DNA from: Gyrodactylus bullatarudis
Lineage: Eukaryota > Platyhelminthes > Monogenea > Gyrodactylidea > Gyrodactylidae
Direction: 5' to 3'
Length of the DNA: 64,000 nucleotides
NCBI GenBank assembly: GCA_012064415.1
Contig: SSNU01000247.1
Coordinates: forward strand, 1,736,629 to 1,800,628
Under the pieces are notes generated by a model. It was given only the letters and a program-made list of their open reading frames with translations, made no database searches and was not told the DNA's origin. Shown one piece after another: positions 1 to 64,000 of this stretch (position 1 is the stretch's first letter; every line of letters begins with the position of its first letter). The translations under genes were made by a program, and so were the position numbers.

Positions 1-240
1 TTCATGACTTTGTTTTTTCCTAATCATAATTAGAAATTTATCTAACCTACTCCAGTGATTTTGAAGATATTTTTGAAGACGAGAGGAAAAATTCCAAAAT
101 TCATCATAATCGGATGAATTGGGAGGTATAATAGCTTTTTTATCAGTAGGAAAGAAGATATCTGTTATTTTCTTTTTATTTTCAGCTAGATCAAAGAGAA
201 AGTCTTTGGCTTCCAGATTATATTCTCTGTATTCTGTCAT
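1..240 (-). CDS. N-terminal 80 codons of an unrecognised protein (runs off the window)
   Basis: An open frame begins with ATG at 240 and stays open to base 1, so at least 80 residues are encoded and the rest lies left of the window. The peptide starts MTEYREYNLEAKDFLF and is rich in charged and aromatic residues. No signal peptide or membrane segment is visible, and I do not recognise a family. It lies head to head with the DNAAF6-like gene, 127 bp between the two ATGs, the same arrangement seen four more times in this window. That layout is the main reason to treat it as a real gene. It could also be only a first exon. Confidence 0.5.
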   Translation of the reverse strand, partial: MTEYREYNLEAKDFLFDLAENKKKITDIFFPTDKKAIIPPNSSDYDEFWNFSSRLQKYLQNHWSRLDKFLIMIRKKQSHE

Positions 241-367
241 AGATAAATTCTACAAAACTTTCATAATTTTTGCCATTTTAAACGAATCCTCGATGTGGAA
301 AATAATTGTTTGAATGATTACATGTGAATTTTTAAATCAGTTGCTATATAAACTAGAATCTGTTGCA
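241..367. promoter_or_regulatory. Short divergent intergenic region, probable shared promoter
   Basis: 127 bp separate the start codons of the partial minus-strand gene and the DNAAF6-like gene. Both must take their 5' ends from this interval unless upstream non-coding exons exist. I see no clear TATA or CCAAT element. The call rests on gene layout alone. Confidence 0.4.
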
Positions 368-966
368 ATGAGCTATGAATGGTCAATTGGGGATTTAAAC
401 AGGCTGAGAGATCTTCTCGATGTAGAAAAACAAAGCCTAAACTTACATAACCAAAGTGAACCCAAGTCTATAAAGCAGAAAAAGAGTTTGTAAACTCGGA
501 TTTATTTCTAGACATATTTAGAAAGAGTCCCTATGAAAAAGTAAAGAAATCAAATGATAAAATTTGGACTGAAGAAGATGTATTAGAAGTTGCATCAGAA
601 GATATTTATGACCCACGATTAAAGCCGGAGTATGAAATTCTCATGAGTCAAAGTGTCACTCCGGAAGATATGTTTCTTCAGTTGGGAAATAAAAACCCCT
701 CAACAGCTTGTTGTGAAAATACAATAATTAAAGTTAAGCTTCCCGAAACAACAATGAATGAGATTAACTTAGATTTGAACAGGACAAGCATTGATTTGCG
801 GACAAGAAAATAGTAAGATGATGAAATTATCTCCTATTCTTTAAGCAAACTTTTCCTTCATTTGCCCAATGAGATTGATCCAGATTATAATAATGCAAAA
901 TTTGATTCGTCAACTCATACTCTCATCATTACCCTGTTAAATAAGAGAGAGTTTGAGATGACTTAA
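368..966 (+). CDS. DNAAF6: DNAAF6/PIH1D3-like axonemal dynein assembly factor, with a 33-nt intron and one unresolved frame break
   Basis: The family helps HSP90 preassemble axonemal dynein arms in the cytoplasm. Seen here: ATG at 368, then after a frame change the segment YDPRLKPEYEI, EDMFLQLG, NPSTACCEN and KVKLPETT, ending in DLRTRK, the PIH-like core of DNAAF6. Two adjacent in-frame stops (TAG TAA at 811-816) vanish if 813-845, a GTAAGA...TTTAAG intron of 33 nt, is removed. The join then reads RTRK-YKLFLHLP, as in the family. The first 40 or so codons are in another frame and end at TAA 491-493; the main frame opens just after position 452. This needs a one-base indel or an intron of 20 or 23 nt (GTGAAC...AAAG or ...CAG), which has a poor splice context. 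The gene may be live with tiny introns, or decaying. A likely poly(A) signal lies at 1050. Confidence 0.75.
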
Positions 967-1049
967 GATGAGTCTTTAATTTGTGTGTACAGAAGGTAAT
1001 TTCTATTAAAGCATATAAAATTATCATTATTACATGAATATATATAATC

Positions 1050-1055
1050 AATAAA
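1050..1055 (+). terminator. Poly(A) signal AATAAA for the DNAAF6-like gene
   Basis: AATAAA lies 84 bp past the stop codon of the DNAAF6-like gene and just before the 3' end of the convergent coiled-coil gene at 1096. Confidence 0.45.
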
Positions 1056-1095
1056 AAGGAAATATTCCCAGTTATATTATCATTACGTGTTCATG

Positions 1096-4000
1096 CTATA
1101 AACGGCTTAGATCTGTAAGCAGAGGAGTAATGTGCATATTACTGCTCATATGGGAATTTGTATAGGTCGGGGGTCGATATTTGTCACTGTTTATTAGACA
1201 ACGGTGGGAATTATTGTTGTTATTATCCTCGGGACTTTGATCCAAGGAGAGCATTGATGAGAAATCAGATGTCGGCCTAGGATAACGGGTGGGTGAGAAG
1301 TTTTGATTGATTTTGGAAGTATTATCAATAGATTTATTTAGTGGGGAGGAAATACGAATGTTTCTGCTTATTTCGTCTTCATGGCAATTGTGAGTTTCGT
1401 CGCGACGCGTATCCATTTGATTATTCAACGAGACTAAACTCTGTCGGTCGAGCTCCTCATCACCAAGTGGGGGGGAATCGGAGAGCCTCAGACGACTTTT
1501 TCTATGGTCTGGCTGAAAGAACAAAATAAAGGTTATTAGATTCGATCTGGATTGATTATAATTACATAAGGATCACATTGTCTGATTGTAGAGGGCAAAA
1601 ACAAATGGGTTAATCAACCAGAATCCTTTTAAAGATTAGCAAAAGAAAACAAGCAATAATCAAAATACAAGCATCAAAATCATTGCAGAGTGCAGAGGAC
1701 GACAAAAATCAAGATTCGAGATAAACTCTAAAAGATCTTTCTTACAGACTTTTGGTCATTGAATTTCTTGACAAATAAAATGGTTCAAGCAATGCAGTTA
1801 GTGTAGAGAGGCAACTTTAATCAATGAGATTAGCCAGGGCACTTTTTAACAAGTTGTATTAATAATACAAAAGTAAAGTAAATCAAAAAGTAATAATTTC
1901 TGTCTTACCTGTTCAATAATCTTTATAGGTGATTGAGGAATAAAATAATTGGGGATCAACTACGTCTAGGGATGCCAGAGGAGTGGACTGATGATACAAA
2001 CTATTCCTTCCTGTCATGCTTTTACTCTTTGTGGAGAGATTTCATCGTTACCTTGTCGTAAATCTTTTGCTACAACCCATTATAAAAATCTTGATCAGAA
2101 CCTTGTGAAACTATTTCTTTGATTGCTTACTGGAATGTGTGAGTTATTTTCTATCAAGTTCAAGATACACTAATAGAAGAACAGTGTATAAAATGGTCTT
2201 TCAAATGACTTCACTATGACCAAAAGCTGCGTATAAAGCTGCATATCAAATCTTGAAATCTCCTAGGCACTCCTCTTATTACCTATTGGATAAAATTAAC
2301 TCTCTAAAAATCTTTCATTTTATCTAAATTCGACTATTGAGCTGCTGAATAAATGTGATACCTCTTTATCTTAAAATCCTGATTTTGTATTGAAAGCTAA
2401 AAGGATTGCCAAGGCATGGCCTTGATTTGTCTTATCTTTCAACTCTGTAACCAGACAAGTATTCAAACAGTACTTCAACACGAGGAATCATAATACTCAA
2501 TCCTACTTAATAATATTCTCTCTTTACAATCAAGATTCAGACTAGAAATACGTAAAATCCCCAGGGAAGAACCTTAAATCAACCTAGGACTACCTTCATA
2601 CTTTTGTTGAGGATAATCCTTTGAAATAAAAAAAATTCTAATCCACAAAAAGGGGATACAGTTGGACTAGTTTAAATCATCATCATCACCATCATAGTGT
2701 TTCATCATAAAGGATTAGGAATGGTAACTCACCAAGCTGGCTGTTTCAATGTTATCATAGAGTTCACGAATTCGAGCAATATAGAAATCTCTAACATGTT
2801 GTAGGGCCTTCTTTTCATCTTCAATCAAACTCTTGGCCATGTCAAGATGCATTTGGCGCATTTTATCGGCTAGTTCATACTGACCCTGGAGCTCACCAGC
2901 CCATTGGCGAGATTGAAAGTTTCTCACTTCCCCAAGGGGATTTGGTGGTCCAATCTCGTCATCCTATGGAAATTGAAGATGTTTCAAGAAAACAAGAAGA
3001 GAACAATGATAGCAGAGGTTCCAAAATGCCAGTTTTAACCTCTATGTTATCTTTAAAGTCGGCTTTTAAAAAGGAATTCAGATTCGAAATCAGCATAATT
3101 ATTATGGTAATGCTATAAATTTGTGTGATGAAAAAATAATAATTTGGGACATGAACGGTAAATGCCTGAATTACAGGAATCTATCGACTAACCAGAGTTT
3201 TTTCCACTCTCAAGCAAAGGCTCGAGTTGTTTCTCCGCTCCTGGCCATTGTTGTTGCTAATATGATTGAGATTCTCTTCGAAAATGTTGTCAAAATCATT
3301 GAGTACCTTTTCGAGGTTACCCGAGTCTCCAAAATTGTTGGTCAAGTTATTCTGGTTATTCGAATAGTTGTTATTGGTGAACAGGGAGACTTTTGATTCA
3401 GCTCGATTTCTCTTTGGTGACAGAGGATCCTCGGAGTGTTTCGTATTTATATTATGACTACTATTGAGTAGGGGGTCACTCCTAAGATCTAGGACAGACT
3501 TTGAAGCAAATATCGGCACTTCAGTTTGCATTGTATTCTGAGATGGAATTGAATTTTTCAAATTCTTTGAGATGGCCTTATTCAGTTTCTTGTTGCTAGT
3601 ATGAGCTGACTTGGTCAGTTTATGAAGGGTCTTTAATTCAAGTTGATGTGTTTTGGCTAGACGTTCCAGGGATTTGAGAGTGTTAGATTGGAGTTCTTTT
3701 GCCTCGGTGTTGATTTTGAGGACTTGGTAGTTCTTCTTGATTGAAAAGTAATTTCTAACCTCATCCATGTCGACATTCTCCAGCATTAGAAGACGATCCC
3801 TCTTCAAATGCCATAAATCGGCAAGGTATTCTGTGTGAAATAATTTTGGATTATAATCAAAATCTCTAATTTCAACTTTTACTGCTAAAGTCTTTGGCCT
3901 ATTTGAGATAAAATACACAAACTATTCTCCAAGAAAATAGTCTGGAGTAACACACACGAGCAAATATTAGTCTGAATTGAATGTATTTTTGTTTAAATTT

Positions 4001-6389
4001 CTGTTTTTCTCAAAGTCTATTTCAAGTTGAGCAAACATGAGTAAAACTACATGCGGTTCTAACCAAGTGCAAGTGAATTATTTCAACTTTATAAATATAT
4101 GTCAAAGTTTTCTCCAAATAAAAAGAAATATGCCTTTAATCGTATGTGGTATATCTGCATGAATTTATTTCTTAAATCAAAAGTATCCCTTTACAAACTT
4201 GAGCTAAAGATTATATGAGTAATTTTTTTCTTATTCAAATACCCAATTGAGTAATGGGGGTGAGAGGGTGAAGGAGAAATTCTCAATTAATCGCTTAAAA
4301 TAATTTTTATAATCTTGGATATTAATTAATTACAGTAGAATTTTTGAATAAGTCAGACATAGTCTTTGGCTACAGATTTCTCATTAGATATGAAAATCGA
4401 TTCTAGGATAGCAATAACATTCTATACATAATTTCCCCTATAAAATTCTCATAAAAGAGTCTATCGTGAATACAAAATCATACTTTTTTGTAGGGCCTTT
4501 GACTCATCGACCTGCTTCTCTTTCATCTGATCAAGAACATTTCTCATGGCCGAGTTAGATATGTTCATTTGCTGTTCTATTTGGTCCAAGTCAAGCTCAT
4601 TCCTACGCTTCATGATCACCTCCTCAACATGTTGACGTTCAGCTTTGATTTCAGCTTTTGAACGAGGATCATACGCATTTTGATTCAGCTCCTAGAAGAT
4701 AAATTAAAATTTCAAAAATAAAAACAAACCGGTGGTTGGAATAAAGCTTACGTGTTGATTAGAGAATAATTTAATACGGTCCAAGATGGTGGTATCGGCC
4801 TTGACAAAGTTATCGACATCACTGAGAATTTCTGTGAAATTGGTCAAATCCTGTAGCTTCTTTTGTATGTTTTTTCGAAATATTTTCGTCTCAAAGGCCT
4901 GAAATGGGATTTTTGAAATCAAAGATGATACCAATAAAAGTTTTCACAACTAACTAGAAAAAAATACATAACAAATTTTTCAAGATATGCAAAATTTTTA
5001 AAACCGCGATAAGTTTTGAATGAATTTTACTATATGAATCAATAAAATTCACGTTATCGAAAAAGTACAAATTATCTCATATTTAAAATAAGGAAGAAGA
5101 ATGGCTCCATCAGTCATAATGTGATATATACAGTATTCTAAAGACCAACAAGAGAGAAATGAAATTCAAAAGGATAAATAACTACTCAAATAACAAAGAA
5201 ATTAAATTCATTAATGTACTGCCTGTTTTACAACTTCCATTCCTTAGGAAAATAAATAAAAGTGAAGTTAATAAATTCAAAAGCAAAACTTTCATTCAGA
5301 AAATGACAAATAAAAAGCTGAAAAGTAAATTCAATACGAAAGTTTACTATGACAAGAGTAAAAATAAGAAGTTGTAAAACGGGCAATACATCAATGAATT
5401 ATAATTAAAATTTCTTTCTATTGGAGTAAAGTAGTATTCTATGCTTTTTTTCATTTCTTTCTTGTTGGTCTTTATAAAGGTATAGTTCATGATTCAGGAA
5501 AAGGATGAAACTTACGAGTTCCCTCTCCAATTCTCGACGATCCTTGTTGCGTTTGCGGATGAAATCCTTCTCGTATTGGGATAATTTTGTTTTCTGAGCC
5601 TTTTCTAGTTTACGCAACTCTTCGAAGTGTTTTTCTGAGAGAATCTAGAAAATTGAAAAAAGTACGTTTATTTTGCAACTAGTACTCAGAATACATTAGA
5701 ATACACAGGTGTTTTTTATGAAGAACAAAAACCTTTAAGAAAAAGAGTACAAATGTAAAAATGACAGTAACTTTTGAAGAAAATTACATTCTCCGACAAA
5801 GAAATTAGAAATCTTAGCCAGAGAAGCTTACATGAGAATACTAGGTCATCTCTTACCACATAATGAACTCGTGACTCTTTTCTCATTGAATGGTCGATTC
5901 TCACAATTTCACAAATTCAAGATTCTCATTCCTTCCATGATGATGTAATCTATGGAGAAGATTCTTGATCTAGAAGACACTTGAGAAACAACATTTCCTC
6001 TTGAGATGTATCTGATGAAATATTGCTATTAAGAGCTCATCATCAGGCTATCGAAAAGGAACCTAAACACAACTATTCTTCATCAGTTAAATGGTAAAAA
6101 TATTAAGGCGATTTAGTCTTATGAAGAGAGTCTCAGTCAGTTAGAGAATGAAGCCCAAAAGATGCAGGAAATGTTTTATTCAAAAATATAGGGTTTTCTA
6201 GTTTAGATCCATATTAGCAAGTTATTGAAATAGTATTTACGATCTCTAAGGAGAATATTTCTTAGAGATTTACAAAAAACTTTGAGTACTCACTTGTTCT
6301 TGTCTATCATATTGTTGATTGACTTCCTTTTTCTTGCCTCTGAATTGTTTCTCGTTTCGTTTAATCTCCTGGTCCATTTGTTTATCCAT
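1096..6389 (-). CDS. Seven-exon coiled-coil protein of unknown family (about 621 aa)
   Basis: Exons on the minus strand: 6389-6294, 5644-5516, 4898-4752, 4691-4484, 3830-3193, 2963-2733 and 1512-1096. Every junction is GT-AG and every phase fits (phases 0,0,0,1,0,0), giving one 622-codon frame, so I am confident of the model although I cannot name the product. The first four exons are charged helical sequence (for example LRKLEKAQKTKLSQYEKDF), typical of coiled coil. The long fifth exon passes from helix into an Asn/Ser-rich disordered stretch. The sixth is helical again (KALQHVRDFYIARIRELYDN). The last exon is disordered and Asn/Ser/Pro-rich. There is no membrane segment or catalytic motif. 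Reading through the donor at 3192 reaches a stop at 3181, so a shorter isoform is possible. The first exon follows a TATATAAAAG-like stretch 16 bp upstream, so additional 5' exons cannot be excluded. Confidence 0.75.
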
Positions 6390-7345
6390 AGAAATGTTTC
6401 CTCTTTTATATATATTTTGATTAAATGAATAAAGATGATTTCGATAGAAAAATTGTTACGATTAATTAATGTGGCATTATGTGTACAGTCTCTATCTCTC
6501 TCTCTCACTCTTAAAACATGAACAGTGCACTATTGAAAGCACATTGTTCGTTTATAGTCTTAATAGTAGTCAATTCTGTAGTGATGAATGTGAATGAGAA
6601 GCAGGAAGGAATAACAAGTCTCATTGGCCAATTCATATGAGGACAAAGGACCAATGAAAAATGAGACAAAATAATAATTTAAGTGTATATGTTTATGTTG
6701 TTGTAACAATAATGAATGGAATGAGAATGAAATAGACCATTCAATGTAATATTTGAATATGGTGATAAACTATTATTACTATTATAAACCAGGTTGTGAA
6801 TTTAAACATACATACATAGTTATGTAACAAAGTGTATGTGATCTTCTACATAGTGAAAATGTAGTTCTGAGAGGACACACGACTACACACCAGAACTGTA
6901 GACTAAAGAGTACATTGGACTGTATTCTCGAATGAGCCATTAAAAGCATAAATATCTTTTGTTTCAAAAACGCAGACCAGATTCAAATACAAAGTCCTTA
7001 CTTACTGACTGACTGTTGGACTGAGGAAGGAATTTTGGTTTCTTGGATTTGTCTCATGACAAGTACTTCCTATGAAACCGTGATAAACACGCTTCTATGA
7101 GTTTGACGAGATTAAAACAAGATTTTTGAGTACATTTATAAGCATATTTATTTATATGTATATATTACTGTATGTAAATCTGTAAAATAATTTGAATAAT
7201 AATACACATTTTGGTTGGAAAATAAGTAAAAACTAACACACACAGATTGCAAAAGAGTTTTGATGAAGCCAAGGAATCGGAGAAGACTACGAGTAACCTT
7301 GGTGTAATATTATTAGTTCGAGGGGTCTCGTCTTGTCAGTTTACA
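6390..7345. other. Gap between the CLIP gene and the coiled-coil gene
   Basis: About 950 bp without a supported gene. It holds TATA-rich and ATTA-rich sequence and a 61-codon open frame without recognisable content. It may include the promoter or non-coding 5' exons of the coiled-coil gene. Confidence 0.4.
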
Positions 7346-10300
7346 TCATTGTTGTTCAAGGGGACAGTCTTTCGTATCATGAAGGTCAAATATCTCACAG
7401 TTATCACAATACATTCGTGTTGAGGGTAAGACTTTGGAAGCTTTCCGTATGTTGACACCTTGGAAGGAGGGATCTTCAGAGGTTGCATTCATCTGGGGAC
7501 AATTATCTGTATCGTGTTCATCAAAGACTTCACAAATGTCACAAAATAGACGAGAGGAGAGCTTTACTGAAGCTCTGGAAAGAAAATAAATCAATTTTTC
7601 TACAGTTATCTGATCAAATTGATCAAAAACCCTTCATATCTCGAGAAAGTTTTTTGAGGTTTTTAAATACTAAATTCTACACCTACTGAATATGAAGATT
7701 TATGATTTTTACAAAATTCTTAATTTTTTGATCAAGAAATCGAATTTGATCGAGATTTTTTGGAATCTAGATCATTAGGACATCTTTCATGATACGATAG
7801 AAAAAAAAATTTTTGAAGTAGCGCCAAATTACCATTTTTTTGAAATTTTAATGTGAGAGAGTGATCAAAAGTTGATTTTCAGGATCACAATAAAACAAAA
7901 AACCGATTATCATCATAAAAATTTTGATAATTTTTTTCATTTTTCAGGGATCTTGAAATATCAAATTTCATCGACTTTCAAGTAGGGAAAATGGTTAAAG
8001 AATCAAATTTTGATTTCGACACGGTTATGAGTTGATTCTCAAAACCAGATTCAGCATATTTGATTTCTTTGACTAATTGTGATACTGAAAATCAACTTTT
8101 GATCACTCTCTCACTTTGAAATCAACATAAATTTTCAACTCAAAGTACAAAAAAATGGTAATTTGGCGCTACTTCAAAAATTTTTTTTTCTATCGTATCA
8201 TGAAAGATGTCCTAATGATCTAGATTCCAAAAAATCTCGATCAAATTCGATTTCTTGATCAAAAAATTAAGAATTTTGTAAAAATCATAAATCCTTATCT
8301 TCATATTAAATAGCTTTATAAATAAAAAGAAAAACTAGTGAAAAAGGAATCGAATACACTTGATCATAATCAGAATAAACAAGAAGTAAGATTGGTTTTT
8401 CACTTACAACTTGGGCTGTCCTCCATTCATATCTTTGTGGAGGGCATCACTGTTTTTTTCACTTGCCACAAGATCCTTGGGCATGTTCATCTTCAAGGTT
8501 GCATTCTCCTTATGGAGATCTGTGATGATCTTGTTGAGCATGTCAACAGTGACCGCTTCCCCTGGATCAATTTTTTGCATGAGACTCAGACGAGACTTGA
8601 GCTCTTCAACTTGCGTTTGATGTGCTGTCTCATAGGCAACCTTCTATTTACGAGAGAATAAAGAATTGAATTGCCGATATGGTTAATGAAACATGACAAG
8701 ATGTTCTGATTAAGAAGAAGAAGATAATAGCTAAATTCTTTTAGGCTACTCAGCTACAAAATATATACAGTGTGTGTAATCAATAGAATGATATTAATTT
8801 ATTTTTAGAATCAAAATAGCTTTATTTTAAGTTAAATAAATCCTCCATGACCTTAGAAAGACTTGAAGCACATGTAAAAATAGAACGAATAAAGTAGTCA
8901 ATCTATAGATTGGAATTACTAGTCAGGTGTTCTTTCTAATTTTTTAGCTCTTTTCGAATTATATGAATATATATTTATTAGAGTAGGCCTAATTTTTCAA
9001 CTTTTCCCAGCCTTAATCTCATTTTAAAGATAATCAAAATTTAAGCATTTTTTCCTATAAAACTATACGTTTTCGAGTTTGTTCTCATATACAAAATCTC
9101 GATTGAAAATGACAATTTTTGAACACGCGCCAAGATTTTTTCAATGAATTATACTACGAGAAAGGACAGAATTAAGATTTTTGAATAGTTTTTGCTACAT
9201 TTTGAATAAAATTAGGGCATGTTAGTAAAAATGTTGAAAGAATGTCCCAGGAAATTAGTTAAATTTTGATGATTTAACTAGGGAAAATGGGATTTTTGTA
9301 TACCAGAACATGAACAATTTTCATTTAGACTTTCAAAAATGTGTTCTTCGTGGTTAAAAACATCAATTTTTGAAAAAAGGCCACGTCAGAATAAGAATAC
9401 GACATTTATTCGAAATATCATGTGAATTTTTTATCAGAGGTATTTTATTACCCAGAAAAATTCTAATTATTGAAACAATCACTGCAACTATTATAAACCT
9501 TATTTTTAAAGAAATACTTTACCCTCTTCGTCTTTTTCTATAGATAGACCAATACAAGCAAGAAGACAACATGGTCAGGGAGCAAGGAAACAACGTAATA
9601 GTCAATCCTGACCATAAATAAATCGTTTATTTTTTTGCATTAAAGGGATAAACTTATCAAAGATAATATTTGACTCTGAACACTTAGCTAGCTTACTTCT
9701 TTGTTTAGATTCGATATTGTCTCTTCTAGGATGAGAATTTTAGACTTGAACTGGTCCATATCCGTCTTGGTAGCGTCCTCAGCCTTTTTTTCCTCCTCAA
9801 CTCCTTGTTGGAGGTTCTTGCGGAGGTCGTCTAGTTCCTGGCTCATTTGTAAGCTAAAGGGAAAAATCGAAATAAGAATTTTGCTGGGGTTAAAGTTTCC
9901 TCACATTTTTTCTTCTTTTGATGAATTTAAATGCATGACATTCTGAACTATGGTAGGTAGGTCAGAGGGCATGGAAGATATCCCGAGATTGGCTGTGATT
10001 AGGGCAATTGTTGAATCTTTCTCCTTGTTTAATGTACTCAGATTTGTTTGGGCCAATTCCAGTTCAGTCTTGAGCTTCATTTGTTCCTCTGATAGATTCT
10101 AAGTTGGGTTGAGAATTTCAATTAGTCCTCAGATATTTATGTAGAATATTTGAGAAATAAATTCTCATCTTTCAGACGTCAACACCAAAATAAAAGATTA
10201 AAATATAATGAAATTTAAAAAATTTTCTAGAATTGCATAAGATTTTTCCGTTTTATACGAAAATCCTGGGGATGACAGCATAGATGTATGGGTAAAGGAG

Positions 10301-13300
10301 AAATTCTTTATCAATCAATACAAACCCAATCTATGTGTTCAGAAAAACTATTCCTATAATCTTCAACTACCTTGGCCTAGGTGAGCTTTTTCACTTTTCT
10401 CTCCACTGTTGCTATTTAATGGAGAGTTTTGGTGTTTTTTCAGCTTGCATTTATTGAATTATTATTTTCATTCAATTATTTGACTCTTATCATTTTTAAA
10501 GTGATACCACCGATGATCCTTTAAGAAATGTGCATTTGGTGTTTATATATCTTTTACTTGTATTTTAATATGATTTTAAGTGGATTTTCGGACGTATTTG
10601 AGAATTTACGTGAATTATTGAATCAGAGGAATAAGATTTATTCTCAAATTACCTAGGTGACTCATATCTTAGTAATATGTAATCGAAGGAGTGATAATAA
10701 CACCCAAATCGATATATATATATATGTATCATTAATATTCTTCGATAAATTGGTCAGAATGAAGAGAACCAAAAGCTCGTTCGTCAATCGTAATCGATGC
10801 TAGAGATGATGGTGAAGAAATTTCTCTCTAGAATTCACACAAACAGTACAGAATGACCAAGAGTTTAGATGAAAAAATACATTATATAAAGTAAAGATAA
10901 AGAATGGCTCACCTTGAAAGTGGATTCTTTCGTCTCTTGTAATTCGGCCAATTCGAGTTCAAGCTTTGTAATTTTCTCTGATGATTCTGTCTTCTAAAGT
11001 GAGAAATAATTTTTTTCAAACTAACATACAAGGCCATCAAAGTTTCACTCCACACTTTTATATAAAGCTAGTTGATATGAGAATCTCATTATTTTCGTCA
11101 AGACCTCGAAAAGATAAATTTTAGAAATACAAGTAGACAAGACTAATCTAATAATTCAGTATCAGATTTTCGTAACAATTAAAGATTCACATCAATTAGC
11201 TTTATATTTATTTTCCTAATTAGTTAAGAGAATAGTTAGAAATTGATCGAAAAACGACAAAAGATTGGTATTTAGCATAGCATATTGTAGAGAAAATAAA
11301 TTCAATGAAGAAGCTACGGGTGTTTGTTGGTTAAGCTTAAGAAATATTAATTTATTCCATCCATTTATCTAACAGGATATCATTCACTTTATTTAGTATT
11401 CTGGTGAGTTACAAGTAGAATGTTGTTGTGACATGGAAAATGACAATAATAGAATTACTTACCAAGGTAACAAGCTCTTGTTTAAGTGTACTTATTTCTT
11501 TTTCTAAAGATTCCATGTTAACGTTTTCCTTTTCTGACTCATTCTTTTGGCTAATAAGAGAAGAATGTGTTTAATAAAGGGGATTGTAAATGATTTTCAA
11601 CACGCTCACCTATTAGCATGTGCAAGGTCTTTCTCTAGAGACTTGATCTGTGACAATGCCTCCATTAGGTCGTTCTCTCTCTCCTGTAGATCATGGACCA
11701 TTTGCTGGAATTCAGTGTTTGTCCTGAGGGAGATCTCTTCAGCACTACGTTTCTACATAGACAATGGATCAAGGAGAATGTGAATGAGGAAATACTTTCA
11801 GATTATATACTCGACCTGACGCAACAACTTTACTCAACTTTATCAAGAGACAAATTTAAGAATAAATCTTTATTTAAATATATATTATAAGGAAATAATT
11901 CAAGGTAATACTCTAAATTATATAATTCACTCGTTACAGGTTTTTATAAATGAATAGAAAAAGAGGTAAATTCTTTCAAGTAAGAGATTGCCAATTCGAT
12001 TCGTCTATTTGGTCTTGGATACCTTGAAAAATGTGAAAAATGTTTCATGTATAGAATGAGTTTTACAACATTTTTTCAGGCATTAATTTTATCAAAGGTG
12101 AAAAGAGGATTCAAGTCTGATAAGATGACACACATTTTAGTCGAATGAGAAAGCTAACGATAGTTTTTGTGCGTATATATAAAAGCTGAGAGAGCATGGA
12201 ATTTATGGTAAAATCAACGTGTTATTTTGATGATAAATCACTCGAATAAAAGGACATATAAAACTTGGTGAGATATACAAAAGTGACACAAAAGCATGAA
12301 AGCAATCCCCAATTTTTACGTTACGGGTGTTGATATTTTTAGGCGTTCGTTAAAAGGAAAAAAAGCGAATGTTTGTGCAGTTGATTGTTAGACACAAAAG
12401 CAAATTCACTTACCTCTTCGGCTAATTGAGTGGATGTAAATTCAAGTTCTGCTTCAATTTCAGACAACTGACCTTTAGCTTGATTAACTTTCATGTTGGC
12501 TTCTTCAAAAATTTTTTCCTAAATTAAATAAAAAATGAAAATATTTTTAACTGGAATGGTGACAATCAAGATCCAAAATTACCTTTTCTTGTTCAAGTTG
12601 CTTGATCTTCTTCTCAGCTTCATCATTCTTTGCTTTTAATTGTTCGAGTGACTCTGAGTCTCTATTGTCTTGACAAGTAGTCCTGCTCAATTTTTCAAGA
12701 CCAGCATCCCTCTCTGATTTCAACTGGAGGATTTCAGCTTGCAACTTTTTCACATGTTCATCTGCGCTGGATGAATCAGAAAGACTCTTTGATAGATTTT
12801 GAACCTCCTGTGTAAGCTTGAGGTTTTCCTCCTTTAAACGGTTCAGTTCCCCGTCATCGCGTTCTTTAATCAGTTTTTCATTCTCCAATCTGAGACTTGC
12901 AATTTCATTTTTTTCAGATTCATCTTCCTTTGTCAGTTTGATGACTTTTTCTCTCAAGGCGAGTAATTCCTCAGAGTTTTTGGTTAAATCTTTAATTTCC
13001 TTTTGAAGCTTTTCAATTTCTGTTTTAGCAGCAGTCAGCTCCAATTCCTGAGAATCTTCCCTCTTTTGAGCGAGTTCATCACGTTCCTTTGAAAGTTTTT
13101 CCATCTCAGCCTTGAGAAGAGTGATTTCCTCCTCTAGTTTCTTACTGGTCTTGTCGTCATCTTGAGAATTTTTCTTGCCATCTGCCAAATCTTTGGTTAG
13201 TTTTTCATTTAGACATTTCATGTTTGAAAGTTCCAATTTGAGGTTGGCAAGTTCCTCTGGGGAGTTTGGCGAATCTTCAGTTTTAGATTTGAGAGCTTCA

Positions 13301-14438
13301 AGTTCATTCTTTATAAGTTGATATTTCTCCTCGGCCATTTCCTGGGCATTTGTGGCCAGAGTTAGCTTTTCTTCCATTTCAAAAATCCTTACGTCATTAT
13401 CCTGACCAGTAGATCTTTCAATGTTATCTTCAAGCATCTGGAATTGAATATCTTCTAAATTCTTTTTGCCTTCCTCTATTTTGGCAATCAACTTTTCCCT
13501 TTCAATGTTGAGTGTGTAAATTGTCGCTTCGTGATTATCAACTAAATCTCTCAGCATACTCATGCTCTGCCGAGATTCGAGTAGCTCTTTCTCTAATTCT
13601 TCATTTTTCAGATTTAAATTGGCCAGTTCACAACGCTCATTCTCTCGTTCATCGATCAACTGTTCAATGTGCGATTCTTTTTCTTTTACAAGAGCCTGAA
13701 GTGTGGAGTTCATTTTAGAATCAGAAAAGTTGTTCTTATTTGCAGGTGACTTGCCAGGAGTGCTAACTGGGACATCTTTAACTGATGAGGTTGGACTGCG
13801 AAGCTCAGACTAATAAGAGAACGCAATAAAAGTAAAAATTATATGAAAAATTATTGCACTGATAAATTTAATCTTTTATCAATTATTAATTGATCGAGAC
13901 AGAATTGTTGTGGAATCAGTTCAACCAAGCTTGTCCTAATAAAAGGGCAAAGTGAAATTAACCAGTTATTAGATCATTTGAGTATTGATTGTAGACTTCG
14001 ATTCGAAGCATATACCTTATCAATTAAAATATCTGGTATATTTTATGGATCAGTAATGTGAAAATAAATGAATTCACTCACTATTCGTTTCGATGAGGTT
14101 GCCACACTGGAATTTAGAGAATTTGTACTCTCGTGAGTTTTAAGCGAGTCCATAATGGTTAGATTTGCTTTGCGAGCAAAAACACCGTAGTTCTCTTCAC
14201 ATTTGAAGTAAGATTTTCCTTGAACAGTTCCATTATTTTTACCATTTGGTTCATCAAGAACAATACCTATCCACTCCCCGTTGGAAAAGTTTGTAGTTCC
14301 TATGTAAACAACTGTTCCTGACCTAGTCGGGTCGTTGTTTATTATCACTCGATCATTTATTTTCAATGTGTTAATATTAGGCACAGACTTGTCTCCAGAA
14401 GTGACTGTCCTATTGAAAGTGGAGATTTTTGAGGTCAT
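7346..14438 (-). CDS. CLIP1: CLIP-170/CLIP-190 family microtubule plus-end linker with a single CAP-Gly domain
   Basis: Minus-strand exons: 14438-14082, 13809-12583, 12518-12414, 11752-11610, 11550-11463, 10993-10913, 10098-9905, 9853-9697, 8643-8408 and 7574-7346. All phases agree and give about 938 aa. Residues 26-95 form a CAP-Gly domain (GTVVYIGTTNF, GEWIGIVLDEPNGKNNG, YGVFARKANL; the usual GKNDG is GKNNG). A Ser/Thr/Lys-rich linker and a long heptad coiled coil follow. The protein ends with two zinc knuckles, CDICEVFDEHDTDNC and CDNCEIFDLHDTKDC. This combination is specific to CLIP-170 proteins, which track growing microtubule ends; the knuckles bind the CAP-Gly domain and p150Glued. CLIP-170 normally has two CAP-Gly domains; only one is encoded here, and intron 1 (272 bp) has no room for a second. 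The last intron contains a fold-back repeat. MED12 ends 155 bp upstream on the same strand. Confidence 0.9.
7689..8308. repeat. Fold-back (MITE-like) element with about 190-bp inverted arms
   Basis: The left arm from 7689 reads inward through TTTTGATCAAGAAATCG, TTAGGACATCTTTCATGA and GTAGCGCCAAATTACC to about 7882. The reverse complement of the same landmarks is found from 8308 back to about 8086. The arms are near-identical around a non-repeated centre of about 200 bp. It lies in the last intron of the CLIP gene. No transposase frame is present, so it would be non-autonomous. Exact ends and target duplication were not determined. Confidence 0.85.
8644..9696. other. CLIP intron 8 (1 kb)
   Basis: No exon seen. 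Around 9000-9420 there is a stretch with GCGCCAAGATTTTTT and related A/T-rich motifs that resemble the fold-back family at 7689-8308, but no clear inverted arms. Confidence 0.35.
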
Positions 14439-14593
14439 TTAACTCAAAATGGTGCAAAATTTCTAATTGATAGAAGAAATTCGAATGGTAGTATTATCTG
14501 AACATTTGTTTATTTGAAATTAAAACGGTCAAGTACAAATTTTGAATAAAATTATATTAACTCAGTAATTAAACTATATATAGTATATAAAAA
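14439..14593 (-). promoter_or_regulatory. Short same-strand gap between MED12 3' end and CLIP start
   Basis: Only 155 bp separate the MED12 stop codon from the CLIP ATG. It contains a minus-strand AATAAA (plus-strand TTTATT at 14509-14514) that could serve MED12, leaving about 70 bp for the CLIP 5' end. Confidence 0.4.
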
Positions 14594-17500
14594 TTATTGC
14601 ATGTATCCTTGATTGGGGTATTGAGGGAAATTCTGATTTATTTCATTATCGTAAGGATTCATCTGCATCTGATTCGGTTTTTGATTCATTTGCATTGACT
14701 GCTGATTTAAAAGTTGCTGATTCATTTGTTGCTGATTCATTTGTTGCTGGTTCATTTGAGGAGTAGTACCTTGATTGAACCCAGTATGATAAGGAGGTGG
14801 ATCCGGCATCTATAAATAGTATCATGAGAAATAAATAGAAAACATGAATACATGTAATTGCATTAATCGACTTACTTGATTGCGAAATGCTTGGTTATAA
14901 TCAGGTTGTTGAGGTGGTTGTGGATCCATGGGCATTTGCTGAGGTCGCCTAGCCATATTTTGTTGCATATGGGGCTGAGGAGGAATTCCTAGAAAAAATA
15001 TACTCAAGTTTACTTAAGTTTACAGGTTTATTAAACTCACCTTGTTGTTGATTCATTCCCATGGTTTGATTCATTTGTTGGTTGTTTTTGCGTTGGATCA
15101 GAAAGTCTCTCAGAGCATAATCATTACCTCCCCCTGTGCCGGGGACAGAATAGTCCATCATTTCTTTTTGTGGATGAGGTGGTTGTTGCTGTTGCATGGG
15201 ATGAGATACATTTGGGTTACTATTCCAGCCAGTCATACTGCCCCCACTGTTGCTATTACCAGCAGAAAAGGTATATGTATCAATTTGATTAGAGCCTCCC
15301 TGACCCATGCTCGGCATTGGGTTGTTTGGATGCATTCCCCCAGAGGGGAAACGACCTCTATTCATTGGTGGAGCATTAAGATTTCCACTAGTCGACTTGT
15401 TGGGTGTTGTGTTGGTCTTTGTTTTGGAGACTCTTTTTCGTTTAACTTGCGTTGTTGACCCTTGATGTTGACCAGAGTTCTTTGCATTCACATTAGGAGG
15501 TGGTATTGGATGTTGTGGTTGCTGTTGAAGATGATGAGGAGCCATTGATGGCATCATAGGGTTTGAATTCATTGACGAACTCCTTGGAATGTTGGGCATC
15601 CTTTGATTTCCAGAGGAGGGTAGATTGTACTTGTGCTGTTGGGGCATTGGAGAGGGTTGATGCTGCGACTGCTTCATCATTTGCATATGATTAATCGGGG
15701 GCCCAGGAAAGTTCATACGAGGATTTTGATTCTGCGGGAACATTGGACCTCCTACATTTTGTGGCATAGAATAGGGATGTGAAATTGGTGGGTTATTGGC
15801 CATTTTCGGACCCATATTCTGATTATTCATAATGGCTTGCTCATGGGACTGAGTGGGGGGAAGGGAGTTTGGAAATGCCTTGGTTGGTGTAATATGACCT
15901 TTGAAGGGTGGTTTATTGAATACAAATGAATCTTCAGGTTGAACCATGTTGACCTTGGCCTTGTCAGAGGAATGATCCTTACCATTCGGAGTATTACACA
16001 AGGCCTCAGTCTTTTTAATACGACTTTGAATGAATTTTTCTATAAACTTTTTCATAACCTTTTCCACAAAACTGGCAGCTTTAGGATCAATCAAGGGCTC
16101 CATGAAATAGCTCAAGGGCCGCGACATGAGTATAGGATGATCATGGGAAATGAGCAAATTCGTCTGATTAATAGTCCAAGGCAATGACATGGTGTTGGTA
16201 AATACACAACCATGCATGTTGTAGAGAAGATGCAATTTTTGAGGATCAATAATCCATGATTTTGAGCAGGCCTCACGTCTGGTAATAGCATAACCCATTT
16301 TGGTGCTCATATTAACTTTGTTCTTGTCCTCTCTGTTTTTAGTCTTTTTCAATTGCTCAGTTGATACATAGGGGGAGACACCATAAATATACATTGAAGG
16401 AGTATTCTTGGACATGGCCAAGAGTGGCCTAATGTACTCAACCCCAGCGTTTGGCGGTTTCTCTGCAATATCTTTGCGCAAAGACTTGAGAGTCTTTTGA
16501 AAATTTTTATTCGAAAATCCAGTCTTGGCTAGGAACCAATGGAACAAATTGTGTAACATGTCAAGTGTCATAAAGAACAAGGACTTATTCGAGTCTGGTT
16601 CGACAACTCCATAAATAATGAGCTGAGCCAAAACGCTAATACCCTTGAGGACAAATTCATTTTCCAAGTCTGACTTGACAATTTTGTAGCCTATAAGGAC
16701 GAGTCTCAACTTGAGACATTGTTGAATAATTTGCCAAATTCTATTATTATCTGGAACACGATCTTCAGTTTCCTTGGCGTTTTGGACAAAGCCTTCAATT
16801 TGTTCGAGTAACACCTCGTAGCACTCTACACAGTCCTTTATGCAGACCTTGAGAATTGAAAAGAAGGGTGCATGTGTCAAGAGGACTGAATTCTGGATTA
16901 GGACGATTTCCTTTTCCTCGTCATTCTTTATCTGACTGAAAGTATTGATGCCTTTTGTCTGAAAAAGCAGTTCAATGTATTCACAGGAATTTAAACAAGG
17001 TGAATTTGTAAACATACCTCGTTGAAGGTGAACTGGAAAATTTTGTAACAAAGGTTAATGTTGACATTGACAAATGGAGCTATGAGCCAAGATGGGTCAG
17101 TTGGAGGTACGCTAACATTTGGCAGGGTTCCATACGACTCAAAAGTCTCAGATAAATGATGAACTTGTTGATTCATTGAGCCAGCTGCAGAATTTCCAGT
17201 CGGTGTGACCGTAATTAGAGATTCAGGATTATTCGAAGACTCAGTAATGAGCCAATTCAAGGTTTTGTTCTGGAATTTTCTCACCTTGGAAATAGTTTAT
17301 TAATAAATGCTAAAACTGTCTAGACAAGAATTTTGCTAACGATATATATCGTCAAGAAGAAGTTTCCTAGAATTCCAACATATTAAATACAGTTGTTCTA
17401 TACCTTTTGCAGTTCATTAAAGAAGGTATGAAATTCGATAAGGAATTCGTGAAATTCAGTAAGAAACTCATGAAATTCATTAAGGAATAGTATTTTAAAA

Positions 17501-20500
17501 TGTCATTATTGAAGGAAGATATGAAATTCAATAGGAAAGTTGTGAAAAACGATTGGAATTAATGGAATTCATAAAAGGAAAATTTTATCTTCTTTTTGCA
17601 ATAATTTAGGATAATAATATTTCACATGGTTTGTGAATTGTATTATTTTATCTATTTGGCCTCCTCTGCGATCTCCTGGAGTCATACAATATTCAGCAAC
17701 AGGAATACCGTTTTGTCCTCTTGGGTAGTCAATGTTTTCTCCATTGTTCAACATTCGATGTGATCAATCAAGCGTTTTTTGACATTAATCATTGATATCA
17801 ATAATCATTCTTCTTCGAGGTAAACTCTCTCTGGGATTGCGGATTCATTTTTAAGCGGTTGAATATGGCACTCCCATGTGATTATTAATCACTGATTAAT
17901 GAATTCAGACCAATCTTCACAAAAAACCACACTAAACTCATCTATCCAATAGCCTATCAATCAGAAGACTAATTGAGATAATTGAATTTATTCACTACAT
18001 TTGAAGTAATTTTTATCTTAATTTTGTCCCCTTGCAAGCGAAGGATTGATATCTTTGATTGACGAATAAAACTTGAATACATACTTAATGAATTGCATTA
18101 ATTTCAGATCGTTTCTCAAAGCTTTCCTATTGAATTTCATTTTAAAATACTAATCCTTAATGAATTTCACGAGTTTCGAACTGAATTTCATATCTTCCTT
18201 AACGAACTGCAGTTGCCTTTCTATCTACATAAATCTCAACGGTAGTGAAGCATCAAGGTTAACTCACCAGATATGTAACAAAAGAGTCAATGGCCTTCTC
18301 ATTACTATTGTTTTGTAGTTTTTGTTGAAATTCAAACTCCATTTTTGCAAATCTCAGATGCCAAATGTCCAGGTTAGAGATGAGATTTTGCATTGAAGTG
18401 GAGATATCACAGGAGGCAGGATCGGTCCAGGTTAAATCCTTTGGCCAGTACATTATGTGGAAAAGTCGACGACCTTGGTATTCGCTGATATTTTTGTCGA
18501 TCATGACATTTTTCCTAAGTAGGACGTCTGGCTTTTGACGAACCAAAATTCTACGTACCCATTCGCTAATGCAGATTTGCCGAATGAGGAAATGGGCAAA
18601 GTCAGATGTTCGCATGTTGAATAGATCACTCTCACTGGGCAATTGACCTAATAATTAATAATAAAATGGAAGTCAAATTCAAGAGAATCTCTGTGCATTG
18701 GACTTACCAGTCTCAATAAATCTTTTTGTCGCAACATGAAGATATTTGTAGGCGAGAATTCGTTTCTTCTTCCCACTTGAGAGGCTGGAGCGATTCTTTT
18801 TACGCTTCTTATTATTTTGCTGGGGCATATTGCTCTTACGCCTCTTGCGTCCGGTGACTCCAATGTCATCTTCATCATAGCCAAAGGAATTTGATAAATC
18901 ATCACTTTCATCGTCGGGCTCCTCCGTCTCTTCATTCTTGGATGGATCATCAAAGTAGTCCTCCAGGTCAACCAAGGATCCATTGGCTAGACAAATCTCA
19001 TCGGTCCCCTTTTGGATTTTGTCCGAGTGTAGAATCAAAAGTTTCAGAGCATCCACCAATGTGTGAATGCGAACCCTTTGCATTGAAGAGTTGACCAGGA
19101 GGGGTTCACTAAATCTAACTGACAATGCTTGATGTTGATAGGGGTTGGGACTCATCTGCGGCTGGTTATTATAGTTGGTCGAATGAATTGTGGTATTCGA
19201 ATTGTCAGAGATAAAGAGTCGGTACAAAATGTACATTGCAAACCGGCTAGATGAGACGACAAGGCAGTCCTTGCAATCGTAATCTGGACTAAGGATATGC
19301 GCCAGAGTGGGAAAGATGACGTTCTTCATAAGGTCATTGACGCTAAAATATTCGTAGGCCAAAAGGGTCTCGATTAGGGTAGCTAGATGACTGTAAGTTG
19401 ATTGATTCGTCAAGTCAATATCGGCTATTAAATCCTGATAGGCACAATTTGTTCTATTCGCAAGGATCGCATGAAAGACATTTAACCAATAGGGGGCGAG
19501 GGAGATGACCTCAGCAGTCACTTCATTGCATAAAATACAAATATGATGGAGTCTATCTTCATTCTTTGTATTGCAGATTTGTTTGATTGCTTTGATAACA
19601 AAAGTGAAGCATTTTTCTGGGTTGTCGCCGAGGTATTTAATGAATTCTCTCAACATTTCACCGTTACTGTTCCAAATATCATATGCCATTTCTGGTTGGT
19701 AGGAGCAAATTTGATCATTTCGATCCTTGGACTTGATAAGATCTGCTACCATGTCCAAGACCTGCTTGTATTTGAACCGATCTCGACTGAATATACAACT
19801 AGAGTTGAAAAGATCATAGAGATAAATAAGTACAGATCTCTCCAACGGTTTACAGCGATCTACCGATTTAACACCCTTTACATGGACTAACAAATCATCA
19901 AATACGCGCAGTTGAAGGTCTGGCATTGTGACAAATATAGCCTGATGCTTCTTCAACATGCCAATAATGCGCAGGCAAACTTTTGACTTGTACAACGCTG
20001 CACAGTCCGTGGGAACATTTAAGAATCGTAGATAATTCAAGGTGTCAGACAGGATGTTTATCAACAGTGTCATATTGAGAGAGCCCTCTATCAAATCGAA
20101 AAAGAGGAAAATAATACTAGGCAAGGAAAGGAATCGACTGTTACCGGCGCCACCAGGACCTGTCATATTAGCTGGTTTCATGTGATGAAGGGAATCCGAG
20201 AAGAGGGCAGTATTAAACATTTTGTTATAAACAGGCGTGCACTGACATATAACATATTCCATATCGTAAAAGGAGAGGGCCTTCATTCTGTGTAAAATGT
20301 CATCACAGACATCTTCAGTTGGTTTGGACTCTTGTTCATTCGGAGCGGAAGAGATGAGGAAGGAGCCAATGTTGGCATCGGCACCACAAGCGGGCGGAGT
20401 TGTCTTGGCCTTTTTCTTACGTCCAAGCTCTCCATTGACAATGTCGATGAGGTAGACTCGCTTCGTAAACAGTTTAGTGACGTCTCTAATGATTTTCTTC

Positions 20501-22527
20501 AATCGAGATTTGGCTCTGTCTCTAATTCTTGTACACCCGTAAAGTATTTGAGCTCTTTGGTTAATCTCATGCGCATAAGAGTCATCTTGGGGAATTGGAA
20601 AGTGTATGATATACTCGAGATGTCTGGGCAGGGTGAAGGAGGATCTGCCAACATGAAATTGACGATCAGATCGAACAGAATCTGGATTCTCAACACTGTT
20701 ACAGTTATCTTCACTCATTTCGGATTGAATGGAAAAAACATTTTTCGATGCATTGGACAACTGAATTGGGGGGTGAGATTTGGCAAGAGGATGAAAGCTC
20801 GAATCAATGTAGCTGTGAGTTATGCAATATCTAACATATTTGTCATGATCAAAGATCTGACGATCGATCAGCTCTCCAAAAAGACAAACCAATGATTTGA
20901 AACTGGGATCAGAGTCTATTGTTCGATGATTTCCTGGGGAATGATAGCGAGGGGCGTGTTTGTCAAGGAACTTTATGAGATTATCTTGAAGTTTAGCAGC
21001 AAAGGTTTGATTATCCTTCAAGTGTTCCAGAATGAGTGCTGTGATAATGGCACGATGAAGACCACTCCTATGGTTAGTCACAGCCCACTCACAAATGAAT
21101 TTAACAAATGATTCCCATCTATGATTCTTTGCCAGGGGCTTGTCCAGGATGGAATTTGTCATAATGGCAATGAAATTTTCAGAGACAACACTGTTATACT
21201 CATGCTCGTCAAGATGGTCCAGCATTTTAATATAATTTTCAATTTCAATCGAAATGGAATTGTCCACAATCGAGGACCAGCCATTCTCGGCCAATTGACT
21301 ACGCTGAATGATGGAATTTTCTGTTTCCATCAGGTAATTGCGAAGAAAATGATTATCACTCCCATTGGCAAGGGGCAACAGAGCCAGAGGACATGGGAGA
21401 ATATCCAGAGGGGAGCCACAGAGAAAGGAAAATTCTGATTTGTACTCCACAGAGTTCCATACACAGGCTGTAGGTAGGCCCATGACAAGAGAAATTATCA
21501 GACTACTCAATGTTAAGAGGATAACTTTGTGAGTTGGACATGCCATAAGTTCCTCATACTGCGAGAATAACGATTGTAAATTTGGATTGGATATGTTTAG
21601 GGTGGTGATATTTTCAATCTTGATCAGATTACTGAACAACATTGTACACCAGTACAAGAGTCGGCGAGTGAGCATTTCACTCTCAGTGAAGCGACGTCCA
21701 AATTTAAGAAGATACGGAAGAATAAACTTGAGCTGACTACACATTGCTGGACTGAGTCGTTTCAGTGTTTTGGAGTCAATTTTTGTGTAAGGAAAGATGA
21801 TTTCAGCAGACTTGACCAACCATAGCATTACGTCGTAGTGATCCATTGTATTCGTATCATAGAGACTCAACAATAAACTAAATAGATAATCCCATTCCTC
21901 TGGCAGTAATTTACTAGAAATCATTTCATTAAACTTCATATCATCAGTGTTCAAGTACTTGGCCAATAAATCGAGAATACTCTTTGTCCAGTCCATGGGA
22001 AAATCTTGAACTAGTTTAGTTTTTTTCTTGATCGTTTCGGTAGTGGAATTTGACATGATTCTATGAATTAACCAAAGAGCCCTCTGTAAAGGAACTTGAT
22101 GCTTGACTAGGTCTGCAATAATTTCATCTTTTTTATGATTAACCTGTCCAACGCGACGGGAAAGAATATTCAATGGAGTAGAGCTGGCAAGCTCTACAAA
22201 AATATCATTTGAAAGCGTCTTATTCCTTCCACTGGTATTACCTGAAGTAATGAGAGAGGCTCTTGACTCTGAAATCTCTGTTACGGAATATTTTTTGTTA
22301 GATATATTATTGTACAGATTTAAGAGATGTTTAAAGTCAAAATTTTTCATTTCTGTAGCACAACTGTCGTACTCATCTGTAACTGGTTTATGATACTTAA
22401 ACCCTTGAACAATATGCTTTTCAGACATTTCGTCTTCAAGCTGCCTAATTCGCTGTGGGTAAACATCGGGAGGGAAAAATTCCGTGCGTTTGAGGGAAGA
22501 ATGTTCAAGATTAGGGAACTTGCTCAT
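14594..22527 (-). CDS. MED12: Mediator complex subunit 12 (MED12, kohtalo)
   Basis: Complete gene of six exons: 22527-18708, 18647-18268, 17284-17018, 16958-15041, 14988-14876 and 14809-14594. Phases agree throughout; product about 2237 aa, close to human MED12. MED12 belongs to the CDK8 kinase module of Mediator and activates cyclin C-CDK8 in the nucleus. The N-terminus carries the family signature LKRTEFFPPDVYPQ. The LCEWAV domain is visible as KFICEWAVTNHRSGLH near residue 480. A basic stretch (GRKRRKSNMPQQNNKKRKK) near residue 1240 may be a nuclear signal. The last third is Pro/Gln/Asn/Met-rich, as in the PQL and opposite-paired regions. Introns are 60, 983, 59, 52 and 66 bp; the long one is occupied by a fold-back repeat. 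It starts 99 bp from C1QBP on the other strand. Confidence 0.95.
17408..18211. repeat. Fold-back element inside MED12 intron 2
   Basis: The left arm, about 17408-17575, begins TGCAGTTCATTAAAGAAGG and carries several copies of GAAATTCATTAAGGA-like units. The reverse complement of the same sequence, including TAGTATTTTAAAATG and GAAATTCAATAGGAAAG, occupies about 18082-18211. The arms are roughly 130-170 bp and flank a 500-bp centre without a coding domain. The other MED12 introns are 52-66 bp, so this insertion accounts for almost all of the 983-bp intron. Confidence 0.85.
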
Positions 22528-22626
22528 TTTTACTTATTCCAACATTTCAAATCTATGTTCTCTTAAAACAAATGTAAATCTACGATTGTTTTTGTTTGTA
22601 CAAAGAATATTTATTGAAATTTCAGA
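22528..22626. promoter_or_regulatory. Divergent MED12/C1QBP promoter interval
   Basis: 99 bp separate the two ATGs. The C1QBP ATG is preceded by TTTATTGAAATTTCAG with one base between AG and A of ATG, which looks like a 3' splice site. The 5' end of C1QBP may therefore be spliced (cis or spliced leader). Confidence 0.45.
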
Positions 22627-23310
22627 ATGCTTAGCAGAATCACCTCCAAGTTACCGTCCCTACGCACAGGACTCTTAGGGGCTTTAATCAAGACTCCTGT
22701 TTTGGCTTCCAATGCGAAAATTACTCCTAGATTTTTTGCTAGCAGTGCATATCAAGAGCTCGAGCAGAAATTCTCAAAAGTTCTTGAAAATGAAATCGGT
22801 CAGGAAAGTTCTGCCTACTTTGAGAACTCTTTACCTCATGGTTTTTCCATAACTAAAGAAGAAGGCCAACTCGTTGAAATTTCAAAATCTTTCTCAGATG
22901 GATGTACCGTTTCCGTAGAAATTAACCTAGCCGGATCTGTTTCACCAGACTTTGAGTCTGAAAATCAAACTAAAGACAACATTTCCACCAGACCCGACAT
23001 AGATATTAAGCTCAAAAAGTCAGGTTCAAAATCAATTATTTTCCACTGCATGTTTCCTGAGCAACAAGAGACAACTGAAGAGTCAAGTTGCATGATAATT
23101 GAATCAGTAGAGCTTGAGTCTATCCCTGGTTATTTTATTTATGCTGATGTTTTCGATGACACCCTATACGAGCATATTCTTGGCCTTTTGACTGAGAGAG
23201 GCTTAGATGAAAAGTTCCAAGAGGAGCTTCAAGCATTTTGCAATTCAAAAGAACATTCACTGTACATTAAATTTCTCAAGGACATCAAAGCATTTTGTGA
23301 AGCGAATTAG
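22627..23310 (+). CDS. C1QBP: C1QBP / p32 (MAM33 family) mitochondrial matrix protein
   Basis: A single uninterrupted frame of 227 aa. The first 40 or so residues are rich in Arg, Ser, Leu and Ala (MLSRITSKLPSLRTGLLG) with few acidic residues, a typical mitochondrial presequence. The remainder is acidic and fits the MAM33/p32 fold: an N-terminal helix (YQELEQKFSKVLENEI), a beta-sheet core and the C-terminal helices ending LYIKFLKDIKAFCEAN. Family members form a doughnut-shaped trimer in the mitochondrial matrix and support mitochondrial translation and RNA metabolism. Human C1QBP is 282 aa, so this form is short, mainly in the presequence and acidic loops. It is convergent with PELO, only 53 bp between stop codons. 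Poly(A) signal at 23345. Confidence 0.9.
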   Translation: MLSRITSKLPSLRTGLLGALIKTPVLASNAKITPRFFASSAYQELEQKFSKVLENEIGQESSAYFENSLPHGFSITKEEGQLVEISKSFSDGCTVSVEINLAGSVSPDFESENQTKDNISTRPDIDIKLKKSGSKSIIFHCMFPEQQETTEESSCMIIESVELESIPGYFIYADVFDDTLYEHILGLLTERGLDEKFQEELQAFCNSKEHSLYIKFLKDIKAFCEAN

Positions 23311-23344
23311 AAGTCAACTTTTGGATACATAATCTGTAAAATTT

Positions 23345-23350
23345 AATAAA
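23345..23350 (+). terminator. Poly(A) signal AATAAA for C1QBP
   Basis: AATAAA lies 34 bp past the C1QBP stop and within 20 bp of the convergent PELO stop codon, so the two 3' UTRs must overlap each other's gene. Confidence 0.55.
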
Positions 23351-23363
23351 AACAAAATAAAAG

Positions 23364-24631
23364 TTATAAACCATCACTATCTGTTGAATCCTCATCACTT
23401 TGGGGCTCTTGAATGGGGAATCTAAGAATAGCAGCTATGCCACTGAGATCATTCAGCTCTAAAATGTTTTAAATGAGAAAATGGTTACGTACGCATTCCA
23501 GAGGTGTGAAGACTTGAAAATACATGCACAGAACCTTGGGATTCTTTGACTTCATCAACCATTCTCACAAACATTTTTCTGGTTTTGATATCTTTTGCAC
23601 GAAAAAGTTGGTCTGAAATTAGCAATTTCTCAACTGCCTGTGCTTCAACAGCAGCCGAAACGTGATTTTGCCTTCACGAGGACAATTAAAAAAAGATAGC
23701 TTACCCGTAGAACGCCTTTTCAGGGGTGTCCTTTAGGACATTGTAAAATTCTTCGAGGAGATTAACTTGCTCAATAGCCTTTGTGTTTGCCATTTTAGCA
23801 GAGACCAGGGGGTTCTTGAGAATCTCATTAAGCGCACTCATGTGACCAGAGGAGGAATGTATCAAAATGAATTTATTCTTGCCGTCTAGAATAGTTTTTC
23901 TCTCATTCTTTTTCGAGTCTTCGATCATATAGTCGAAGAATTGATTTCGCGTAAATCCAGGACTAGCTAAAATTATACACTTGACAACTGAAAAATGAAA
24001 TGATTAATTCTGACGAAGAAAATTTACTATCAAATTTGATGTTCCTATCAATGGCAAGAATAATCTGATCGAAAAATTTGTCTACTGACTTATCATGGCT
24101 GGTAGTAGGAAAACCGGATCGCTTTTTTGGAATGTTAGTTTCTATTTTAGCCCTGATGTGGGTAGTGGAAGATGATATCAAACAAAGATGAGCTAATCCC
24201 TCATGCATGACAACTGCAGCAACATCACAATTATGAGTGGGATCTGCCGCTTGTTCAACTAACATAACTGATATCGTGTCCCATTCAGATTTAGTCAAGG
24301 AGAACTTGTCATTTATATTAATTGAGAGAGTATGATAAGCATTTAATTTGACATAAGGGTTTTCCTTTTTATTTCTACCCTTGAAATGTATACACTGAGC
24401 CTGGTTATCGTAGTCAATGTTTTCCACTTCAATTTTTAAAGTAGTTCGAACCTGTTTGCTTTGAACACTTCCTGTGGCTGATTCGTTTTGGACTTTACGG
24501 ATTGTGGAGCACTCCAAAAGATCATGAAGTTGAACCAAATTGTACAACAACCACATGTCTTCTTCATTTTCTGATATCATAGATATACTTCCACTAGATG
24601 CACGATCTATATTCTTGTGTAGTATTTTCAT
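23364..24631 (-). CDS. PELO: Pelota (Dom34), ribosome rescue factor
   Basis: Exons: 24631-24028, 23987-23705, 23671-23493 and 23458-23364; 386 aa, the family's usual length. Pelota resembles eRF1 and works with HBS1 to split ribosomes stalled at mRNA ends (no-go and non-stop decay) in the cytoplasm. The N-terminal domain starts MKILHKNID and includes EDMWLLYNLVQLHDLL. The central domain has VVMHEGLAHLCLIS and FDQIILAIDRNI. The junction reads IKFD-IVKCIILASPGFTR, and the C-terminus VHVFSSLHTSGM-QLNDLSGIAAILRFPI followed by an acidic tail. The catalytic GGQ of eRF1 is absent, as expected for Pelota. All three introns are tiny (40, 33 and 34 nt) and each is needed to restore conserved sequence. 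The start codon is preceded by TCATTTAG 3 bases upstream, a possible 3' splice site. It lies head to head with RBM48, 84 bp apart. Confidence 0.95.
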
Positions 24632-24715
24632 TTTCTAAATGATGCTTCGACTTTAATTTCAAAATTGTAGCTCAATAAAATTGAGAAATTATATTTCATT
24701 GTTTTGTTCCTATAA
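24632..24715. promoter_or_regulatory. Divergent PELO/RBM48 promoter interval
   Basis: 84 bp separate the ATGs, the tightest head-to-head pair in the window. No recognisable core element apart from an A/T-rich run. Confidence 0.4.
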
Positions 24716-25402
24716 ATGACAAATTTGAATGAAAAAGGAGACCTATTAGTTAAACCCCATCATTTGCCTGTCGGGCCTTGCAATACGCGTCCAGCTTATA
24801 GGGACGGCAAGAGAAAAGTGGCTGTCAAGGTTTTCACAATTCTCGATGAATCTTGTTACTTAATAATCACAAATGTTCCAGATTTTAATCTTTTATCAGA
24901 GCTCAAGAGTAAAATAGAGGCTATAGGATCTACCGAAGAGATTCGATATCTTCCTGATTATCCGAAAATTGAAAATTTTACAGTTTCAATTCTTGCTAAA
25001 ATGATTAATATAAATGCAGCTCGATTGGTTAAAAAGAAATTGGACGAAACTTCATTCTCAGGGACAGTAATTCGTGTTTTCTATGCTCCTGAATACGAAT
25101 CCACAGCTGAACTAAGAGCAAAATTATTTCTCAAAAGGAAACAAAATCAGTCCGTCTATGAAAGATTTTGTGATGAAAAGAAGATTAAAAAAAGAAATAA
25201 AAAGGATAAAGAGAAATCCCCAGAACCTTGCTTTTACGGTCCGATAGAATTTCCAAAATCCTACGACTCAATAGATGATGCAAGGAATTATCATTCAAAA
25301 ATAAATTCTCACGATATCCCCATCATCCCAAATCCTTTGCCTGGAAAAATCCCAGATTGTGATGCTGAACCTTTGAAGAAGAAAATCAAGTTTTTGCGAT
25401 AA
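24716..25402 (+). CDS. RBM48: RBM48 (RRM protein of the minor spliceosome)
   Basis: Intronless frame of 228 aa. After a conserved N-terminus (HHLPVGPCNTRPAYRDGKRKVAVKVFT) comes one RRM at about residues 43-125: CYLIITNVPDF is the RNP2-like strand, KIENFTVSILAKMININAAR covers the RNP1 position, and TVIRVFYAPEYES closes the domain. Helical LRAKLFLKRKQ and a Lys-rich tail follow. This arrangement matches RBM48, which with ARMC7 binds U6atac snRNA for U12-type splicing. Human RBM48 is about 367 aa, so the disordered C-terminal part is shorter here. Its presence implies that the organism retains a minor spliceosome (inference). Poly(A) signal at 25457. Confidence 0.85.
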   Translation: MTNLNEKGDLLVKPHHLPVGPCNTRPAYRDGKRKVAVKVFTILDESCYLIITNVPDFNLLSELKSKIEAIGSTEEIRYLPDYPKIENFTVSILAKMININAARLVKKKLDETSFSGTVIRVFYAPEYESTAELRAKLFLKRKQNQSVYERFCDEKKIKKRNKKDKEKSPEPCFYGPIEFPKSYDSIDDARNYHSKINSHDIPIIPNPLPGKIPDCDAEPLKKKIKFLR

Positions 25403-25456
25403 ATTCTCTTTGACTTCTTTTTGTATATTCTCTTTGTTGTATAGAAAGTGATGTTA

Positions 25457-25462
25457 AATAAA
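25457..25462 (+). terminator. Poly(A) signal AATAAA for RBM48
   Basis: AATAAA 55 bp past the RBM48 stop codon, in a T- and A-rich 3' UTR. Confidence 0.5.
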
Positions 25463-26060
25463 TATATATCTTGAACAAAGTTTACATTTATAATTAGGCA
25501 AGATTATAATTCTCTTTGGAAGAGACGAGAATTAAAACTGGGGCATTAATATTAATAAAAAGTTGAAACTTGTTTGTATGCATCTTCCTTCTATCGATTG
25601 CATATGGGAACAATGAAAAGATCATTTGACCTGATAACTTTGATAAATTATATAATTTTGAGAATTATAATTTGAGTGAAAGACGCTGGGAAAATTATCC
25701 TCTATTGAACAATTTTTTTCCCAACAATGTAAAAGATGGAAACGAACAATTTTGAGGAGTTAATCCCAACTCAAAGAGAGATGGATAATTTTCATAATCA
25801 TGGAGATGATTCTGATTTTTCCATTGGTAAATAAAATTTTGAGCCAAACTTGTAGAGAGAGGGACTCTGCTAATTCCCCAATACAAAATTGCAACTGTAT
25901 AGATTTTTTTCTTTTTTTTGTATTTTCTTACTAAATGAAAAAAAATTATTATAAGAAATCTCTTGCCAGCTGAAATATCACCGAAACAAATTTGAGAGAA
26001 AAAGCAAACAGTTTACAACACTAATTAGGGAAAAAATTTACAATTTTCCTAATTCTATAG

Positions 26061-26086
26061 CACACACACATACACACACACACACC
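26061..26086. repeat. CA microsatellite
   Basis: An interrupted (CA)n run with one T interruption, in intergenic DNA. Confidence 0.9.
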
Positions 26087-29000
26087 AAAAAATCTGACTT
26101 TCAAGTAAATTTCAAGTTTACAGATTAATATCCAAATATTATTGTATTACTACTGTATTATACTGATGAATGAATGACCATTTGACAGGACAGAGTATTC
26201 AATGAATAGTATATTTAATAAACACTGTGTTTATGATGCACATCATTTGTTTGATTAGATTGTTACAGAACAATCGTTGGAGAAAATGTGTCTTTGATCT
26301 AATGAATTTTGATGGTATATATTCTTGATGGCTGGAAAATAGGTGTAGATTAAAATTATTACTTGCCAAATGTCGTTACAAATGGTAAGTAACGAATAAA
26401 TTAGTCTTGATTGCTGTTTAACTCCTAGCTAGTCAGAGGGAAAATTGAATGTCTTCCCTTTCTATACTCCTGTCGTGAACCCCTTTAAGCATCCTATGCT
26501 AGATTTTTATTTTAAAAAAATATTAAAATAATTAAGATGAGAATCTGGTACAAGTTTAATAAGAATTTGACAAATTTTTGAAATGTTTTTGGATTTAAAA
26601 TTGCTAAAGTCAATTTGGAATCTGGTTCTGAGAAGGATATTGAGTAAAATAGAGTATTCTCGTGAAGCTCTCAGATTGTACAGACTGGTAGAGTAGAGGA
26701 CAGTAGAAGAGGCCGTTCTTCTTAGCCAGAGGGCATGTAGATTGGCTCTGTCAAGGAGATCCTTGTAGGGAGGAGGACCAAGACAGCTTTTAAGGTACAT
26801 GTATTGAATCCTTTCTTTCACAAAGATCCATAGTCAAGATGATCGTCTTTTGTCTTGTATTGCAGAAATTAAAGGCAACATATACAAATCAGAAGATTCG
26901 TGAGAATGAATGGCGAACAGATTGCATTAATAATAATAATTCAAGAGGGGTGATGAAAGCAAATCTAAAGGTTATTGAGAGATAAAGAGTTTCCATCACG
27001 ATACAGAAGGGCAAGATAAACAGAATAAGAAAAACAATAAGTGGAACAGATGAACATTGTTGTTTGTAGCATTTTGTTCCGATATACTACAGTTTAACTG
27101 TTGAAGGAGCCGAGAGAACAGAGTTTAAGGTCAACATCAAGACTCATCCCACACTTGAAAGTAAAGTTTACAGATTTTTATTAGATGCATTAGAAACGGT
27201 AGACAGATTGCAGTTTTATCTATCCATCTAAAGAATAATCTTTCCTTTTGGTCATATTCCCCCCATGTTCTTGATTATTGCGTGCGAATTTAGGTAAAAA
27301 AGATTTAATTAAAAATAAAAGAGCTTGTCTCCACAAGAGAGCTTGACACGGTGTTGTTAAATTCTTTAAGCTACATTATGTAATAGCCGTGTGGGAGGAT
27401 CCTTTTTTCTTTGTATTTTTTTTAGATTCTCTACATTTTGTAGTGAAAGAGAGAGAGAGAAGGATTGTATTGATTTAGCCTAATTACTCGACTCGATGAA
27501 AGTGGAATTACGTAAAAATGGAAATGTCAGATTTTTTGGAAATCCTTCCCTCCTGATACAATAAAAAGGTTAAAGTTTATAAGCACTACTTCTATACAAT
27601 ATTTTCCCTTGTAATAATAATTCCCATACAACAGAATGAAAAGACAAACAAATCGGACGAGTGAACCTCATCTATCATGAGAAAGAATGAATCTTGTGAT
27701 GCACACAGCAGGCTTTGACCTCTCCCCTCTTCAACTGAGACAGGTTGTCACACTATCTTAATGCTATTTGTACTATGTGTACTTGAAAGAAGGTCAGATT
27801 TCATTTTGAAAAAAAAAAAATTAATTAATGATCACTTTGATCACTAAAAAGCAACTTTTGACTGAATTAAACCTTTCGGATTTTTTTTTCAATTCTGGTT
27901 AGTAAAGATTAAAGTATTCTTACTCAGCAACCTTAACTTGGAAATTAATCGATAGAAAATCATTGGGTGATTGACTCTATAATTATGACCAGAATGGGTA
28001 TAAAGATGTACTATTTTTTATGGTAACAGAGACCCTCATAAAATTTCTCCCCTGTGAGAAACTGTATATTACAGGAAGCCCACATATAAATAATAACCCA
28101 AAGGATAATAATGCTCTGTTTCCCCTTTTTGAGTTCAAGACCAAGACTGTGAGTGTGTGTGAGAATAATTTCTAATAATCCCAAAACAGGGGGTGGATGT
28201 GGGTAGGAGGCTAACGAAGGATGATGAATGACCCAATCTAGTTTTATTATCAGTTTTATTGAATTAGAATCATAAATCTTTTCCCTTCTACGTACGGGAG
28301 AAGGAGAGGAAATTAAAAAAGAGTTGCCAAAATTAAATTGATAAAAAAGTAAATCTCTAACCAGTCGAGTAAAGAGTTTTTCTTTTCGGGAAACACCCTA
28401 AAGTTGGTGCCAACTTGAAATTTAAACTTGATTACTAAAATTTTGAAAAAAATTACCAAAAGAAATATTAAATCAAAATATGGGCCCACAGAGTATACGT
28501 ATTACCTAGTAGATCAAATCTTGAAAAATAAGATTTACAAATCGAATCCCATGTGCTTACGTTCGATTCAAGATATGAAAATATCCAAAATGTTATTTAG
28601 GGTTAGGAATAAAATCAAGTTCATCACAATTAACTAAAATTGTAAGGGCAAATCATTGTGCAGTGGTTCTACATAAACTCTACAAAGTTCAACAACTGTA
28701 AAAAGGTCATTGATATTATTAGATGGCATCAAGAATTGGTGTTACACATGAATAGTGTAAGTGTATATACACATAGACTAGAGTACAAATTTGTACATTC
28801 AAGTGGTATAAATTGATCTGATACCCTTTTTCGTTTTGTGAGGTAACTGAAACAGCTATCAATTATTTAATTGCCAATTATGATAGGGATTAAACCTTCA
28901 ATTGTAACTTAATATTCAATAAACTCACATGAAAATCTTGTTAAATTTGGGCTGGACAATTGGTGTTCAATTGGAGAGGTTGTTTTGAGTGATGCTGAGT

Positions 29001-29221
29001 TCATGTCTATTAGAAATGAAGAGATAAACCCGTAAACGTATTATCACAATGTATTTATTTATTACACAATTGCTTATTATAATAATAATCTTTTTGTTCT
29101 CCTAGAATTTAGCAGAAAAAAGTTTAAAATAGACTCAAAAGTAAATACATCATAGTTGTAGGGAGATTGCAAGGGATTGATACTCTGGAAGTTGTCATCC
29201 TAGATTGAAATAACATAATCT

Positions 29222-32200
29222 TTACACACAGGAATTGAGGACATCTTGAAGAAAGGTTAGTTCAGTTTGGTGGGCTTCATGAGCAGATCTCCTAGCAGCA
29301 CTGTTAGCAGACATACTTTCAGATTGAAACTGAGACCCAACCTCTGCCTCTTGATTACCAAAGACTCCTGTCTGACTACGATTTCTCTTTAGGGATGAGA
29401 AATGTATTTTCCTATCGTTTGACGGCGACGTAAACTGTCTCATACTCTTGTCTTCCTCTCTGAAAAGAATGCATAGAATCAATGTGAAAAATGTGATCCA
29501 TATATATGTGAAAGGAAATTGAAAATGAGACACATTATTGATTTAGAGCCAGGTCAGATATTCAATCTTTCACCTGAAAGGTTTGAACAGATGGGAAATA
29601 TACTCAAATTTTATTCTTACTCAATTAGTTCTAATTATAATTATAGTGTAGCGATTCATGCAGGAATTTATGATTTATACGGAAAATCCTATTTTTTCAT
29701 CAAGGATTTCCTCAAGATTTTCTAGAAACTAATTCAAACTGCACCGTTATAAATTTTTTTCTGGAAAAATCGGAGACATTTTAAATTTCGAGTTGGTGAG
29801 ATTTTTCCATTTTTTGAGAATTTATGGTTGATTCCAAGGGATCAAATTTTATTTCCTCAGGATCACCAAAAGACAGAAGAACTTATGATCACATTTCAAT
29901 TTTTGAAAGGATCGTTAATCGTAGTAAAAACGGTGGAAAAACAGAAGGCAGGCTTCTCCAGGATGATGGAGTGCCTGAAAAAAACGTTTGATCTCTCACA
30001 CACCTTGAAATCGACCAACATTTTCAACTCAAAGATTAAAAAATTGGAAACATCGGTAGTAACATCTGGTGGCAATTTGAAAATTAATATTTTATAGTTT
30101 CATAGGAAAAGTCGGTATTACAGCTATTTCATGAAATAAGTGGACAATTTTTCGATAACAAAGGAGATGTTGAAAAAATTAATAAACTTGTTCCTCAAGT
30201 CTTCATTACTAATATATATATTGAAAAAGGATTCCTCTGATTTGGATAAGCTTCTTTACTAATATTGAAAAAGCTTCCTGTAATAACGAAAAAGTCGCCT
30301 AAAAATGTAAAGCTTTCCAATAATTTTGTATAGCAGTTAACCAGTAATTATCTCATTCTACAAATTTTGAACACTATTTCCTTAAAAACGATCAGCTCTC
30401 TTATAATTCTGGCAAATTTTTACTAATTTTGTTTGGTTCTTCAAATTTTTAGAAATTTCTTTTGCTAAATTCGAGAAAATGAACATTAGTTTTGATAAAT
30501 TCATTTGATAATTACACCTTTTGTCATTCTTTTTTTTGGGAACTATAGTTTAATAATTTTTTCAACGTCTCCTCTAATATCGAAAAATTGTCTCCCTTAT
30601 TCCAATCCATACTGATACTAAATGAGAGTAAAAAGACCATTCCCTTTTCCAACTCACTTGGCTGCAGTTTTGGTTCTAATACTTTCAAATGCATGTACTA
30701 AAAAGTAACTTGACTGTAGCAGAGACAGTTGAAAATAATACAGAAAAATTTTCCTCCTCTAAATTCATATCATTAAGTCAAGGGTACATAAACAAACTGG
30801 AGATTATGACGATTAAAGTTCTTCTTCTTCACCCCTGTACTTATTTCTAATCCTTCCGGGTTGAATACAAAAGTGTCCTACTGTACCACCAAGAATAATA
30901 ATATGGATCATATAAATAATTATATACATAAGAGAGTTGGGAAAGAGGAGAGCGAAAGAAGAGTGATGATAAGAGTAACAAAAGACAGAGAGGGTACAGA
31001 CAAAAATAGAAACCTCTTCTTCTGTATGTAAGCGGAATACAATGCAAGATGGAATACGCAAAGAGGGAAGAGGTTGATAGTCGTCCATTATCACACACAT
31101 AATAATCATAACAATACAGTAATAACTCATCTTAAAGATTAACTACAGTTTTGATTACAAATATTGGAATTGAGAAACTGGTCCGCTGAGCTCAAGATCC
31201 TGTTTCTCTAGCAGGATAAGGAGAGGTCATTGGCCAAAGACCCTGATAACTCAAAGGTCATCATGATCCTCCTTTAAATATCGATAAAATCAGATGCTAT
31301 AAATTTTCAGGAAAAATATGTCATATTTCGAATTTCTTGAATTTTCATTTCAAACTGAGAGAGTGAACGAGAAAACCCATTATCACCATGAGATAGATTC
31401 CTCATTATCAAACAGTACTAAGGATGAGGAAATCAACTGGGTAATTGCCAGAATCTCATTTTCTCGTCTAGTCCTGATCCTCAAAGTCAACTTTTGACAA
31501 CTTGGAAGTCAACAAAATATCATAACTAGGAGTGTAGTTTTCGAATTATTATTATTTCCTTGAAATTTTTTTTAAAAAAAGGTCTTGTATAATGAGTTTC
31601 GGACGTTTTGAAAGCTCAGATTTTATTCTAGTGGCAAAATTCCACAGTCATGAATCGATACAGATTACTGTTCATATTCAAGTGGGCCTTAGAAATCAAG
31701 GCTCTACATCTTGGAGAGCATACACATTTTTTCGTGAGATAATAATTTGCAAAGAGAACATAATTCTTTAGGAGGATACATTACGCAAAAGTAAGCTTGA
31801 AAATATTTCTTTTTAGATCTAAGGATGAAGATAACATTTTCAAGAAAACACTAGAGAATTTTCAAAATTTTGGTTAGGCAAAAAGTTGCGTCGAATGAGT
31901 CAGAGAGATACAATAGAAGAAATGGAATAGAATGATTGAAAAAAAGTATCATAAACTCTCGGTGGTACACTATCATACAGATGCGATTGATGTGGTAGGC
32001 TCTTCTTTTCTATGCATAATACATAGGAGAATGGAATGTCAATTATTCCGACCAATTATCTGGGGAAACTTTTTCAACACATTCTCTCAATTTCTAGCCT
32101 AGTCCATTAGAGGTTGTAAATCAATGAAACGACAGAGAAAATCTTTCCTGCCGAAGCCTTTAGAGTTTGTTACATTCTTACAAATCTGATTTGCACTTTG

Positions 32201-35200
32201 TTCATACTGATTCAAAAGTTAATCATTAGAGATGTGACGAATTTTGACCTTTTATTAAATCAAAGAATATAATGTGTGAGATCTAAAATAACTGAAAAGT
32301 CGTGAATTGCCCATTTTCCCCTAAAATCTCTTGGCATAGGAAGGCATAGTGGAATAACAAAATTTAACATAAATGGTCCCAACATGATTCTAATGTTCTA
32401 TTTTCATTGAAAGAACACTTGAAGCAAAAAAGATATTCGAAATTTTAGTGCAAAAAAAGTGAAAATTCATTGAAAATCTAGCGGCATTCTTAAAAAAGGT
32501 CTGTTCTTTAAACTTCATCTGAGAAGGTTTTTAAAATTTTTCACATCTTTATTATTCATTAGGACAATGCTCTTCTTCATAAAAACAACTAAAATTTGAG
32601 ATAATTTAATCAAAGAGTCAGAAATTTTGTGAAAGATAATTTCAAAATATAATTGGGCTGAAATCTGAACACTGTAAACGTAATAAATTATAGAAAATTT
32701 GGTGTGAGCATGACATGAGCAACATTGCCAAAATGACAGAAATCCTATTCTTTCATCTGACTCGGAATCCTCAAACATTTCCCTAACAAAAAAAGCAGTG
32801 GCCCATCATAATAGATGACTCAATTTAAAATGCAAAAATTGAATCATAAGAAGCCATCACTAAAGAAAAATTATCCAATTTTCATATATGGAAAGACTTT
32901 GTACTTAGAAATAAGAAGCTTTAATAAAATACATGATGTTTATCAAATTTGACTTTTGTTTAATTTTAATTCAGAGTGAAAAAATATCAAATCAGAATGT
33001 ATAAAATTATACAGTATAATCCAAGGTGTGATGACCAAGAAAGAGACTCACTCTTTATTATTATTATTATTATTCGGAAGGGATTTCTTGGCCAAAACCT
33101 TGCCCGGAGAACGAAGGAGGTAATTTGAATTGTCGAGAACCTTGTAAACATTCTCTGAATTCTGATGATCTCGTTCAAATGTACAATATTGGGCCTCATT
33201 TCCTGTTATACCGCAAGGGATCAATTAAAATTCACAAATTATCAGGGTGAATATCTACTTACCAAGAGTTTTATTCTTCAACAAGATTCGTTGATATGGT
33301 CCAGTGTGTTCTTGATGTTTCGTCATATCTAGGATATCTTCTAATGACTTTTTCTAAAATGAAAATAAAATCAATAAAAGGTGTTGATTAGATGATTAAA
33401 GAAAGCTAATTCTTCCTAGCTTAATTTTACCTTGAACCAAGTTATATGATACTCTATTTTTTCCTTAAAATCATTCTTTGATATCGTCATGTAGGAAAAT
33501 TTGTCAACCCTTACAGTGTTGATAGGTATTCTAATGAACAGAAAAAGAGAGGGAATAAGCTTTGAATGTGCTTGTATTAGAGATAAAACAATTTGCTGCA
33601 ACAAAATTGTTGAAAAACAACCCATGATGTTTCATGCTTTAGTATTGCCTCATACACCACCTTACACTTATCATTTAAATCAATAAGCTGATTGTTTATG
33701 TCTGCTACAGGGCAACAATAAACAAGGAAAGAATTTCAAACTTGATTAGGGGTAGACTAGTTGACCAATTACTTGTATCAATGATTAGTTTTTATCATCG
33801 CCATCATTAGGCCAAAGTAGGACATAGATTCTCAGACAAGAAAATATGTGAATATATGAAATTTTCAATCACCACAAAGGGAAACGACACAAAATTTGGA
33901 AAGGCTGAATCGCTCTAATGTGACCAAATTCAGATCAAAAATCAGCATTTTATTGCTTTAAATCTTTGAAATTTACTAATTCATAAAAATCGTCAAGTCC
34001 TGTTCAGAAAACCAGTTAAAATGCAGGAAAATGAGCTCAGATATACTTGTAAATGTAAAACTCCTAGATATTGTGCATTTATCTGTCCTTCCTCAGTGTA
34101 TATTTATAAAATACTACGCAAGTTTTTTTCCTACATCATACAAGTTAACATTTAGAATTATTTTCTAAGCATACAAGAGTCTTAATTGTACATATTATAA
34201 AATCAAGAGTTTGTGAGTAGAATTTAGCGATAGATTCTTATCGTTTATTCACCTCTACGACGTATATATATATATAAAAAAAGAAGCAATTAATGTTCAA
34301 TATTCAAAAATACACACTCGTTAAGCATTTGAACCGAAAATGAGCTCAGATATACTTGTAAATGTCATCAAGCACTACCGTGTAGGGTCTTCTATTGATT
34401 TTTTTTCAACTTCTGTAGAATAATAACTATCAAGTTAGATGAAATGAATTTACCTAGGTAAAATGGTTAACACTTTATTCATTCAACAATTTTAACTACC
34501 TAGGTAATATAGTTGATTAACTTGAATATGCTTTATTCGAGAATGCTCATGTCTTTCGATAGGTCCTACTATGAATGACAGTCTTTTTAAGCTAGAGTTT
34601 ATGTTAAAAAGGTGCTTTGACTTTGATAATCATTATTGTATTTAAAACAATATGATGGATGATGCAATACGCAATAAAACATCTTGACTTGATAAGCAAT
34701 TCAACTTGTTCCTAATTTTAACTAATTGAGCAAAGGGAATTGAAATGAGAACAGCCAGATAGCGAGCGGTATATGTAACACACAAACAAACACACACACG
34801 CTCCTTTAAATAGAGTAAGAAAGGTGTACTCCTTCCCTTTACTATAAAACAATCCAGCATTTATACTCCCACTTGTCATTTTCTGATGGGTTGTGTATTG
34901 TAGGATGAGGACACTTTTTTGGAGTCATCATTTCCACTCTCATAGAAAGCACAATGCATACAATGTTGCAATGGAAAACTATGAATACATAAAGTCTGCT
35001 TTATACCCTACAACTACAACTTAATGACTTTTGATGATGTGACTTGTGTTAATAATCTGTTAGTTAAACTTTTTTTCATTTTTGTCAAGTCAAAAAAAAG
35101 ACAACAGAATTCTTACAGAGGGTGTATTATCAGAAAATGACGGAAGGTATCTCTCTTTCTTGTAGTTGCTCTAGTAATTATTATTGATGTATTAATCACA

Positions 35201-36491
35201 AGACTCAAGATAATAATCAAACTCAATAATAATTATTATAAATGGTCAAGATGTTCCATTTTATCGTCACTGCAACCAGATAAATTAGTTCACCTCCTGA
35301 GACTCGCAAATTTTACAGAAAAATGACTTTTGGTTACGGTCTGAATTTGAAAGAAATTTCCACAAAGAATTCAAAAAATGGGTATTTGGCACCAACTCGA
35401 AATTTGTAAAAAAAGGTTTTATTTTTCTCAAATTTCAATTTCAGAAAATTTTGAGAAACCCATAGATTGAAACTTGCCATCAGTTAGTTTTAATTTATTT
35501 TTATCTAAAGTTGCTCATTTTAGTATTGTGAAAAGAGTTCAAAACTTGTCTGATATAAATCCAAGCTGTTAACAACAAAGTAAACTAGCTTATTCGAGTG
35601 TAAACTTAAGAAAGGAACGAACAAGACAAAAGGAATAATACAGACCTCTGAGATGAGATGAGCACGCACGTATTAGCATATTTATAATTATAAATTTTTG
35701 GGAAAATACATAAATTTCCCAAAAGAGGAAACATGAATCTCGAATGTCAATCTCTTTTTCTTTTTATCAATCCAGTCTGCAAGGATATAACATGCCGATT
35801 AGAATCGATAGAGCAAATTCCTATAGGACATCTTAGCCTCAAGAACGCAATGCGCTAGAGGTGAACTCACCAACAAAAATAGGGGAGATTTCTAGTAAAA
35901 ATTTCTTCCGACATTTTTTATCTTTGTGCTTTTGTTGAATGCTGATGAAAGGTGTACACTTGATCAATCAATCAGTCAGCGAAAAACTTTTTTTCATAAA
36001 GTTGTACATCTGATAAATATAGTCCACAACCAAAAGAGGTTTACAAATATATTACAATAAATTGTCGGTACTTCACGTAGCCTTATTTCTATCTCATGCG
36101 CATATGGACTGCTCTGATTCAAGGAAGAAATTGAATGTAACAAAATTTGAAAAAAAATTTTCTCGCTTCACGTTTTAGTTGCAAAAGAAAATGTGAACCC
36201 TTCCAGAGTAATTTATTGTGTTATCTAGTAATTGGGGCGCTAAACTCTAACGCTAGACAGAGTTGAAATACACATTAAAAAGCACATTGACGCATCAACC
36301 CCTCAGAAGAACCAATTACATAAGAGAGTTTCAATATCTTGTACCCTTACTGAAAATTAACGCTAAAAAAACAAATGAGCATCATTTTTCAATCATCAAG
36401 TTTTTTTCAGTAAAGACTAACCAAACCACGTGATGAGATTGTTCGAAATTCATCATTTAGATCTTTCAATTCAGCATTTCCACGTTTTATT
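29222..36491 (-). CDS. Four in-phase exons of a cytoplasmic-tail-like protein ending in SCV; probably the protocadherin C-terminus
   Basis: Exons 36491-36422, 33353-33263, 33202-33052 and 29459-29222 join in consistent phases (enter in phase 2, then 0, 1, 2) and end at TAA 29222-29224. They encode about 183 aa: RGNAELKDLNDEFRTISSRG, KKSLEDILDMTKHQEHTGPY, an Asn run (NNNNNKEEEDK), a Ser/Gln-rich stretch and HQTELTFLQDVLNSCV. The terminal S-C-V fits a class I PDZ ligand (S/T-X-hydrophobic), common on membrane-receptor tails. Sequence and long introns suit the cytoplasmic tail of the protocadherin encoded just upstream on the same strand. However, its second exon ends in phase 0 while the exon at 36491 needs phase 2, so a linking exon between 36492 and 38897 is missing from my model. 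A separate gene is the alternative. Confidence 0.6.
29460..33051. other. Long intron (3.6 kb) of the tail-exon gene
   Basis: No exon seen. Besides the degraded fold-back copy, 31320-31510 has another fold-back-like patch (TTTCAAACTGAGAGAGTGA, AAGTCAACTTTTGACAAC). The 105-codon minus-strand frame at 30813-31130 is low-complexity and has no splice partners. Confidence 0.4.
29740..30060. repeat. Diverged relative of the fold-back family
   Basis: GATCTCTCACACACCTTGAA and the following TTTTCAACTCAAAG at 29988-30030 closely match the right arm of the element at 8102-8145. AAATTTCGAGTTGGTGAG near 29787 looks like the opposing left arm. The copy is degraded. It lies in the long intron of the tail-exon gene. 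Confidence 0.5.
34027..34365. repeat. 281-bp repeat copy flanked by a 30-bp direct duplication
   Basis: The body (34059-34339) is almost identical to 37187-37465, differing mainly by one TA unit in a (TA)n run. On both sides stands the same 30-bp sequence containing ATGAGCTCAGATATACTTG (34027-34056 and 34336-34365). The second repeat copy lacks these flanks. That is what insertion with a long target duplication would leave. Confidence 0.85.
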
Positions 36492-37186
36492 CTAAAACAA
36501 TAACCTTTTTATGAGGGAGAAGGGAGGAGCAACCTGTTTCGTGTTGATATTTAAAAAAACACAAGGCCCACTTGATAAGTGAATTTAATAAATATCGTAA
36601 ATAATATTACAAAAATCTTTTACGAGAGTATTGAATGCATTGGCAACATGAGATTATAGCATTTTGTATGTCTATGAAGGAAATTAATAGTATAATATTT
36701 TCGATAATGAAATGTGCTTCCTATATAACATAACAGGTGTAATAGATGTGTAGCTTACAGAAATGCCAGATATAATTATGAAGAAATTTGGCAATTTATC
36801 TCAACAATACAATCCATCCTAGTTTGTATCAGGCAAGGAGAGTATCAAATCTATATAGTTTATGGACTGTATTCAATAATTATTATAATTAATATTCGTA
36901 CACTAGAAATCTTCAATCAGATTTTGTACATCATGTATGTAGGGCGTAAAATCGAAGGTTATCAACGTTATCTAAAGTGCACTCACATGATATCTCGAGT
37001 GAATCTGAATCTTGTGACATTTGATCGATTTTAATTGAGTGCAATGAAAAAATGTTAAATACAGAAATTTTTACAATCATTTTGGCCTTTAAACGTTTGT
37101 TTATGTTGTTGTTCAGAGATTTGAGTTAAAAGTTTTATTATTAATTAATGATATTAATTATAAGCATAGTTGAACAAATTAAAATG

Positions 37187-37465
37187 AACTCCTAGATATT
37201 GTGCATTTATCTGTCCTTCCTCAGTGTATATTTATAAAATACTACGCAAGTTTTTTTCCTACATCATACAAGTTAACATTTAGAATTATTTTCTAAGCAT
37301 ACAAGAGTCTTAATTGTACATATTATAAAATCAAGAGTTTGTGAGTAGAATTTAGCGATAGATTCTTATCGTTTATTCACCTCTACGACGTATATATATA
37401 TAAAAAAAGAAGCAATTAATGTTCAATATTCAAAAATACACACTCGTTAAGCATTTGAACCGAAA
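37187..37465. repeat. Second copy of the 280-bp repeat
   Basis: Same orientation and near-identical sequence as 34059-34339, from CTCCTAGATATTGTGCATTT through CACTCGTTAAGCATTTGAAC, without the flanking 30-bp duplication. Intronic. No coding content. Confidence 0.85.
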
Positions 37466-38832
37466 TAGACTTATTTAATAAGGAATATAATGTTTATGCT
37501 GAATCTGAAATGTCCGAAAATCACAAGATGAAGTGAAATTCTCACTTATCTACCTTGATTTTAATGTTTGAGCTTTTTCCCAAAGAGAATAATTCAATTA
37601 ATGATAGTATTAATTGGAATTATATTTCAAGGAAATTCGATCTCCATCTGAGATGATTACAAAGATAGCTTGAGTGGAATATGTTGGCGAAACTAAAAAG
37701 TAACATTTTCAGCTTGTCTAATATCGTCTGAATTACCAGTAACAGGGATTTAGTCAGAATACTTTTTACTTTAACTTGAAAATAGTCCATTTGCTTTAAT
37801 AATTATAATTACTAATTAGTAAGGCGATCACAAGAAAAGGCATTTTTTCAGGAAAGAAGAGCAGAATATTCAAAAAATATTGCATTTTAATACCATACAA
37901 AATGTAATGCCGAGCTTTAAATTTTCTTTGGACCAATCCAAAGCTCTCAGACCAGGCCTTATTCTGAGATTTTTTCTCGAATAGCAAAATTAATTTCGAG
38001 AGGAAATATTCTTGATGTTGAGAATCTTGATCTCATAATTCTCATCAAGATTCGAGCAACATGTTGAAAAATACCATGTCAGTAGGGCGAGTCAGATATT
38101 TATTTTTTCTATTAGATCTAACTTAGAAAATGCTTTTGTTAAAATTTTTAATTCTCGCCAAAATCCGATTTTCCCAAACATCTTCAACATATCCTAAATT
38201 AATTTTTTACTATAATATGCAGCGCTGATTAAAAATACTTTACGAGCCTATTTCTATTTAAAATTGTATTCAAACGGCTCAAAATTAAGATTTCAATCGA
38301 TTGTAGTAGAAAAATTCATTGAAAATAGTTGGCGCTAATTCAAAAATCGGCATTTTCAATTGCGAATTGTGTTATCTAAGTGAGATTCAAAATACATTGT
38401 TTAATAGGAACTTTTTTACGTTGAAAATTTTGCCTTTTTCTACTAGTGAGTAAAATATTGAAATTTTCTAGAAATTTTTTCATCAGTCTGTGATGAATTT
38501 TCATAAATCAGACAATTAGAATTATGCAATGTAAACGTCGAAGTGGAAGGGGAATAACTCAAAATATTTTCATTTTTCCCTCATTGACTTTAGCTTCCTG
38601 ACTGAATATTCAAATGGGAAAAGACTGACTTCCTCCCAACCGAGTCCATTCTGCAATAATCTCTAGTTTATTATTATTACGTTGGGAAAACTAAATACTG
38701 CATAATATATTCCTTCATTTAATCTGAATAGTAATGAGATAAGGTAAAAAAGTGACTCCCTATCTTGTCAGTCATTGAAAAGAAAGAAAAATAGGATAAA
38801 AAGTCAAGTAGAGAGCCATAACAATGAATAGA

Positions 38833-38855
38833 CAGAGAGAGAGAGAGAGAGAGAT
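38833..38855. repeat. GA microsatellite
   Basis: (GA)n run immediately 3' of protocadherin exon 2 (in its intron, minus-strand sense CT-rich). Confidence 0.85.
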
Positions 38856-38897
38856 TGAAAATGATAATAATTCCTTTGAAATTGAATAAAAACTTAC

Positions 38898-41800
38898 ATT
38901 CTGAGCGTTCCTAAACATTGAGGAGGAAGTGTTGATTCCAGAAGAGTCGGAAAAGTCCTTACGATTCAATTCATTGCTAACCGATGTAGGTCGTGATTGG
39001 GGTGATCGTATTAGGGTCTTGTAGGCATCGTTAATCGGTCCATGATGTATTGTATAGAGGCCAGTAACCTTGGGCGAATCAATCATCTTTAGTTGATTGT
39101 AAATGGGAAGGCTGGTCATGTTGGTGCCGAGGAGGGAATTTGAATCAATTGACTGACTATCTGTAATTACAAGGACCAATTTAGACTTTTCAATTATTCA
39201 GAGAAATCTTTCTTTTAGGTAGTTTAACGAGGGGAGAATGATTTTAATTTTTAATGCTTCTATGGGATGGAAAACACGAAAGGGATGATGACACGTTTGA
39301 GTCAAACTACCAGAGATTCTAATCACCCACATGAAAAGAAAAAAATGGGAAAATTACGCATTTTTCATATCCACACCTCCAAAGCTGAAAGACTCCATCC
39401 TTCTACAAACTTTGAGAACAGAGAAAAATCAGCATTTAAATCTTTATGAATACACTCAAGTGCCATTTGTCGATAATTATAATTTCTGTCGATAAAAAAA
39501 AGTTGAATTGCAACTACTATAGGAAAGGAAAAGTCAGGAGAGGGGCCCATTTATCTTGCTTTATATTCTCTCTGCCCCTATATTTTTCTTGTTCTTAAGA
39601 AGAAGAAGTAGAAAACAAATAATTTTTCATACATCAGGCAATACAGTACTGCCAAAATATAAATGGAGTGAGTGAGATTTGAAGAAGGAAAGCAGTAGTT
39701 ATCTCTCCTGCAAAAGAGGCCTGACATTCCCAATGTTATACAGGAGAGAGAGAAAGAGAGAGGGAGGGAGGTGCCAGGCTACTCGTCCCCTCTGCCCTGT
39801 ATGTTACAAAACAACAATCTGAAAAAGTATCATGTCATCATTTGAAATCATCTTTTTTCACAAATTTTCCTACCGATATGTTGTTGTTGTCTCTTATCAG
39901 GGTACTCGGATCACCAAATCAAACTCTTTTATCATGAATTATTTCTGTATCGTATTTTATATTGTGTATTATTTGGACTAAAGTCCAAGCTTATCCTTTG
40001 TGTGTGTGTGTGTGCATGGGGAATTTGTTTTTAATTTAAAATGTAGATATCTGATCAAAATTCAACATTATCCCAGATCAAGATAAAAATGATGAATGAT
40101 ATTTAGCTCATCTTCATTTTCGATGTAGCATATATATATCGTAAGACCCTTGCATAACACTGGATTACTCAAAAGTTACCAATGCAATCGCTAAAATCCG
40201 GAATATCTTGGCCATTTAATGAATTTCTCAAGTTTCATCTTCAAAAATAGTAATCTTAACATCAAGAGGGCCTTCATAGTGAATTTCGTTGATTTATCAT
40301 GTGCGTGGGATATTTTGGGAAAATGGGTAATTCGTTGGTACTCTCGTGAGATGGTCGGAGAAAGTAAAATTTCCCCCTAGCCTAATGCATAGTTCAGTTC
40401 TCATTTGACATAGAAATTTATTCACAAGTATAAATTCTCTTTTTGTTATGAGCAAAATGCGAATTTAAACAGAAAAACAATGCTGCTTCGATTTCTAATT
40501 TGTGTGTACAAAAAAATTATTCGTTTAACCTTCAACTACCATGGCCAATGTGAGCTTTTCCACCAATCTCTTCGATATTTATACGAGAGTTGATGATCCT
40601 TAGAAAAATATCCGATTGGTTCTAAATACATTTTTTCATATTTCTAAATTCCAAGACGATGTAGAAGAGAAGGAAGATAAAAACGATTTCTAGAAGTATT
40701 CTGTTTGTACAAGAACTTTTAGTATGCCTAATTTCCATAATCTCTCCATTTATTCTCATCTCTTTAGTGGAAAAGGGAAAAAGTAATGAGAAATAAAATT
40801 CTCCAAGAGATTACACTCATTCACAATACATTGCGAGAAAAGACACCAAGGATACAAGAAAAATGTTTACTACAGAGTAACATTCTGGTACATTCATCAA
40901 AGTACAAATTTTACTCAGACTACGGAATACCTATGTATACGAAACAATGCTCTTTGGTAGTAACAAACTATAGATAAAAGATGTGAATGAACCTCTAACC
41001 CTTAAAGTCTCCCGTGCAATAGAGAACTGCTCAAAGAAAAATATTGGAAAAATTGAAGTTGTCCAACAAAAATTGGATCATTTTTTGTGACCCGAAAATT
41101 AGTCATCTTTGAATGGGTATGATTACTCGATTAAAGTTATCTTAATAATGATACGTGATTTAAATCCTCAAGTGGGACTTTAAGGTTTAAACTAGATCAA
41201 TTTTTCAATAGGCATTTGTGATTGGGGTAAGAGGTCATATTGTTATATAGTATGAAAATGTCAAAGAGCACAGATGAAGCAATATGTTTGTCTTACATTC
41301 CTATTGTAGATTAAACAGAGAGAAAGAGAAGCTGGTCTACTCACAAGAATGATGAGAATAATGATATTTAAATTAAAAATATGAACAAAATTCTTAATTA
41401 CAATATGGAACTCGATCAGCCATGCATAAAACTTGTATTGTATTTTTATACTAGAGTGAATAGAGAGTAATATCTATTTTATCGATATATATATCATATA
41501 ATACAAAGCACTAGGATAGTCTTGTATAGTTTGGCAGGACAAATTAATGTTTAGAATACATTTTTCGCTAGTTAACTTGGCTCAAGACAGCCAGGAATGG
41601 ATTAAAATTTGTGTGTAGAATAGAAGCTTAGACCATTAGGGGATACATACATTTTATTATCATTCGAGATAATTAAAATTATCTTCGGGAAGAAAGAGAG
41701 AGAGTAAAGTTTTATAATCTCAAATCAAGAATTTGTCCTCAACACAGAGGAGAGAGATAATAAAAGAAAGTAATATGCAGATTAAAACAAATTAGAATCA

Positions 41801-44800
41801 TTCTTCAAGTGACTCTCTATCTCTTTATTTACTATATTTATTTTATATTTTTGTTCTTGTTAATATTTATTAAAAGTCTGAATGGGAAAGAACGCATGAA
41901 GAAGAAAGCAAAAGAACTGTACTAAACTAGTACTCATCAAGGTAATTATACTGTATTCTTTATTGAGAAGAATCTCTTTGAGATGGACAAACAATTTCCC
42001 TAATTAAAGAGGGACTCAATAGTGGTCTAAAAAAGGAGATGTAATTCCTATAGTTCAAAAGTCATTAAATGGCACATGTTCTTGAATGGATCATCAGTAG
42101 TGTCAGTTTAGAAATGATAAACATTTAAAAGGCAATGAAAATGAAATGTAGTTGTACACACATTTCATTGATTTTTAAAGTTGAGAATTTTTCATAGTTA
42201 ATAAATATTACAATGAAATAGTAGTTGTAAGAAAAATTAGAATTAAAAATGCATTCAACTCGTTAGAAAAGTAAACTTAAATTATCACATTATTATGTAC
42301 TTAATTTCTAACCATCAAGATTAAAAGGAGTAAAGGGATTTTACGAGGCCTCATGGTTAGAGAGATTAGGCAAAGTGTTAATAAAAACCTACCAATCTTA
42401 ATGATGATGATAGGAATCTCATTAAATTTTATTATACACAAGATACCTATTTTTAATATCTCTCCTAAGAGAGATACAACATTGAATTGATGTGAGAGGT
42501 AATATAATGACTACTACTGATTCAATAGTACTGGAGTATTATTAGGGTGATGAATTTATGCACTATAGACTGTATCTATCATTGATAATGAGGAGTGGAA
42601 CTCTATTTAAAAAAAGGGTAGAATATAAAGATAAGATTTCTACATACACTTTACACATCTCTTTAATACCAAAGTAAATTTTGATAGATACATTACCTTA
42701 TTCGTGTAAATTATTCTCTTTTTGTTTGTTTGTTTGTTTTAATTAAAAGGGATGAAGTTTTCTTCTTCAAAAGACAAGACTATCCTGATAAAGTTTGTAA
42801 ATGTAATAATAATAAATTAATCTTTTCTTTCATCTGGAATTCTTTTTGATTTTAAAATTTGAAAATGATAATCCCAAATCTAAATCTCAGTTCGTGTTTT
42901 GAGAATGAAATATTTAATAAGAATGGAATAGAAAGTGTATCGAGTCTGACCTACAATTAGGTTAAATGCTGATAGGATTCGAAAGTAGAGGAATTCTGAA
43001 ATTAGCTAAAATATTTCCCATGGAAAAGGAAACATGTTGCACTTGTCAAAATTAGTGTCATTTAGCTGAATGTCATGAAAATGTATCAAAGGATACAATC
43101 AATCGTTTCGGCTCATAGTTTTTTCTTCTTTTTACGCTTGGATAATAATCACCTCACGTGATTAACCTTAGTTAATAGAGGGGTTTAAAGTGTAAAATAA
43201 ATAAAGACTCACTCAGATTGCTATCTGGATAAATGTCAAAGTTATTCTTGTGATGATTCTTTAAAGCCTCGTGGTGTTGACCTTCGCCAAACGGGGGATA
43301 TCCACCCTGTGAATTGTGCATCATTAAATGATGACGTTTATTTCGATGATACACAAGCAGTAATATCCAAATTATCAAGAGACCTATGAAAAATAAGGTA
43401 CTTCCACCGAGGATAATGTTTAAAATGGTCTTTGTTGAAATTGATAAGGAATTTCCAACAACGTCTCTGTAGCTAGTCTCAAGGGAATATTGAACTTCTG
43501 CTGCTTGAACCTCTGTGAGTGTGGGCTGATCTTGGAGAAAAACTATTAAACGTTCAGAGGTGGGCTGTTTGCCACGTTTCATTTCGTCTATCCCAATGTC
43601 GTCTGCCATAACAGTGAAGGAGTAATGAGTACCACATAATTCTTCCAAGCGATTTGAATTGCAATACAAAAGGCCAGTTTGATTATCAAGATAGAAAACA
43701 TCCTGGTTATTCTTGTTGTAAGGGGGGAGACTACTGAGACTGTATATTATTGTCCCGTTAATACCTTGATCTAGATCAGTCGCTTTAATGGATCCAACTG
43801 CAGCGCCCATTATCTCATGACAGGATACATTGAGACTATTACCTTCGATAGTTGAGCTGTTTGGGAAAATGAAAGAAGGTTGGTTGTCGTTGACGTCCAA
43901 AATTCCAATGAATATCTCGGTTGTACCAGGGGCTTCATCAGAGTCAAAGATTTTTCCTGTCTTTTGATCCAAACGATGGGTACTGTCGGAGACACTAACA
44001 TAGAAATGAAAATTTCCAATTATTTCTCGATCTACAGAACGAATCAAATACATTTTCTCATCCCTAAAGGTGAAATATCGATCCAACTCTTCTTTACTCA
44101 GCCCATCGCCAGTCTGATCTGGGACAATTGAGAACTGGTAGACTTCTCCCTTTTGCAAGTCGGGATCTTCAATTTCGAACTTGATCAGAGGTTCAATGTA
44201 GATTTGATTCTCGACAATCTGGAGGATGTGAGTATCTCGTTTGAACCGGGGTGGATTATCATTAACGTCAGTAATATTGACAATGACATCTGTACACGCG
44301 ACATGAATTGAGTCATCAGCACATAATCTAAAGCCAAGGAGTGGGTACATTTCCCGATCAAGGGTACTTTTTGTCACAAAGAATCCTTCTGGAGTTTTAT
44401 AGTCGAAAAATTGATGGCCAATACGTGGAACTGATGCAATTTGTTCATTGAAATTTATCAACTCGTTAATCGGTTCAAGACGATAGACTAAACTCGAGTT
44501 GGAGTCTTTGTCGTCTGCAAGAAGGGTGTTTGAGTCGAGACCACTCACTGAAAGCAACTTGGTGCCTATTTTAGTATTCTCTTCAACTTTGAAATGATAG
44601 ACTGACTTGGAGAAAACCGGTCCAACATCATTTTCATCCAGAATCTTTACAAGAATATTAGCCTGGTTTATTTGCGATGGTTTCCCATTATCTTGACAAC
44701 TGATTTTCAGGTTGTAACTAGCCTGATTTTCCCTATCAATGTCCGAAATAGTTTCAATACTGTAGAGCTCAGAGAATTTGCTCAAGCGAAATACTTGCGA

Positions 44801-46222
44801 CCAATTTAAAAGCTGACAAGAGACTTGACCATTCTCTCCAGAATCATGATCAATGACACTGAAATAGGTCACCGGGCTACCATGGGGGATATTTTCGTTA
44901 ATGCTAAACTCGTAGGCCAGTTTGGACAGGCCAGAATTGGCGTCTGTAGTCTTTTGTTCGCCATGTTCGAGGTTTATTATTGGTTTATTATCGTTTACAT
45001 CGTTGACAACAACTTTTATAGTTGTTGTAGCAGTTCGTTGATCTCTCGGCTTCTCAAACATTGAATCAGTATCCAAAACACCACTATCCACAGCCAGTAT
45101 TGTCAACTCATATTCATCCATTTTCTCATAATCAAGAGGACGTCGCAGGGATATTCTACCGCTCTCCGGATCAATTTGAAATTGAGCCTGAATCTCAGAC
45201 CCCATGAGGTAATATTTCACAAGGTTGCCAGGCGGAGCGTCCTTGTCAATGGCTTTCACTTGATAGAGTTCTGAGCCAACTTTTTTACTTTCATCACATG
45301 AAATAACTTTGTAGGTTGATCCGTAATCAGTGCTATCAACAAAGACTGGATCAAACTCATTGACGTCTTCCACGAGGACTTTGATTGATATTTTACCGAA
45401 TAAATTACCACCATCAATGGCCAGAAGCCAAAAATTAAACTCTGATTTAATCTCTCTATCAAGGGGAACCATTAGCTCCAAAAATAATTGACCCTTCTCC
45501 TGTTTATGGACGAGACGAAACGGGCCAAGGCTTGGTTGAGCACTTCTCTCATCATCATTCTGTCCGAGTAGAGCATATCTCTTGATGCGAAAGTTTTCAG
45601 AAAAGTCCTGATCCTTCGCAAGGGGAAGTGCCTTCTGGGGAGTATTGACAAAAGCACCCTCTCTGAATTTAACAACAAGTTGAGTTGTCGTCTGAAGTGG
45701 AAGCTTGCCCAGAGCAAACTTTCTCAGTTCCATCTCATTGTCCCTGAAAAAGTCTGGTTTGTTGTCATTAACATCGCGTATGACAAGAGCCAATCTCCCG
45801 ATTGGTAATGATTTTGAAGAGACCCCAACAGATCCAAATATAAAAGATTGAATAACACAAAAGGATCCAGGCTGAAGGTATTCCACAAGACTGCGTTCAT
45901 TTGATTTTTTATTCCGACAACAATTGGGCTCAGCTTGACAGAGTGCTGTACCCTCTAAATCGACTTCTTGGCTTATCCATAGAGTTCCATTCTTTTCATC
46001 TAGATGGACAAATGAGTTCAAAGGGCCAGGACCTAGTTTAATGTAGCTGTTATAGGAGAGACCAATGGTTTTGCGTACATCATGATCTATTATGTGATCT
46101 TTGGTGACATTCTCGTCTACTGAGTAAGTGTGGATTATACTCAGTTGTTCATCATGAGCTGAATGACAATTCAAAAATATGTTGAAATAAAAGTATAAAA
46201 AGAATTTGACTGATATTTGCAT
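38898..46222 (-). CDS. Protocadherin-like cell adhesion receptor (exons 1 and 2; tail continues downstream)
   Basis: Exon 1 (46222-43213, 3010 bp) encodes about 1003 aa. A hydrophobic signal peptide covers residues 1-22. Six to seven cadherin repeats follow, marked by the calcium-binding linkers DVNDNKPDF, DVNEFDPVF, DVNDNKPII, DENDVGPVF, DVNDNPPRF (about residue 650) and DVNDNQPSF (about 780), with LDREI/LDYE motifs between them. A single membrane span lies at about 934-958 (LFFIGLLIIWILLLVY), then basic cytoplasmic sequence. One long exon coding the whole ectodomain is typical of protocadherins. Exon 2 (39160-38898) adds 88 codons of Ser/Asn-rich tail and joins in phase 1 after a 4-kb intron. 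Protocadherins mediate calcium-dependent homophilic adhesion, often between neurons. The tail probably continues in the exons at 36491-29222. Confidence 0.9.
39161..43212. other. Protocadherin intron 1 (4 kb)
   Basis: No exon recognised. Contains a GT microsatellite near 40000, a TTTG tandem run near 42720, AG-rich runs and a short dispersed motif at 40530-40562 shared with 10361-10394. The 63-codon plus frame at 40786-40977 shows no coding features. Confidence 0.45.
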
Positions 46223-46555
46223 CAGTAATTATGAGAACTTCTTGACACTGAACACCAATTAATATTCATGTCAATTTTTATGTTCTATCCAATTAGACAA
46301 TCATACTTCAAGTTCGCACAAATCCAATTTAATGAGACAAGAAGTCAAAAACACGATAACTAGGAAGTGACACATTGCAATTCTATTGGTAAAATGATAT
46401 GATTGGATGAAATAAAACTCTATTAGGAAGCAACAAAATTAATGATATTTCATTAAAAAGAATTGTGTATCTACTTTGAAGTAAGTATGTTAATTAATAA
46501 GAAATTTTCTAAAAAGTATGTTTATTTAAATTTATCTAGCATGCATTAAAATGTT
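46223..46555. other. Intergenic gap, protocadherin start to ABCB6-like 3' end
   Basis: 333 bp between the protocadherin ATG and the stop of the truncated ABCB6 copy upstream on the same strand. A/T-rich; presumably the protocadherin promoter or an upstream intron, with no clear element. Confidence 0.4.
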
Positions 46556-49434
46556 TCACTCGGTTTGTCCCTGTATCTGTTCATTCCATAACTTGGAGTA
46601 TCTGCAAAGAAGAATTTATCATTTTAATCATCAATTCTAGATCGAAAATTCAGAATTTCTTTCTCGATTATGAGTCTAATTTTGGTTATTTTTTTCTTTG
46701 CTCTTAATCTGATCAAGGTGATGAACTACGTGATGAAGAGAAAAAGAAGAATATCTTTTCTTCATTACATATTTACGAATTGGCACATGCATGTAAAAAT
46801 TATATAGAGTAAATGAAAGTGTAGCGAGGTTTCCAGTGTGTCAAATGAAAAGATTCTTTACTAACTTGCCATTCTCAATAGTCAACAGGGAGTTGTGATC
46901 GCCCCTCTCGACTATCTCCCCTAGATTCATGACCAAGATTTGTTTACAATTGACAACAGTCGACAGACGATGGGCAATGACAAGACAGCGAAATAGCAAC
47001 TTCATAACTGTACTCTTTCCACTACCTGTCTCGCCAACCAGGGCCAGGGACTGGCCTGCCTCAGCAATAAAGGAGATGTTCTTGAGCACCATCCGGCTAG
47101 AGAAATGAAGATTAGAATAAATAAAAGAAAAAAAATTCCCATTGAGCACTCACTCGGGGTTATAGCCGAAGGAAACATTTCTGAATTCTATTATTCCTTT
47201 GGTGATCATGAGATCTTTTGCATCGGGCTTCTCGATTACGTCTACAGACTCTTTCAATAAATCAAACATGTTTTCCATATCGACAAAGTTGGTCTGGACT
47301 TGCCTAGGAAACAGCTTGAGTGGAATTTTTATGTGAAAAAATAGAGAATAACTTACATGTAAAAAGTACCAAGAAAGTTCAGAGGTACGTACAACTGCAT
47401 GACATATGTACAGAACAAGATGAAATCACCAACCGACAATTTACCCATGACAACATCATGTACACAGACCAATGTACCCACCAACATGCCTATCGTAATT
47501 ATGAATGTCTGGGATGAATTAAGTAAGTTGAGGGAAGCTGAATTCTTCCAGCTGGACTTTTGTTGGTTCACAACATTGTCTCGATATTGATTCAGCTCAA
47601 ATTCTTCACCGTTGTAATATTTGACCTTGGTGAACAATAGAGTGCATTAATACAGATAATTTTTGGGTATGTGAAATAAAATTATACAATAACTGTGAAA
47701 ATAAATAACGATTAATTATAAAATCTTTTCTTCACAACAGATAAACAAATAGATTTATTAAGACACTTGAGTTGAAACTTACAGGCATCAAAATTAACGA
47801 TTAAGCAGATAGAATGTAACACTTACAGTCTCAAAATTGAGCAATGAGTCGACAGCATGTGCATTGGTGATATTCTCCAGGTTGTTCATTTCACGACGGA
47901 GTTTCTTCCTCCACTTGGTTATAATGATTGTTACAGCTAGGAGAATGCAAGAGTTATATTAAATGAGTACCGTTAGCATGCTTGAGAATTCTTACAAAAG
48001 TAGATGGCCATAGTGATGAGGACAATGATGCCATAGGCTATGTTCAGGTAGGCAGAAAAGTAGATAATACCGATCAAAATATCAACAATAGTAGGACCAA
48101 TGTTGAAAGCAATATAATAGATAATGTTTGATACGGAGGATGTTCCTCGATCAATAATCCGCAACATTTCACCAGTCTTACGAGACAAGTGCCATTTCAT
48201 CGATAGCCTAAACAAAGCAACAATTACATAATGAAAATAGAAAAAAATAGTAGTGCTTCTATAAGATGCTTGTTCGCAACATTGGCAGAGAGGGACTCAC
48301 GAATGTAAATGTTTGAAGATTTTCAAACTTAGTTCTCTAGTTGCATTCTGGTCAACAGGTATCCAAAGTATATTTCTGGCCCCGGTGAGAAAACCAGATC
48401 CAATAGATCCAAGACCCTGAAGAGAACGAAGGAACATCCAAATTAGAACAAGATCCCAACGAAACTCGAGGACATTGGCATAAACTTCTTCCCATGAAAA
48501 CCCCTTGTTGTTGAATCCGATGCCGAGCTCTACCAAAGACGTGTTCAATCCAGAAGGAGTGAGACTGTTTACTATGTCCCTGTAGAATATTGGAGTGAAA
48601 ATGTTTGTGACTCTGCCGGCCACAAGGAGAAGGATGCAAATGAGGACTCTGAACTTGAGCAGAAACTCTCCTCTCGGCCAAATGAAATCGGAGAGAAATT
48701 GGAGATTCTTCACTCGCTGAGAGAAACGTATACTTCTGGCTGGCATGGCCGAGTTCTCTTGAATGTCAATTTCCAATTGCCGATAATAGAGATCCAAGTT
48801 TGGCAGCCCTGGAGCCTTCAATCCAATCACAAAGATGAGGAGGATGATGAAATACTTGATGATCCATACCGTAAAGTTGATGATATCGGCAGTACTAATT
48901 TAGCAGAAACATTACTTGCAAGACAACTTACTCTGAGAGCGACCACCAGAATTCCCTGTTGTGCAGGGATGCCAGAGGTATATTTACCAGAATCAAGGCG
49001 AATATCCAATAAGTTAAGAGCAGTAATCCATGGCCGTGACTAGGAATACTTGGCAATCGAGAGGAGCACTCAAGGTACAAAGTTACCACGACCACAATCC
49101 AACTTATCGAGCAGCCAAGGCACTCAAAGATCTGATAGCCAAGCAAGGAAAATGACTCGTTAATAAAGTTTTGCACGACAAGGTTGACTAGAAAAACCAC
49201 AATCAGAAGCAAGTGAAGGATCCATTGCATCCTATACAGCCCGTTGGAGTTGCGAACAATCGCTGTTTGGTAAGGAAAGGCATATCTTTTATAGAATATA
49301 ATCTCTGTAAGGCATGGGATGAGGGCCAAACTTGAGAGAATGAGCGTGCTAATTGTCGAAGTGAAGCATATGCTCAGCCCGTCTTTAGTCCAAGGAGTAA
49401 AGGGAGAGGCATTATTTGGGCAAAATTCAAGCAT
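46556..49434 (-). CDS. ABCB6-like half transporter, tandem copy with 140-residue in-frame deletion in the ATPase domain
   Basis: Exons: 49434-48932, 48894-48301, 48207-47996, 47936-47827, 47625-47357, 47303-47154, 47096-46866 and 46601-46556; frame intact, about 704 aa. It has the extra N-terminal membrane domain of ABCB6/HMT-1 and the six-helix ABC domain. Walker A (GETGSGKST) runs on to LLFR and then directly to [10 protein letters not shown] (H-loop). Compared with the sister gene, 420 bp (52324-52743 there) are missing: Q-loop, LSGGEKQR signature, Walker B and D-loop. If translated it cannot form a normal ATP site; it might be inert, a dimer partner, or an early pseudogene. Splice sites and the last exon ([14 protein letters not shown]) are intact, so decay is not otherwise evident. 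Intron 1 is 37 nt. An assembly error within near-identical duplicates is another explanation. Confidence 0.85.
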
Positions 49435-49505
49435 GTGCGAATTTTATGAAATTGCTAGGTAAAACAACTGGACTAGTCATTGTTAGCGACAATTTGTTAA
49501 TCGTA
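48115..49505. repeat. 1,391-bp block identical to 54934-56324
   Basis: Covers exons 1 and 2, part of exon 3, introns 1 and 2, and 71 bp upstream of the ATG. By eye it is base-for-base the same as the other copy at a constant offset of 6819. Sequence immediately outside differs at the first positions on either side. Confidence 0.9.
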
Positions 49506-49976
49506 TTGTACAGTGTCGATTCAGATTTGAATGCATTATAAGAATTCATGATTTTCTGTGATCATTAAATCAGCTCGATTGTTCAATTTGAAATCGAATT
49601 TTTTTTGATTGTTACAGATATTCGCAACAGAGTACGATTATTCCTCAGGGGGCTTCACTAAACCTCATTTAGCATGTAAATGAATGCGTTATTATATTTT
49701 TTTTCCTCCAGAGTCTCAACTTGGAAGGACTATTATGGTATTTTTAATCATATGACGGTTTGCTCTTATACTTTTATTTGGTCATAAATATGTATAATTT
49801 TAACAGCACAAAACAAAACCTGCTTTTTCTCTAATATGTATTTTTGTGTCTAACTACTTTAAAGTAAGTATATACTTATTTAAATATTTAATACCTTTAT
49901 TTGATACTAAAATAGAAGAGATGGGGTTAAAATAATATACAAATTTATTAAGATTCAGCATGCATTGTAATTTTTT
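49435..49976. other. Gap between the two ABCB6-like genes
   Basis: 542 bp. The first 71 bp next to 49434 are shared with the other copy's 5' flank; the rest is A/T-rich and not shared, so the two promoters mostly differ. Confidence 0.45.
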
Positions 49977-52900
49977 TCAAACATCTTTTCCCTGTATTTG
50001 TTCTTTCCATAACTTTGAATATCTGAAAAAGCAAATTTTGGATTCTCGAAAAATTCAGTCATCTGAACTCTGGTTTGGGTGGCTATTGAGGTGATACATC
50101 TTTTTCATGCGTTTTTTTATTAAACCGATGAACTTATCTTATTCAGGGATAATCTCTATTGGTATTGTATCTTGACAATTTTAAAGGATTCGTATTCTCA
50201 GACCTCAAAAACATTATTTAAGATATACAGACGATTTCATGGTCATTATTCCATATGAAAAAGATCCAAATGATGTTTATCACACTCGATACCTATAAAA
50301 CCTTTAACATTCCTTCACATGAATAAGGTGCAGAAATTTTTTCATCAATTAATCCTTCCAGTAAACTTCTGCCCTTGAAAGAATTCATTAGACTATGTTG
50401 TAGAGCTGTCTCCTCGGCACCCCCAGAACAGCATTTTTCATGACTTAACCCACAACACTCAGTCCAGTCTGAATCTCCCTATCAAATTCGAAACAATTCT
50501 CGATAATCGATTTAACAGGGACTACCACCTCAATAAGCATTAGGTCAACCTCAATTCGTTCAGACCTCAATGCACGAAAAAGATTGCCAACTGCCTTCCT
50601 GACAAACAAGGAAAATCACCACTCTGGCCAAGCAGCAACAACTGCATCCGCCCCAAACGACTTTTTCGTAAATGTCTTTTTACAAGGAACCTAACCCAAA
50701 TCATGCCCACAAAAGAAAATACTAATTTTCCAACTACAACGTATCAATGTTTACCTATTTATCACTATCCTATTCGAATTAATAAAGAAAAGATGTAACC
50801 TCAAGAATGGATAACCATAAAAATCACGTCAATTCCGAAAACTGGGTAGCCCTTCCAACACGGCCTCTGTGATAAAAAGAGCACATCTTCTAATGTCTAA
50901 CATGGATTCTTGAACATCTTTAATTAATCCTTTAAAATTAGCACTAGTCTCTCATTATTGTGTTAATTTTAACTTCTTAAACTCTTTAAGTTTACTTTTA
51001 TATTTATTAATTTTTGGTTTCTGCGAAATATGGAACTTGTTTATGGCTGGTTTTAAAATTTTGAATCTTATTTTGCTCCAAGATACGCAAATTTCTGTTT
51101 ATTATTTAGTCCAACTCTACTGTATATTTGTTCGTGTCGAAAAGTATCTACAAACTCTTATTGCGGTTACGTTCATTTTTTAAAATGCTCAAGGTATAAT
51201 CTAATCTTACTTTCAAGTGCTTTCTTGATAAATGTCTTGCCGTCATTGGGGTATCTTTAAAGCATCAATTAATTATCGCATCAAGATTATTTGGCAAACT
51301 ATCATCATTGAGAGCATTATCAACAATTTACAAGAAAATCCCCCCTGTGATTGCAGGATGAAAAGTCCTCCGGATTTTCGGTGAAATTTCACAGTAGTAG
51401 TTTAGTGCTTCTAACCATTGGAGCACATCTTGATGTTTTGAGGGTAAGAGGTAAAGCCAAAATCAATCCTAGCGTATTACAAATTTTAAAAAAATGAGAA
51501 AATCTTTGGTAAAATTACAAGCGAATAAAAGAGAAATTAAATTTTTTTCCAAAACTCAAGAATAGTATCATTGACCTATTATATGTGCACTTTTAATATA
51601 TTACGCTGAAAAAATATGACACTTGAGCAGTGAAAAATTTTAATCCATACGCTCACAGTGATTTTTGAGAAATAGATCTCTCTGATTCGACTTTTGAAAG
51701 GGTTATTTGAATTTTTCTGACTCAGACAATGTCTGAGAAACCTTTTCAATGTGATAAGCTGCTAAATGAACGAAACCCCGTTTTTTCATTATTATGCAGT
51801 GAGAATTTTCATAGACCACTGGATTATTTCTATCGAATTTTATTTTACCAACTCATTATTGTTGAACTGAGCATCAAAAAAAATTCGTTGGATCAAAAAA
51901 TGACCTAATTTTTTACCAATAACTTCTGAACTAAAAATAATTGCGTTAAAAAAAGTGTAGATTCTTTATCAGCGTATTCCCAAACCAAAGGTTAGACATA
52001 AGATTGAATGCGAATCATGAAAAAAAGCTCTTTGGAACTTTAAGGGTTAAAATTCAGAGTGAAATGGTATTCGAAGAGTATTGGAAATTGAAATTTTCAG
52101 AACAGACAAACTAGCTAGAATTAGGACATGGATTTCAGCCCAAAAGTCAGATCTCTTTCCTAATCAAGGTAGAAAACACATGTGATAGAGTTTTTCACTA
52201 ACTTGCCATTCTCAATAGTCAACAGGGAGTTGTGATCGCCCCTCTCGACTATCTCCCCTAGATTCATGACCAAGATTTGTTTACAATTGACAACAGTCGA
52301 CAGACGATGGGCAATGACAAGACTGGTCTTTTCACTCGACAAATTATCCAATGCCTTTTGAATGTTCTTCTCGGTGGTGGTGTCAAGGGAACTGGTTGCC
52401 TCGTCGAGAAGGATGATCTTTGGTGCCTTCAGGAGGGTCCTGGCAATTGCGATACGTTGTTTCTCGCCGCCGCTCAACTTGAGGCCACGCTCACCAACTA
52501 CGGTGGAGTAGCCCTGGGGGAAAACAGTCATGATTTTATCGTGGATCTCTGCCTTTTTACTGGCCTCAAAGATTTCTTCGTTTGTAGCTGTACATCTACC
52601 ATATCGGATATTGTACATGAGATCATTGTTGAAGAGTACCGTGTCCTGGGGCACAACTCCAATAGCATTCCTTAGGGACTTCAGTGTGACATCTCTAATG
52701 TTCTGTCCATCAATGAGAATTTCACCAGAGTTTACGTCGTAGAAGCGAAATAGCAACTTCATAACTGTACTCTTTCCACTACCTGTCTCGCCAACCAGGG
52801 CCAGGGACTGGCCTGCCTCAGCAATAAAGGAGATGTTCTTGAGCACCATCCGGCTAGAGAAATGAAGATTAAAATGCAAAGTTTAACGTGTAACATATTA

Positions 52901-55900
52901 TTCAGTGTTTTTGTCAACAAACTATAATAAGATTCAATTCAGTACGTAGTTAGTTCATCCTTGCAATTAATTGCTTTCTCAAATGTGTGATATTTAGCTT
53001 GACGTCCCAGAACTCTGATGTTTTGTGGAAAATAGAAATATATCAATTTGAAGTAACGTGGTTTTCATCTTTGGATGTTTGGTTATCGTTACTCGATTAG
53101 GACTTTATATTTACCATCTTCCGTCATTTATATGGGAGAGTTGGTAGCTAGAATCTAGTTGCTATTTAGTACAAAAATCACCTCAAATATGAGAAAGCAT
53201 TCATTCGAATCACTCACTGCTAAGATAACACTTTCAGCTTTTGTACTTGCAGCAGGCATAAAGATTATATTTCAAAAATAAATGACATGAACCAACAGTT
53301 TGTTTTTGCACTGTCAACCATAAGAAACCATTTTTTTGTAATGCAATAATTTCTTATTTATTAATATTGACTCAAAAGTAGTAGAAATTTTTTTAAAGTC
53401 ATAGGACTCAAAAAAGTGCTTTTTTTAAGCGCCTATGAATGAGTTTTTTAGGTTATATTTTTGATGCTCTAGTTATCACTCACGTTTCTCATTGAGCACT
53501 CACTCGGGTCTATAGCCAAATGTAACATTTCTGAATTCTATTATTCCTTTGGTGATTATGAGATCTTTTGCATCGGGCTTCTCGACTACATCAACCAAAG
53601 TTTTCAACAGGTCAAACATATTTTCCATATCGACAATATTGGATTGTACAGTCCTAGGGGAGATGTTGAAAGGATCATTTTTATAGAGAGGTTTAATAAC
53701 TGATAATGGCTTACATGTAAATGTTTCCAAGAATGTTTAGGGGTAAGTACAACTGCATGACATATGTACAGAACAAGATGAAATCACCAACCGACAATTT
53801 ACCCATGACAACATCATGTACACAGACCAATGTACCCACCAACATTCCAATTAAAATTATCAATGTCTGAGATGAATTCAGTAAGTTGAGGGCAGCTTCA
53901 TTCTTCCAGTTGGCTTTTTGTTGGTTCATAACATTGTCTCGATATTGATTCAGCTCAAATTCTTCACCGTTGTAGTATTTGACCTTGGTAAACGATAGAG
54001 TGCATTAATACAAATTATTTCTGTGCTAAAATTTTAAACACGCATTTTCCTCGCGCGTGTTTTGGATTTGATCTAGTGTCATCAAAGATGCCTGATTCAA
54101 ACAGCTCTCTCGAACTACATTTATTGAGAATCTGAAAATCAGGTTATTGAGCACCTCAGATAATCCCATGCGAAAGATAGGATCACAGTCAATGAATTAA
54201 TTAATAGTAGTATTTGAAACTGTAACAATTAGAGACTGCCGAACTTGGAATGGACATAAATGCCAATGGCACATCCTGGCACATTGTGATAAAATGAAAT
54301 GTTGGGCCAGGATATCTAACCAATTTTATGAATTGTGGCAAGAATGTGAATCTGATTTGGAATTACCAGTACTTATTTGAGGAAAAAAGAGTTTGGTTGT
54401 GCGCATATTTTCAGATGTGGTGTTGAATTTAGGCACGAGAGGTCTGAAATTAAAATTGCGGAGTCACACTTTTGGTTAAATTATTTTGAGTAATTGTTAC
54501 GAAATTCGCTTAAAACTCATAATATAAAATTCTTAGGAGTCTTAAAGATTTATTAACTTATTGGGGAAACGTATAAAAGTATATAAAAAGTCTTCTTGGG
54601 TTTGATAATTATAAGGAGGTCTGGAGAGCATCATTTAGAGGATAGAATGTAACACTTACAGTCTCAAAATTGAGCAATGAGTCGACAGCATGTGCATTGG
54701 TGATATTCTCCAGGTTGTTCATTTCACGACGGAGTTTCTTCCTCCACTTGGTTATAATGATTGTTACAGCTGGGAGAATGCAAGAGTTAAATTCATGTTC
54801 TTAAGATTGCTTACAAAAGTAGATGGCCATAGTGATGAGGACAATGATGCCATAGGCTATGTTCAGGTAGGCAGAAAAGTAGATAATACCGGTCAAAATA
54901 TCAATAATGATAGGAAGAAAGCCAAAAGCAATGTAATAGATAATGTTTGATACGGAGGATGTTCCTCGATCAATAATCCGCAACATTTCACCAGTCTTAC
55001 GAGACAAGTGCCATTTCATCGATAGCCTAAACAAAGCAACAATTACATAATGAAAATAGAAAAAAATAGTAGTGCTTCTATAAGATGCTTGTTCGCAACA
55101 TTGGCAGAGAGGGACTCACGAATGTAAATGTTTGAAGATTTTCAAACTTAGTTCTCTAGTTGCATTCTGGTCAACAGGTATCCAAAGTATATTTCTGGCC
55201 CCGGTGAGAAAACCAGATCCAATAGATCCAAGACCCTGAAGAGAACGAAGGAACATCCAAATTAGAACAAGATCCCAACGAAACTCGAGGACATTGGCAT
55301 AAACTTCTTCCCATGAAAACCCCTTGTTGTTGAATCCGATGCCGAGCTCTACCAAAGACGTGTTCAATCCAGAAGGAGTGAGACTGTTTACTATGTCCCT
55401 GTAGAATATTGGAGTGAAAATGTTTGTGACTCTGCCGGCCACAAGGAGAAGGATGCAAATGAGGACTCTGAACTTGAGCAGAAACTCTCCTCTCGGCCAA
55501 ATGAAATCGGAGAGAAATTGGAGATTCTTCACTCGCTGAGAGAAACGTATACTTCTGGCTGGCATGGCCGAGTTCTCTTGAATGTCAATTTCCAATTGCC
55601 GATAATAGAGATCCAAGTTTGGCAGCCCTGGAGCCTTCAATCCAATCACAAAGATGAGGAGGATGATGAAATACTTGATGATCCATACCGTAAAGTTGAT
55701 GATATCGGCAGTACTAATTTAGCAGAAACATTACTTGCAAGACAACTTACTCTGAGAGCGACCACCAGAATTCCCTGTTGTGCAGGGATGCCAGAGGTAT
55801 ATTTACCAGAATCAAGGCGAATATCCAATAAGTTAAGAGCAGTAATCCATGGCCGTGACTAGGAATACTTGGCAATCGAGAGGAGCACTCAAGGTACAAA

Positions 55901-56253
55901 GTTACCACGACCACAATCCAACTTATCGAGCAGCCAAGGCACTCAAAGATCTGATAGCCAAGCAAGGAAAATGACTCGTTAATAAAGTTTTGCACGACAA
56001 GGTTGACTAGAAAAACCACAATCAGAAGCAAGTGAAGGATCCATTGCATCCTATACAGCCCGTTGGAGTTGCGAACAATCGCTGTTTGGTAAGGAAAGGC
56101 ATATCTTTTATAGAATATAATCTCTGTAAGGCATGGGATGAGGGCCAAACTTGAGAGAATGAGCGTGCTAATTGTCGAAGTGAAGCATATGCTCAGCCCG
56201 TCTTTAGTCCAAGGAGTAAAGGGAGAGGCATTATTTGGGCAAAATTCAAGCAT
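49977..56253 (-). CDS. ABCB6: ABCB6/HMT-1-like ABC half transporter, full length
   Basis: Exons: 56253-55751, 55713-55120, 55026-54815, 54769-54660, 53983-53715, 53653-53504, 52853-52203 and 50022-49977; product 844 aa (human ABCB6 842). Family members are porphyrin or heavy-metal-conjugate half transporters of organelle and plasma membranes. Visible features: an N-terminal hydrophobic TMD0, the ABC membrane domain ([32 protein letters not shown] motif here [13 protein letters not shown]), Walker [11 protein letters not shown]-loop VVPQDTVLF, signature LSGGEKQR, Walker [13 protein letters not shown] and H-loop VIAHRLST. The last exon ([14 protein letters not shown]) is separated by a 2.2-kb intron; it was placed by matching the paralogue's last exon. 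Intron 1 is 37 nt. The tandem copy downstream lacks most of the ATPase core. Confidence 0.92.
50023..52202. other. Intron 7 of the full-length ABCB6-like gene (2.2 kb)
   Basis: The paralogue's equivalent intron is only 264 bp, so about 1.9 kb was gained here or lost there. Around 50330-50830 the base composition is less A/T-rich and plus-strand reading gives broken peptide-like runs (for example [20 protein letters not shown]), which may be a decayed coding insertion. No intact domain is recognisable. Confidence 0.45.
53984..54659. other. Intron 4 of the full-length ABCB6-like gene
   Basis: 676 bp against 201 bp in the paralogue, with little shared sequence except near the splice sites. No feature recognised. 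Confidence 0.45.
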
Positions 56254-56324
56254 GTGCGAATTTTATGAAATTGCTAGGTAAAACAACTGGACTAGTCATT
56301 GTTAGCGACAATTTGTTAATCGTA
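54934..56324. repeat. 1,391-bp block identical to 48115-49505
   Basis: Mirror entry of the identical block in the tandem paralogue; ends at GTTAATCGTA 5' of the gene, after which the flanks diverge (here an ATACGATTATCGTAT inverted motif follows). Confidence 0.9.
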
Positions 56325-56632
56325 ATACGATTATCGTATTGCATTAATTTTTTGTTTCGAAATTCGAAGTTAATTTAACAGGTAAATTTCATCTCTCTAC
56401 TAGTGTCCTTTCAATTAAGTCTCTGGACTAATCATAGTTAATCGTATAGTAGTAATTTTTGTTTCAAGTTAATTTTGCATCTAAATTTCAAATTTTTATC
56501 TTGAAGACTTTTTCTACTAGGACTCATTAATAGTTTAACATACTCGAAAATTTAGTAAAACTAACTGACGTAGCTAAAAAAATAGTATCATATCAAAATT
56601 CATTTTTATTTATTAAATAATTCGTTGATTAG
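56325..56632. other. Gap between ABCB6-like gene start and Polo kinase end
   Basis: About 300 bp of A/T-rich DNA with loosely repeated AATTTTTGTTTC- and AGTTAAT-like words. Holds the ABCB6 promoter and the Polo kinase 3' UTR; no clear element. Confidence 0.4.
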
Positions 56633-58461
56633 CTAGACTCTTTCCTTCTTTTTAGCAGGGGAAAGTCTCTTTTTAGTAGATGTCTCGAATTTCTTTTGTA
56701 AATCTTCTAACAAATTGATTGAGTAGATTATCTTGTCATTAATTTTTTCGGTGAGACCACACTTCTCAAGGGACTTGATTGGAAATGTGTTAAACTCTTG
56801 ATTCTCATTAATAAATGTAATAGCAGAAAGGAGCGGGCACATAATAAGCTTGAAATGATCGCCAAAGAAATTAACTTGAGTTGTGCCATTAGAGAGAAAG
56901 AATACAATTGCTTTATCAGCTCTCATCCAAGTGACTAAGAAGGGTAAGCGGACCATATTATCAGAATCTTTTCTCACTATATGATTGCCAGTCTAGAATA
57001 GGACGGATAAGTTTTTTCAATGATTTACAATTTTGAAATAGAATTAAAATATCTAACCTTGAGTAGATTTTCGTACATGTAATTCTTGAAACTAGTCAAG
57101 AGCTCTATTCTCTTTTCAAGAAAATCAGGATGGTCAGATATGGTGTAAAGTTTTTCTTTACCATGCGAGTCTATATATTGTAGGTTATGCTTGTCCTTTG
57201 TCATCAAGAGAATAGTTTCGTCATTGAATAGAACTCCGGTTGAATTATCACACAATTCGTAACCAAGACCATATTTGTCTGAGTAGTCTACCCAACGAGA
57301 TATCCAGAAAATTGGAGCCGAAACCGGATTTTCATAATCATAGAGAGCATCGGCAGATGGGATAATGGAGATTTTTCTGCTTAGATCGGTCAACTGCTCC
57401 CGCATGCTGATCAAATGCCTGGGGAGACTACTCATGTCTGGTTCGATAAGCCTAGCCTCTCCCTTTGGTGGGGATGCAACATTATTCATCTGGGCCAAAG
57501 GTACACGAAGCTGATCGAATCTGGGTTCAGTCGTAAGAACAGATTCTGGTAAACATTCCGGAGTATACTCTTCAAAGAATGGATTATCAAGTACATTGAA
57601 CATCGAGGGTCTGTTGGCAGGTTCAGCATGCAATAAAGAAGAAATAAGTACTGAAGCTTTGTACGAAACAGTGCTAGGAATGCGATAAGAATTCGTTTTA
57701 ATTAGCTTGTAAGTCTCTTGCAGATCTTGGGTCTCAAATGGGGGTTTACCGACCAAAAAAGTGTAGAGAATACAACCCAAAGACCAAATATCCACCTCGA
57801 AACGATGGCCTGATTTGTTTAGAATCTCAGGGGCTATATAATTTGGAGTACCGCACATGGTAGTCTTTTTGTCATCCTTATCTTTCACAGTTGTTGCAAG
57901 ACCAAAATCTCCGATCTTGACTCTCAATTCAGAGTTGAGAAAAAGATTTGCTAATTTTAAATCACGGTGGATAATATTGAGTGAGTGAAGGTATTGGCAC
58001 CCTGAAACAATTTGTTTCACAAAGTATCGAGTCTCAGGCTCAGTAATAACAGAGCGACGCTTGTGGAGTTCCATAAGGGTCTAAATAGGTTAGAATTCAT
58101 AATATTTTACCTTTTTATTACACATCTCAAGAATGATGTATACGAAATTTGCATCATCAAAATATGAAATGAACTCTACAATATTCTCATGTTTGAGAGA
58201 CCGATGAATGAGAATTTCCTGTTTCATCTTATCTTTCTGCTGTTGTTTTGACAAGTTTGCTTTGTTGACAACCTTACCAGCATAGGATACTTTATTTTTC
58301 TCATCGTAAAATTCATAGCATTTAGCAAAACCACCCTAAAATATAAAAATTAGGCTTACTCTGCCAAGTAAGTTTTTTCTATGATAATTGACGTTGAGTT
58401 TTTGACAATAAAGCACTAAAGGAGGGGCTTTATCCTTGGCTGAGGAGGAAGCAGAAGGCAT
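56633..58461 (-). CDS. PLK1: Polo-like kinase (PLK1/polo)
   Basis: Exons: 58461-58360, 58335-58111, 58080-57058 and 56992-56633; 569 aa (Drosophila polo 576, human 603). A mitotic Ser/Thr kinase acting at centrosomes, kinetochores and midbody. Kinase domain: glycine loop [12 protein letters not shown], Lys in [24 protein letters not shown], activation loop TTMCGTPNY with the phosphorylatable Thr, and [17 protein letters not shown]. Polo-box domain: [19 protein letters not shown] with the ligand-binding Trp, then [14 protein letters not shown], whose His and Lys are the phosphopeptide pincer. Intron 1 is 24 nt and interrupts the glycine loop; read through, it gives a stop. Intron 2 is 30 nt, intron 3 is 65. 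The N-terminus before the kinase core is short (about 30 aa). It lies head to head with the AMPK gamma gene, 146 bp apart. Confidence 0.95.
58336..58359 (-). other. 24-nt spliceosomal-type intron in the Polo kinase gene
   Basis: Minus-strand sequence starts GTAAGCC and ends TATATTTTAG. Removal joins GGC AGA to GGT GGT in frame, giving LLGR-GGFAKC, the conserved kinase glycine loop. Retention adds VSLIFIF and a TAG stop. The length is counted directly. Confidence 0.8.
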
Positions 58462-58607
58462 TTTCAATTAAATTTTAAAGCGCCCAGATATTCCGGTAGA
58501 GTTTAGGATTTTTAAACAAAAATTAAATTCAATTGAAGTTTAAATAGTCACTCTGCCACTAAATTGATAATAAATTTAATCGAGTCTGATTTTCCCGTTT
58601 ATAGAAT
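58462..58607. promoter_or_regulatory. Divergent Polo kinase/AMPK gamma promoter interval
   Basis: 146 bp between ATGs. The AMPK gamma ATG is preceded by TTTCCCGTTTATAG three bases upstream, a credible 3' splice site, so its 5' end may be spliced on. Confidence 0.4.
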
Positions 58608-59926
58608 ATGACTAGTGGAGAGAGAATTTTCCTCGTTAAACAAACTTCAAAAAAAGTAAAATGTTATTAAGTTAAATTATTTCAGGATACTTCAAGTTCT
58701 TTCTCTCTTCGACCATTCAGTAAGTTCTTAACATTAAGAAGATCAGCTAATATCAATCATTGTTACAAGGATTTTTTCGAGAATCACTCTTGTTATGACT
58801 TAATACCTCTTAGCGCTAAACTAATTGTATTCGACATAACTCTCAATGTAAATTATTTTTCTCAATTGTGTCAAAGGTTACAAAGGCGTTTTACGCTCTC
58901 GTTTACAACAGCGTGAGGGTGGCTACTCTCTGGGATCCAGAAAAACAAGAATATGTGGGAATGTTGACTATAACAGATTTTATTCGAATACTTACACATA
59001 ACAAGAATAGGGAGATTTCTTTAGAAGAAATTGAAAATAACCAAATCAAACAATGGAGAGAAATACTTAATGATCAGAATAAAGAGTTGATCTACGTGAC
59101 GCCAGAACAAAGTCTTTTAGATTCGATACAGCAGTTGTTGCAAATGAATGTGCATAGACTTCCTGTGATTGACAAGATATCTGGAAATCCTCTTCATATT
59201 ATGACACACAAGAGAATCTTGAAATATCTTCATATGAATATGCATAATTTACCAATGCCATCATTCATGTTAAAAACTCTCGAAGAACTAGATTGTCTGG
59301 GAACGAGAAATAATGTAGCAAAAATTCACAAGGATACAGTGATTTTTGATGCAATGAAAACATTTCTGGAAAAAAGAGTATCAGCTCTCCCAGTTGTTGA
59401 ACATGAAACTGACAAGTTGGTAGATATTTACGCAAAATTTGATGTTATAGTAAGTTTTTTCCAACAAATTTAATCAATTAAATAGAATTTAGCTGCCACG
59501 AGAACATATCAAAATCTTGATATAACAGTTCATGAAGCTCTTAGTTATAGAAGGCAGGTAATTAAATGAATACATATTTTTTTCTGCAAATATTTGTCAA
59601 ATTTCATGTTTATTACTTTTAGCATTTTACTGGAGTTTCTACTTGTAAACTATCGAATACTCTCAAGGAGATTATTGATCAGATAGTTGAAGCTGAAGTG
59701 AGTATTCTTTATGCTGACTGTGTAACAAATTTTATGTAAATTACATGATGTAATTGAAAAAATACGAAACCTAAAGGTTTTAAACCTTATCCTTTTTGTC
59801 ATTGAATTCTAACAAGGTTAAAATTACTTTTAACAGGTTCACCGTTTGGTACTCGTTGATGAGGCAAGTAGAGTTCTTGGAATTGTTTCTCTGTCAGACA
59901 TTCTTCGATTTTTGACCTGTAATTAA
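58608..59926 (+). CDS. PRKAG: AMP-activated protein kinase gamma subunit
   Basis: Exons: 58608-58655, 58686-58847, 58877-59449, 59486-59557, 59623-59697 and 59837-59926; 339 aa (human gamma-1 is 331). The subunit senses AMP/ADP/ATP through four CBS repeats and controls AMPK. Landmarks: CYDLIPLSAKLIVFD, then VRVATLWD and GMLTITDFIRIL (CBS1), NVHRLPVID and THKRILKYL (CBS2), VSALPVVE and VDIYAKFDVI (CBS3), VHRLVLVDE and GIVSLSDIL (CBS4). The Arg/His and Asp residues that bind nucleotide are largely present, though gamma-1's APLWD is ATLWD here. Introns 1-3 are 30, 29 and 36 nt; each join restores family sequence (DITLN-VTKAF, FDVI-NLAATRTY). The 16-residue first exon is less certain since it has no conserved match. 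Confidence 0.93.
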
Positions 59927-60430
59927 CTGACGATCGAGAAGTAACAGATTCAGCTATATCATGATTAAACTTTTAAGTAATATCAGATGTATTTCCAAAA
60001 GATTTTATTTTGAACCTTAATATTTATCAGAATAGATTAATGAATTAAAAATATTTTATTTTGACTTGATGCAAATCTTTTCATCTAAAACGAGTTAAGT
60101 TACTGAGCACATTAAATTACAAACAGACTCAATGATTTTGAGTCAGTATATGAGTAAAGCCAAATAGTTTCCTGAAAAGGTATTAAAACACATTTTGAGT
60201 TTTAGTCGCGTAGAAATATTTCTATTTGATTTCTAATAGAATCTCCATAATTTTGTATAAAAGCTCATATCTAAACAAAGATATAGTTACTGGAATGAGA
60301 AAAAATATTTCAATTAGATTCTAATCGAGTTAGAAAGTTATTCTTTGTTTTAATCAATAAACTATCCATTTTGGTAGGTCTTAATACATTTGCTCCGATT
60401 GGCCAGTATTGAATACTCTACTGTCAAATC
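59927..60430. other. AMPK gamma to NF-YA gap
   Basis: 504 bp, A/T-rich, no gene seen. ATTGG (reverse CCAAT) in GATTGGCC at 60397-60404 lies about 30 bp upstream of the NF-YA start; since NF-Y binds CCAAT, autoregulation is conceivable but unproven. Confidence 0.4.
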
Positions 60431-61277
60431 ATGTATGTGCAAATGACTTACTTTAATTCGTTCCTTATTAAACTATAATTATGATTTCAGGGAAAATTAT
60501 ATTCAAGCTAGCCAATTGGTTTCTTCTCAGTCAATCCTCCAACCATTGCAACAGCAACAACAGCAAATCGTCCTTGATTCTGGAGCAGCCAATCAATCTA
60601 CTACTTTTGCAATTCAAAATAGTGATGGTACTCTTATTCCTATCCAGCTCGCTAATTCAGCAAATGGCCAACAAATCATGTTTATTCTACCGAATAATCA
60701 AGCCACCGCCCAAACCCAACTTATTGCGCAGCCAATTACTAGTGTTGGTGGAACAACCATTGATAGTTCCGGGAATATTATCACAAGCAATATTGAAGAT
60801 GAAAATGCCCTTTTAGCTCAACAACAAGCCCAACTACAATCAGGTCAAATTCAGGTTATTCAAGCATCTGGAAATCAAACAGGATCTACACAGGTGAGTA
60901 AAATAATGTTTCAAAATTATTTCTCTTTTTCCAAGATTGATAAATTCTAAAATCACCTTAAGGTTGTTCATGTCAATTCATCGTCAGCTTTGGCTCAGAA
61001 TGCAAACAACAGCATTAGCGGTTCAGCTAACACTGTTAATTCTCAGCAAGTTGTCACTGCCTCATCTGGGCAAGGGGCGGAGGAACCTCTTTATGTGAAT
61101 GCAAAACAGTACCATCGAATTCTTAAAAGGAGAGCAGCTAGAGCAAAACTGGAGGCTGAAGGCAGAATACCGAAAGAAAGACAAAAATACCTTCACGAAT
61201 CGCGTCACAAACATGCTATGAACAGAATTAGGAGTTCTGGAGGCAGATTTTATTCATTGCCCAATAATAGGCAATGA
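60431..61277 (+). CDS. NFYA: NF-YA, CCAAT-binding factor subunit alpha, with split start codon
   Basis: Model: AT at 60431-60432, intron 60433-60490 (GTATGT...TTTCAG), then 60491-60893 and 60963-61277; 239 aa. The product starts [10 protein letters not shown]; vertebrate NF-YA starts MEQY, which supports the split ATG because no other in-frame ATG precedes the Gln-rich part. Residues from about 20 on are Gln-, Ser- and Thr-rich (transactivation type). The C-terminal core contains [20 protein letters not shown] (NF-YB/NF-YC binding), a linker, and [20 protein letters not shown], the DNA-binding helix with its His/Arg set, then GRFYS. Nothing follows the core except six residues, so the acidic C-terminal tail of vertebrate NF-YA is absent. 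Nuclear factor; poly(A) signal at 61433. Confidence 0.92.
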
Positions 61278-61432
61278 TTGTTTCAAGGAGATTTTTGTGA
61301 TATCGAATTATGACATTTCATGTTTTTGTATATAGACCTCAGCTTCTATATGAATTAATTTCTTGTGGTTTAATTTCACCGAGGTTAACTTAATTGCTTA
61401 ATTATAGTAAATGTATATATATTATAAATAAT

Positions 61433-61438
61433 AATAAA
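61433..61438 (+). terminator. Poly(A) signal AATAAA for NF-YA
   Basis: AATAAA 156 bp past the NF-YA stop, 39 bp before the convergent EMC10 stop. Confidence 0.5.
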
Positions 61439-61476
61439 ACCAAGATAAATAAACACATTATTACGCAAATTGAATG

Positions 61477-62177
61477 TCATCTCCCATTTCCACTTGGTTC
61501 TTGTCCACCTGAAGAAACTAGCATAATAATCAAGAAGGCGACTATGTAGATCCAATATTTCTGTAGAAAAGTTCCTTCGTTAGTATTTTGTTTCTTTTCC
61601 CTTTCTTCCTGCTGCTGTTGTAACTTGAGAATGTAACTAGCTGTACTAGGGACAGGTCCAGGCAGACTCTTGTATGTTTTGACATAGATTTTACTCAGAT
61701 TAACTGGCTGATAAATCAAATTTTTACCGCAGCTGGTGGTTGATGTTGATAAATGGATTCCTATAGGCTCAGATTCAGAGTTGACAGTTACATCCAATGT
61801 AATCTTTTCATTCTCGATAGCAATTTGGCACTAGAGTAAAAACAATATGACCTACTACTCGAATTGAGTTACTAATTAAAGTCGAATTATCTCTTTGGAG
61901 GTAGAATTGATAATAACCATTGGAGTCAAATAATTCCTATCATTTTTTAATTCTATTGAATTCTTACGCGAAATTTACTTAGCTCTTCATCAGTGAAAGG
62001 AATGATTTTATCGGCATATGAAGATATTTCAACATTGGAATGAATGAAGAGAGCAGTTCGGGGATTTAAAGTTTTGCCGTAATCAAAAGAATCTTTAATG
62101 TCATACCTATTGGTCCCTTTTGCGAAAGCATTCGGTAAAATGAGGAGAAAAGTAAGACTTGCTAAAAATTTTATCAT
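61477..62177 (-). CDS. EMC10: ER membrane protein complex subunit 10
   Basis: Exons: 62177-61968, 61936-61859 and 61830-61477; 213 aa. An N-terminal signal peptide (MIKFLASLTFLLILPNAFA) leads to a lumenal beta-rich domain (NPRTALFIHSNV, NGYYQFYLQRD, CQIAIENEKITLDVTV, STTSCGKN), a Gln/Glu helix, and a single membrane span (KYWIYIVAFLIIMLV) near the C-terminus, which ends SGGQEPSGNGR. Two lumenal cysteines could form the disulphide seen in the family. EMC inserts and folds membrane proteins in the ER. Introns are 31 and 28 nt; removal of the 28-nt one (GTAGTA...CTCTAG, weak donor) is required, because otherwise the frame ends within 18 codons and loses CQIAIE. Head to head with CDK12, 121 bp apart. 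Confidence 0.9.
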
Positions 62178-62298
62178 GAGTTTTAAATGTTCAATTTAGA
62201 AAAACAGAATTTAAAATATTCTATTATCAAAGTAGCTTAGTAGGTATTAGTTTGATTTATTGAACTTATTTGATCTTCGGATTGAATCGATCCGTTTA
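62178..62298. promoter_or_regulatory. Divergent EMC10/CDK12 promoter interval
   Basis: 121 bp between the EMC10 ATG and the A of the split CDK12 start codon. A/T-rich with no obvious core element. Confidence 0.4.
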
Positions 62299-64000
62299 AT
62301 GTATGTTATAATTTTTAATTAAAATTATAGGTCTAGAGTTCATTCAGATCGTTATAGAGATTACGATAGTCATTCTCGATCAGAGAGAAGTCCCTATAGA
62401 TCTGACAGATCCTCCTCCCGACATCATAAAAAGCATAAAAAGCACAAATCTCGACATCAAGACGAGGATGAAAGGGACGATTTTAGTCGTAATTACGAAC
62501 GAATGAAAAGGGAAAGATCCTCTTCATCGCATCATAGAAAACATAGTCGCTCTTCACATCGTAAAAAAAAATCAACACGACACTCGAGCCCAAGCCCAGG
62601 TTCATCATCTAAATACAATGATAGAAGTGATTCGGGTGAGAATGATCCCTTGGAAAATTTTAAATACAAGACATCTTTGTTTTCTGAGATTAAAAAGAAC
62701 TCGTCTTTAATGAAAAGAGAGTCATTTTCGCGATTCAAAGATGATCGTCGGACCAAGGAATCGGATCAGATGCTCTTAGATGAAATAGATTTGCCTTCCA
62801 CTAATCCGAAAAATGATCTCAATGACATTCCAGTGCCTCCAGATACAAACTTAGAATCGATACCACCCCCACCACCTCCAATTAAACCAAACAATTATTT
62901 TAGTTCCAATGAAAAAAAGGCACCATCTGTCTCTTCAAATTCTTTTAACAATTCTGATTTACCTTTGCCTCCTGGAATATCCATTGAAGAAAAGCGGATT
63001 GTTCATGCATCCGGTGGCAATAGGAATAGATCTTCAAACAGTCTTTTGTGTAAAAGTGGAGATAAAAAGCCCAAGTTTGTCATTTTTGCGTTATACCTTT
63101 TCTTTAGGCTTTACTATAATCGATCAGAATTACGATCCAATCAAACCTGGGGGGAAAGATCAATTGTGTCTTTTTCAGACTTTGTTCAAGTTGGAGAAGG
63201 AACCTATGGTCAGGTTTACAAAGCTATTGACAAGGCAACTGGTTAGTTTATATTTTATTATTATTTTTCAAAGTGAAGTTGATAATTTATTAATTTAAGG
63301 CGAATTTAAAGCCATGAAGAAGGTTCTCCTTGCCAATGAATCAGAAGGCTTCCCAATAACAGCAATCAGAGAGATAAAAATTCTCCGTCAACTAAGACAT
63401 CCCAACATTGTTAACTTGTGTGAAATAGTCACTGATAAGGAAAATCCTCTCGACTTCAAGAAGGACTCTGGAGCATTTTATCTCGTTTTTGACTATATGG
63501 ATCATGATCTTTATGGTTTGCTAGAGTCTGGGCTTGTGGTCCTCTCTGAGCAGAATATTCAATCGTTTATGAAGCAGTTGTTGGAAGGTCTCAACTACTG
63601 TCACGAAAAGCATTTCCTTCATAGAGACATAAAATGCTCAAATATTTTAATTAATAGAAAGTAAACAGCCTCTCTCGCGTTCAATCGTCACCATTCTCTC
63701 TAACCTTTACTTTCTTCCAGGGGACAGTTGAAATTGGCTGATTTTGGCTTGGCAAGACTCTTTATTCCAGATGATGATTGCAGACCATATACAAATAAGG
63801 TCATAACCCTATGGTATAGACCTCCAGAGTTACTCTTGGGAGAAGAATGTTATCGTACCCCTGTAGATATTTGGTCAGTGGGCTGTATTCTAGGTGAATT
63901 CTTCATTAGACGTCCAATGTTTCAGTCCAAATCAGAAATGGAACAACTAGAGGTCATCAGTCAAATTTGCGGCTATCCAAATCCCCTTACTTGGCCTAGT
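62299..64000 (+). CDS. CDK12: CDK12/CDK13 transcription-elongation kinase, 5' part, with split start codon
   Basis: Model: AT at 62299-62300, a 30-nt intron (62301-62330), then exons 62331-63074, 63108-63241, 63300-63660 and 63721 to the window edge. CDK12 with cyclin K phosphorylates Ser2 of the RNA polymerase II tail. The N-terminus is Arg/Ser/His/Lys-rich (RS-like), followed by a Pro-rich patch with PPPPPPI and DLPLPPG, as in CDK12. The kinase domain begins [12 protein letters not shown] and has the hallmark [53 protein letters not shown] and [12 protein letters not shown]. The gap 63075-63107 (33 nt, GTTTGT...CTTTAG) is taken as an intron: it is a multiple of three without stops, and if kept it would add hydrophobic residues absent from the family. 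The N-terminal half is much shorter than in mammals. Confidence 0.93.

Follow-up and report, generated by a model that had tools for sequence, protein, structure and literature searches.

Microintrons in flatworms and other eukaryotes

Flatworm introns are known to include very short ones. In Opisthorchis felineus, microintron sizes peak at 37 and 90 bp (PMC6530080), and the two peaks of Taenia lie at about 36 and 73 bp, a bimodality also recorded for Gyrodactylus salaris (PMC5036155); these and the other published values quoted here come from excerpts of the cited papers. Among other animals, dicyemids carry short introns as well: for Dicyema sp. the median is 27 bp (PMC6543705), and for D. 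acuticephalum the mean is 26.2 nt (n = 16; PMC2222250). Introns of 15-16 nt are reported for the ciliate Stentor (PMC9505925). Human B complexes are estimated to require about 52 intron nucleotides from the 5' splice site to the branch site, and RED together with Smu1 eases short distances between these two sites (PMC6692369). SPF45 takes the place of U2AF where a short human intron has a short pyrimidine tract (PMC8363638). Published gyrodactylid genomes measure 67-91 Mb, and their annotations give mean introns of 353-773 bp and BUSCO values near 58% (PMC12677651); means of this size neither show nor exclude a microintron class.

The window analysed here, a stretch of 64,000 nt, contains a gene for a Polo-like kinase whose first intron is 24 nt long. 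Its features are those of the flatworm microintrons described in O. felineus, Taenia and G. salaris: GT-AG ends, a size far below that usual in animals, and two short size classes in the genome. The class centres differ, however, lying near 31 and 61-64 nt here and at 36-37 and 73-90 nt in the other flatworms, and 24 nt is well under the published peaks. Given its GT-AG ends, the separate short mode to which it belongs and its platyhelminth host, the intron would qualify as a flatworm microintron. The excerpts of the flatworm-microintron literature that we searched hold no statement on a 24-nt flatworm intron, although one may still be in print. In our reading, which we hold with a probability of roughly 0.94, the interval is a true GT-AG microintron of the spliceosomal kind that occupies an old intron position in the Polo-like kinase gene of a gyrodactylid monogenean, most likely a Gyrodactylus, and is a member of a distinct 24-41 nt class that we infer to be removed by the major spliceosome.

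A 24-nt intron interrupts the P-loop of a Polo-like kinase

The Polo-like kinase gene lies on the minus strand, with its ATG at 58461 and its stop at 56633. Sequence and reading frame delimit four exons, namely exon 1 from the ATG to LLGR (58360-58461), exon 2 (58111-58335), exon 3 (57058-58080) and exon 4 including the stop (56633-56992). The three introns measure 24 nt (58336-58359), 30 nt (58081-58110) and 65 nt (56993-57057). The spliced protein is complete at 569 aa. It matches PDB structures of PLK1, both of the kinase domain and of the polo boxes, and contains the Pfam domains Pkinase (E 2.8e-72) and POLO_box (E 6e-33, two stretches). The best-scoring PLK matches in a protein homolog search come from flukes, one monogenean and tapeworms. 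With a kinase domain and two polo boxes, the predicted product belongs to the Polo-like kinase 1 family. Intron 3, which falls into the longer of the two size classes and lies in the polo-box part, is supported by the frame and by PDB PLK1 polo-box chains, which match the spliced protein across the junction.

Read on the minus strand from 58359 down to 58336, intron 1 consists of GTAAGCCTAATTTTTATATTTTAG. The sequence-only reading of this DNA had claimed a 24-nt GT-AG interval at 58336-58359 that introduces a stop when retained and repairs the kinase loop when excised. The interval is indeed there, on the minus strand, and breaks the conserved P-loop reading frame. Its removal joins LLGR to GGFAKC in frame and in phase 0, restoring the P-loop LGR/GGFAKC, and its retention adds the seven residues VSLIFIF followed by a stop, the intron's own TAG. 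Among the 120 Polo homologs listed, the loop is uninterrupted in 118. The two exceptions are P0025, an N-terminally shortened entry, and P0014, which begins with MIHIHLSTCQ followed by GGFARC and shows an apparent CAG acceptor at the place of intron 1; its start may represent a genomic contig read from a CAG-ending intron into the exon.

Spliced alignment with a Polo-only profile, in which splice sites carried no weight and every intron cost a flat 6 nats, picks exactly the 24-nt interval out of 29 GT-AG pairs of 15-59 nt within intron 1 and 100 nt on either side. When the minimum intron length is set to 25, the same alignment drops its first 10 profile positions. The net profile gain at intron 1 is modest (2.9 nats once the penalty of 6 has been paid), since upstream of the intron there are only ten profile positions and a short exon 1 of weak conservation; forbidding intron 2 costs 23.7 nats. 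The shortness of exon 1 also explains why intron 1 is absent from the predictions of an ab initio gene finder for this gene. U12-type introns have 5' sites of the ATATCC or GTATCC type; the 5' site here, GTAAGCC, is of neither type.

The stop encountered upon retention raises the possibility of a regulated poison intron, whose retention would tune the level of the Polo kinase via message decay. That the stop is formed by the intron's own TAG would suit such a function, as would the frequency of stops in the 20 kinase microintrons of this genome, of which 14 hold an in-frame stop of their own and another 3 run into a stop within 60 nt, neither being the case for the remaining 3. Retention stops are thus common in the class, however, and nothing marks out the 24-nt intron among its fellows, so that we consider regulated retention improbable.

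The intron position is shared with a paralog

Stronger evidence than the modest profile gain comes from a Polo paralog on contig C6, which carries a different interval of 29 nt, GTAAACTTTGCTTAAATTATCCTATTTAG, at the same codon boundary as intron 1. It also has a 36-nt intron where the Polo-like kinase gene has its 30-nt intron 2, and both paralog introns were recovered by the same Polo-profile spliced alignment. The position of intron 1 is therefore shared between the two genes and does not stem from an insertion made during assembly. An assembly error or a recent small insertion, in a gene that would have no intron at this place, could be entertained since the piece matches the window's own locus alone in the assembly, with no second haplotype copy. 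Such an accident would have to coincide with a GT-AG interval of different sequence in the paralog, supply both splice signals and leave the exact frame upon removal, and it would not account for the recurrence of microintrons in other genes; we regard it as very unlikely.

The existence of the paralog, which could carry the function, likewise leaves room for a decayed gene copy in which the 24 nt are a disabling insertion. The frame of 569 aa is otherwise intact across the kinase and polo-box domains, however, and the copy in the window scores higher against the Polo profile than the paralog does (312.0 vs 242.2), which makes decay as unlikely as an assembly error. The shared position, the otherwise intact frame and the occurrence of comparable introns in other parts of the genome give good support to the sequence-only assignment of the 24 nt as an intron.

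The host is a gyrodactylid flatworm

The assembly searched comprises 77.3 Mb in 471 contigs. Its mitochondrial COX1, translated with the flatworm code, shares 89% identity over its full length with the Gyrodactylus albolacustris cluster, 83-84% with Macrogyrodactylus, Cichlidarus and Paragyrodactylus and at most 71% with the other entries listed. The host is thus a gyrodactylid flatworm, apparently a fish parasite, and this one gene makes Gyrodactylus the most likely genus. The sequence-only reading had cited dicyemids as the published short-intron animals; this framing has to give way to a flatworm one, both because flatworm microintrons peaking at 36-37 nt have been described (PMC6530080, PMC5036155) and because the COX1 of the host is gyrodactylid. 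A dicyemid-type intron in a dicyemid genome would fit the size, introns of about 24-30 nt in an animal being the trait shared with Dicyema sp. and D. acuticephalum, but is rejected on the gyrodactylid COX1, unless the mitochondrial contig were a contaminant, and is at odds with a second intron mode at 54-78 nt, centred near 60 nt.

Short introns fall into two size classes

Polo homologs and the genome's own kinases served to grow a kinase profile, which was aligned to 44 kinase loci (32 + 12), of which the twelve had been chosen since their matches held stops, a choice that favours short introns. Six loci with broken or implausible chains were left out (L029, L034, L043, L055, L061 and L062); two of these had a single intron, 78 nt long in one and 81 nt in the other. 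The first introns of the Polo-like kinase gene and of its paralog were added by hand because the general kinase profile does not begin early enough to cover them, and three introns of the AMPK gamma gene described below (29, 36 and 65 nt) were added as well. The count excludes intron 3 of the Polo-like kinase gene, a putative 30-nt AMPK intron and all introns above 85 nt, and a doubtful 72-nt intron of locus L060 was kept in the length list and left out of the donor tests.

Of the resulting 41 homology-supported introns of up to 85 nt, 22 measure 24-41 nt and the other 19 measure 54-78 nt, with none of 42-53 nt. The lengths favour two Gaussians over one by 24.4 BIC, and none of 200 bootstraps gave as large a margin; the gap between the classes stays once the twelve stop-chosen loci are removed. 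The short class has a median of 30.5 nt and includes a second intron of 24 nt, located in a kinase gene on contig C154, which costs 18.1 nats to forbid. The 24-nt intron of the Polo-like kinase gene is thus ordinary in kind for its animal and stands at the low end of its class. Support varies between introns: a 27-nt intron is weakly supported at 0.7 nats, and 7 of the 36 re-tested introns (27, 31, 54, 61, 65, 69 and 72 nt) cost less than 3 nats to change.

An independent ab initio gene finder with a flat length prior was run on 239,801 bases with five decoy dinucleotide pairs. It returned 8 GT-AG introns of 28-31 nt (0-2 for the decoys) and 27 of 56-61 nt (2-5 for the decoys), with a smaller excess across the whole range of 24-41 nt (18 vs 2-10). 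Between the classes it predicted 2 introns in the range of 42-49 nt, where the decoys gave 1-6, and 7 in that of 50-55 nt, where the decoys gave 1-2. The lower edge of the longer class therefore probably lies near 50 nt, and the gap at 42-53 nt is a thinly filled region rather than a proven void. Predicted introns of 16-18 nt look spurious.

Among kinase microintrons whose length is a multiple of three, 7 of 8 contain an in-frame stop, often the acceptor TAG, a count subject to the bias of the stop-picked loci. In this genome the centre of the second short class (61-64 nt) is about twice that of the first (near 31 nt), and Taenia shows the same relation (73 and 36); Opisthorchis, at 90 and 37, is further from twofold.

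Donor and acceptor sites differ between the classes

In the homology-supported set, 8 of 22 short introns have a G at donor position +5, compared with 15 of 18 longer ones (Fisher 0.004). For the short and the longer introns, respectively, an A at +3 is found in 21 of 22 and 10 of 18 (Fisher 0.0055), and a T at acceptor position -3 in 17 of 22 and 8 of 18 (Fisher 0.05). Removing the twelve stop-chosen loci changes these values to 0.025, 0.006 and 0.13, and restricting the set to alignments costing at least 3 nats plus the hand-added introns to 0.017, 0.13 and 0.036, respectively. The differences keep their direction in every subset, from a small sample in which several positions were examined. 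Splice sites of O. felineus microintrons are reported to be nearer the consensus (PMC6530080), whereas the short-class donors here are weaker at +5.

Branch-site scores in microintrons were no higher than in shuffles. A weak excess of CTAA was found in introns (7 of 34 vs 3.4 expected from shuffles, p 0.03 with four patterns tried), and A10 and A16 are possible branch-point candidates in the 24-nt intron.

Some of these features recall Stentor, whose commonest intron starts with GUAAU without a G at +5, as many microintrons do here, and whose introns have an AU content of 76%, compared with 78% in the microintrons of this genome (PMC9505925). In contrast, the near-fixed intron length of Stentor, its branch A mostly at position 10 and its conserved U6 ACAGAGA were not found here.

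Spliceosomal RNAs and proteins encoded in the genome

Genes for U1 and U2 with standard pairing regions exist in the assembly. Two tandem U1 genes are located on contig C9 (L010 and L011), and their 5' pairing regions read ACTTACCTG in one copy and ACTTACTTG in the other. The base that differs between them we take to face donor position -1, which is G in 13 and A in 12 of 37 homology-supported introns. U2 gave three matches in the assembly, two of which contain GTAGTA; the third (L014, contig C125) is probably a pseudogene because this branch-pairing region is missing. The regions upstream of the snRNA genes showed no common element in an 8-mer comparison.

The best U6 match (L048, contig C154, 241223-241325) fits the Rfam model over its whole length with 91.1 bits. 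Its box is ACAGAAA instead of the Rfam consensus ACAGAGA, and the 5' stem of this gene is weak. When the entire assembly was scanned with the 22-nt U6 core, allowing up to 3 mismatches, no site besides L048 turned up; the other Rfam match reaches 54.7 bits and has a diverged core. Either ACAGAAA is a true change of the U6 box, or the assembly lacks the true U6 genes. In yeast and human spliceosomes, the base changed here presumably belongs to the catalytic triple helix and, we assume, is not the one that pairs with +5.

The genome also encodes homologs of U1-70K, RED and SF1, and one G-patch protein that we take to resemble SPF45; a UHM domain, which would support the SPF45 label, was not seen by eye at the G-patch locus. 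A RED homolog and an SPF45-like G-patch protein would correspond to the factors that human short introns need, although the human test introns were longer than those considered here, at 56 nt for SPF45 (PMC8363638) and at least 70 nt for RED and Smu1 (PMC6692369).

How a 24-nt intron may be spliced

An intron of 24 nt is shorter than half of the roughly 52 nt estimated for human B complexes (PMC6692369) and is hard to reconcile with standard splicing geometry. The crowding of U1 and U2 that the sequence-only reading raised is a reasonable concern. If the major spliceosome excises the intron in the cell, its two ends would presumably be recognised as one unit, by intron definition, and U1 would have to quit the 5' site ahead of the engagement of U2 and U6 or during it, since the pairing regions of U1, U2 and U6 cannot all lie extended on 24 nt. 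RED/Smu1-like and SPF45-like factors may help, as they do on human short introns, and unspliced RNA would be expected to come under surveillance because retention creates a stop. Least explained by this route are the length itself, 24 nt as against the human estimate, and the ACAGAAA in a U6 gene with an otherwise intact core.

More tentatively, and in our view less likely than not, the genome may use two modes of recognition for short introns. Introns of at least about 50 nt would bind U1 and U2 together at strong donors with a G at +5, and those of 24-41 nt would use a compact mode that leaves no room for U1 and U2 next to each other, with donors of the GTAA type that often lack the +5 G and acceptors that are mostly TAG. 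The sparse middle size range would then be the zone in which neither mode works well, and the changed U6 box, if real, could be part of the compact mode. The size gap and the donor difference agree with such a division, as far as sequence patterns can tell.

Flatworm microintrons as such are already in print; the points that deserve further study are the U6 box and the pair of size classes, with their different donors. Side by side in one nucleus, the classes of 24-41 and 54-78 nt offer a natural comparison of how a spliceosome handles the limit of about 52 nt. Gene finders whose minimum intron length exceeds about 24 nt will break such genes, and microintrons missed in this way may contribute to the BUSCO values of about 58% in gyrodactylids.

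Short introns in other genes of the window

The AMPK gamma-subunit gene on the plus strand (58608-59926), with a spliced model of 339 aa (PDB 7jhg_G, E 7.6e-95), contains two phase 0 microintrons, one of 29 nt at 58848-58876 (FDITLN/VTKAFY) and one of 36 nt at 59450-59485 (AKFDVI/NLAATR). The spliced protein aligns to PDB AMPK gamma-1 with zero gaps at both junctions, and the microintron class is therefore not special to the Polo kinase. The spliced model and the PDB alignment also place a 65-nt intron of the longer class at 59558-59622, and the reading frame suggests a putative 30-nt microintron at 58656-58685 in the unconserved N-terminus. A candidate intron of 50 nt in this gene was dropped as it broke the frame.

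A CDK-type kinase gene, again on the plus strand, has a 58-nt intron of the longer class at 63242-63299, with 4.9 nats lost if it is forbidden. Upstream of its kinase domain, a 33-nt intron is predicted in unconserved sequence at 63075-63107 on the same strand. The minus strand further carries a tandemly duplicated gene (46841-49443 and 52160-56262), ABC transporter-like by eye, whose copies share several identical long open frames and two 300-nt blocks that are 95% and 89% alike.
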